64,000 bases of DNA from Eucommia ulmoides (Eukaryota > Streptophyta > Magnoliopsida > Garryales > Eucommiaceae), in assembly GCA_016647705.1 (NCBI GenBank), contig CM028327.1, positions 43,526,017 through 43,590,016 of the forward strand. Direction: 5' to 3'. Shown here in pieces: positions 1 to 64,000 of this stretch. The first letter of the stretch is position 1; every line of letters begins with the position of its first letter. A program made the position numbers and the translations under genes. The notes under the pieces were generated by a model. That model was not told the DNA's origin and made no database searches. It worked only from the letters and a program-made list of their open reading frames with translations.

Positions 1-111
1 CTCTAAGTCACGTGGCGACAACTTCTATCATTGCGCCAAAATTCTCCCTCACATTTTTAATTTTTAACTGAAAAGAAAAATATGATAATGGAAATTGTTG
101 TTAGTATATAC

Positions 112-2955
112 CTCATAGAGGTACCAGGAGACAAAAGCATCAGTGGCAGCATACTGCAGTTTTTCTTTTGATAAAACATCAGCCTCCCAATTTCCTAATC
201 TAATTTTGGTTGGCTTTGGAAGCTGCAAAAAATATTTTTGTTCTCAATAACACTAGGAACATAATTGTATTTGGCAACGAAAATTATTCATAAATTGTTT
301 TATACTTTATGAGAACAAAACCAAAGAAGTGTAGGGCGGTCTTGGGCCTCTCTCAACTCCAAAAGCTACCTTATGAGGTGAGATTTTTCCTCACACTTAT
401 AACCTAACCACCAACCCCTTCCACATCCGATATCAGATAAACTCAACAAGAAGTTAGTTTGGTTACAATATTAGTCTCGTATTGTTTTTTAATTTTACTT
501 AAATGTAAAGCATACATTTACATATTTATTTTAGGCAATCAAATTTCTAAAATTATAGATAAAAATACATATATGAGATTAAATACGACTAAATAAAATA
601 ATTATAGAAAAAAAAATGAAAGAAAAAAATATATAGCACTTCTCTAGATCCGTGGCTAACAAGATTTGAAGGGGTACGTCATTAATAAATTCAAAAATAT
701 CGATCTTGTCCCTTCAAATGAGATTAAATAGGGAAGGAACAAAAACATTTTTATTTTATTTTTTGTTTCTCAAAATTCCAAGAATTTTTTAATTAATCTC
801 AATTTTGAGACTATTTGGGAACAGAAACATATTAACCAAACATGTTTATGTCCTAGAATTTAAAATTCCGACTACGAGAACAAGAATTAGGGATCATAAA
901 CACTAAAACAGAAGGGGGGCCTAACCTGCTTACAAATAAGCTTTTCAGTTAGTGATTCCAGACTCCAATTCTTGGGATTTCCGGCAAACTTTTGGTTAGC
1001 TAGATAAGACAGATCTTCCAATGCTTTCACAGATACATTATGATCTTTGAAAAGCTTAACAGCATCATTGGCTATGCATACTCCAACCTAAATATATATA
1101 CATATATATAAGCAGCATATTGAGTTCTTGCAACTTCATGAATAATCAAGACAAAAAAAGAACGATAGTACAGGCAAAATCATATTACCTTAAGAGATGA
1201 AGGATCCTCAAGTAGAAATTTCAAGTTTTGAGGGATTCCAGAATGAATGATATGCATTACATGACAACGACTTATATCGCCACATATCTGCAGAACTGCA
1301 GCCTTACCGGGAGGAACACCTGCAGAGTTTAGATTGTTAGAATCACAGGTCGAATTTGTGAGTCTTCCTAAAACAGTCCATATATGGAAGGAGCTACTCA
1401 ACTTAAACCATATGATTTGAAGTAGAGATGGAAATATGGGTATTGAGTCTATTGACACAAAAGCACGACACAACCTACAAGAAATTATCGTGTATGGGTT
1501 TCACCTTAACAGGTTTCAAGTCGTTATTGTGTCAGGCACGACAAACAGAAAAATAAACAAGTCATGTTTTGAATTTATTTGCTAACCCAATAATTGACAT
1601 GATAATTTGAATCAGATTTTGGGTTAACCATTAATAGGTGACATAATAAGTGACATGAAATTAATCGATCAATTTATTAGACATTTTAATGAATTATTTT
1701 ACAAAAACACATATGTATATATAATAATCAAATTAATGTGCAATGTGTTAAATGAGTGTTCTACGACTTGATTAATTTTCATGTCTTGTCAAGTTATTAT
1801 TGTGTGACATGGTTAACTATCGTATCATGTTCGTGTTTCAATATTTTTACACGATATGTTATCGTGTTCGTAGAAACCCAATGGGCCTAACTCATTTTCG
1901 CAAGACACCTTGTAAGAGAAGAATTGCCCTCAACTTTATATATATAGCTCAGGATCAGGTAACACAAGCGATGTGGGATTCAATGTGTCCCTTCATGTGC
2001 AAGGTGGACTTTGACAAACTATTGTGAACGAATATCGAAGGGCCCAACATCAACGTGGAATTCAACACGCCCCCTCACGCCTCACGCGCCGGGTAAATTT
2101 ATTGACAAACCACTACGAACAAATATCAGGGGGTCATCATTGATGTAAGATTTAACACGCCCAACATCAGACAAAAATCTGGCTCTAATACCACTTAAAA
2201 ACCCAATGGGCCTAACTCACTCTCACAAGACGCCTTGTAAGAAGAGAATTGCCCTTGGCTTTATATAGTTAAGATCAGTAATACAAGCGATGTGGGATTC
2301 AACAGTGTCGTTTTTGTGTAAGCAGATGATACAACATGAAACATGACCCAATGATAAGCATTGCTAGGCCTATTGATCAATAATATTAAATGGGAATGGA
2401 ATCTCCAATTGGGAAGGTGCACATTGATCAAACAAAGTAACATGGAAATTAAAACTTCAAATTCATACTCAGCATCAACATGCAATGATCATATGAAGCC
2501 TCAAACACAAACTGCAAAAATGATGTGCCAGAAATTAGTTGATTTAACAAACCTCTTCTAAACGTTGGTTTCCACTCAATATCAAATCCAAGAATTGCTT
2601 GACTCGAATCTCTTCTCTTAGTTTCAACAAATTTTAACAGCTCCTCTGCTGCTTGCCCTACCTCATGAACTGTTCTGCTATACACAATATGACCCCCAAA
2701 ATTCATTGTGGGGTATTTCAACGCTAAATTATCTGATAGATAGAACACAAAGAAAATATCCATATCAGTTATATCACAACAAATATAAATTAAATTGATA
2801 TGTTGGAGCTCAGATTAATGCAGGAAAGCGTATTTAATCTTTAAATAAATCCATTTTGGGAGCCATATTACCTTTTTCACAAATATATATATATATTAAA
2901 ATCTAATGGGCCTAACTCACCATCAAAAGACGCCTTGTAAGATGAGAATTGCCTT

Positions 2956-2998
<43 letters not shown>

Positions 2999-5900
2999 AA
3001 ATCTAATGAGCCTAACTCACTCTCAAAAGACGCCTTGTAAGATGAGGATTGCCTTAGGCTTTATATATAGCTCAGGATCAAGTAACACAACAAGCGAAGT
3101 GGGATTCAACATGTCCCCTCATGCACATGGTGGACTTTTTGACAAACCACTACGAACGGATATCAGGGAAAAGGCCCAACATCAATGTGAAATTCAACAC
3201 ACCCAACATCAAACAAGAGACTTTGCTCTGATATCACGTAGTAACTCAGTAAGCCTAACTCACTCTTAAAAGACGTCTTGTAAGATGAGGATTGCCCTAG
3301 ACTTTATATATAGATTAGGATCAGGTAACACTAACAATGTGGGATCCAACAATATATATATATATATATATAGATGATCCTAAGCTGCAATGTTAGAATG
3401 TAAAAGTAAAATTAGCATCATAGTAGTTTATGAAATGAAAAAAATAAAAATTTAGATAAAGCAATACTCAATTAATGTACTTGTTATTGAGAAAGATGAC
3501 AGGATAATTTTGTGAAAATATGATCTTTCCACAGGCCCAGAACGTTTTCTCAAACCAAAATAGAACAGAAATAACACGACGAATTTTAGCATGTAAAACC
3601 CTCCTCAATTGAAGGTAAAAACCACAGGACTCGTAGGTCACTTAAATTTTCCACTATAATAAATAATGGGATTACAAACCTCACACTTTGGTGGATCTCT
3701 CAAACAATACACAAAGATATTGTCTTCAATTTGTAGGTAAAACTTCACAAATTGGCTCTCACTAATCTTCCAAAAAAATTGGGGTTTTCTCTTACTTTCT
3801 CTCTCTACAATTTTCTGTGTAGAGAACTTATTAGCTTCTGCTTGCTCATCTCCTCTATTTATAGAGAAGAGATTGAGCAGATTTCAGTCTGAACAAATCT
3901 TGAAAATGATCAAGATTTGAGGTGCAACTTCAGACTCTTCATGTACAGCAGCCTTCCCATTGTAAAAAATTGTGAGCTCTCTGGATCGTTTTTCTTCCTT
4001 CACATGTGCAATCATCTTTTCCTTTTTACTTGTACTGCATTTGTTGACTTTTGCCTTTTTTTTCTTTTGGCCTTTTGTGGACTTTTGTTGAGTTAATTGT
4101 ATCCACCCAAATTTGGAAGTGATAATTGAACCCAACAAATCTCCCCCTCACGACCAATTTGGGAATGAAGCTAAACCTGCAACCTCCTTACAGACTTCTA
4201 GCTTTTCTTTGGGTAGATCTTTCGTCATCATGTTAACCCCGTTATCATTGGTGTAGATCTTCTCAAGTTGTAGCAACTTGTTATCATCGATGTGTTTAGA
4301 CTTCGAGTGAAAAGTCAGGTTCTTGATGAGGTGGATAGCACTCTGACTATCGCGGTGGAGAGTATACTTCTCTTGATTCTAACCCAACTCTTGTAGAAAC
4401 TTCTTCCTCCACAGGATCTCCTTACATCCTTCAGTGATTGCAATGTATTCTGCTTCTGTGGTGGATAAGGCAACACATTTTTGTAAACGTGATTGCCACG
4501 AAACAGCTCCCCCTACAAATGTTATCAAGTATCCTGATATGGATTTTCTCGAAACCACATCGCCAGCCACATCTGCATTTGTATGTCCTTCCAATACGGG
4601 TTTTCCATTGCCAAAACATAAACAATGATTGGATGTCCCCCTGAGATACCTGAGTACCCCTTTGACTGTTTCCCAAAGTTCCTTTCCAGGATTTGAAAGA
4701 AAACGGCTTGCAAAGCCAACTGCGTGAGCGATGTCTGGTCTGTTGCATACCATGGCGTACATCAAACTGTCAACCGCCGATACATAAGGCACCTTATCCA
4801 TTTCTAATTTTTCCTCCTTACTTAAAGGACATTATCTCGCACTAAGCTTGAAGTGACTTGCAAGTGGAGAACTAACAGCCTTAGTTTTACTCATGTTGAA
4901 TCTTTCAATGACCTTTTCAACATAGCATTCTTGAAATAGCCAAATTCTGCGATTCTGCCTATCACGGGTAATCGTCATGCCAAAAATTTGTTTTGTTGCT
5001 CCTAAGTCTTTCATTGCAAAGGATTTGCTCAACTCTTTCTTCAACTTGTTAATTTTGGCGCTGTCACGGCCAAAGATTAACATATCATCAACATAGAGTA
5101 GAAGAATGATAAAGTCACCATCAGAAATTTCTTGATGAAGACGCAGTGATCCGCCGTTATTCAGTTGTACTTATTTTTCTCCATAAATGAGTCAAACTTT
5201 TTAAACCACTGTCTTGTGTCTGTTTTAGACCATACAAGTTTTTCTTCAGTCTGCACATTAGTTTCTCTTTTCCTTTGACTAGGAAACTTTCGCGTTACTC
5301 CATGTAAATTTCCTCGTCAAGAGCTCCATGCAAAAATGCAGTTTTTACGTCAATTTATTCAACCTCCAGATTAAGACTGGATGCAAGGCCAATAACAACT
5401 CGGATCGAAGACATTTTCACCACGGGTGAAAATATTTTGTCAAAATCAACACTTTTCCTCTGCCCGAATCCTTTCACAAGCAATCTTGCTTTGTAACGTG
5501 GTTGTGAGTTATGTTCTTTATTTTTTATCATATACACCCACTTATTCTTGAGAACTTTCCTACTCTGCGATAGTTTCACCAGATCAAATGTATGGTTCTC
5601 ATGCAAGGATTTCATCTCTTCTTGCATGACTTTCAACCACTCACCTCTATGTTGATCTGCAACAAGTTCTTCATAACTCTCAGGTTCTCCCCCTTCAGTG
5701 AGCATCACATACTCATGAAGAGAATATTTGCAACTCGATTATCACTCTCGGGTAGATCTTCTCGGTTCTTGTTGGACTTGTTCCAGAATCGATTCTGGTT
5801 CCGAACTGCTAGCTGGTAGAGCCACATCATCAGGATCTAGTATTGTTCCCTCATCACCAGAATTTATTGGTGAAGGGGAGATTTGTTGGGTTCAATCATC

Positions 5901-8900
5901 ACTCCCAAATTTGAATGGATGCAATTAACTCAACAAAAGTCCACAAAAGGCAAAAAAAAAAAAAAAAAGTCAACAAATACAGTACAAAGGAAAAGATGTT
6001 TGCACATGTGAAGGAAGAAAAACGATCCAGAGAGCTCACAATTTTTTACAGTGGGAAGACTGTTACACATAAAGAGTCTGAAGTTGCGCCTCAAATCTTG
6101 ATCCTTTTCAAGATTTGTTCAGACTAAAATCTGCTCAATCTCTTCTCTATAAATAGAGGAGATCCAAGGAGAAGTTAAGAAGTTCTCTACACAGAAAATT
6201 GTAGAGAGAGAAAGTGAGAGAAAACCCCAATTTTTTTGGAAGATTAATGAGAGCTAATTTGTGAAATTTTACCCACAAATTGAAGATAATATATGTGTAT
6301 ACTGTTTGAGAGATCTACCAAAGTGTGAGGTTGTATTGTTTGAGAGATCCACTAAAGTGTGAGGTTTGTAATCCCATTATTTATTATAGTGAAAAATTTA
6401 AGTGGTCTACGGGTCCCGTGATTTTTACCTTCAATTGATCAAATTGACTGCATTTAACTATGCAAATTGGAAGTGGAGATGGAAGATCTTTTGTACATAA
6501 AAGATCTATGGAAACCCATTGTAATGCCAACACAGGAGGCAGCATCGACAACGGATGACAAAGCCGGCGAAACAACAACATCAACCACGAGCACATTGAC
6601 AACCCCATCAGACGTTGATTGGTCCGTGCAGAACCGGAAATGTGCTGCCCAAATCCGGCAATGGATTGACAAAAGCATTTTTCAAAATTTTGCTAATGAA
6701 TATGATGCTTATGCTCTTTGACAAAAGTTGGAAAAAATGTATGCAAGGACAACCGCACATAATAAAGTAAATTTGATGCGACGATTAGTCAATCTGAAAT
6801 ACAAATATGGAAGCAGTGTATCGGAACATATGAGCAAGTTCCAAGACATTATTAATCAACTCAATTCTATGAAAGTGATTGTAGATGACGAGTTGCAAGC
6901 GTTGCTGATGTTGAGTTCTCTACCAAATAGTTGGAACACATTAGTCGTGTCAGTTAGCAACTCTGCTCCAGAGGAAAACTTACCGTGGATATGGTAAAAG
7001 ACAAAATGTTAAACAAAGAGTCCAGACGAAAAGACGAAGGATACACTCCTGAGTCTGAAGTGCTTGTCTCAGAAAAGCAAAGCAAGCAAGAAAGGCGTGG
7101 GAGAAACAGAAGTCGAAATCCCCACGATCAAGAAAGATGACGATCTAAATCCAAATTTAGATTTGACAAGAAGTGTCATCACTGTGGCAAACCCGGACAT
7201 TTCATTCGAGAATGTCGAAAGTTGAAGGCGAAGCAATCCCCAAATCAGGAAGCCGAAACCCGAACAAATGACACTGCTATTGTCATTAATGAGGCTGTCA
7301 TTGTTCGAGATGATAACTACGTCAATCTTGTATCGCAAGATTCCACCTGGGTTATTGACTCAGGAACCTCCTTCCATGTCACGTCACGACTAGATTTCTT
7401 CTCATCTTACACTCAAGGAGAATACGAACGTGTGAAAATGGGAAATGATGGTGCATCTAAAATTGTTGGTACTATCAGCAATGTTTGTCTCGCATCCAAT
7501 CTTGGATGCAAGCTACTTTTGAAAGACGTGAGACATGTCCCTGATCTCCGTCTCAATTTAATCTCTACCGGGAAGCTTGACGACAAAGGCTATAACAATT
7601 ACTTTGGTGAAGACAAATGGAAACTTGCCACAAAGGTAATTTGATGGTAGCAAAAGGCAAGAAAGACACATCTCTATATCACAGAAGCCAAGTTATGTAG
7701 ATGAGAGGTAAATACAACTAGGAAAGAAGTCCCCACCGAGCTATGGCATAAGCGGCTCGGACACATGAGTGAGAAAGGTCTTAAAATCTTTTCTAAGAAA
7801 AAGCTCTTGCCAGGAATGAAAGATACACCCTTGCAAACCTATGTTGATTGTGTTGTGGGAAAGCAACATAGAGTTACATTTCAAACTCATCCACCATCTA
7901 GAAGGAAGAATATTCTAGATCTGATATACACAAATGTTTGCTCAATGAGTCATAAGTCATTGGGAGGTGCTCTTCACTTCATGACTTTCATTGACGACCA
8001 CTCTAGAAAAGTGTGGGCCTTTGCCTTAAAAACCAAAGATCAAGTGGTGGAAATTTTCAGGCAGTTTCATGTAAAAGTTGAGAGAAAAATTAGCAGATAT
8101 TTGAAGTGCGTACGTGCAGACAACGGTGGTGAATACCACGGACCATTGCTGGAAAAGTAAATACCTAAGACACCTCAGCATAACGGTGTCGCAGAAAGGA
8201 TGAACAGAACCATCTGTGAAAAAGTCAGATATATGCTGTCAGATGCAAAGTTGTCGAACTCCTTTTGAGAGGAGGCAATGAGGACAGTAGTTGATTTAAT
8301 CAACTTTTATCCATCAGTTTCACTGAACTATGACGTACCAGAAAGAGTCTAGACGGAGAAAGACGTTTCGTACAAACACCTAAAAGTGTTTGGCTTCAGA
8401 GTGTTTGTTCACATTCCAAAAGATGAGAGGTCCAAGTTGGATGGAAAGACAAAGTAATGCATCTTTGTGAGATACGCCCATGAAGAGTTCAGCTACAGAC
8501 TAGCAAAAGGATCATCAGAAGTAGAGACATGGTATTTCTTGAAGATCAAATAGCTGGAGACTTTGAGAAACCAAAAAAGACACAACCAAATGAATTTCCA
8601 GTAAATCTCAGACTTAACTCTTCTCCAACACTTATTAACAATCTCATGCTAAGACAGAGAAACTAAAAACAGTTGAAATAAATCTCTTGCTACAACATCA
8701 TCCAACTATGATCAACATTTTTATAGTTTTTCACTTAATCAAACCTATTTATCAATTGAAACAAAAAATAATACAAAGAGATTTTTACCTTGATAAGAAG
8801 AATGATGAAATTTGTAGAACCGATTTCGAGGGCAAGGCAATAGCGAAAACGAATCTGAATTTCGCACTGAGCTGCCTTCCATTTGCTTTTGTTGTTTTCG

Positions 8901-9107
8901 GAAGGCAAATAATGAATCCGGCAACCGCCGACTAGTTTTCCGGCGGTGATCTTCTTCGCTGTAACTTTTCACTTGAAGCCTCTCGATTGAAGAAGAAGAA
9001 GAAGAGCTGGCCGATCGGAATACTGCTTCGATTGCTTCAAGCTCTTCGTCTGTGAAGGGTCGATCCCAGTCGGAGGGAATCGGAGAGGAGTTGGCTCCAT
9101 TTTCCAT
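112..9107 (-). CDS. WEX: Werner-syndrome-like 3'-5' exonuclease, copy 1 (3' end outside window)
   Basis: DEDDy-type 3'-5' exonuclease related to the nuclease domain of human WRN; the plant family acts on recessed 3' ends of DNA in the nucleus. Exons on the minus strand: 9107-8789, 2732-2553, 1319-1189, 1087-926 and 222-112; phases agree at every junction and all have GT-AG borders. These give 301 codons; a short final exon (15 codons in copy 2) must lie left of position 1. The start at 9107 opens with MENGANSS, followed by an acidic WDRPFTDEELEAIEA motif typical of the family N-terminus. Exo I is GFDIEW (catalytic D and E), Exo II is in VGVCIANDAVKLF, and Exo III is YAATDAF. Intron 1 is about 6 kb because it holds a Copia element and two TRIM copies. 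A near-identical gene model lies upstream at 10.6-15.4 kb. Confidence 0.85.
1869..2304 (-). mobile_element. TRIM-like non-autonomous LTR retrotransposon, copy A
   Basis: Short element with two terminal repeats of about 110 bp (1869 to about 1985 and about 2193-2304), both containing the core CCAATGGGCCTAACTCA and ending near GATGTGGGATTCAA. Reading on the minus strand, the first repeat is followed by a site resembling TGGTATTAGAGCC, close to the initiator-tRNA-Met primer binding site used by TRIMs. The interior has no coding capacity. It is flanked by GTGTT (1864-1868) and GTGTC (2305-2309), a 4/5 match consistent with a target duplication. It lies in intron 1 of exonuclease copy 1. Confidence 0.72.
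2897..3351 (-). mobile_element. TRIM-like element, copy B, with extra LTR piece and (TA)n tract
   Basis: Same family as the element at 1869-2304. Terminal-repeat-like sequences are seen three times: about 2897-2970, 2996-3110 and 3237-3351. The first is separated from the second by a long TA microsatellite (about 2962-2996), so it is either a partial duplicate or the remains of a second insertion. A primer-site-like GCTCTGATATCA (complement of TGATATCAGAGC) sits beside the right repeat near 3222. No coding capacity is seen. Confidence 0.65.
3391..8620. mobile_element. Ty1/Copia LTR retrotransposon, broken, halves in opposite orientation
   Basis: A fossil Copia element inside intron 1 of the first exonuclease gene. 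Parts from left to right: an LTR on the minus strand (4137 down to about 3391, begins TGTTGGGTTCAA and likely ends CTAACA), a purine-rich tract beside it, reverse transcriptase and RNase H on the minus strand (about 5880-4379, including an ALSTTEAEYIA motif), then an LTR on the plus strand (from 5884), gag with a CCHC zinc knuckle near 7174, aspartic protease (WVIDSGTSFHVT) and integrase on the plus strand to about 8.6 kb. The two halves thus face away from one another. Both LTRs carry a CTATAAATAG box. The LTRs match at roughly nine in ten positions by eye, which suggests an insertion a few million years old. The element is broken, with of the order of ten or more breaks. Confidence 0.85.
6129..6175 (+). 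promoter_or_regulatory. Promoter box of the plus-strand Copia LTR
   Basis: CTATAAATAGAGGAGAT in the LTR that starts at 5884; the mirror copy lies in the minus-strand LTR around 3850-3870. This is the usual position of an LTR promoter. Any transcript of the left LTR would run in the direction of the exonuclease gene. Confidence 0.5.
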
Positions 9108-10114
9108 TTTTGTGAGAAAACTTAGAATATGCACACACACACACACGGGCGGGCGCGGGTCAAGAAGTCATGGCCGTCTGAAAAATTTGGAGCTTAATCG
9201 AAAAAATTTAAATTTTTAAGGGGTTTTAACACTTTGCACCCCTAGAGTTTGATAATTATCTCATTATGGTCCTCATAGTTGCAATAGGCCCTCCAAAATT
9301 CTTCAAGAACGTTAAGTGAAAACATTTCAAATTTGATTCAATCACTATATATTAACTATATATTTTTATATTTTAATTTTATAAATTATTACGAGCATTT
9401 TAAAAAATATTTAAATATTAAACATTCCAAGTTTTAAATTTTGCTTAGCACCTCTGGTTTCTCAAGATCGACCCTGGTTGCAATTTGACATATAACCATT
9501 GCTCGTTAGTCCAAACAATAACTCCATCACATTTTTTGACAACAAATAGTCAACTTTCATACAACTAATTATTTTTAAGAGAATTTTACGGACACTTTCA
9601 ACATTTTCCTCTTCTCGCAATTTTTTTACAACATATACACACGCGCGCGTATTATATGTATATTTTATGAGTACTTGGAATGGAAGTAGAATGGAGAGGG
9701 AAGAGACTGAAATTATCTATAAACCCTCTTAAAAACAATCAAGTGTTCGGTAGATGATTGTTTTTTATCCAAAATTATAATGAGGATAATGATTTAGTCT
9801 ATAATAGGATGATTAAGAAACTTCAAGGCCCAATTTGATTATTTTTTTCAATTCTTAATTTCTGTTATAAAGTCTAATTCTTGTGCATGCATATTTCTAA
9901 TTACATTTTAGAATATTTAGGAATAATGGAGCTTAATGTGCTATTGAAATTTTATTTAAAAAAAAAAAATCAAGGAATTAGATTAGATTTAAATTTGATT
10001 AGATTCAATCGAAAATAACTACACAATAATATGGTGAAATAAAAAATTAAGGTGCAAAAAGAATAAAATCTATTTTTTAAAGGCAATATAAACTTAACCC
10101 CATGATGACCGAGT

Positions 10115-10150
<36 letters not shown>

Positions 10151-10613
10151 TCATCAATAAATCACTTTTGAAAGTGTTAAAATGGTGAAATTACAAGAAG
10201 ATTCTCTTCCAACTAATTGCAAAAAAAAAAAAAAAAAAGATTATTGAGAAAATTAATTTACCGAATAGGCTAAGTTGGCATTTGGTTTCATGGAATTGGA
10301 ATTTAAAACGAATCGTATGAAACTTCTCATTGTCTTTGTTGAATTTATTTTGAATTCCAATTCGGAGGCTCCAATTCTTTACAGCCAAACGATACCTAAA
10401 CAAAGAGCAAAATCAACTATTTTTGCTGACGAAAGAGGTCGATCGAGTGTAATTTTTATAATAAATAGGAAGACGTGGCATTTTTAGTGTTTCAGTTTCT
10501 GTTCCAATAAAATTTTGGACAGATATTCGAGAACAAAATATAATTTTTTGGTGTTCTCAATAATTTGTTCCAAAAAAACAGGGAACAAAACAAAAACACT
10601 TCTTTTGACCATC
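9108..10613. other. Intergenic DNA between the two exonuclease copies
   Basis: AT-rich. Contains a (CA)n tract just upstream of the copy 1 start (9131-9146), part of a foldback MITE (about 9225-9500: ACTTTGCACCCCTAGAG) and the TA/CA microsatellite. I see no gene. Confidence 0.7.
10114..10150. repeat. (TA)n(CA)n microsatellite
   Basis: Alternating TA repeats pass into CA repeats between the two exonuclease genes. Similar TA tracts occur at 2962-2996, 3351-3372, 17100-17115 and 37797-37816, and GA tracts at 28556-28576, 44298-44318 and 49733-49772. Confidence 0.9.
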
Positions 10614-13600
10614 CTATACATTGGCTCTTGTCATGGTATCTGGGAGGCTTTTCAGAACCTGTAAAGAACAATAACACCACATCATACTAAAAAAATTTAG
10701 TATCGAAAGATACTTACCAAATAAAACAAAGATAAATGTCCCGTTTGGTTACTGTTTCCGTTCCTTGATTTTTGTCCCGTTTTCAAAATTTTTGGATTTT
10801 CGCACAGAAACACGTTTGATAAGCACGTTTTTGTTCCCAAAATTTTAAGAGTATTTCCTAAATTCCTTAAAAAATTAAGAAAAAAAAATTGTTGATTCCT
10901 ATTCACTCCCACAAAATTATTCCAACCACCACCTTGGTAGCCACCATACATTTAAAGGAAAAAAAAACACAAATATTGCAACCAAACATGTTTTTTGTTT
11001 CTGTTCTCATAAACTAAAAGAAACAATTTAAGGAAAATGGTCGTTACTACATATGTCATGTTTATATTCCCGAAATACTCTAGAACAGAAATAGAATTCT
11101 CATCCCAATTTATTGGAAGTAGAAATAGAAAAGCAAAAACACTAACCAAACGCCACCCAAACAAACACTGGCTACGTACCTCGTATAGTGACCATGAGGC
11201 AAAGGCATCGGTGGCGGCATAGTGAAGTTGTTCTTTTGATAAAACATCGGCCTCCCAGTTTCCTAATTTAATTTTGGAGCGCTTCAAAAGCTGTAATTTT
11301 CATCAAACAATTTGAATTGAGGAATATATACACAATATTATCGAAGAAATATAGGGCCTGTTTGTCTGGCACAATTTGGTAACGTTTTTCTTCGTAAGTA
11401 ATTTTTATAATAAAAAATAGTTATAACGTAGGGATGATATCTTAGGTAGCTTTTGGTGTCATGGAATTGGAGCATCTAAATTGGGATAAAAACCGCATAT
11501 GTGTAAAAATATAAAGATTTAGATGCGTTTATTTTCAATTCCAATTTCATGGCTTGAATTCCGTGCTACCAAACACTACCTTAGTGTAATCAACTTAAAT
11601 AATCTCTCAATCAAAAATAAGGTGGATGGTTTGATAAACTTGAACTAGAGAGGTCTTAGTCCATCAAATATAAAAATGAGGTTTTTGCACTTTGCAGCCC
11701 TAAGTTTCAGAGAAATCTCATTTTAGCTCATGACCCATGTACTTTCAATTTGAAGTTTTGAACACATCAACCTTGAAGTGTCCCAACTGTGTCCAAATCA
11801 GTAACTCTATTATTTTTTATGACGGAAATTAGTCACGTGTTAAACACGGAATCACCCACATGAGTGAATTCCGTCATAAAAATGACGGAAAGACTAACTT
11901 GACACGATTTGTATACATCAGGGTTTAATGAGTTCAAATTGAAAGGACAATGCCTAAACTGGGATTTCTCTTAAACTTCAGGGGTACAAGGTGTAAAAAG
12001 CTCAATAAAAATTGAAGAAATGAAAAACAACTATTTTTTGCTGTACTTTCTCCTTTTTTTTAAGGTATTTTTCTGAAGCGCAAACAAACACTTCGTTTGT
12101 TTTTAGCCATTACCAAACGGTGCCTTAGTATGTCCATTCACAAATTTCTCCTGTTTCTATTCCTATAAAACTGGGAACAAAACATAGAAACTCAAAAAGA
12201 AAAATGTTATTGTTCTGCTCCCAGATTCTTAGGACAAATTTCGGGAAACAGAACAGAATTGTTCCTGATTTCTGTTTCTGTTCCAACTTCCAAGTAATCC
12301 GAGAACCGAAACACAAAACAAACGCTGCTCTAGAAACCCGCCATTCATAAGTACTTATCAAGGTTTGCCAAAACAAAAGTACAAATATATATACACAGAT
12401 ATACGTGTATACATATATGCAAATTAATATTCTCAAATATGGGTTAAGAACAGAACCTGCTTGTGAAGGAGCATTTCGGTTAGCGATTTTAGACTCCAAA
12501 GCTGGCAATCTCTACCGAACTTTTGATTGGCTAGAGAAGACAGATCTTCAAATGCTTCTACAGACACATTGTGATCTCTGAAAAGCTTACCAGCATCACT
12601 CTTTATGCCTACTCCAACCTGTGCATATGCAAGCAGTAAATTGGATAATTAAAAAAACATTGAATTAGGAAGAAAAATAAGGCACCGTTTGGTATGGCTT
12701 TCTTCAAGTACTCGTTAATTTTCTTCTTTATTTTTATTTTTCAAAGAAAGTTAAGACACCATTTGGTAATACTTTTTTTAAATACTTTTTAAAATAAAAA
12801 AAGTATTCTGACAAAAAAAAATTTACTCAAAAACAAAAGCATGTTAGGGCCTGTTTGGTTAGTATTTCCGCTCCCTGATTTCTGTTCCCACTCCCATAAT
12901 TTTGGGATTGATGTACAAAAACGCGTTTGGTAAAAACAATTATGTTCTCAACTACTACCAAATTTTTGGGAGTGATTCCTGAATTCCTTAAGCATGTGAG
13001 AAAAAAATTTGTTGATTCTTTTCACTCTCACTTTTTTTTTATTCCCAACCCATTCCCTATGGTGGGACACACTTGGTATTTTTAAATCTTAATGAGGTAC
13101 AATACTCATTTCATCCCCTTTCATTCCTGATCCAGGGGTCTATCTCTGCTCTCTGTCTTCTCTCCATTGCGAAGGTGCGCTGCTCTCTTCTCTCCATCCA
13201 AAGATGTTCATAGATGATTGAAAAAAAGTTGGTGGAAAGATCCTACTCCATCAATCGTCTTCTATTCCTCCTAGTATAAAATTGAAGGAAAAAAAATTGC
13301 TTTTAAAAAAATACTTAAAATCGTGTTTTTACTTTTTAATTACTTTTTTTAAATGTAAAACAAATGCTACTTTTAAAATTTAAGCAAAAAAGTATTTAAA
13401 AAAAGGCACTATCATCTAGTGCCTAATTTAACAAAAACCGAAAAGTAAAAGCAAAAAGAAAAGATCTAATGTTTATTTTTGATAGGGTGTTTTAGTGGTA
13501 TCCTGATAAAAGATCTCTTAGGTTGCGTTTGGGTAAGGAATTTGTAAAATGATGAGATTTCAAAATCCCCTCATTTACAAATCTCCTTGTTTAGGTAAAT

Positions 13601-15375
13601 TAGACAACACTGAGAACAAAAACCATCGTTACCCATCCAAGAACAAAAACCATAGCCAAATTGAGAACAAAAACCCAAAACAAAGAACAGAAATCATCGA
13701 CGCAAAATAGACGGCGATGACGACGGCGAAGAATTCGACGACGACGGCTACGATTCCACGATTCGAAGACGCAAACCATTCGACGGCTACAAACAAAAAT
13801 CATCGACGCAAACCACCGATGAGGGATTCGACGAGGGAAGAACCGTAGACAATTGACGACGAAATCGACAACGATTGACGATAGACGACGACAATTTGGA
13901 GCAAAGCTTTACCCACAATACTTTTCTTGTTCAATTTATACCCTAATTCGACGCAAAACAGAGGCCACCATTTTGTCTTCAACACAGATCCGACGGCGAT
14001 TCGACGGCGACGACAAGAAGAAGATGATTCGACAAGGGAGACTCAGTCGCAACGACAATTCAACGGCGACGACGAGAAGAAGATGACGACAACGATTTCA
14101 CGACGAAGATGCTTGCGATTTGCGATTTCGGCGTCATCAGAAGTGAAGAACGAAGAACGAAGGAAGAACGAAGAGAGAACGAAGGAAGAACGACGAACGA
14201 AGAGAGAAAGGATTTGGCAAATTCAACCTCTCTCAAACGGATTTCCAAATCCTCTTTTCACCCTAATTTGGGATTTGAAGGGATTTCACAATTCCCTCCC
14301 TCCTAACACCCAAACAAAGAATTTGTCAAAAGAAGATTTTGAAATCCTCTAACCAAATGAAATCCCCCTTAGAAATCCCTTACCCAAACACAAACTTAGA
14401 CCAAAATAATTTCATAGATGATTGAGAAAAATTGGTTGCTGTGATTCTAGCCCATTGGTCCAATCTCTTAATATATAACAATTGAAATAACAAAAAAAGA
14501 CTACTCTTTACCTTCTTTTTTTTTTTTAAAAGTACTTTAAAGCATATTTTTACTTTTTTTCATTTATATGCCAAACATCTATTTTTAAAATAAAGTGTTT
14601 TTTCAGCAAAAGCATTACCAAACGGTGCCAAAGAAACTCTATGGCTTAAAAGTGTAAATGACCTTCAGACATGCAGGATCCCCAAGAAGATATTGCAAGT
14701 TCTGAGGGATTCCAGAATGAATAATATGCATTACATGACAATGACCTGTGTCTCCACATAACTGCACAACTGCAGCCTTCCTGGGAGAAACACCTGTGGA
14801 ATTCAGGTTTTCTTCATTAATGATCCTAACAGAGAATATGGCAGGAACAGGCGGTAGTGTAGGTTTAGGAAGACAAAACAAGCGGTTAGTGTTACCGTTC
14901 CTAGGTTTCTGTTTTTGTTCTTCGGTTTCTGTACAACAGTAATAAGGGAACAATTCTATTTTCTTTCAAGAAATCTGTTAAGAACAGAAACAGAATTAAG
15001 GGAGAAACATTAATTAAACGGGGGCACTGCTATCAGAATTGAGCTCCAGATTCCCAACCAACTCAAAATCTCATATTGATCAATGTCGGTTGACTAAGCA
15101 AAAACAGACATGAAAACCAAATCAAAGGTTTGGAGGATATGATCCTAAAATAACGAAAACAAATGCAATTAAAAGAAAAATAGTTGATTTAACAAACCTT
15201 TTCTAAACACTGGTCTCCACTCGATATCAAAACCAAGAATTGCATGCCCTGTGTCTCTTCTTTTAGTGTCGACAAACTTTAAAAGGTCCTCCGCTGCTTT
15301 CTCTACTTCACTAGTAGTTCTACTATACACGATATGACCTCCAAAAGTCATTATGGGATATCTCATCAATGACAT
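10614..15375 (-). CDS. Werner-syndrome-like 3'-5' exonuclease, tandem copy 2, no recognisable exon 1
   Basis: Tandem duplicate of the neighbouring exonuclease gene. Exons on the minus strand: 15377-15198, 14793-14663, 12618-12457, 11290-11180 and 10658-10614. The first four are exactly as long as their counterparts in copy 1 (180, 131, 162 and 111 nt) and keep the same phases. The last exon supplies the C-terminus VLKSLPDTMTRANV. Catalytic residues are kept: GFDIEW, VGVGIKSD and YAATDAF. No sequence like exon 1 of copy 1 is visible between 15378 and RAD50. I start the CDS at the ATG at 15375, two bases inside the second exon, which would give a 208-aa protein lacking the acidic N-terminus. 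It could instead be spliced to an unrecognised 5' exon, for instance from the GC-rich stretch near 16.6-16.9 kb. Expression cannot be judged; the reading frame itself shows no damage. Confidence 0.72.
10740..11158. mobile_element. MITE of the GTTTGGTTACTGTTTCCG family
   Basis: About 420 bp between CCGTTTGGTTACTGTTTCCG and the inverse motif AAAACACTAACCAAACGCC, with the internal motifs TATTCACTCCCACAAAATTATT and TTATTGGAAGTAGAAA shared with the copies at 38211 and 61738. It lies in the last intron of exonuclease copy 2. Confidence 0.55.
11672..12001. mobile_element. Foldback-type MITE
   Basis: The left end TTTTTGCACTTTGCAGCCCT and the right end GGGGTACAAGGTGTAAAAAG are inverted repeats of about 40 bp, with a second palindrome inside around TGACGGAAATT...AATTCCGTCAT. 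Related partial copies appear at about 9225-9500 and 42680-42850. It lies in an intron of exonuclease copy 2. Confidence 0.5.
12684..14631. mobile_element. Composite nest of MITEs in exonuclease copy 2 intron
   Basis: The outer ends GGCACCGTTTGGTATGGCTTT (left, 12684) and AGCATTACCAAACGGTGCC (right, to 14631) are inverted repeats of one Tourist-like MITE. Inside are a second partial copy beginning near 12751 (ACACCATTTGGTAATAC), a fragment of the GTTTGGTTAGTATTTCCG repeat at about 12846-13090, and the PIF/Harbinger-like element 13521-14395. This nest explains why this intron is 1.9 kb longer than the corresponding intron of copy 1. Confidence 0.55.
13521..14395. mobile_element. PIF/Harbinger-like element with CGACG-rich interior
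   Basis: The left terminus GGTTGCGTTTGGGTAAGG and the right terminus CCTTACCCAAACACAAAC are inverted repeats; TTA flanks both ends (13518-13520 and 14396-14398), the target size of PIF/Harbinger and Tourist elements. The 875-bp interior is unlike its AT-rich surroundings: 13680-14130 is dense in CGACG/GACGACG words and 14140-14210 in GAAGAACGAA words. Open frames there are low-complexity. It sits inside a larger nested insertion (12684-14631) within an intron of exonuclease copy 2. Confidence 0.68.
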
Positions 15376-15377
15376 GG

Positions 15378-18300
15378 CTGATAGACAGAAGATGGAAAAT
15401 GTAAAATGTTTGTTCTCTTTTTCCCAAACTACCATATCAATTGTACGGAAGAAAATAAAATAAGTTGAACACATCATGTCATGGGCCTAGTTTTACTTCC
15501 CATATTAAGGCTATTTCAAGCTTGAATCAATTTCGACACAATTGAACTTTTGTCGTCGACACAATTGAACTTTTGTCATCCCCATTACCTGCTTTGTTCA
15601 TACCCATAATCCCCGGCTCCATTTGGCTTGAAGTCCGAAAGTAAGAGAAAAACTAGCATCAAAGTATTTTCTGAAAAAGAGGAACAAAAAATAAAAAATA
15701 AAAGACTTGAGAATTGGCAGTTCTAAAAATTTGATCTTAGAAATAGAAATTTATAAACAAAACAGTTTGATACATGTATAACTTAGAGGGATCTTATTAT
15801 AGTCCTTCATTTAGTGTTTGTACCCCTATTCTTGATCAACTTATTTTTCAGTTCTTTCCAACTTATCTTTTAGCCCTGTTAACTAGTAGATGCATCTAAC
15901 AGTAAGTTAAAGTTAATTGAAGAATTAAACAACTAGTTAATATTAACTCGAGGACTAAAAACTTATTCATGAATACTAAGAACTAACAAGTAATTAATGA
16001 AAAAATAATAACAAACTTATTTCAATAATAATCAAATTATTTGCCCTACATTAAATCAAAGTCATTGAGTACAAGATAATCTAGCATCAAATTTTCAATA
16101 AATTGTCAAACAAATTTCGAATGTAGTGCAATATCAATATCAAATATTCAACAATGAAGGTTAAAAGAGCATCATGGATCCATTATGTTTATTCTTCGTC
16201 TAAACTTTTTCTTTCTTCTCTGATCTTCTCTTTGTATTAACAAACTAGGGAATATCCTGCAACTAATAGCACTAACATTGTTCAAAACATTTTTCATTCT
16301 ATCTTTTAACATCATAATTAACTCTAATGCAACGAAATTCGTGATTGCGATTAGACTAATTGCACCAATTAGCCTCAGACATACTATACACAATTTTCCC
16401 CGGAAATTACAAGTGATTGAGCTCCAATACCCAATGCAAAAGGAAAAATATTTACACAATAAATCCTATTAGCGCTGATTAAGTTCAATTCCCGTACTTA
16501 ATTGCGTATAATTTTCAGAACAAATGCAAGTCCTAAATTGTTTTTAAAAACTAATCGCAACCCTTGAATTGCAATCCTCAATCTCTTAAGTGTGTGCTCG
16601 TGGCGTGACGAACTGATTCAGTAGTGTTTACAGTGAGAGAAATTGAGAAAGGGAGAGAAGAAAACAGATCCGGTTGTGGAGTAGCACGAGATTAGAAAGA
16701 GTGTTGCCGTGAGTGAGGGAGTTAACTGCTGGCCTACTGGCGGGTAGGCGTGAGCCTGGCGGCGGCGCCGGAGACCGTGGCCGTGAGTCCGGCGGTGATA
16801 GGATACTGTTACAGAGAGAGATTACCTCGGATAGCGAGAGAGGAGAGCGGAGCACCATTTCTCGATTCTGGAAGGACGAGAGGAGGCGCGTGATGCGTGA
16901 AAATGGCTGCGAGGGAAACCTTTTGCAGGTTAAAAAAACAAACAAATAATTTTGAATGTTGACAGATTGGCCCCTTTATTTTCTAAAAAGGCCAAAGGAA
17001 CCTCTTATCATTTTATGTGTGTTAATAAATTGGTCTTAATGACTCAAAAATATTGCCATTAAACTATAAATATATATGTACCCTAAAGTAAACCACCATT
17101 ATATATATATATATAAAGATAGGCATGTATTCTTGAGCATTTATAATCCAATGATATGAAATCATGTTTTCTAGCAGTAAATTGACCGCGTTACAGCGTA
17201 ATCCATTACTTGTTTGTTGAGTTGAATAGTTCGTTTTAATTATTTAATGAACTCGCATATCTGTCCATTTCTCAGACTCTTCACTATACAAATGTATTTC
17301 ATCACAAGTTTTTCATCAAAGGCGCATTTTTGTCAATATCTTGAATTAATTCGAGTAGAATATAATGGGATTGAATATGAATGGCGCACGTCTTGTTTTT
17401 ACACTTGCATGTACCCTAATTCAATGACAAACTCATAATCATCGAGCTATAAATACCTTATGGCCAAAGAGAGTGATTGAGTGCATGGGTGTGTGTAGGA
17501 AGATAAGACACACTATTTAGATTTTGTCTGTCTATTTTAATGGGATGTGATTGGTAACCAATTATGAAGATGTGTCTCTGTAATTGGTCATATGGATAAT
17601 CACATGCACTCCTTGGTACTCTATAAATATCAAACTATTAAGCCAATTTAAATTCTTTTCAAATATCATATAGATTATCTCCACCACATTTTGTCTTTTT
17701 TAAGTGTGATAGCTAGATTAAAGATAATACACATTACTTGATTTCTTTATTAACACCCCTTTAGATCCGCCGGTGTCCTAATATTAGAAAGCAACGAGAG
17801 ATCACAATACAAAAGAATATAAGAAAGATCAAGGAGTACGGCGAGTGAGAGAAAAATATTTTGCGCACGTGCTCTATCCTTGGGAAAGAGGCAAATAAGG
17901 TCAATATAACTCATGGTTGTGCTTATAGTTTATTAAGGAGGTAGAAATAGAGGAATTTGTTATAGTGTGGATATAGGTAAAGGCAAATAGGTAGATACAC
18001 CGATTGTTTATAGGTTGAGAAATAAGTTGACACGGCCTATAGGCATAAAGAGACAGTGAAAAGGGGACGGCGAAGAATAACACGTTCAATAAAAATTCAT
18101 AGTTTCAGTATAGAGAAATTAGACGACAAATAAAAAAAAATCTTTAAAGATATTTATATCATGTCATGATTTATCATATTCACAACTTAATGGTGCAATT
18201 TGGTGTATAGTTCAAATGCTTGCGTTGTGAATTTTATAAAGTTTTGAGACTAAATTGATCTTATCTCAAAGTAAGTGGGGCTATTTGTGTAATTTATCCT

Positions 18301-18497
18301 GAAGTTCATGATCCATCGGGTCGAAAATTGATGTCCGAGCCCGACCCATTACATCCCCCGCCCTTTTCCACCCGAAATTGTGAAAATCCAAACACCATTT
18401 CTCACTCTCTCCTGCTTCTCCTCCTTCTTCCTCCACTCTCTGTGATGTAAAAAGCTTGCACAGTGTGATCAGTGAAAGGAGCTAAGGATATAGCAAG
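15378..18497. other. Region between exonuclease copy 2 and RAD50
   Basis: AT-rich apart from the GC-rich stretch at 16560-16950. The last 130 bp before the RAD50 ATG form a CT-rich leader (CTCTCCTGCTTCTCCTCC). No exon resembling the acidic N-terminus of copy 1 could be found here. No other gene is seen. Confidence 0.65.
16560..16950 (-). other. GC-rich, pyrimidine-rich stretch, possible promoter or 5' exon
   Basis: This is the only GC-rich island between exonuclease copy 2 and RAD50. On the minus strand it reads as CT-rich leader-like sequence. An ATG at 16858 opens MVLRSPLSLSE and is followed by a GAG/GTAATC donor-like site; the open frame, if unspliced, continues to 16628 with no family resemblance. 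It lies upstream of exonuclease copy 2, which lacks its own first exon, so it may be that gene's new promoter and leader. The donor would leave phase 0, which does not join in frame to the phase-1 exon at 15377, so it would have to serve as an untranslated exon. Speculative. Confidence 0.3.
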
Positions 18498-21400
18498 ATG
18501 AGTACGGTCGACAAGATGCTGATCAAGGGAATCCGGAGCTTCGACCCGGAGAACAAGAACGTCGTCACCTTCTTCAAACCCTTAACCCTCATCGTCGGTC
18601 CCAACGGCGCCGGAAAAACCGTAAGCTAGTCTCAACTCCAGCTTCTCTATGTTCATATCCATGTTATATGCATGCACGCGTTTGAACTGAATGCTTGTTT
18701 CTTTTTGCAGACTATAATCGAGTGCTTGAAGCTCTCTTGTACTGGTGAATTGCCCCCAAATGCTCGTTCTGGACAGAGCTTTATCCATGATCCGAAGGTC
18801 CTCCTCCCTCTCTCTCTCTCTATCTTTTTCTGTTTATGCAAATTCCTGTTTGGGTATTGTTGAAATTTAGATGTTACTGTTGTTATTTTGGGCAATCGTG
18901 ATAGGTTGCCGGGGAGACGGAGACGAAGGCGCAGATTAAGCTAAGGTTTAAGACTGCTGCCGGAAAGGATGTAGTGTGTATAAGGTCGTTTCAGTTGACG
19001 CAGAAGGCCTCAAAGATGGAGTATAAAGCAATTGAAAGTGTGCTTCAGACTATCAATCCACATACTGGAGAGGTACACATGAAGTGCATTCATACCATTT
19101 ACTTAAATGATTTTGTGTTTATATAAGCTTTTTGCTAGTGGTGGAGTTGGGGGATCTAAATAGAAGAAATGGTAATCTATGGAAGACATCTGTGATACCT
19201 TATTAAGGGTAGAAAGTACTTAGCAAAAAGGGGGGGGGGGATTAGAAATAAAAAATTTAGAGTCAAAGCCATGGCCAATGGAAGCAACCCAGCCTCTGGT
19301 ACAGTCACATGGTTTTGCCGCTGCTTTATGCATATACATGTTTGTTTTAAATATGCCATGTCCTGCTATGGATTTTCATAAATTTTGTTGAATTCCACAT
19401 AATCTTGAGCTATATATAAATCCTAGGGCAATCCTCATCTTACAAGGTGTCTTTTGAGAATGAGTTAGGCCCATTGGATTTCTACATGATATCAGAGTCA
19501 GATATTTTGTCTGATGTTGGGCGTGTTGAAACTCATATTGATGTTGGCCCCCCCAATATTCGTTTGCAGTGGTTTGTCAAAGTCCACCCTGCGTGTGAGG
19601 GGGTGTGTTGAATTTCATATTGATGTTGGGCCCCTCAATATCTGTTCACAGTGGTTTGTCAAAATCCACCCTACGTGTGAGGGAGCGTGTTGAATCTCAC
19701 ATCACTTCCGTTACCTGATCCTGAGCTACATTTAAAGTCTAGGGCAATCCTCCTCTTACAAGGCGTCTTTTGAGAATGAGTTAAGCCTATTGGATTTCTA
19801 CAGATTTATTATATTTTGGGTCTCATTTTCAAGTTTTCGTATTAACTTGCTTCTTAAAATTAATAATGATTTAGAAACAATACCTAGTAGGACTTGGAGG
19901 GCTATCATTTTAGGTCATTTGGAACCACCAGTTAGTTGTTACCTTAGTGATGTTATGTAAATTTATCAAAGTGAGTTCAATTTTAATGGTAAACAAATCA
20001 ACAAATGACATATTCGGCGTCAGTGCTGATGTACCCCGTCATTGTGATGATGAAATTTACAAAGCCATACTGATATTGTTTTTGTTTCTTGATTTCAGAA
20101 AGTTTGTTTAAGCTATCGATGTGCTGACATGGACCGGGAAATCCCTGCTCTTATGGGTGTCTCAAAGGCTGTTCTTGAAAATGTTATATTTGTCCACCAA
20201 GATGAGGCCAACTGGCCATTGCAGGATCCCTCCACATTGAAAAAGAAGTTTGACGATATCTTCTCTGCAACCAGGTGTCTATTTCTTTGCAAGGCATGCC
20301 AAGTATGATTTATGTTTGTTTTATGTTATGAATACATGTTGGTAAAATTTCAATCAGTGCCTATTTGAAGGCTAAACAGCAAAGAAAAAATTTACCGTCT
20401 CCATAACCACTGAATCCACCACACAAGACGTAGCCTTCATTTCTATCCCCTTCTATCTGAAGTCTGAACATGGCAACTAACGTCTCTGCTTCCATCCTCA
20501 TCCACCAGTGTGTCCAGCCGCCACTGCTGACAATTCACCTCCTTCACTTGCCTTAATCTTGTCTTACCTTCATCACATATTAGATAGCAGAAGAAAGAAC
20601 CCAGAGATGAAAAGAAAAAACAGATCTAGGGCTTTTAGCTGAATAATAAACCCATTTCTGCACCACCATTCTCCAAGCAGGACAAAGGAAAAAAATAAAA
20701 ACTAACGCAGAGAATCTCGTTACCGACCACTCCAACCTATATTTTGTCTTTGAAGCGATCACGTGCCGGACAAGGCTGAAAAATACATGGTCTGCCGGTA
20801 TGGAGGTTGGGGAAATTAGGGCTGGAGGTTGAAATTGGGTATTGGGTCCTGAAATTGGAGCTTCAATACGTGTGTGTGCAGAGAGAGAGGGTGGTCTGGC
20901 TGTTACTGTGGGTTGCGTTGATGAATTTGGTGGTTATGGTGGGTGGAGGTATTGGATGTTCTGGTGGTTTTCATGGGGGCATGGTTGACATTGTCGTTGA
21001 TGATGACTTGTTCGTTTTGGGTGGAGGCAAAACCGAAAAAAAAAAAAAAAATTGGAGAAGAGAAGGCAAAAATTAGGGTCAGAGTGGAAGTTAGGAAGCT
21101 TTGGGAGCAATTTAAGGTAGCCTTTTTATTCTAGAATTTAGTCAAACTCAAATCTCGATGCCCACAATTGTAGTTCCTGTTTCCTGTACGTCATAGATTG
21201 ATAATAACTAAAAATTTCTGGGACAAAAAACCCCCGCTGTACCTGATTTTATGATTTCCTGTTGCAGGCAACTAGTGTTACATTTGTTTAAGTTCTCCTA
21301 GGTTATATTTTAAAAGTACAATATGGAATATTTCTTTGTGGTTTTGCTTTTCTGCATTTGCACCAAAAACTTTTCTGTTTTTCCATTTTTAGACCATATT

Positions 21401-24400
21401 GCTGTGAAATTTAAGTATATGTTTCATTTATACTAGATATACAAAGGCTTTAGAGGTTATTAAGAAGCTTCACAAAGACCAAGCTCAAGAGATAAAGATG
21501 TTTAAGCTAAAGTTGGAGAATCTTCAAACTCTGAAAGATGCTGCATACAAGGTTTTTTTGCTTTCCTTCCATTTGCCTTCCAGCTAACCTAATATAATAT
21601 TCCAGATGATATAAGCTTACTTTATTTTTGTGCCTATGTTGTGATCGTACCACAAGTTTCTCCTGGGCATTCAATGAAGCAAGTTCTCTTATTGTGGCGT
21701 CCAGTAGCTGAGGTCCCTCATGCTGGAATGCATTTCTATAATATTTTCTCAGCTGCATTACATTTTTTCTCAATTTCTTTTCTCTGGCACTTTTTGTTGA
21801 ATTTGTTTTTTTACCTCCTTAGCTCTTAAGCTGATGGATATGAGTTTGTGCCTTTACAGCTCCGGGAAAGCATTGCTCACGATCAAGAGAAAACAGAAAC
21901 TTTAAAGAATCAAATGCAGGAGCTAGAAAGGGAGATCCAACTTGTAGATACCAAGATCCATCACAATGAAGCAACACTGAAGGATTTAAGAAAACTACAG
22001 GAGCAGATAGCAACCAAGACTGCTGAAAGAAGCACTTTGTTTAAGGAGCAGCAGAAGCAATATGCGGCTCTTTCTGAGGAAAATGAAGGTTTGTCACTAT
22101 TAAGATAAGCACAATCTCCTTCGATCTCACTTATTTCTTCCCCCCCCCCTCGCTTGTTACTTTTCTATTGTTTATTATATAGTTTTGAGTTGATTTTTAT
22201 AGGATCATGTGCTGCTTTATTTGTTTTCCAAAAGTATATGCTGATTTAGGGAACCATTGCTTCCCCTAAATGAATAACATTTCCTTCTGCATACCCGTTT
22301 CATTTGCCCCCTCTTTTATTGCTCAGATACTGATGAAGAATTGAGGGAATGGAAGACCAAGTTTGAACAGAGGATTGCTCAGTTGGAAACTAAAATTAGC
22401 AAGTTGGAGAGAGAAATGAACGATACAGAGACAAAGAGTTCTTTCCTCAAGCAGACAATTAATGAATATATCTGGGAGATCAGCAAACTTCAAACTGAGG
22501 CTGAGGTATTTTCTTTACATATCCATGCTAATATTCTTAATGACATCACTTAATTTGCATCATCTATTAATTGGGTTTCTAATATTTAGCCACAAAAAAA
22601 TAAAAATTGGCTCTTTAATTTTTGCCTTAGGCTCATCTGTCCCTGAAAAGCGAGAGAGACACAACTATTCAAAGGCTTTACGGAAGGCACAATTTAGGGT
22701 CTCTGCCAGACGGCCCCTTCAGCAATGAAGTTGCTTTCAACCTCATGAACCGAATAAAATCAAGGTTAATGGATCTTGACAAGGACTTGGAAGACAAAAA
22801 GGTGGTACACATTTGTTTTCTTTCTGTTGCTTTCATCAGACCCAAATTTGTTACAATGAACAACTTATTTCAGGAGTTGTTGCCCGTATTTACTTTGCTG
22901 TTTGTTTTCAATAGTTACAGGTCAATTCATATTTGTTCCTTGTTCTGGGTAATATTTTTAGTTTCTGTTGTTACACACTGTTTTATGAGAGAAACAATTG
23001 AATATCCAAGGATGATGAACTTTTCTCACCATGATTTGTAAAAGGGTTGCTATTTTTTGAAACAGGAAGTTATCTCATAACTAAAACCAGCCAAAGAGAA
23101 ATTGAACTAGGAAACGATGTCCCCGATGAAGCCAAACAAAAGTCATTTTTAAAACTATATAATACTCGTGTATGCTTTATGCTTTATTCTTTATTCTTTA
23201 CTAGCCGGTCCCAAGCTCGGGTAACGGAGGAGGGTTGCGTTAGGTAGTTGACATCCAATGTAAAACTTTGTTAGGACTCATATGACATTAATCCAATTAT
23301 ATTACACGTTGGGCCGTCCCTGCTTGCGATGCAGTATATTACCTTTGGTCCAATGTAGTGAGAAATGAGCAAGGGTGCACTAGGGCGTCGCCCTAAAGCG
23401 TGCGTGTGTCCTCTCCCCGATACATTGTCGAATAAGCACGGGTGCCACGTTACGGTGGATGGGTGCGTATAAAGAAGTTAGCCCATGAAAATAAGATTAG
23501 ATTAGTAACTTAAATTGGGAATGCTTATAGGGAAGACTAGGGAATTGATGGATGTGATGAGTTGATGAAGGATTAATATTTTATGTTTACAAGAAAGTAA
23601 GTGGGTGTGAGAGTGATCTAGAGAAATTGAGAGTATTGGGTATAGTTATGGTATACAAGGAAGAATAAACATAGGAATGGGGTGAGAATTATGTTTGATA
23701 GGTTTTTAAAGGATAGTGTTGTTGATATTAGGAGAATAAAAGATAAAATGGTTGTTTTGAAGGCATGGATAGGAAAGGAGGTGATAACATTAATTAGTGC
23801 GTATGCTCCTCAAGTTGGGTTGCAAAAACATGTTAGATTAGAGTTTAGGGAGTATGCGAAGGAAGCCATTCAAAGTATACCTACCTATCCAAGAAAAAGA
23901 TTTGAATGAATGGGCAGGGAATGATAGTGGGATATATGAGAAAATACATGGCGATTATTGATTTGGGGAAAAGAACTTAATGGGAGAGGGGATTTTAGAT
24001 ATGTAATCGCGTATGATTTAGTGATTTTGAATATATGTTTTAGGAAGAGGGATGGACACCTTATCATATTTAAGAGTGGATCGAGGAGTGGCCAAATAAG
24101 CTTTGTTCTTGCTAGATAGAGTGACTGCTTAGTATATAAGGACTGGAAAATCATCCTCGGAGAGAGTATTACTGCTCAACATACACTTATGCTTGATGGT
24201 AAACGATTTAAAGATTAAGTGGTGGAAGTGGGAGTTTAAGGTAAATAGGAAACCGAGGATATGTTGGAGAGATCTAAAAAGAGAGAGATTATTCAAGGAT
24301 AAAATTAGCAAAGAGGAGCTATGGAAGCAACACGACGAAGTGAATAAAATGTGGACTGATATGGCGAGTCGTATTAGAGAAACTAGAAGAAGTGTTAGGA

Positions 24401-27400
24401 GTATGTAAAGGATGGGGACCACAATATAAAGAAAGATGGTGGTGAATGAGGAGGTCCAGAAGCAGTTCATGGCAAGCAAATATCTTGTAAGGAGTGACAA
24501 AAAGGTTGGAGTAGCGAGAGCCTGGAAAAGTACAAACGGGCAAAAAAAGGAGGCAAGAAAAGTCATTAAGCAATCTATGTTTAGGGTTTACGATGACTTG
24601 TGTCAAAAGTTAGATACAAAAGATAAAGAGAGGGATATATATAAACTTGCTACTAGAACTACCTAGTTTGCCTCGAGGTCGGATTTATAGTTTTCATAGG
24701 GGAATTAGGACTTCGGAAGTTTGAATATCACTAAGGAAGATGAGGAACGGAAAAGTAGTAGAGCTAGATGAGAACCCTATAGAGGTTTGGAAAAAAATGG
24801 TAGATCTTGGGATAGATTGGTTGACAAGGCTTTTCAATAACGTATTAAGAAATAAAACAATGCCAAATAATTAGAGGAGAAGTACTTTAGTACCTATTGA
24901 CAAAAGTTAAGGAGATGTCAAAGTTGTACAAATTATCGGGGCAAAAAACTTATGAATCATACCATGAAACTTTAACAAAGGGATAGAATATAAAGTAAGA
25001 GATGGGATGAGCATTGAAGAAAATCTATTTGGATTTTTTTCACAGCCAATCAACCACTCAAGCTATATATCTACTCAGGCGATTGATAGAGAAATATATA
25101 GAAAAAAAAAAATATCTACATATGGTTTTCGCGGACTTGGAAAAGGCTTCTGCTTAGGTACTCTAAAAAGTAAAGGCAAGTGTCCAATGCGTATATTGAG
25201 GTGATTAAGAACATGTATGAAGGTATTGTCACTAGTGTTCAAACAACAGGAGGTAATACTTGTGCCTTAACAATTAATATAGAATTATATCAAGGATCGT
25301 CTTTAAGTCTTTACCTCTTTGTCTTAGTGATGGATGAGTGCATGGAACATATTCAAGATGATGTACCGTGAAGTATGTTTGTGGATGACAAAGTACTACT
25401 TGATGTAAGCATAAGTGGTCTTAACACCAAGTTTGAAAGTTGGAAAGAAGCTTTAAAGTCTAAGGGCTTAAAGATTAGTAGAAATAAGGTGGAATAATAC
25501 ATTGCAATTTTCGTAATACTCAAAGAGATGATAGTATGGTAAAAATTGGAGGTCCCTATGGTTGATTATTTTTTTAGATATTTAGGTTCTATGATTCAAG
25601 ATAATGATAAAATTGAGGATGATATTAAGCATAGAGTCAAGGCAGAATGATTAAAGTGGAAAAGTGCAGTTGAAGTGATATATGATCATAGGATATTGTT
25701 GAAGTTGCAAGGAAAATTCTAGAAGACTACAATAAGTCTGACGATTCTATATTGTTCTAAATGTTGGGATGTAAACAAGAAACATGTTCGAAAAGTAAGT
25801 GCAACGGAGATGGGAATGTTAAGGTGGATAGGTGGTAAGAGAAGAATGGATAAAGTTAAAAAATGAAGTTATGAGGGAGAAGTGAGGAATGACACCCATT
25901 GAGCAGAATATGAGAGAAAATCATTTACAATGATTTGGACATGTGCATAGAAGTAGAACACCCAAAGAAGTACCATTGAGTAAACGTGATTTAATTCAAT
26001 TGGAGGGTGCTACAAGAGGGAGAAGGAGGTTTAAGAAAACTTGGGACTAAACAATTGGAACGGATTTGATGGCCTTGAACTTACCTAAGGAGATGATTCT
26101 GTAATGATCTTTATGGCGTAAATGGATGCCACTTTATTTAAGTGGGACAAAGGCTTTGCTGCTGTGGTGGTTTTTGTGTGGTTCTCTTGTCACCTTGTAA
26201 ACAAACATTTTAGATTTGGTTGCCTTTAGAACTCCAATTTCCATTGTTAACAGTAGGATGACATATTAGTATGCATGATTTCGGACATGTAAACTGGCAT
26301 GGCTAAGCACATCAACTACTCTCTCTATCTCTGTCTCTTTTCCCTTTTTCCTTTTAATTATTTCATTGTAAATTCCTTTGCCATTGGCCACCATTTTTAT
26401 CTAGCCTACTTTTAACCTTAATGCTTGCTTTCACCTTCTGAATGATTGTCATTTCAAATGCCTTTGATTATTATCTTCGGTTCTTTATTCTTTTCCTCTG
26501 AAAACTAGGAGGAAAAATAGAAAAGCAGTTTGTTTTTTTTTTTTTAAATAGACACCTTTTAATTTTGCTTTTGTATTACTGTTTTTAATTTTTTGGGACA
26601 ATAGAAATAGTTAACAAATACCACCTTAATGTTTATTTTATCCACCAATAGAATTCTTAAAGATCCACCTTCTACTTGTAGATTTCTTGACATGGATCAC
26701 GAAAGTGACTTAAAGTCCCATTCTTTTTTTTTTTTTCTTGGTACATATGTTGGGGGAGGGGTTGAATTATAGACCTTCCACAAAGGAGGCTAGTTACATA
26801 TCTACTAGGCTACAAGCCTTGGGATTAAAGCCCAATTCAGTATTAATGCTGAGGCTTCCATTCTTTGTTGCTCAAATGAGACTCAACAGTTCTCGCAATT
26901 GTTATATACACTAGGTGGTAGTGTTAATCATGTTTGACCTTATGTTCAACTCAATGGTATTTGTGTATCATGGTTATTGTTGGTGTCACTTCTTGTCCTC
27001 GGAGTATAAACCAAAGATTTGAATATTTCATATCCTTCTCCTTCCTCCATGTGTTGGACTTGCTTGATTTCTCGGTTTCCCTGGAGATAGTCAAGTACTG
27101 CACTTGAGTTGATCGCTCATACTCTTCAAACTCATGGAAAAAGAGCCTTTTTTTCTCTCTTAAGGATAACCTCCTAGGAGGGAACTATGTTTTGAATCTG
27201 AAAACCCACAATGTAAATCAGGTTGTGGTGACTTCATGACTTGTTGTATCAGAAGTGCTTTCTTTCTTCATTTTCTTTTAAAAGCATTTGTGCAGCTGCA
27301 AATAGTCTATGTTTCATCTTCTGGGAGTTCTCTTGCAGTTGTTCCTTGCTCTGTTTTTTTTTTTATTGCTTGCAAATAAAAATAGATGCAGATTATGACC

Positions 27401-30400
27401 TTTGCTCATGGACATTGACTGAGAACAGTGCTGTTTCAGAGATCAAATGAGATTGAGCTTAAAACAGCGTGGGATTGCTATATGCATGGAAATGACCGTT
27501 GGAAAGATGTTGAGGCTCAAAAGCAGGCAAAACTAGAAATCAAGGTTTGTTTTTGACTGGCATGTACTTTTAACAAGCTTTAAGCTCTCCCTTTTTAACA
27601 TCTCCCTTTTCATGCATATTGTAATTCCATGCAGAGTGGTGTTTTGAAGCGTATGGAAGAGAAGGAAAATGAGCGCGATTCATTTGAACTCCAAATTTCT
27701 AATGTTAACCTACAACAAATTGATGAGAGAGAAAAAAACATGGTATTAATGCCCTGTCATTTTGTACGATATCAGTTTTGGGCTGTTCTGTATGAATTTG
27801 AACTTCATCATTTGACATTTCTTGTTTCTCTGGCAGCATATTGAGGTTGAGAGGAAGACTAACCAACTTGCTGAACGGGAATTTGAATCTAATATACGCC
27901 AAAAACAGACCGAACTATATACCATTGAGCAAAAGATTAAATCTCTAAATCGTGAAAAAGACATCATGGCTGCTGATTCTGAGGACAGAGTGAAACTTTC
28001 TATAAAGAAAGCAGAGTTGGAAGGCCACAAGGGAAAATACAAAAAAATGCAAGTGAACTCTCTCCCTCTCTTCCCTTTTTCAGTTATGTTTCCTTATCCT
28101 CTTTTCATGCCTGCTGTACTAGGAAGCACGGACACGGACACGCGACACGGACACGGCGATACGGAAAATTTCCAAAAATCCCGACATGGACACGTCAATA
28201 AATAAATATATTATTTTATTTATGAGTCTAATTTACGAAATGCATATTGCTATTAAGTAGATTCATTCAACAAAAATAATTAAGGTTTGAAAACACTTGT
28301 AAATAAATGAAAAAAAATTACACAAAGTTTGAGTCTAAACATAAAGGGTAAAAAGTATAATTAGCAAAAGTAAATGTCAGTGCCTACACCATACAAAGAA
28401 AAGGAACAGAAATAGAGCCACCTTTAATTACTGTTTGTCATTCTCGAGCCCTGCGTTTGTTCCCCAATATTAGTTGTCTGCCTCCTTCCTTTTTCCACAT
28501 ATCCCAACCCTAATTATCAACCCTTCCAAAATCCAAACGATACCCAAATCAGATAGAGAGAGAGAGAGAGAGAGAGCCAACGGAGCAGGAGCGACTGTAA
28601 CGGCGAGAAGCGATTCTAGCGGCGAGGAGCTGCGAGCCTGTGACTGCGACGGCAAGAGTCATGTTCGGCGACGGATTTCTCAATTTTGACAAATTGCGAC
28701 TGCGAAATGGTAAGTTTTTGAACTATTGTCTGTAACGGCCGATACGCTAAGGCACCCCCGTATGAATCGGCCCTAGACTCCGACACGTCCTTGTGAAGTG
28801 TCCGACACGGCTCCCTCACGTGTCGGAAATTAAGAAAAAAAATAAAAAACATTGACACGGTCCGACACGGGTTTGACACGTGTCGGTGTCCGACACGTGT
28901 TGGACACCGACACTCTTCTCCCGACGGAGTGTCCGTGCTTCCTAGCTGCTGTATTCTTTTGCATCTTTTAGTATTCTTTGATATATTTTCCTTTTTGAAT
29001 TTGATAATCTTTTTGTATCCTTTCAATATCCAGAATGGATGATTACAAGGAAAAAATTAGAGGAGTGTTGAAAGGAAGGCTTCCTCCTGACAGAGATTTG
29101 AAGAAGGAAATCACTCGGGCCCTAAGGTTGTTCTGTTCTATTTACTTTTTGCTTTGCGATACATGATCTAACAATTAATTCATTGGAGCTGACAAATTAT
29201 GTAAATCTTTTCATGTGCATGCTCTCTCTATTTCCTCCTGAACTAAGGTATTAACAGGCTCCACGATGGCAATGTATGAGATAACTAGGAAAATCGATAT
29301 GATCTTTCAGTTTTGGTTGGTTTTAGATTTTTGTTTATATGAAGTCGGAAGGGAATATTTAATTTAAGCCTTGAATCTGTCTTTTACTTTGATGATAGGA
29401 ATTTAGCATGTTGACTGAGAAATCCGCATTTTCACCCAATTTTGTGATATTTCATTTTACACCTAGACGTCCCATACCAATTTGAGTGGAAAATTCGCAG
29501 TGCTGCAGTTATAGGGAAATAGCACGGAGCAACCACAAATCGAGAGAGGCTACAGAAATTACATGGTTTTGCTAATTAGTTCCAAGTCCACGAGTATAGA
29601 TGTAGCAATGTACCAATGTAGATATTAACAAGGTTACGATGTGATATCTCTGAATTTCCAAATCTATTTTTATGATGAGCCTCATAAACTAGATTTCTAA
29701 CTTAGCATCAATGTTTTATACTGTAGCACAAGAGGGAGAATCAAATCTCAAGTCAAACCAGGAATTAGAGTCTAAAACCAGAATGCAGAAGAAATGAAAA
29801 ATGGAAACCGGAGTCCCTATCAGAAACAGACTTGGATTAGATAGTAAAAAATCTAATTCAGGCTCTGAATTTTAGCTTGGCTTCAGAGTCTTTTTTTTTC
29901 TAATCCATGTATCACCAGAAATGTGCTATGCACATAAATTGTCTTGGCTAATATCTATCTAACTCAATCACTACATGTCATTCCTTCAATCTATTAAGAA
30001 TAATTTGAACCATGATTCTCTATTTTTCTTTTAATTTCTAATTTCTAGTGCAGGTCCGTTGGAATAGAGTACGATGACTTGAGCTCTAAAGCCCGTGAAG
30101 CTGAGAAGGAGGTGAATATGTTGCAGATGAAAATAGAAGAAGTGAATAATAACTTGGCCAAACTTCAAAAGGATACAGAATGTAAGTCCCTTTTTTCTTT
30201 TTAAGAATGAAGAGCGGGTGATCAAGACTGGACTTTCTATTTTTGGGGTTTCACGTGCTCTTCCTGCATTTATAACTTTCAAGTTTCAGGTGGCATGCCA
30301 GGGATGTGTACACATGCCTGCATGTTAGTGTGTTTCTAATATCTAATATGTGGAAAAATGGTTAATGCCTTTGATAAGATGCTCTTCTGAGCCATGTTAG

Positions 30401-33400
30401 GACATTGTTCAGAACTTTATTCCACTAAACTACGTAGTAGGAAATTTTTCTGACAAAGTGGCCAAAGAATGAAGAGTAAAAGAATTTCTTATGATACAAA
30501 TTGTGTAAGCTCCAGCAAGAGTGTTTATTCTTAATAATTATACGATGTGTGGATTAAAAACTGTTTGTAACGGTGATGCTACACGATTGTTATTGCCATT
30601 CTATAACAATTTTGCACAAAATCCAATACAAGTTAATAACCATCACATTCATGGGAACCTGCGTGTTAATGTAGTGGTTTCCAATTGGATGGTGGTGATA
30701 CCATGTAAGATATCTCTATATAATAAATATTTACTCATAAATTTGGTGGGCAAGAATTTTGAACACATATATATATATTTGTGTGTGTATTTCTTCTGGC
30801 AGACACTGATTGCTATTGGTAGAACAAGTAGAACAATCTGCTTTGTATCTATTAATTTTTTTTCTTCTGATTCCGATGCAGCGAGAAAGAGGTTTATTGA
30901 ATCAAAACTTCAATCACTGGACCAGCAAACTGTTAGTATTGACTCTTACGTTAAAGTCTTGGATGTAGTCAAGGAGAAGAGGGATGTGCAGAAAAGGTTC
31001 TCTATTTTGAGACTGCATTATGCACACATGCACGGCTGTGGCGTCATGTCTCTCTGTGTGTGATGTAATCTTTTTGGCAGAAAATCATACAACTTATTTA
31101 TGATCTATTGGGTGCAGCAAATACAACATTGCTGATGGTATGAGACAAATGTTTGATCCTTTTGAAAGAGTTGCTCGTGCTCATCATATATGTCCTTGCT
31201 GCGAGCGTCCTTTCTCTGCCCAGGAGGAAGATGAATTTGTTAAAAAGGTACATATCTTTTCAAACTTTTTTCTGTCAATGACCCATGTTTTCTTGCGCTT
31301 TCTGTTTGCTAACATGATTATAATGCTTTGAACAATGCAGCAAAGAGTGAAAGCTGCAAGTTCTGCAGAGCATATGAAATTACTGGCTGTAGAGTCTTCA
31401 AATGCCGATTCCCTGTTCCAGCAATTAGACAAACTTCGTATTGTATATGAAGAATATGCTAAAATTGGAAAGGAATCAATACCTCAGGCGGAGAAAAATC
31501 TGAATGAACTGAATGAAGTGTTGTACCAAAAAAATCAAGCTCTCGATGATGTAAGTATCAGGCAGTATTGTTCTTTTTTCCGTTCAGTTCTGGACCTCTG
31601 GTGCATATAAACTTGCCTTTTCTTCATGATGTCTTCTTTTTCTTACATAGTTCAGAACATCAGATTAGAAATGTTTAGAGTCAGGGAGTTCTGGTCCCTC
31701 GATAATTCTTCCTAATCATTCTTCGAAGAAGCTAATCCTCTAGTAGTATCCTTGTTCCAAGTTGCTAGAGTTTTAGAGTAAGTTCTTTGGGGAAAGTTGT
31801 TAGCAGCCCGAGCTGCGTCTTTCTGCAAATTTCGAAGCAGGATAGTCATTGCTTAAGGTGTTCTATTAGTAAATGATGGTTGTTGATTTTAATGATTACA
31901 CTATGTTTTTCACCTGTAGGTATTGGGCGTTTTAGCTCAAATAAAGGCCGACAAGGATGCAGTTGAAGTCTTGGTACAACCTGTCGAAACTGCTGACAGG
32001 CTCTTCCAAGAAATACAGGCGCTGCAGAAGCAAGTTGATGATTTGGAGTACAAGCTTGACTTCCGAGGGCAAGGGGTCAGATCTATGGAGGAAATTCAGC
32101 AGGAACTGAGTGCTTTGCAGAGCACAAAGTATATGCTATTCTTTTTCAGATGATTACTTTGAACAATAAATATATATTCCTTTCTTCGTACTTTAGTTAT
32201 GGCTGATGATTAAGCACATTTATTTTCCAAACTTGTGATTTGAATATTTGTTGATTCAAATCTCATATGGGACATATAATGAGAACTTTATTGTGTTATT
32301 GTTTTTATTCTGCATCAAATCATTTTTTCTTGTTTATTGAGTCTCTATATCTTGTTTTCTTTCCTTTGTCTGCTGGCTACCAGGGATGATTTGCATAATG
32401 ATCTGGAGAAATTAAGAGATGAACAGAGGTACATGGAAAATGACCTGTCAAATATTCAGATAAGATGGCACTCTCTGAGGGAAGAGAAGGTGAAAGCAGC
32501 CAATACATTGCGTGACTTTAGCAAGGCAGAGGAAGAGTTGGATCGTTTGTCAGACGAGAAAAGTCAGCTCGATTTTGATGAAAAGGTATTTGTTTTATGG
32601 AACTTCTTCGAATTCTTTACATGGCAATCTCTAGTATCTTCTGGAGTATTTGTTTCCAAGCCATCACATATTGTATTTTACCAAACTCAAAGCTTAAGTA
32701 TGCGCGAAATATATTTCCAAAACTATGAAATATTCTTTAATAATTTTTACTTGCCTCTTTTATGTCGGTGCATCTGCTATAAGTAGAACCTAACTAGTAC
32801 TTGGGGATTCTCATAGTGGAGGAAGATTTGCACTAGGCTTTGGCGCTGGGGTTGTGTGCTAAGTGTCACGCTTGTTCAGCGTTTGTTTTCGCACATGGCC
32901 GCTTGCCCGTAATCCGTTTCTTTTGTTTTCTAGATTAGTTTAACTTAGTTTAGTTTATTTCCATTATTTTTTTAAAAGGGCCTCATTATATCTTCTCGAG
33001 CATAATGATATTTGTTTGTGGCACTTATATTTTTTTGCTTAAAGTATTATATGGGAGGACATGTCATTGTAAACCTTTCACATTTGTAGCCTTCGGTATT
33101 AATACAATTGTTATTTGTAATGGTATTTTTACTACACTGTTTGCATGTACTGTTGTTGTGAATCTTGCTGCTATTAAAACTGCTTCCGCTGTTTTAGATC
33201 ATCTGATCTCTACGCTTGCTACTAGACAATCCTTTAGTTAGCGCCGCATGGTCTGTTCTCCACACTCAAAAGGCTTGGCTCGTGACACTAAGCTTGCTTA
33301 TGATTTTTTGTTTGCTTTGTTTCTGGTCCAATCATTCAAATTTGAAATCACCATAGGCTGCAGTGATTACTAGATTAGCCTAAGCAATTCAAAACTAAGT

Positions 33401-34786
33401 TTCTAACAAATGATTATTCAATTGAGATGTTCTTTTTATTCATATTAACCCTTTGATTTTTTCAGCATTTGGCAGAGTCTCTTGGACCGTTAGCAAAGGA
33501 AAAAGATAAATTGCTCAGTGACTATAATGATACGAAAGTCAAACTCAACCGTGAATATGAAGAGCAGGCTGAACTTAAAAGAAATTATCAACAGGAAGTT
33601 GAAGCACTTCTCAAAATGACTTCTAAGATTAAAGAGTATGTTTTGTGCATCTCCTCATTTGCAGTTGTTCTCTCGTCATGATCTTGATCACTAGTTTTGT
33701 ATCAACAGGTATTATGACTTGAAAAAAGGAGAGAGGTTAAAGGAACTGCAAGAAAAGCAAGCTCTATCGGAATCTCAGCTTCAAAGTTGTGATATCAGGA
33801 AGCAGGAAATTTTGACTGAATTGAACAAAAGTAAAGATTTGATGCGAAATCAAGACCAGCTACAACGCAATATTGATGACAACTTAAATTACAGGAAAAC
33901 AAAGGCTGACGTAGATGAGCTCACTCTTGAGATTGAATCACTAGAAGACAAAATATTGAAAACTGGTGGAGTTTCCGCCTTTGAAGCTGATCTTGTGAAG
34001 CTATCACAAGAAAGGGAGAGACTTCTTTCGGAGGTATGAGCTAGACTATGGGCATTTCATGCATGTTTTTCCTTTTAAATGGCATGCTGGGTGAATCTTT
34101 GCTTATTTATCATCATAATATGAAATATTTTACCCATTTTCAGTAGAGAAGTTAAGCTACGAGTCAACAAGTAGTTAGTTTTTTCGATTTGGCATAACAC
34201 ATGCTTAATGCATATATAACATTGGTTTATCGACTGCACGTTTCATTGCGTTTCTTTGCTTCCATATTTTATGTTTCTGAGATGAATATCTTTTATTCTT
34301 CTTTTGTTGTCTACTGTACTCCCACCCTCTCGCAGTCTCCCATTTCCCCCTCCTTTTGCTGGTTTATATGTGTGTTTAGTTGTCTATGTATGCACACATT
34401 AAGCACACCCATTCCTGAAATAAGCCTTAAACATGCCTCCATCTTTTTGGGTATTGGGATCGAGTGCTTTGTCTTCAGTTTCGTCTAGGATTTTATGCAG
34501 TGTACCCATGGTGAAAGAATTTCAGCCTCTTCCATCTATTCGACCTATTGCATTATAATTTGGCTAAGGAACATAGACAATGCTAAGAACATGTTGCTTA
34601 AGTGAGGCAGAGGCTTATTTGTTGTTGATGTAAATTCTTAATCTCGTTGCATGTCAGTTAAATTTGTCATAACGCTAAATGTTTTTGGCCCTCTTATTTA
34701 AAAAAAAAACGTGATTTAGAAACAACGAAAGAGCCAAATATTTGGCGTGATTCAAATATATGGACTACAATTAGATTGAACGAAAA

Positions 34787-34831
<45 letters not shown>

Positions 34832-37800
34832 AAAAGAAGAAGGAAAAAGAAAGAGGAAGACAGAAAAAAAGGCTAGCTGAATTACATCTCCTATTCTGTG
34901 GTTGTGTCGCATTTTCTTCTAGAGGCAAACTTCTGTTATACCATCTGAATGATTGAGAAGTGTTTTTATGTTGCAGTTAAACAGGTGCTGTGGTACGTCA
35001 TCTGTATACCAGGGAAATATTTCCAAGAATAAAGTTGATCTTAAACAAACACAGTACAAGGACATCGATAAACGTTATTTTGATCAGCTGATTCAGCTTA
35101 AGGTGAGACATTTTTTTTTAATTGCTTCATAGTACTGCAATATTTTTGGATTTTAATTAACCTAATTCCTCTTTGTTAGACAACAGAGATGGCAAACAAG
35201 GACCTGGATAGATACTACAATGCGCTTGACAAGTAAGCTCTTATTCAGGTTTTTACTTGTCATTCCTTTCGATATGTGCCTATTTGTTTAATCTATTTAC
35301 CAGGCATGTTCCTCTTCTATTTTTTGTTAATTATTTGCCTGCAGCACAGACGGGATACAAGTTCATATAAAAAAAAAAGAAAAAAAACTAAGGCTCAGTT
35401 TGATAACATCTTTTTAAGTACTTTTTAAAAGCAAAAAGGTCTATATTACAAAAAACTATTTTTATAACGCAAAAACAAAAATCAGAAGCGCGTTTAGCTG
35501 TGTAGAGCTTATATTTTAGTATTATCTCTATATAAGTGGTCTCTTAATAAATAAAAAATCAGAGCCGATTGAAAGAAATTGAGTGGAGAGGTCATAGTCT
35601 TTAGATCTCCATCAATCTCTTATAATAAAAAAATTGAAGAAACAAAAAGCAATTATTTTTTGCTTTTCAAAAAAATACTTAAATTGATGTTTTTACTTTT
35701 TTTTTTAAAGTGCTTATTTTAAACGCGAAACAAACCCTACTAAAACGAAAACGGTGCCTAATCTAAGGCTTTACACTTGGAACAAAATAATTATGATTTT
35801 TATTTCAAGTTGGCCTATTGTTGTGCAAACCATGAGCCACGACGTTCCACTTAATGCTTCCAAAAAAGTAGATTTTTTTTTTCCCGTGATTTATTTAATA
35901 ATTCTGTTTCCTAATTTTATGCTAAATTACGTTAATTTTTTTTTTAATTCTTGGAATGCTTATTTTATAATTCTGAATATTCATCCGTTTTGCCTGTTTC
36001 TGTTTTCAGAGCACTCATGCGCTTCCATACGATGAAAATGGAGGAAATAAACAAGATTATAAGAGAATTGTGGCAGCAAACTTATAGGGGACAAGATATA
36101 GATTACATAAGCATTCATTCAGATTCTGAAGGAGCTGGAACTCGATCATACAGCTATAGGGTACCTAGAAGATCTCTTTCGTCTTTAAGCTTACCGTTTT
36201 CTATTTAACTGTTCTTTGAAAAATAACGGTTAGTTTTCTTCTCTTGTAAATTATAGGTTTTAATGCAAACTGGCGATGCAGAACTTGAAATGAGGGGAAG
36301 GTGCAGTGCTGGTCAAAAGGTTGTTTTCCTTTCGAATAAACTGAGGTGGTGTTTGTTTAGTGTTTCTGTTCTCATAAATCTTGGAACAGAAATAGAAATC
36401 TAGAAATAATTCTGTTCTGTTACCAAATATCTGGGAGCAGAACAGAAATAAATATTTTTGGGGGTTTAATTGCTTTTTACCCCCTTATACTTTTGTCTTG
36501 TTCCATTTTAACCCCTCTACTTTAAAAACCTACACATACACTCACATTTTTATATATATATATATATAAAATGAATTCACTTCCCTTTTTTTTTTCTTTT
36601 TTCTTTTTTCTTTTTTAATTTTAATTTAATATATAAAGGTAATAAATGAGAAGTAACATTTTTACTCTTTAGCTCTCAATCTCCCTACTTCTATTTTTTT
36701 AATAAAGGCCAAATTAAAAAATAAAATAAAATAAAGGATATTTTGTTCATTTCATGTAAATTTGGAAGGAATTTGTAATTTTGCCCATTTTTTAGCGGTT
36801 AAGTTAAACGAAAAAAGTTAGTTTTCTGATTTATTATCAGTAGAAGGGGGTAAAGTGTAGGTTTTTAAAGTTGAGGGGATAAATAAAACAAGAACAAAGT
36901 TTTTGGGTTAACCATATTTCTGTTTCTGTTTCCATTTTTCTGGGAACTAAACAGAACTCTTGAGAACAAAAACACTAAACAAATGGGGTCTAATATTTTT
37001 AAGTGTCTATTTCCATTTTTTTCCCCCTCTTTCCTTCCTTTCTCCCCCCCCCCCCCTCTTTTGAATACCCTAATTGGGAAACTGCTGTATTATCATTTTT
37101 TTTCCCTTAAATTCTCGTCAGTTAATCCAAACAGACCCTTAAAAATCTGTCAATATGTTTCCAGGTTCTTGCTTCACTTATCATAAGACTGGCGTTAGCC
37201 GAAACGTTTTGCCTCAACTGTGGAATACTAGCGCTCGACGAACCCACCACCAACTTGGACAGTCCAAATGCCGAAAGCCTTGCTGCAGCTCTTCTGAGGT
37301 ATGGTATTCACACACACATACATGGTTTTATTTCCTTTTACTCCCTTGTACTTTGATCTTGTTCCATTTTGTCCCTTTTATTTTGAAAACCTACACTTTA
37401 CCCATTTCTACGTTTGATAAATTGAAAAACTAACCCTTTTTTTTTCTTTAGTTTAACGTGACCAAATATGTTAAAAATGGGTGAAATTAAAATATTCATG
37501 TAAATTTTACAAGAAACGGTCAAAATTTCCCTTTATTGAAAAAAGAAAAGAAAAATTGAAGAGAGGGAGAAAATGTTAGTTTTTCTCTTTTATAATCTTT
37601 AAATATTAAATTTAAATTAAAAAATAAAAAAACAATGAATTCATTTTATACACACACACACATATATATTTTTTGAATAAAATATGAGTTTCTTCATTTA
37701 GTCAAGAGTAGAAGGGGGTGGTGTGTAGGTTTTTAATATAGGGGTTAAAATGAAATATAACCAAAGTACAAGGGGGTAAAAAGCAATTAACCCATATTAT

Positions 37801-38872
37801 ATATATATATATATATTAAATTTTCACTCTAAATTGACCAAAAACTCCCTGCATTAACAGAATTATGGATGATAGAAAAGGCCAAGAGAATTTTCAACTG
37901 ATTGTCATAACACACGATGAGCGGTTTGCTCAGCTTATTGGCCAACGCCAGCACGCCGAGAAATATTATCGGGTTACAAAGGATGATCAGTAAGCCTTCT
38001 TGCCTTAAATTTTATTCCAATTGAAATTATATTTTTATAGGAAAAATTCTAATATTATTCTTTAAATTATTGCCTATCTAAGTATGTTTTTAGCCCTTTC
38101 GGTTGATATCAACTGGTTTGAATCCATTGTCAACTAGATGTTGAGTTTGCTTACCAAAAAAATAAAATTATGTTGAATTTGTGTTTAGCATTATAGTTGA
38201 AGTTAACTAAGGCCCTGTTTGGGTACTGTTTCTGTTGCCTGATTCTTGTTCATGCTCTCAAAATTTTGGGATTAATATACAGAAACGCGTTTGGTAAACA
38301 TGTTTCTGTTCCCAAAATTTTTAGAGTAATTTTGGATTATTTTCTGAATTTTTTAAAAATTTGAGAAACAAAAAAATGTTGATTCCTATTGACTCCCACG
38401 AAACTATTCCCATCACCACCCCCCCAACCACCGCTAGACCCGCCAATACTCGCCGGCCACCACCACCGCACTGGCCACCATACATTGAAAGACAAAAGAG
38501 AATAAATGTTGCAACCAAACGTATTTTTTGTTTTCGTTCTCATAAATCAAAAGAAACAATTTCAGGATAATGGTTTTTACCAAATATGTTTCTATATCCG
38601 GAATACTCCAAAACTGAAACAAAATTTCATCCCATCCTATTCTAGTTTATTGGAAGTAGAAACATAAAAACAGAAACACTAATCAAAAGTCATCTAAAGT
38701 GTTGGCAAGAACTAAAGAATAAATTGTTCTAAAAATGGGACAAAAAATTAAAACAAACGAAAAATAGAGGATTATATAAATAATTTATAATTTTTTTTTA
38801 ATCATCTTGGTATTAAACCTCTTCTTTTTCAGCCAACACAGTATTATTGAAGCCCAGGAGATATTTGACTGA
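18498..38872 (+). CDS. RAD50: RAD50, ATPase of the MRE11-RAD50-NBS1 double-strand-break repair complex
   Basis: Complete gene, 27 exons: 18498-18620, 18711-18797, 18905-19072, 20099-20274, 21437-21551, 21860-22088, 22327-22505, 22631-22801, 27440-27544, 27635-27742, 27837-28048, 29034-29126, 30054-30181, 30882-30996, 31118-31247, 31341-31550, 31920-32128, 32384-32585, 33466-33635, 33709-34033, 34977-35102, 35180-35232, 36010-36160, 36257-36319, 37165-37298, 37861-37989 and 38833-38872. Total 3951 nt, 1316 aa, which is the length I recall for Arabidopsis RAD50. Walker A GPNGAGKT (residues 34-41), Q-loop VHQDEANWP, long coiled coil on both sides of the zinc hook CPCC (695-698), ABC signature RGRCSAGQK (1208-1216), Walker [13 protein letters not shown] (D1241, E1242) and H-loop ITHDERF (H1279) are all intact. 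Known role: tethering and ATP-gated processing of DNA ends in the nucleus. Intron 11 reads as GC-AG. Most introns over 1 kb contain transposon sequence. Confidence 0.96.
19386..19802 (+). mobile_element. TRIM-like element, copy C, in RAD50 intron 3
   Basis: The clearest copy. The 5' repeat 19386-19486 and the 3' repeat 19688-19802 both begin TGTTGAAT and end GGATTTCTACA. A primer-site-like TGATATCAGAG follows the 5' repeat directly. The 100-200 bp interior contains a short internal duplication (TTGATGTTGG appears twice) and a purine-rich GTGTGAGGGAGCG just before the 3' repeat, as expected of a polypurine tract. Flanks AATTT (19381-19385) and GATTT (19803-19807) match at 4 of 5 positions. No open reading frame is present, as is normal for TRIMs. 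Confidence 0.8.
23198..26200 (+). mobile_element. RTE-type LINE, decayed, in RAD50 intron 8
   Basis: Non-LTR retrotransposon in the sense orientation of RAD50. The left end begins near CCGGTCCCAAGCTCGGGTAA, a sequence I associate with plant RTE-like LINEs. An endonuclease region follows (around 23682-23909, with [16 protein letters not shown]), then a connector and reverse transcriptase (around 24900-25700). The latter includes a segment equivalent to [16 protein letters not shown] near 25290-25350 and a short FVDD-like catalytic region near 25380. The 3' end reads like [11 protein letters not shown] and [21 protein letters not shown]. Frames change repeatedly and there are many stops, so it is inactive. 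It accounts for most of the 4.6-kb intron 22802-27439. Confidence 0.82.
28119..28945. mobile_element. hAT-like non-autonomous DNA transposon with perfect 8-bp target duplication
   Basis: Terminal inverted repeats CTAGGAAGCACGGACACG and its complement near CGTGCTTCCTAG border an 827-bp segment inside RAD50 intron 11. The element is flanked by CTGCTGTA at 28111-28118 and again at 28946-28953, an exact 8-bp duplication as made by hAT transposases. The subterminal regions are rich in GACACGG repeats on the left and the complementary CCGACACG repeats on the right. The interior (about 28440-28720) includes a GA tract and a GC-richer stretch that ends ATGGTAAGTTTT; it resembles a captured 5' leader or first exon. 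No transposase reading frame is present. Confidence 0.82.
34789..34834. repeat. 33-bp poly-C followed by poly-A in RAD50 intron 20
   Basis: An uninterrupted run of 33 cytosines (34789-34821) is followed by about 14 adenines. Such long C runs are rare in plant nuclear DNA and are prone to sequencing error, so the exact length is uncertain. Confidence 0.9.
36343..36990. mobile_element. hAT-like MITE of the GTTTRGTTAGTGTTTCTG family, interrupted
   Basis: Inverted termini GTTTGTTTAGTGTTTCTGTT (left) and AACACTAAACAAATGGGG (right), interrupted by the Mutator-type MITE at 36461-36913. Related copies lie at 10740-11158, 38211-38699, 40493-40832 and 61738-62167. The superfamily call is tentative because no clear target duplication could be read at any copy. 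Confidence 0.55.
36461..36913. mobile_element. Mutator-type MITE nested in an hAT-like MITE, RAD50 intron 24
   Basis: Same inverted-repeat family as 39997-40459 (GGGGTTTAATTGCTTTTTAC on the left, GGGTTAACC on the right). Flanks ATATTTTTG (36452-36460) and ATATTTCTG (36914-36922) match at 8 of 9 positions. The sequences outside both flanks belong to a single other repeat (36343-36990) interrupted by this insertion, so this element is the younger of the two. Confidence 0.82.
37324..37793. mobile_element. Mutator-type MITE, RAD50 intron 25
   Basis: About 470 bp with the same inverted termini as 39997-40459 (left CTTTTACTCCCTTGTACTTT, right AAGGGGGTAAAAAGCAATTA). No convincing 9-bp duplication can be read at the flanks; the right flank is a TA microsatellite that may have obscured it. 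A CACACACATATATAT tract lies inside. Confidence 0.7.
38211..38699. mobile_element. MITE of the GTTTGGTTACTGTTTCCG family, last RAD50 intron
   Basis: Begins GGCCCTGTTTGGGTACTG and ends ACACTAATCAAAAGTCATC. Shares CAAAATTTTGGGATTAATATAC and TTATTGGAAGTAGAAAC with its relatives. It contains a short CCACC-rich insert (38410-38475) absent from the copy at 61738. Confidence 0.55.
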
Positions 38873-39167
38873 GAAAGTTCTATTCGCCGGAATCGTATTC
38901 ACCGGCGACTGAATTTTGTTGCTCCGGCGCCCTTTGCATGGATAGATCTTCAAACTAAAGGTATTTTCAGGGAAGCCCAACAAATCAATTATTATTTTAT
39001 TGTTTGTTTTATATGAGAAAGCTACTATAAGATGGTCCATTGTGCTTTTTTCCCCTTTCATATTTTGTACATTATTTTTCTAGAATTTTTTATTTTATTT
39101 TATATATAATCTCTTTATTTGCAAAAGAAAATGGATTTGTCTCATTAGAGAAAATGGTTTGTTAGAC

Positions 39168-39371
39168 CCAGGAAGGTTAGTATGGCTTGTAAGAGGAGGT
39201 ATTCTCTTTCTTTGTCAACCTGAGTTCAATCCTCCCGAAGAGTACTCTAGGAGTAAAATCTTGAATGCACTAGACCGATGTGTAGCAAAGTTCCCTTAAA
39301 ATTGTCCGGAGAGGTGAAAAGAGGTGCATGTAAAGCTAGTCTGGATACACTTCACCATTGAAAGAAAAAAA
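39168..39371 (+). mobile_element. SINE-like element
   Basis: About 200 bp with a box-A-like TGGCTTGTAAGAGG (39183-39196), a box-B-like GAGTTCAATCCTC (39222-39234), a 3' section GCATGTAAAGCTAGTCTGGA resembling plant Au-type SINE ends, and an A-rich tail. It lies between RAD50 and SHMT. Confidence 0.5.
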
Positions 39372-39488
39372 GTTTTTTAATCTAAAGGTTAGGGGAGGGT
39401 GAGAATCTAGTCATGTTGCGTAATATTGGAGTTGCGTCAGTTTAAGTGGTTCTATAAAATGTGTCAACTCTAACTCTCAAGTAGTCTA

Positions 39489-39831
39489 GGTACCGTTTGA
39501 TAACGTTTTTTAAAAAATACGCATGTGTCTGTGTATGTGTTTATGTAAAAACAAAATACTTAATGTTTGTTTTAGCACTTAAGAATACTTAAAAACATGA
39601 TTTTAATTATTTTTTGTTTCTATTTTTGTATTTAAAAAAGATCGATAGATAAATTTTCTCAACTATCTCTGCAATTCATTTGAATTAAGTGATCTTTTAT
39701 ATGGATGGTCTTAAAATATTATATGTTATCAAACACACTTTTATTTTTTTTATTTTTTATGGAATAATATTTTTTAATTAATTTTTTATTATAAAAAAAT
39801 ATTTAGAAAAAATGCTAGCAAATGGTGCCCT
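39489..39831. mobile_element. Tourist-like MITE
   Basis: Inverted termini GGTACCGTTTGATAACG (left) and GCTAGCAAATGGTGCC (right), with CTA at both flanks. Related by its termini to the outer element at 12684-14631 and to the AT-rich repeat in RAD50 intron 22 (about 35393-35757, GGCTCAGTTTGATAACATC to AACGGTGCC). Confidence 0.5.
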
Positions 39832-39996
39832 AATTATTTTTAGGAAGATCTAGAAAACTAATACTCTATTATTAAGTTTCAAATTTAAATAAATTGCATG
39901 AAAATGTAAATCACAAAAATTAAAGATCTCTATGAATCTTCATTAGTTAATGCAATGCCCCCTACCCCCAAAAATAGAGAATAATGCTAAATATTT

Positions 39997-40459
39997 TGGT
40001 TAATTGCCTTTTACCCCCTTATACTTTGAACTTGTTTTAATTTGTCACTTGTACTTTAAAATCTCACACTTTACTCCCTTCTACTATACTAAATTGGAAA
40101 ATTAACTCTCTTTTTTTTACCTTAATGGAATGCGTTAAAATGGGTGAAATAAATCTTCAATCTAAATTTTACACAAAATGAATAAAATTATCATTTTTTA
40201 AATTTTATTTTTATTTGGAAAAAAAAAAAATAGAAGAGAGAGAGAGTGCTGGAGAGAAAAAAAAAAGTTAGTTTTTTCTTTTATTATTATATAATATTAA
40301 ATTTGAAGAAACTTAAGTCATTTTATATTTATTTTTTATGAAAAAGGGTAAAAAAAAAATTTTAGTCAAGAGTAGAAGGGAGTGATGCGTATGTTTTCAA
40401 AGTAGAGGGGTTAAAATAAAACAAGACCAAAATACAAGGGTGTTAAAAGCAATTAACCC
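39997..40459. mobile_element. Mutator-type MITE with perfect 9-bp target duplication
   Basis: Terminal inverted repeats of about 40 bp (GGTTAATTGCCTTTTACCCC... and its inverse ending AAAGCAATTAACCC) enclose 463 bp of AT-rich sequence. TAAATATTT occurs directly on both sides (39988-39996 and 40460-40468), an exact 9-bp duplication diagnostic of Mutator-like transposition. This is the reference copy for the family found also at 36461, 37324 and 48960. Confidence 0.88.
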
Positions 40460-40492
40460 TAAATATTTCAACGGGCCTAGAGAATAAACTTA

Positions 40493-40832
40493 GGTGGCGT
40501 TTGGTTTGTGTTTCTATTTATGTTTCTATTTGTAATATTTCAAGAATAGAAATATGTTTGGAAAAAATAAAAAATACGTTTGGTTGCAATATTGTTGCAA
40601 CCTTGTTTTTTTTTTTCCTTTAAATATATGATGGTCAGTATGGTGATGATGACCGACTAGCCGATAGAATGGTGATCACTGACGAGATGGTAGTAGAAAT
40701 AGTTTTGTAAAAATGAATAAAAATTATTTCCAAAATTTTGAGAATAAAAATGTATTTACCAAACGTATTTAAGTACATTAATTCTAAATTTTTTAAGAGA
40801 AGAAATAGAAAGAAATAGCCAAACAAGCCTTA
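40493..40832. mobile_element. Short diverged MITE of the GTTTGGTTAGTGTTTCTG family
   Basis: About 340 bp from GGTGGCGTTTGGTTTGTGTT to AGCCAAACAAGCC between RAD50 and SHMT. It is shorter and more diverged than the other copies, with matching internal words such as AAATACGTTTGGTTGCAA. Confidence 0.45.
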
Positions 40833-41060
40833 GAAACCTCATTTATAAGAAATCAAATAGGAGTACATTTGTTTGATTGAAAGAAAATCCAATAAACTAC
40901 ACTACAAAAAACAAACACAAACACAAATATAAGAACATCCAAACGTTATTTTCCTTTTCTCGGTTTGGACATTAACCGAAAACTTAATGATTCAAACAAC
41001 AAAGATTATGACATATGAGTAAATTATGCATCCAATCTTTTTTAAGCCTCTTTTTAAGAC

Positions 41061-44000
41061 CTAATCCTTGTATTTCATCTCGGACAATGAGAAACCGGGC
41101 ATGTCAAAAGAGGCCGAAAACTTCTCAACATCAGCCTTAAGCTCTTCAATATCTTTGTTGTTAACCAAACCCTTGTTGAAGTCCTTCAAGAGCTTACCAA
41201 ACTCCTTTTGGATTTTCAAGGTTAGAGTCACCGCCCGGTGAAGAAACTCCGCGATTTGCTCAAAGTCCTTCTCCACTAAACCCCTTGAAGTCATGGCCGG
41301 AGTACCTGGGAGAAAAAATATATATCGTCGTATGAAATAAGGTTTTATGAAAATTGAGTTTGTGAATACAGTGAAATTGGAATACAGTTTTACAGTTCCA
41401 AACTAAACAACGAAGTAGATGTAATCGTTTTTTTACCAATTCGAACTCCCCCGGGAGATAAGGCACTGCTATCGCCAAACACGGCGTTCTTATTCACGGT
41501 GATGTTGCATAGGTCACATAGCTTCTCAACCTTGTTTCCTACAAACATAACATTGACAAAATAATCAAATTTCACATAATATAAAAATTAACCCGTTTAT
41601 ATTTGGAGGTATTTGAAGACGATATTTGATCCGAAAATCAGGGTTTTTTTCTAAGAATGTTGGGTGGGAGCATTTGAAGAAAGAATTTGATTTGAAACTG
41701 GGATTTGTAAAATTTTGTTGACAAATTTTCTTTATTAACAAAATTTTACACTCTTGTTTTCAAATCTAAATTTCGTTTTTAGATACTTCACCCCGAATGC
41801 ACCTGAAAGAAATTTCTTTGAGAAATTTCACAAATTCCTTTTTCTAAATCAAATTCTTTCTTCATATATCTTACACCAAATGCTCACTAAGGGTGTGTTA
41901 TCTAATTTTAAGGAGGGATTTGTCAATAACAAATTTTTTCAAGAAAATTTCATAAAAACGTTTTCTAAATCAAATTTCTTCTTCAAATACCTTATGCCAA
42001 ACGCGCACTAAGGGTGTGCTTGGGTTAGGTATTTGAACAAGGTATCTGATTTTGAGAAGGGATTTGTCAATAACAATTTTTTTAAAGAAAATTTACAATC
42101 CCTTTTCTAAATCAAAATTCCTTTCTTATGCCAAACACTCCCTAAAAGAATCCAATTGCCACGTACCAGTCAATCCAAGGGGACGGAGATCCCACAAGAC
42201 AAGGTGATTCTCAGTCCCATCCGTGACAAGCTTATACCCTTTGCTCATCAAGTAGTTCCCAAGTGCAACGGCGTTGGCCTTAACTTGCTTGGCGTAGGCC
42301 TTGAAACCAGGAGTCATTACCTGTTTCAGGGCAACTGCAAGGGCACCAATCTGGTGATTGTGAGGACCACCCTGAAGAGATGGGAACACAGCAAAGTTGA
42401 CCTTGTCCTCAAAATCATAGACCGCATCCTCTGGCTGCCCTTTTTTGGCCGGTTTAGGACCTTTCCTATAGAAGATCATACCTGCCCTAGGACCCCTTAG
42501 ACTCTTGTGGGTTGTGGTTGTGACTATGTCACAATACTCAAATGGATCGGCTGCTTCCTGCACATGAAAGTGGCGTTTAGTTGATTAGTGTTTTTGTTCT
42601 AAAAAAACTTGGAACAAATATATAGATAGATAGATAGATTTAGGAAGTGTTTGGTTGTTTCTTCAAAAAGACTCAGGCTTTCGACACTTTACACCCTAAA
42701 GTTTGACCATTTTCTTACTTTGGTCCTCGTGATTTCAATTTGAACACATGGTACCCTGACGTTTCCTAATTATTCTACTTAATTCCAAATCATTAACCTT
42801 GTTTATAATTTTGGACGTATCTTGCACCTTAATATTTTAAGGGGACTTTATGAGTCTTTCCAACTTATTCATTTAAAGAATTTTTTTATAGAAACCCGTT
42901 TGTAAATCGAATTCCTTCTTCAAGTATTTTATATACCCAAAAGCACCCTAAAGATTGCCTTTGGCAAGTGTTCTTCCAAGAATACTTGAAAAAGAAAAAC
43001 CGATAAATACCATTGGGTAAGATCGAGAACCGATTTGTAAATTTTTCTTATTTTTTTTTTCAAATCACCACTCGATATCAAGTACCTCACCCAAATGCAC
43101 CCTTAAAGTTGCCTTTGATTAGTGTTCTTCCTATAAACCTTGGAACATAAACAGAAAATGAGAGAAAAACATACAATGTTCTCAGATTTCGGATTTTTTA
43201 GAAGGAAAAAATATGATAAATTAAGTAAACCATTTCAAAGTTTGATTGAACAGATCTAAGGAAGGATATCAAAAAATTTATATATTGAAGTTCTATAAAT
43301 ACTGTAGAAACCACATCATAAATGTAATTTATCTTCAAAATTCATGGATCAACAAGAACAGTAATTGAAGCAAATCCAAAAATGCAGATCTATATTTCAA
43401 AACAAAACCCAAATCAAACATGCATGATCACCAATTATTTGTGATTTCTAAGGAATTAACCAGAGGTCCAGAACTGAACATGGCGGAAAAATAATTCATA
43501 CCTGAGCAGCAACAAGGCCACTGATATGAGCCATATCGCAAAGCAAGAGAGCTCCAACCTTATCAGCAATGGATCTAAGCCTTCCGTAATCCCAATCCCT
43601 TGGATAAGCACTCCCTCCGCAGATTATCAATTTTGGCCTGAAATCCATCGCTTTCTCCTCCAATTTATCGTAATCAATGTATCCAGTAGTTGAATTCACC
43701 TACAATTAAACGAAAAATCAATCGTAAATGCAACGAATCACATGGATTTGAATCGGTCATGAAGAAATCGTGATTTGCTTGTACCTTGTAAGGTAAGCTC
43801 TCGAAGTAAATGGAGGTCGCGGAGATCTTCTTCCCGCCAGATGTGTAGTAGCCGTGCGTCAAATGGCCACCGGACGGCAAATCCAACCCCATGATCCGAT
43901 CGTGAGGGTTGAGCAAAGCCGTGTAGGCGGCGAAGTTAGCCGGACTGCCGGAGTAGGGCTGGACATTGACGCCCCACGCGGTTGGATCTAGGCGGTAGGC

Positions 44001-44264
44001 CTTCAATGCCCTGCTGCGGGTGAGGTTCTCGATCTGGTCGATGTACTCGTTACCGCCGTAGTAACGGTTGCCAGGCATGCCTTCGGAGTACTTGTTGGTG
44101 AGGGGACTGCCGAGGGCCTCGATGACGGCGAAGGAGGTGAAATTCTCGGAGGCTATCAGCTCGATGCCGCGGCACTGACGGCGCTTCTCCTTCTCAATAA
44201 GGTCGTGGATTTCGGGATCGACGGTGGCCAACGGGGTGTTTCCCCATTCGTTGACGGGATCCAT
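41061..44264 (-). CDS. SHM4: Serine hydroxymethyltransferase, cytosolic (SHM4-like)
   Basis: PLP enzyme that interconverts serine and glycine while loading tetrahydrofolate with a one-carbon unit. Exons on the minus strand: 44264-43785, 43699-43502, 42557-42167, 41538-41437 and 41305-41061; 1416 nt, 471 aa, the usual length of cytosolic plant SHMT. The start MDPVNEWGN is chosen over an in-frame upstream ATG at 44333 because it matches the family N-terminus and there is no transit peptide. The Schiff-base lysine is K244 in [14 protein letters not shown]; the glycine-rich GGPHNHQ and the [12 protein letters not shown] segments are present, and the protein ends SEMKYKD. Introns 3 and 4 hold short repeats. 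The 5' leader carries a GA tract (44298-44318). The gene converges on RAD50 and is divergent from SAHH 7 kb away. Confidence 0.95.
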
Positions 44265-47200
44265 TCCGGCCGGTGGTGGTGGGTGGAGAGAGAATTTGAG
44301 AGAGAGAGAGAGAGAGAGGAGAGTGAGAGGCAACGGAGTACAAGGAGAGGTGGAGGTTGGAGGTGGTGATTTAAAGGAGGTAATGTGTAGCGAAATGACG
44401 ATAATGCCCTTTTATTTTTATTTATTATTTTCGCCCCATATTTATTTATTTTTTATTTACCGGTGGAAAATGAAATAAATGGATTTTATTTTTATTTTTA
44501 TTTTTATATGATTTATTCATTTAGTAGGTGACAAGGTTTTACTTGATTTTTATTTTTTAATTTTATTTGCAATTATAAATAGGGATTTTTGGTGAATAGT
44601 ATAGAAATTTAAAATTTAACCATGCAATTTACGCGCTACAATAATTTTTCTAGAAATTCAAAATTAGTATAAAAAAATTACAGTAATTTTTATAGCATAC
44701 TGTGATTTGGACTTTTGACAAAATTATTGTACCAAATGAAGTGAACGAATAGTGAATTGTAAAATTTGAAATTATGACAGAATTATAAAACTTATAAAAC
44801 AAATTTGAAATTATGACAGAATTATAAAACTTATTTTTATATTTTAAAATAACGATGTTTTTCTTCTTCAAAATCTCAATTAATTAATAAAAAAATCGAA
44901 CTCAAAATAATTTGATTTTAAATTTTAAAAAAAAAAAATCGAACTCAAATTTTGTAACTCACTATTCTCTCAACCTGCTCGATATAGTAAGTTTTTAAAA
45001 AGACTAATAATTCTGCGAAAAGTTCAAAATTATTCCACATTATATAAGTTAGTGTAATTTTTTTTATAAAAAAATTACAGTGACTTTCATGTAGTACAAT
45101 AATTTTGAATTTTAAAAAATATTATTATTCCACTTGAAATACAAATATTATTTGAATTTCGAAAAAAAAAAGAAAAAGTATTTTTGGCAACAATTTGAAG
45201 AAAGTTATGCATGCTCATGAGATGATGATGTCATCAACTATATTAACTAACTTTTTGGTTGCTCTCAACCAATTTTCTATATTTGAGTTCTATTAATAGA
45301 TGACCGTTATAATCTAGAGGAATCGGGTTGATTTGAAAGAGAAAACTATAATAACAATTTAATTTGAAAATAATTTATATTTAGTAACAATATTTTTAAA
45401 AAAAATCCAAAATAATTAAGAATTTAGTAAATTTCACTTAAACAACTTCTTTTAATTTTTTTCGTTAGACTGTGTTTGGATAAGAAATTTATAAATTTTT
45501 CTGATTTAAAAAAACATATATGAATTCCTTCTATTAAATATTTTGCCCAAATGGACCATAATCAACAATATTATGAATTCGACAGTCTTATTTTCTTGGT
45601 TGTTGATCGGAAATCAACAGTTTAAATTGATAGAACGTTTAACATAGTGGAGAGACAGAGAAAGAGAGAATGCGTTCCAATAGTTATACACTACTTAAAG
45701 TCGATGCAACAATATTATCAATTTAATAGTTGTATTTCTTCATATTGAATGAAAATCAACACCGATATTTAACTTAGTGGATACTTTAAATTTCAATAAT
45801 CATGTGATATTGAAAGTCGATAGAGAGTAATATCAACTAAATAAATAAACGAGGAATCCATTCTAATTGATGAAATGACATTGAATCCAGTAGACATAGT
45901 GCATGATTAAATCTCAATAGTTACGTGCCCTTGCCCAATAATGGAGATTAGGGATTCCAGTGGTTGGAGTGTTATCGAACTATTGCGAAGAGAGAGGGAC
46001 AGAGATCCAAAATGAACAATTTCGGCAATTTTTTTTCTAAGTCGGCGGTAAAGTGTGTTTGGACTAATTTTACATGAACTTTAATTAATCACTTCTTTGA
46101 ACGATCTTAAGAGAGCACTCTCCACATCAACCTGGTGCATTCAGAATTTTATTCCTGAACTACTTACCAAAGATAGAACCCAATTTGGTAAGAAAATAGT
46201 GTATTTTTTCTCACCAATTGCACTGACCCTTTGGCTTGCTTAATCTGAAATCGACAATCTTGCAAAAGTTTGGCAATAAGCCTTGTTACTATATGTATAT
46301 AAGTCTTGACCCACTAGGTTAAATTTAATCCCACTGAAAAAATCAAATGCTAATTCTACTAGGAAAAAATCATAATCACTCTCTATATATAAACTCTTTG
46401 TATATCTCAACAAATGGTACATTTTATATATCATAATATAATCATACCATGTTGTCTCAATATTCCGCCTCTCAATTATTCGAACAAATCCATTAATTTG
46501 GGGATAGAAAGACTCCAAGAACTCAACAATATTAGAAACTTTTGCAACAAATCAAATGATTTGGGGTAGAAAATGTAATTTTAATCAACCCATCCCATCC
46601 AATTTGTTCTCACAATAAGACAAAAAGTGCAAATGAAGAGTTCTTCTTGACTTGTGAACCACAATGTAGCCACTATGTCATTGTTCTTGGGAGTTGGTAA
46701 ATGGTAGGAGATTTAGGTTTAGGAAAAAAAATAAAAAATTCACATGTACTTAGGTGTGGTTGGTACATGAGTTGTTGAGGGCAATATTGTCTTTTCATAC
46801 CCACCAACCCCCCTTTGATGATTGATGACACTTTCCTGCCCCATCGACCTTGACCTCTTTTTGCACACTATCTTTGTTTGGTTAACATTCACTAATAGTA
46901 TGTGATTAATATATATATATTAAGTAAATCATACTAAAATTCCCTTAGGCCAATAATTTTTTACTCCAAAAATGCCTAAAAGTCTTATTTTTACTTGTAA
47001 TTTATTTTGTATACACATATACATATAAATAATCTTGTCTCAAATATTGAAGGTTGACAAGAATACACTGGGAATAACCGACCAATAAAACGACATCTCA
47101 GAGATTTTCGAGATAGCAAGTTATATTTTTATGGAAAATTAAATGATAGCTCAAGATGGTGGACTAATGACTTAGGCCATATTTGATAGTCAGCTTAGAT

Positions 47201-48959
47201 TTTTAGTGTTGAATTTTAAGTATTGAAATTATAAGTGTTGAATTTATTAACTATTGAATATATTAACTTCAAAAGAATTATTATTTACATATTTTTATTC
47301 TTAAAATAATTTTTATAATTTTATTTTTCTAAAATATTCTCTCTATTTTTTGTCAATTTAATATTTTCGTTATCAATAATTTTTTGTGCAATATTGGTAT
47401 AAAATGTTAATTGTGATAATTAGATATTTTATGGTATTAAGTGATAAGTGTTAAAAAAATAAGTGAATCACACATCATTTAAAATTTTGAACATTTTTTG
47501 GGTGATCCTTATTTTTTAGGTGATTACTTAATTTTGTTATCAAACACACTTAATTTGATAAGTATTTAATGGATTGAGTTTTAAGTACTTCATTGTGCTA
47601 TCAAACAGGCCCTTAGTCTAAGACATTGAACCCTCAATCCAAGCTTAATTTTGTTGTCAAACATATTTAATTTGATAAATACTTAATAAATTGACTTTTA
47701 AGTACTTCATTGTGTTATCAAACAGGTCATTAGTCTAAGACACTGAACCCTCAATCCAACAATTTTAGGAGAAGATTAAGGGGGATCAAGGTTTTGCTAT
47801 CACTTAATTGAATACTAGTTGTCACACTAGATGTGTAATGTCTACCCATATGTGCATTGATTTGGACCACAAACAGGTCAATAATCTTGCAAAGAGATCG
47901 ACATGGTTCAAAAATAGGCCTCTCACCTTCGTAAATGGATTAATTTAGTATAAAATAGGTCATTCACCTCCTCAACACAAATCAACCACATTCACAAAAC
48001 AAGTCTGTATGTTCCTTAAATAGGTCTAGTACTAGTAAACAGAAGATTGGTCAAGTATCAGATTAGCTCAATAGTCAGTCAACTCCAAAGTCTGGGGGAA
48101 AATATTTGAAGATCTTGACACCCCCACCCCAGGATGTACAATGACATCATTCTAAAAATCTGAGGCAACCCATAATTATGAGAATCTGGTTAACAAACAA
48201 TACCCATTGGCATTTCTATTTAAACCTACTTTCTCAATAAGTAAAACCACTACTTGTAAATCGCCCCCAACCAGTCTAAATTCCCTGAAACATTTATTAT
48301 TCAAACTTCGATTTTCTTATTCTCACATCGCAGACGTTCCACTAGGAACAAAACTCTTGGTACTTAGTTTTATTTTGTGAAATTGCGATGGTCAGACTGC
48401 TAAATTCAACTCATTCACTAAACCAAATTTCAGCATCATCACTTGTCAATCCGAAAATAATTTCAGCATTGTCACCTGTCAATCCGGAAAATAATATTTT
48501 GGTATACTTTAGCATAGCCCGTTCTAAACCAAGACAATAAAATAGGAAAATTTTACTTCTAAATCAATCCAATTTTAGTAAATTTAAAATAAAATTAGAC
48601 TCAATTATAAATTACAAGAATTTACTTTCTCAAAATTCAATATTTTAGACTAACCAAGATCTTGTCGGTTGGCATGGCAATTGGCACCACAATATCAAAA
48701 AGGCTAAAATAGTAATTTTAAATATCAATAAATCAATAATGGAACAGACGTGAACCGGGAACATATTCGGATCCTTTTTCGGGTCATGACGTGTCCACGT
48801 TCTCATCGAGCGGTCATTATTTAATTCTCTTTTTTTTTTTAAACCGACAGCGAGGCGGGGTCCACCCATTAAGTAGGTGAAGCGGTGACCCGGATTAGGA
48901 TCAGACAACAGCAGCATGAGATGAGATGCACCCGCGACCCACGCGAGATATTTTTCTAT
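44265..48959. other. AT-rich intergenic DNA upstream of SHMT
   Basis: After the SHMT leader with its GA tract there is long AT-rich DNA. A Tourist-like MITE lies at 47175-47612. A 34-bp near-direct repeat (ATTTCAGCAT..CACTTGTCAATCCG) occurs at about 48429-48500. A 92-codon open frame at 46240-46518 (minus) has no family resemblance. I see no gene. Confidence 0.65.
47175..47612. mobile_element. Tourist-like MITE with duplicated right end
   Basis: The left GGCCATATTTGATAG and the right CTATCAAACAGGCC are inverted repeats; TTA flanks both sides. Immediately to the right (about 47641-47760) the last 120-130 bp of the element and its flank (CATTGAACCCTCAATCCAA) are repeated in tandem with some divergence, showing a duplication after insertion. 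Confidence 0.6.
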
Positions 48960-49729
48960 GGGTTAATTGCTTTTTACCCCCTTATACTTTGATATTATTT
49001 TATTTTGTATCCTATATTTTAAAAATTCACACTTTAGTCACTTTTACTTAACGAAATATGATAAAAAAAATAGAGAAATTTTTATTTTTTTATCTAAATT
49101 TTTCTACATCAATCTTCTTTCGCCCTCTAGGAAACTCCGATTTGATAGCATCTAGAGCAGCGAAGTTGTAAGCCCTCATTAGGGCAGACATGACGAAGCT
49201 CAAGCAAAAAATGTAAACATAATATTTATAGTTCGATGGAGGATACACGACAGAAGGAGTGGGTCTCTTTCCAAACTTCACCTTCAACAAGCATATAAAA
49301 TTAACAAAATTATCATTTCTTTTAATTTTTATTTTTTTATTTTGTCTTTATTAAAAAATAGAAAAATAGGCAAAAAATAAAATAAAAGAAAGTCAATTCT
49401 GGAGAGAATAGTCTAGCTTGTTTATTTTATAGTATTAAATTTTGATGTTGTTTGAAAATGGTAATACAATGAATTTATGATTCTGTCTTGGCCAACCTCT
49501 GTTTCTTGCCTCTGAAAGTTCTTGCACAAATTCTTAATATCGGGCGGTGAATTTCGGCGAAGAACCTCTGGCGTGAGAGTAAATATTTGATTGAAAGAAA
49601 AAGTATAAAACCGAACACAAGGGTGTACGCCGACTCACGCGTAATGAATTTAGTGTCAAGCTTTGTGTATCGAATATCACATACCTGAGCTCACGACTAA
49701 ATCGGATATTTATGCACTTCTTCGTTAGG

Positions 49730-49774
<45 letters not shown>

Positions 49775-50231
49775 CAATCACCAAATCACCAAATCCGTTA
49801 CGGCATAATGATTGTTCTGTTGCGTCTTCCACACCAAATGAATATTCTTTGGCGATTTGGTGGTGACTCACCCTTTGCCACTCAGCGTCGTGCTTCATTC
49901 TACCAGCAGGCTTGGTCATCAGGCAAGTCCTGGGCTTTTGGCATTCACTTGCTTATTCAAATGTGTCGCTTTTGTCCTAGGGTTTGAGCCCACTAACAAC
50001 GATAGGCCTGGGCTCAGGAGTTTTGGGTGCAACCCAGGCCTTTTTGCAAGTTACCTGGGCTTTCTCACTCGATGGCCCATGACCAAATCCATTATCAACA
50101 AATTTAAATTAAAAAATAAAGATTAAAATGTGATTTTCTCTCATTAGAAGAGGGTGATTTGCAGGTTTTTAAAGTAGAAGGATTAAAATGTAAAAAGATC
50201 AAATTATAAGGAAGTAAAAGGCAATTAACCC
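48960..50231. mobile_element. Large member of the Mutator-type MITE family with foreign interior (possible Pack-MULE)
   Basis: The left end GGGTTAATTGCTTTTTACCC and the right end GGCAATTAACCC are the same inverted repeats as in the 463-bp MITE at 39997, but the span is 1272 bp. Two interior blocks are not found in the short copies: about 49108-49290, where an open minus-strand stretch reads FGKRPTPSVVYPPSNY, and about 49480-50090, which contains a (GA)n tract (49733-49772) and GC-richer sequence. Between them the MITE sequence resumes. The simplest reading is capture of two host fragments, which I do not recognise. No matching target duplication is visible, so two insertions or rearrangement remain possible. 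Confidence 0.6.
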
Positions 50232-50429
50232 CATCAAAGTCTTAGGGTGAGTGCTTTTCCCCTCTAAATTTTTCCAATTGGAACATATTGTACTTGTCTT
50301 TTCATGTTGAATTTACTTCAAATAAACTATTTACTTTATTGTTGTTCTTTACCTAATTACCAAACTTTTTTGTCTTCAAATTTATATTTATAGGATAAAG
50401 TATTTGAATTTAAATACATTTATACCGAA

Positions 50430-50712
50430 AGGTGTTAGTCCGATCGATAAGGGGAGATGTCTCTTTATTTGTCAAATATGTGTATGCTCTTGGAGAACAC
50501 TGTAGTAATTAAATCTTGAATATATGAGTTCGATGTAGAAGAATGCGTCTTCAAGAGGAATACTACATTAATTAAATCTTGAATTTAACCTTGAATACAT
50601 CAGGCCGATGTAGGTAAATGCGTCCTTAAGAACATCCGGAAAAGTAATTAGTCGAGATGCGCATACATTGACTAGACACTCCTTGGCGTAAAACAAATAA
50701 ATAAATAAAAAA
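50430..50712 (+). mobile_element. SINE-like element, with internal duplication
   Basis: Box-A-like TTAGTCCGATCGATAAGGGG at the left, a 3' end GTCGAGATGCGCATACATTG and an A-rich tail. Part of the interior (ATTAAATCTTGAAT, CGATGTAG..AATGCGTC) occurs twice. Shorter 3' ends of the same type lie at 53400-53510 (SAHH intron 2) and 58935-59085. Confidence 0.45.
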
Positions 50713-51358
50713 TAAACTTGTAAAATTATGTTTATTTATTTACTTTTTTTTGGAGATTTTAGAAATGGAAAGTTTGTGTTGTGTATATTTAGCCCACAAA
50801 TTGGGGACAAATTATAGTAATGCTTTGACTTATTTTTCTACCAAAATATGTTCATATCAAATTTTATATTTTGAGATTGAATTATCTATTCGGTTGACTA
50901 TTCATAATTTTAACAGATCTTTCTACAAATACTTGACGAATAATTTTTACGCTAATAAACACGCTGAATTTCAGACTGGATAAGAATAGTGCGATTCCAC
51001 GTTTTGTATTTGCTAAGAAGTTTTACTCGTGAACAAATATTAATTATAGTAGTAAATATAAACTTTATATTTAGTTAAAATGTAATCTATTTGATATTAA
51101 TTGATAAATTAAATTTTATCATAATAAAAAATAAATTGTTTTAAAAATTATTCTATTAATTTTTCCATTATTGAGAGGTTGTAAGGGTAAAATGGTAATT
51201 GTACACAACCCACCAACCGACCCGACCTATTATCACCATCCATTTCCCCGTGAAAATCTGTTTAAATAGCAGTCGATTCCCCTACCGTTTCCTTGCCCAA
51301 TCCTCACTCTCTGTCTAACCCTAGAGAGAGAATTTCAGATCTCGGAAATTCGGAAAAA
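50713..51358. promoter_or_regulatory. SAHH upstream region
   Basis: AT-rich DNA. The stretch TTTAAATAGC (about 51261-51270) is a plausible TATA box roughly 95 bp before the ATG and is followed by a C/T-rich leader (CCCTACCGTTTCCTTGCCC, CTCACTCTCTGTC). The exact transcription start is not defined. Confidence 0.4.
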
Positions 51359-53905
<2,547 letters not shown>

Positions 53906-53984
53906 AGAGAGAGTGAAAGATTCGGAAGGAAATACTCAAATATGGATCATTTTGTTGTTTTTTGACATTTTTTTTTTGGAAGAT

Positions 53985-55080
53985 GTGGTTTTTGTTGTTG
54001 TTTTGGTCAAATGTTCGGAAAAAATGACCATGAAAAATGAGATTTGTATTTGAATAATGTTGATTTTGAGCATGATGGTGGGAGGATGTGTTTAATATCA
54101 TTGTAGCTCTAGGTTTGTCTTAATTGCGTTCCCTTACTACTAAGAAAATTGAAATGAAATGCAATCTTTGTTGTTGTTTCTTTCACCTTCTGTTGAACTT
54201 GCCAAAACTTGGTTTATTTGAAAATTGTTGTTGGGATAAATGACTTTAGATGATGGATTTTTGTGCTTTTCAAATTATGATTTTAAAAAATGGATGATGC
54301 TATTGTTTTTTGTTTTTGTTCTCTTATTTCTGTTTCTGTTGCGCTCATTTAGAAGTAATTCTTGAATTCTTTAAAAATTTGAGAAACCCACTACTGCTCA
54401 AAGCAAGAGAACCATGAAAACACCATCAGAAAACACATAATTTTCTTCCAGCGAAGACAAGGGATGGCCATAGCAAAGTTGCGGATTCTTCATCTTTTTA
54501 TTCTTTCATTCCTTCAGATTTACTTAAACGAAATCACCTTTGGGTTCGATGATGGTGGTATGCTCGGTGGTTGTGGAGTAGAAGATGAAGAAGAGGAAAT
54601 GACGTAAGATAAAAGAGAAAATGAAAAGAAAAAAGAAAAACCAATTGAGAAGATGAGGAGGAAAAATAGAGAAAGGGTAATTTGGTCATTCACTTATTTG
54701 AATTATTTTATTATTTTTATGGTCTCAATTAGTAAGAGCAAAATGGACAATTCATTAAAAAAAAACTCTAGAAGGATGGCCATGGTAGTTTTGAAAATTA
54801 GGGGGTGTATGTGGAATATCATTATAGTTAAGGGGGTGTAAGGTGAAAGAAACAACAACAAAGATTGCATTTCATTTCAATTTTCTTAGTAATAAGGGAA
54901 CGCAATTAAGACAAACCTAGAGCTACAATGATATTAAACACATCCTCCCACCATCATGCTCAAAATCCACATTATTCAAATACAAATCTCATTTTTCATG
55001 GTCATTTTTTCCGAACATTTGACCAAAACAACAACAAAAACCACTACTGCTCAAAGCAAGAGAACCCTGAAAACACCATC
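53985..55080. repeat. 205-bp inverted duplication of the SAHH 3' UTR plus 40-bp direct copy
   Basis: 53985-54189, starting 80 bp after the SAHH stop codon, is repeated in reverse complement at 54840-55044. The arms are equal in length, differ at only 2 of 205 positions and have no gaps; the spacer is 650 bp. The right arm ends in CCAC, and from that CCAC (55041) the sequence continues for 40 bp as a direct copy of spacer sequence at 54388-54427 (CCACTACTGCTCAAAGCAAG...), with one mismatch. The shared CCAC is microhomology at the joint. If transcription of SAHH ran through to 55.05 kb, the RNA could form a 205-bp hairpin. Confidence 0.95.
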
Positions 55081-55899
55081 TTTCCCATACCTAAAATACC
55101 CCTTAAGCAATTGAATCCCGAATCCCTTCATTAACGGTCTAGGTTTCGTAATTTTTTGAATTCATCTTTCAATTTGCCTTTTATTCTTCATCAAGTCAAA
55201 AAATTTGCATTCAAATTTTCTATATATATATTTTATGTAATTAATCAAGCCAAACAATTGTATTTCTCTCTTTATTTTGACAAAGGGTGGCGATTTTGAC
55301 AAAAATATAATTTTTAGACACTATGAAAAATTCGTCAGATAGAAAATTAACAGATTTGTCACATAACATAATAAAACTTTTTAGACATTACATAATAAAA
55401 TTCTCGGATTATTCTTGTATGTTATAATATTGCTATCACAATGAATATTTATTTCGAAACATAGGTCGTTGTTTGTGTGTGTGAAAAATTAAAATATGTT
55501 TCCAAAATTATATTTCCTTTCTTAATGCTAATTAGTCTATTGTGTTTGATGTGAATTTTTAAATTAATAGAAAATTGAAATTCACATCAACAATTTTGAA
55601 GAGCTAGACAAGAAGATACAATGAAAGAGACAATAGGTATGAACTTCATCCATTATGGAAAGGATAATTAGCTACAAGGATTGATTTCACCTTTCGTCCA
55701 ACAATATACATAGCTAGAATGCCTTCATCTAGACAACCGAATCTAAGCTTGCGTTTGGGTGAGATATTTGAAGATGAAATTTGATTTCGACAACAGATTT
55801 TTTATTTTTTATTTTAAAATATCAAAATATCTTCTTCACATATTTCAATGAAACCCCACCTGAGAGGTGTATGATTCTCCAAAACTCGTCTCTACATTC

Positions 55900-58800
55900 A
55901 ACACACCAAAATTTTGGGATTTTCCCCCTCCTAAAGTGTGGGTGATTATGTGAACTCTGAGATTTGTCAAATTGCATATTTAAACCATCAATTTCACATA
56001 TGTTTCAACCTAAAAATTGAAAATATTATTAATCATTTTGGATTGAAAAATGGACTGTGCCCAATACGTGACCTTCTAATCCAAATATTTTTGTCATTTT
56101 ATTAGTCCCCTAAACCTAAGATGTTTTCCTCGAATCTTTCCATAACAACGATTCGTCTGAAAAATAAAAGAGAAAAGCCAAAACTGTTGTCAGGAAAAAC
56201 TTCTCAGATTTAGTGGTGTTGATTTTAAGATTTTGATTAACAGTTAAATGTTGATGTTTTTGGTAGAACTAATATATTTTTTGAGTGTTTCAATTTAAAA
56301 AGTTTCAGACTACATCATGAAGTAATTGTAAAGGATGCAAAGACAATGCAGAAAAGATAACATCATAAAGAAATTGTGAATGATGCGGAGACGGATGCTA
56401 AGAAATTGAAGATTCCGAAGAATCTAGATAAAAACAACTTTAATTTATTTTTACTCTTAATGTATCTTGATTAGGATCACACATGACATGAAAATGATTT
56501 TATGTTTATGTGTGTTTTGATAGGATCATAATTAGTGAAATTATTTGCTCCTATGTGTAATTAAAAAAGAAATAAAGATAATTGATTAAAATTGATTTTA
56601 AAATTTTAGTGGAACTAACCGAGAAAAGAAATTAGTTAAAGGGGTGAAAATGTCAAAGAAAATAATTAAGGAAAAGAGTTCCAACATGGGCAGTCGACAA
56701 ATAAGTTGACTTGTGCTTAAAAGAAGAAGTCTCTGAATCTCCCGGTTAACAGTTAGGTCGACCTATGCTTAAAAGATAAACTCTCTGTATTACTAGGTCG
56801 ACAGATAAGTCGACTTATAAAAGTTTTTGAATCGATAAGTCGACAAGTAAGTCGACTTATGACGATGGAATTTTGTCTTGGGCTACACTCTGAATTGGGA
56901 GATTGACCGATAGATGTGTGTCTGTCGACTGATGGCCAGTTTCGAATTTTGAGAATTTTGATTTAAATACTAGCCGTTAACTAGCCGTTATTTGTTTACT
57001 TGATTAAGAGATTTTAGGGATATAGATATTTTAAAGATATGGTATTTCTATTTGAATATCCCTATTGATATGGTATATATATATTTTAAGTATTTCTCAA
57101 ATTGGTACATTTAATTCTTTTTATCCTATTGATTTGAATTTGAGAAATATTTAAGGGACTAATTTAAATGTTTTGAAATCCATAATTAAGTCAAATATAC
57201 CTAAAATAAAAGGAATTAATATATGGGGTCTATAGGTGCTTTTTAGATACTTATCTTGTGGAAACTAGCCGTTGTAGGGCTTGTTTCAAGTGGCTATAAA
57301 TAGACCTAATGATTTCACATGTTAAAAAAATAATATCAAGAACTATTTAGTTCATAAACTTTTATAAGAATTATCATTCTGATATTATTTTGAGAGATCA
57401 AATTGTGAGATCAATTGTTGAAGAGTTTTTGAGTTAAAACGTTGATTGTGTAAGCGTCACCGATTTTAACTGTCTAGCGTTTCAATCTATAATTCTTTGG
57501 TGTTATTCTGGTGAGATCTTTCCAAGCTATTAATCTTTATTGCATATCTATTTTTCTATATTTGCTTGATTGATAAGATCTTGATAAAATCGTTTTCTAA
57601 ACTTTAAATTGCATAAAAGTATTTTAAAACGATTTTTGGTAAAAATCTGATTATATACTTATTTGTGTGCTATCTGTATCTATTATAATCAAATTTTTAT
57701 ATTTTCTTGGTGAAAGTGTTCCAAGCATATTATTAATTGAGTTTATTGCTGTCATTGCTTGCTTGGTTAATTGATTGTATGAGAAATCGTTTTTTAACTT
57801 TAAAAGCATAAAAAATCTTTTAAAACGATTTGTGTGATAATTTGATTACGTGCTCAATTTTGTACTACCCGCATTATTTTTATAATCAAATTTTTGTTTC
57901 CTCACATTAATTTTATCACTAGTAAATATCGGGACATTAATTGAGTTTAAATTGATTTGAGGTGGTAGAAGTTCTGATTGAGAATAACTTATCAATTTAT
58001 TGTAATTGATGAGTTGAGTGTCGAATTATATACTATTGGGGGTGTTTAATCTAGGGTAACCGGTTTCAATCTCTTCCGGTAAAGAGATTGAGATTTTGAT
58101 ATTTGCCTAAGGTATAAAAAGATTAGGTGTTAATTCTTCATTGATTGAATTTGTGAGTGAATTATAACGGTTCAATCCTTACCGGGTAAAAGAATATTTG
58201 GAGTGTTTGTGAGGTTTTGATTCTTTAGCCTAAGGTACAAAAAGAATTAGGTTATTCTTAAGCCTGTAAAAAGTAGAGGTTATTCCTAAGCCTGAGAAAA
58301 AGAATTTGTAAAAGTTGACTCTGAGGCTGCGAAAAGAATCATTGTGTAAATGTTTGATTCCTACCTGTTTAAAGGAATCTTAGTGATTAGTGGGTGCGAA
58401 TCTCCGTGGGACTCGAATGACTAGATTAACCAAAATTAACTTGGTGAATCAGGATAAATTTCTGGTGTGTTTTTTTTTTTTTACATTGTTTATTTTTGGT
58501 TGTTTGGTATGCATCTAGTTAATAATATATTTCCGTTGCTATATAGAGATAATAATTAATTTATGATTAAAACTAATTGTTTGATATTTGAAGTATTTTC
58601 TTAGATAATTTTTTAATACTACCCAATACACCTTCTCTCTTGGGTAGCTCACTGGGCCAATAATTGGACTGCAGATATGACGAAAATATCCCCATTAGAA
58701 GGTCGCGTGTTGAAAACAACCAATTTTTCGTCATAAATCATTAACAAAGTTTTCGATTTTGTGAGATCAAAACAAATGTGAATCTTGAGGGATCAAATGT

Positions 58801-58900
58801 GCAAATTGACAAATTTCCGGTTCGACATAGTCACCCACCGTATTCCCTATACCTTAGGGACCAAAAATGTATCTTTCTCCCAAATTTTGATCAAAATTAA
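55900..58900. mobile_element. Long-TIR element enclosing a Copia-type LTR
   Basis: Sequence at about 55900-56110 (GTGGGTGATTATGTGAACTC..., TGACCTTCTAATCCAAATAT) recurs as a diverged inverse copy at about 58690-58870 (ATATCCCCATTAGAAGGTCG..., CATAGTCACCCACC). These look like the long inverted ends of a Mutator-like element. Between them is the LTR-like segment described separately. Target duplications could not be resolved, so the outer limits are approximate. Confidence 0.45.
56249..58663 (+). mobile_element. Probable SIRE-type Copia LTR (solo or remnant)
   Basis: Starts TGTTGATGTTTTTGGTAGAAC, has a CTATAAATAG promoter-like box at 57294-57303, repeated GTCGAC words at 56690-56930, and ends near CACTGGGCCAATA after the CACC...TCTTGGGTAGCTC pattern that I associate with SIRE/Maximus-lineage LTRs. 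It carries no internal coding part. It appears old and broken; the number of breaks cannot be judged without a relative to compare. Confidence 0.45.
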
Positions 58901-59242
58901 GCTAAAAACACCATTCATATAGGAAATAGACATTAAACCCTCGAGAAAACTCCAAGAATTAAATCTTAAATTTGATCTTAATTGCACTAGCCCGATTTGA
59001 GAGAGTTGCTTTAAGATTAACAATAGAGATAGTTGAGATGCGCATAAATTGACTTAGACATACGTTACCGTAAAACCCATAATATATATCCTAATGGACA
59101 TGTTCTACTTCAATTACAAAGGTTGGAAAAAAATGGAGAGAAAAAAATCACCCCCTACCCCCCCCCCACCAAAAAAAAATAAAAATAAAACAAACAAAAA
59201 AAATACTAAATTTTTTTACCAAATTTTGTTGCCAACCGACCA

Positions 59243-59605
59243 TCAAACCATGGTGTCACTAGAATCTCTAGTACATCTAGTGATTACCTCACATCCCCTG
59301 TGATAAGAGTTGGCTGGTTGACCAGCACCCCCAGCCTTGCAGTTGTAATATGAGGCCCCTGGTTGGCCACACGGAACCATCCCTCTCCTCAGTGTACCAT
59401 AGCTTATATACCTCTTCTCCTCCACGAACAAAACCCTCCTCCTATCATCCACCTCCATTTTTGCACCACAAGAAGCCATGGCTGCTGCTTCTTCAATCAC
59501 TGAGTTTTTCACTGATTTTGGCTCCAAAATTGAGAACCCAGTGCTGATTATGACATGGGTTTGCAAGATAATCAGTATCAATAAATGGGTTTGAAGAATT
59601 TTCAT
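59243..59605 (-). CDS. RALF-family secreted peptide precursor
   Basis: Single-exon precursor of 120 aa for a rapid alkalinization factor, an apoplastic peptide hormone perceived by FERONIA-type receptor kinases. An N-terminal hydrophobic signal peptide (MKILQTHLLILIILQ...) is followed by a variable pro-region. A basic processing site lies in DDRRRVL, and the mature domain has the YISYGTL receptor-binding motif and four cysteines (MVPC, YYNC, HRGC, TRC). The start at 59605 is chosen because it begins directly at the signal peptide; the open frame continues upstream to 59770, but that part is hydrophilic and Pro/His/Lys-rich with no family resemblance. The position between SAHH and HSFA5 matches a RALF-like gene (RALFL31, as I recall it) in the Arabidopsis block, but I assign no paralogue symbol from sequence alone. 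Confidence 0.9.
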   Translation of the reverse strand: MKILQTHLLILIILQTHVIISTGFSILEPKSVKNSVIEEAAAMASCGAKMEVDDRRRVLFVEEKRYISYGTLRRGMVPCGQPGASYYNCKAGGAGQPANSYHRGCEVITRCTRDSSDTMV

Positions 59606-59894
59606 GTTTGGTGCCTTCTCTTCTCTCATTTGTGTGTGTTTTTGTGGGTGTTTTTTTTCCACCATTTGTGGGTTTTTTTCTGTGTGGAAATTTGGGTTGT
59701 TTTGGTGGGTGGAAGGTTCATTAATGGGTGGGTAGGTGTGTGGGGTAGGAGGGGTGGGGGTGGGGTTCACAGGGTCACTATTACACCAACTACCACTGAC
59801 TAATGGTGGTCTTCCGCATTAACATGGAATATTTATGCCTTGACTAATGGGGATAATTGTAATATTGTAGTACCATAAATTCTCTCACTTTTTA

Positions 59895-61147
59895 GGGATA
59901 AAATCTTTTTTTGTCTCTGACAAATGTCTCGAGTGTTCAATTAGTCTCTAATTTTTATAATTCGACAATTTAATTCTTGACATTTTAAAATCGTTCTAAA
60001 TTAACCCCTGAGACAGATTCCGTTAAATCAATCTAATGGTCAACATTTCATTAAAGGTATTTTAGTCTTTTTATTCAATGGGTTAATTTGAAAAATTATT
60101 TAATTGGGAGTCATTTAATTTTTTATCTTAAGTTTATTGTGTATTTTTTCTTTTAAGTCATCATCTTCTTCCCCATCCCATCTCTGGCGAGCCCAACCCC
60201 CACCCCCTGCTCCATCTTCGGCAACCCCTGCTCCATCTCCTCCATGGAAACTACTGCTACTCCCACCCACCGAGGAAAAACACCACCAAAACGAACATCA
60301 ACACCACCAAACCGAACATCAACAGCTGAAAAAATCACCGAAACAAACAACAACACCATCGAAAACCACCACCAAAACGAAAACCACCGCCGAACACCAC
60401 CACCGAGGAAATCGATTTCGTTTTCGTTATCGGACCTGTTGTTCGATTTGATTTCGATTTCAGAAACGAAATCGAAATCGAAACCTAGTTTTTGAAATCA
60501 ATATTTAGATTTCGAAATCGGAATAGAACGGCAGCGATGGTGAGTGGTCTGGGCCTGTGGCGGTTAGGGCTTGGGGCAACCAGCCGCTGCAAGTCCTCTC
60601 TCTCTCTTCTTCATTTTCTCTCCATCACGGTGGGGTTGTTCGGCGGTGGAGGAGATGGGTTTGCAGATGGTGTTTGGTTCGGCGATGGTGGAGACGGTGG
60701 TGGAGGTGGTCTTTGGTTTGACGATGGTGGTTTGGTGGAGTGGTGGTGGTGGTGGTGGTGTGGTGTGGTGTGGTGGAGTGGTGGTGTGGTGTGAGTGGTG
60801 GTGTCGGTGGTACAGAGTAACGGAGGAGGAGAGACCTGATCCAAAAAAAAAAAAAATAGGAAAAGTTGTGGAAAAAAACATTTTCACCCTTTAGTTTAAC
60901 AACATATGCAATAGACCCTATTGAATTAATAAGATTGAAATAACGCATTTACCCTTGGCCAAATAATCACGTGCTTATCACGTGACTGTTTCTATCCAAT
61001 TTTCTCAAATTTTACTAACAAAAACCCGACCCAAGGGCCAATTTAGAACGATTTTGAAATGTCAAAGGCCAAATTGTCGGGTTGCAAAAGTTAGGGACCA
61101 ATTGGACACCCAAGGCATTTGTCAGAGACCAAAAAAATCTTTATCCG
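59895..61147. mobile_element. Mutator-like element with roughly 110-bp inverted repeats and 9-bp target duplication
   Basis: The left end (GATAAAATCTTTTTTTGTCT...) and right end (...GACCAAAAAAATCTTTATCC) are inverted repeats for over 100 bp. CACTTTTTA lies directly on both sides (59886-59894 and 61148-61156), an exact 9-bp duplication. The GC-rich interior is CCACC/AACC-rich in its left half (60250-60420) and GGTGG-rich in its right half (60620-60800), so it can fold back on itself. Open frames of 80-107 codons exist there on both strands, but they are low-complexity and I do not regard them as genes. No transposase is present. Confidence 0.82.
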
Positions 61148-61157
61148 CACTTTTTAT

Positions 61158-61568
61158 TAGGGGCGGTCATGGGCAGGGGCAGGCTTAGACTAAGGTATTA
61201 CATAAAACTGTTAGGCCTGAGTCCAGCCCAGCCCTATAGTCGGGCTTTAATTCCATGCCCAAGCGCAACTCTATAAAAAAAACTTAAACCCAAAACCCGA
61301 CCCTACACAAAAAACCTAAGCCCTAAAAATAAGCCCAAAACCCTATGGTTGAGTGTGTGTGTGTATAATTTTTTTTTAATTATTCTTTGGGCCGGGTCGG
61401 GCCGATCTAAAATATTTTGGCTTTGCCCAAACCCGGCTCTAAAATTGATCGGGTCCTAACACCTAGGACCAAACCTTGCTCATGGACTCAAAGTCAAAGC
61501 TTAAGTCCTAAAAAAATAGGGTCGGACTGTTCGGGTTGAGCGGGTCCCTGGGCCCATGACCACCCCTG
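61158..61568. mobile_element. hAT-like MITE beside the Mutator-like element
   Basis: Inverted termini AGGGGCGGTCATGGGC (left) and GCCCATGACCACCCCT (right) around a 411-bp GC-richer segment with repeated GGCCGGGTCGGG/CCCGACCC words. Flanks CTTTTTAT (61150-61157) and CTTTTAAT (61569-61576) match at 7 of 8 positions. The left flank overlaps the target duplication of the Mutator-like element, so the two insertions share one target. Confidence 0.7.
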
Positions 61569-61737
61569 CTTTTAATACCATAGCAAAGAAGGATAATAGT
61601 GTGTGTTTGTGTGCGTGATTCTCAATTTGGGTATTGCTAACAAATTTTTGGGAACAAATTAAAATTGTTCCCAAATTTGTATGCTTGTTCTAAGTTTTAG
61701 GGGAGCAGGAATAGAGTTATATGCACCAAAATACTAC

Positions 61738-62167
61738 GGGTCTGTTTGGTTACTCTTTCTGTTCCCACTTCCCAGATTCCTGTTCTCACTCCCAAAATTT
61801 TGGAATTAATGTACAAAAATGCGTTTGATAAACAAATTTTTTAGGGTAATTTGGGACTATTTTTTGAATTTCTTAAGAATCAGAAAAACAAAAAAAATGT
61901 TGAATCCTATTCACTCCCACAAAACTATTCCCATCACCATCTTGCCAGCCACTAGACATTTAAAGAAAGAAAAAAAAACAAATATTACAACCAAAAGTGA
62001 TTCTTGTTTTTATTTTCATAAATTAAAAGAAATAATTTTAGGACAATGGTCGTTACCAAATATGTTTTTATTCCCGGAATACTCCATCCAGAACGAAAAC
62101 AAAATTTTTATCCCAGCTTATTGGAAGTAGAAACGAAAAACAGAAACACTAACCAAAGGCCACCTAA
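61738..62167. mobile_element. MITE of the GTTTGGTTACTGTTTCCG family
   Basis: Begins GGGTCTGTTTGGTTACTC and ends AACACTAACCAAAGGCCACC; internal sequence closely follows the copies at 10740 and 38211. It lies in the intergenic DNA between the RALF gene and HSFA5. Confidence 0.55.
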
Positions 62168-62464
62168 ACGAACGGGGTCTAAAGTAGTATAATTGTTTAT
62201 GAGCATTACAACATAAATAAGAACATTGTGGTAATCCTTGAAAAGAACAATGGAACATCAATATCTTCTATATCAATACACACGATTTTTTTAAAATGAA
62301 AACAAAGAAATTAAAAGAATATTATATATATATATAGGCCTGCTTGCCCTCCACACCAGAATAAACAGTGTTTTCCAAAAAAAACTGCTAGCCGAGGAAG
62401 GCTACCTAGGGATTAAGAGAAACAGGGTTAAAGAGAGAGTAAAAAAGGGAGCTTTCGTGTATAA

Positions 62465-62518
62465 TCCTGCGGTCGGCTGTTAACTGACTGACAGTAGGTT
62501 TGAATCCTACCTGGGGAG
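62465..62518 (+). pseudogene. trnN-GUU: Organelle-type trnN-GUU remnant lacking the D arm
   Basis: TCCTGCGGTCGGCTGTTAAC and what follows match plastid-type tRNA-Asn: the anticodon stem-loop GTCGG-CTGTTAA-CTGAC with anticodon GTT, a T arm GTAGG-TTTGAAT-CCTAC and the 3' acceptor strand CTGGGGAG. After the 5' TCCT, 18 bases of the usual tRNA, which make up the D arm, are absent. Flanking DNA (about 62340-62640) is also unlike its surroundings, with GC-richer complexity and GATTCATTCCGAATTCG after the tRNA, so a plastid- or mitochondrion-derived insertion into the nucleus is likely. Not functional as it stands. Confidence 0.7.
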
Positions 62519-62903
62519 ATATGATTCATTCCGAATTCGTTGTTTCTATTGCATTCTGCTCTACTACCGCACACTAGCGTTCTTAGCGCATAACCTGGGT
62601 TGCTTCTGTTGCTTGCTGGACAGATGAGGAACCGTATTGACACTAGTGAAACTACATTGGACAAGTAACGGATCGGTATGTGTGTGTGCGCGCGCTCATA
62701 TTTTGTAATAGCAGCGTCGAATTTTCAGCAGCAATTTCAAAATCAAAATATTGACAATAAGATAACTATATTACAAGTTAAAATAAAAAACTGAATCGAA
62801 ACTACTGACCTTCAAACGAAAGCATGAACAACAAAGGATTTTATATGCCAACAATCTGATGTTCGTCGATTTTTTCCTATAATTTCTGGACATTTTCAGC
62901 TGT

Positions 62904-64000
62904 TTATTTCAGAATGAGAGGGTCTGCACTCCTTGAATTTCTTGATATTCCATCAAATGTTCCATCTTCTTCCTGTTTATCATAAGGGTATTCCCTCAGA
63001 CTAGAACACGCCTCCTCCGTGTCTGAAGTACCTGGTCTTTCAGTCAAAAACCGTTCCCAGAACCCATCATTCACCCGAGCTGGAGTTGTTCCCACTTGAT
63101 TGTTAGTCGCATCCCCATCAGAATGGGCTTTGTTCTTCGACAAAGCTCTAAAATCAGCATCATTGCCCCCGATTTCATGATCTAGTTGGGGTAATTGAGC
63201 TGAGTATTGAAATTTTTCGACTTGCAATGGAGAAGAAGAAGCTAGAGTAAGATTCAATTGGCATGAAATATTACTCTCCCCTTCTTCATTTGCACCCAAA
63301 TTTTGCTGCAACAGGTGTTTATGTGACAAGGAAGAATCCATTTTTAGACCAAAAGACGTCCCGGTATCAGAAAGCTCTTGTGGCTCAGGAGCAAATAGAA
63401 GTGCACGGGTTTTCATACTATGTGAACTTCCACTTCCACCACCGCCGCCGCCGCCACCTTCATTTGAACTTTGAGTACTATTTGAAACCAAGTTCATATC
63501 AGAGACAGCCGGTGATAACTCTAGGCTGAGCTTATGAGAAAAATCTTGGTGGAAAATGGAGTTGTTATCGGGAAACAGTTGAGATTGAGAGTGATCAGCA
63601 CGAGGCAATCGTCTCTTCTTGTTATACGCTGAGAAATCCATAGATTCGATCTTCTTAGCAAGTTGATTGACGAAATCAGGATTTTGAGCAGCCTTGTTTA
63701 AGAAAGAAAGTAGATTTTCTTGCTTTTGCATCACGGTGTTTAGGCGTTGATTTAGGTCTTCTAATTGAAGCTTTGCGGTTGATTGTTGGTGTTTGAATCT
63801 CAAAAGGTTGGCTTCAACCGACGCTTTTTCGCGTGAAAGTCTATCAATTTCTTCCTCGAATGCTGCTCGTTCTGGATCGACTGTAGAACCTTGAGGTTGA
63901 GGATGGCTATGGCTGTGAATTGGTTTTCTTCTGTGGATGTTCTTAAGGAGATGCTTTTGATCTTTCACGAAATCTTCATTAGCGAATTCCCATTTCTCCG
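62904..64000 (-). CDS. HSFA5: Heat stress transcription factor, class A5 type (5' end outside window)
   Basis: Only the 3' exon is inside the window; the open frame runs without a stop through position 64000. It begins in the end of the DNA-binding domain (EKWEFANEDFVKDQKHLLKN), so most of the winged helix lies to the right. It then shows the class A linker with HRRKPIHSHSHP, a heptad-repeat oligomerisation region (about 63850-63640), the nuclear localisation signal YNKKRRLP, a run of eight glycines, and an activator AHA motif in NDGFWERFLTERPG near the C-terminus. The stretch NSIFHQDFSHKLSLELSPA and the motif ELSDTGT recall HSFA5 rather than HSFA4. Class A5 factors are known to form complexes with HSFA4 and repress it. 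The protein ends RSADPLILK, with the stop at 62906-62904. Confidence 0.9.
   Translation of the reverse strand, partial: EKWEFANEDFVKDQKHLLKNIHRRKPIHSHSHPQPQGSTVDPERAAFEEEIDRLSREKASVEANLLRFKHQQSTAKLQLEDLNQRLNTVMQKQENLLSFLNKAAQNPDFVNQLAKKIESMDFSAYNKKRRLPRADHSQSQLFPDNNSIFHQDFSHKLSLELSPAVSDMNLVSNSTQSSNEGGGGGGGGSGSSHSMKTRALLFAPEPQELSDTGTSFGLKMDSSLSHKHLLQQNLGANEEGESNISCQLNLTLASSSPLQVEKFQYSAQLPQLDHEIGGNDADFRALSKNKAHSDGDATNNQVGTTPARVNDGFWERFLTERPGTSDTEEACSSLREYPYDKQEEDGTFDGISRNSRSADPLILK

Follow-up and report, generated by a model that had tools for sequence, protein, structure and literature searches.

A young inverted copy of SAHH 3′-flanking sequence beside a broken transposon end in Eucommia ulmoides: a probable DNA-repair scar

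The window analysed here is a 64-kb stretch of the Eucommia ulmoides genome assembly (947 Mb, 391 contigs), in which the SAHH gene was recognised through the Pfam domains PF05221 and PF00670. Its coding sequence is split by introns and ends with a stop codon at 53903-53905. No second SAHH locus came up when the assembly was searched with 225 amino acids of the first coding block or with the 108-aa last block; the latter query gave one weak extra match (E 7e-4, 34% identity, four stops). Judged from the first and last coding blocks, SAHH thus appears to be single-locus in this assembly. An open frame matching serine hydroxymethyltransferase (PF00464; 43674-44411, reverse strand), another one-carbon enzyme, is located about 7 kb from SAHH. 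Downstream of SAHH, the only recognised gene among the open frames scanned encodes a RALF peptide (PF05498; 59243-59818, reverse strand); it is convergent with SAHH and lies more than 4 kb from the second of the two arms described below. The features of SAHH and its 3′ flank are the following.

51266 to 53905, forward strand: approximate extent of the SAHH gene
51266 to 52105, 52913 to 53347 and 53519 to 53905, forward strand: open frames (stop to stop) that contain the SAHH coding blocks
53985 to 54189, forward strand: arm 1, SAHH 3′ UTR or immediate downstream sequence, the likely template
54190 to 54383, forward strand: intervening sequence that separates arm 1 from the transposon, left uncopied by the event and with no other copy found in the assembly
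54384 to 54842, forward strand: remnant of a dispersed transposon that carries terminal inverted repeats (TIRs), probably a non-autonomous Mutator-like element (MULE); its 5′ part is missing and its 3′ end is broken inside the terminal inverted repeat
54840 to 55044, reverse strand: arm 2, inverted copy of arm 1
55041 to 55080, forward strand: 40-bp direct copy of transposon positions 54388-54427

Arm 1 and arm 2 are reverse complements over 205 bp, with 99.0% identity, no gaps, and two mismatches (54061/54968 and 54137/54892). Both BLAST and a repeat search recovered the pair as the earlier note had described it; in the repeat search it extends to 216 nt at 97%, with 650 nt between the arms. 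The BLAST E value of 4e-100 excludes chance. Arm 1 had been placed just after the SAHH stop codon, which is correct as to the side and approximate as to the distance, since 80 nt separate its start from the stop; for arm 2 the distance is 935 nt. A search of 53905-54400 for poly(A)-like hexamers gave two (at 54053 and 54153), both inside arm 1, so that a normal SAHH transcript could end short of arm 2.

According to BLAST, no inverted pair in the window other than the SAHH arms exceeds 90% identity at E<=1e-8. At the opposite end of the window, a longer inverted pair (3605-4151 / 5870-6438; 581 aligned columns, 85.5%) is more diverged than the SAHH arms. A base-rate sample for inverted pairs of at least 80 bp and at least 93% identity was taken from 48 overlapping and transposon-biased loci (154 kb); 9 of them contained such a pair, in every case the window's own, and none contained any other. 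No other copy of the arm and its surrounding sequence was found in the 947-Mb assembly in a search that skipped very common words and scored the best candidates only. Among the titles of related literature listed, none names the locus.

The sequence between the arms had been treated as neutral spacer, a view that does not hold, because 54384-54842 is a truncated transposon and the 40-bp direct copy is itself transposon sequence. The assembly search with the whole interval listed 45 matches (the best 40 of 526 candidates being scored), three of which are the window itself or its arms, while the other 42 cover 54384 to about 54846 and are spread over 17 contigs. A search with 54670-54860 listed 40 matches, one of them the window (best 40 of 439 candidates scored). 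The ends of 30 of these places, the window among them, were inspected; beyond the window's switch point, 28 of the 29 others carry the family sequence onward as ...GTAAGTGGTATTA(ACCC) or a close variant. Across the switch point the typical family end reads ...GGGGGTGTAAG-TGGTATTAACCC, with the copy L024 as the exception. The window element stops inside the 3′ terminal repeat and lacks roughly the final 12 nt of the family.

TIRs of 21-31 bp were found at both ends in 7 of the 36 loci tested (33 places, with the 1.5-kb flanks as the limit); in these seven, the same terminal sequence is present in inverted orientation 1.2-1.7 kb away, which is the element length. For the other 29 loci the second TIR was not seen within the 1.5-kb flanks examined. 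Target duplications of 8-10 bp are readable in four of the seven full copies (exactly 10 bp in two) and are absent or ambiguous in three. MULEs typically generate target site duplications of 9 bp (8-11). By its TIRs at both ends and its 8-10-bp target duplications, the dispersed family is most like a non-autonomous MULE. The window's stretch falls in the 3′ half of a 1285-bp copy that has both terminal repeats (L012). Among the matches listed, the closest full-length relative of the window element is 84% identical to it, and pieces reach up to 90%. Since this is far more divergence than between the arms, the transposon fragment is, as judged from these relatives, far older than the arms, and the idea that 54384-54842 is recent filler brought in from elsewhere was rejected on the same ground. 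With up to three mismatches allowed, no TIR was found for it in the window.

The two junctions of arm 2 were then compared with the transposon. At the left joint, arm 2 begins where the element breaks off inside its 3′ terminal repeat, and AAG is common to both, a match scored against the element's relatives and not against its own lost end. At the right joint, CCAC is common to arm 2 and to the start of the resident transposon fragment. The fusion through CCAC to a 40-bp direct copy, which had been pointed out earlier, is real, and the copy contains one mismatch. The direct pair as such spans 44 bp with two mismatches (54384-54427 / 55037-55080); after subtraction of the part that the arm explains, 40 bp with one mismatch are left (54388-54427 / 55041-55080). 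Random joints placed in 53900-55400 have at least 3 bp of microhomology in 8.4% of cases and at least 4 bp in 3.3%. The 3- and 4-bp microhomologies are thus mildly unlikely by chance and are supportive, not decisive; the CCAC that had been offered as evidence of template switching is weak when taken alone. The net product of the event is 238 bp (54843-55080) in which an inverted piece is followed by a direct one, each copied locally from a source within 1.1 kb.

The 40-bp copy and its source at 54388-54427 both carry G at a site where C is present in all four of the other family copies compared, so the copy was probably taken from the resident element of the window. By eye, each of the two also seems to lack one base relative to the family immediately before CTACTG (the aligner set no gap). 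At one further position, where the source now has A, the copy retains the C seen in three of the four other copies. The start of the 40-bp copy (55041) lies within about 4 bp of the transposon position at which the family homology of the resident fragment begins (54384-54388), a near-coincidence that the repair model presented below does not account for.

Several other origins for these pieces were considered and rejected. Arm 2 is not a retrocopy of SAHH mRNA, as there is no A-tract at its 3′ side and its left joint lies inside a transposon repeat, nor is it part of a mobile element, as other copies were not found in the assembly. A remnant of a second transposon insertion was likewise discarded for the 40-bp piece on account of the G that it shares with the resident copy (a single character state, which is not proof). 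The missing 5′ part of the transposon was sought in 54190-54383 by comparison with 600 nt upstream of four family copies; three of the four were no better than shuffles, and the fourth locus gave a 17-nt T/C-rich match that 1 of 200 shuffles equalled. When 55081-55700 was compared with ten loci as candidate transposon sequence, no score exceeded the best of 30 shuffles in any of them, and the assembly search found no other match for 55070-55600.

The low divergence had been interpreted as the sign of a recent event, with which the counts of 2/205 or 3/245 agree. At an assumed rate of 7e-9 substitutions per site per year, these values correspond to 0.7-0.9 My with a 95% range of about 0.1-2.5 My, and the event would thus be dated roughly to between 0.1 and 2.5 million years ago. 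Gene conversion between the arms could give them a falsely young look.

The structure is best explained as a DNA-repair scar, to which we assign a probability of about 0.65: after a break in or beside an old MULE, 238 bp of filler would have been supplied by copying within the same kilobase, first in inverted and then in direct orientation. The transposon end that is missing at the joint may reflect a break with a deletion. The initial lesion would have been a double-strand break (or a collapsed fork) within or adjoining the 3′ terminal repeat of the old MULE-like fragment downstream of SAHH. Repair synthesis would first have run along the SAHH 3′ UTR for 205 bp on the opposite strand, with AAG at the joint. 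It would then have changed template at CCAC, moving to the near end of the resident transposon fragment, of which 40 bp were copied forward before joining to the other chromosome end. The resulting compound filler would have replaced the last ~12 nt of the transposon together with some flank. The order of these steps is inferred, and synthesis may have followed SDSA or a Pol-theta-type filler pathway as opposed to template switching at a fork.

Filler of this kind is known from plants at maize wx, R-r, and p2/p1 and at rice excision sites, and consists of inserts copied from nearby with microhomology or none at the joints. The SAHH flank has the same composition, with pieces from at most 1.1 kb away, joints of AAG and CCAC, a two-piece mosaic, and a transposon with a lost end. 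In rice, 58 of 94 transposon excisions are quoted as having introduced filler of 1-123 bp (PMC4423477), and maize filler DNA is described as coming from close by and as sometimes being mosaic (PMC2686159). The length argues against the filler reading, as one piece here is 205 bp and inverted and thereby exceeds the ranges quoted for rice (1-123 bp) and maize (1-131 bp). In animals, single-copy captures by TIR transposons are reported mostly to resemble gap filling, over half of them coming from within 15 kb, and microhomology of 1-36 bp is given for at least one joint in 190 of 281 (PMC8277862). Pack-MULE and Pack-TIR gap-filling captures are comparable in that a TIR transposon lies beside host gene sequence from the same kilobase with microhomology at the joint. 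Unlike in those systems, the captured piece is not enclosed between two terminal repeats, and the window element, without both its ends, would not be expected to mobilise that piece. Moreover, the animal breakpoints are stated to lean to the element interior (PMC8277862), whereas the joint here is at the element's end, which would count against the analogy with filler or capture.

The earlier note had proposed replication template switching (FoSTeS/MMBIR), in which a fork would stall at the transposon terminal repeat, copy 205 bp backward and 40 bp forward, and then resume. Its account of back-then-forward copying with microhomology is a fair one, the two readable joints having 3 and 4 bp, and both inverted duplications and microhomology of 2-5 bp are on record for MMBIR junctions (PMC2621351). 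Fork switching and break repair with filler nevertheless lead to the same product, the local microhomology is just mildly unusual at the frequencies given above, and the shortness of the copied tracts (hundreds of bases) and the lost transposon end suit filler at least as well. Because the spacer is a transposon, the left joint lies in its terminal repeat, and the 40-bp piece is a copy of it, filling of a break beside a broken transposon end is at least as likely as a stalled fork, and the fork model is considered possible but the less likely of the two. Inverted repeats are also a known class of assembly artefact, and a fold-back or chimeric read could in principle have produced one here. Three mismatches separate the copies, the spacer is 650 bp long, and a second, direct copy of 40 bp is present; a fold-back read would not be expected to show any of this, and the joints are more complex than plain fold-backs, which makes an artefact very unlikely.

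A functional or nascent small-RNA locus would require that read-through SAHH transcripts form a 205-bp hairpin that is diced and feeds back on SAHH mRNA or on methylation of the 3′ region. The earlier note had raised such a hairpin, with small RNAs that would link silencing to methyl supply, and nothing in the sequence analyses supports this regulatory part, although the idea is physically possible. A transcript over both arms (1196 nt) is predicted to fold with the arms paired at an MFE of -483 kcal/mol, a value without shuffle comparison. Inverted duplications of target genes are known to give rise to young miRNA genes (PMC5388894); in Arabidopsis, inverted repeats close to genes are cited as often yielding 24-nt siRNAs (~486/634; cited in PMC12595863). 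At MIR163, a young MIR gene, an inverted copy of a gene piece likewise lies near that gene, and a MITE forms an inverted repeat adjoining HaWRKY6. Unlike in these two cases, arm 2 of SAHH lies in the 3′ flank beyond the poly(A)-like signals, and small-RNA output would be hypothetical here. The transcript would have to extend 1.1 kb beyond the stop codon and through both hexamers in arm 1, and no Rfam family reached its gathering score in 50500-57500. Harm from SAHH loss or antisense is furthermore described for Arabidopsis and tobacco, and the effects reported in plants include hypomethylation and developmental defects, yet co-silencing of SAHH in tomato is reported to raise immunity and drought tolerance (PMC5526918), so that the cost is not certain and a hairpin need not be harmful in every setting. 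A small-RNA locus of this kind is very improbable. RNA-directed DNA methylation itself needs methyl supply. A more specific proposal is that of a nascent silencing locus whose small RNAs, made from the arms, would turn SAHH down and thereby set up a loop in which methyl supply and RNA-directed DNA methylation restrain one another; it is highly improbable. The inverted repeat is most likely without function.

As a repair scar, the event belongs to a kind that is already known in plants, and the scar in the SAHH flank is real, young, and ordinary. If small RNAs ever arose from the arms, the apparently sole SAHH locus of the genome would be a target. Inverted gene copies may supply the starting material for some new hairpin RNA genes; as a scar whose age can be estimated, the SAHH flank cleanly illustrates one way in which the end of a defunct transposon could give rise to an inverted copy of an adjacent gene.
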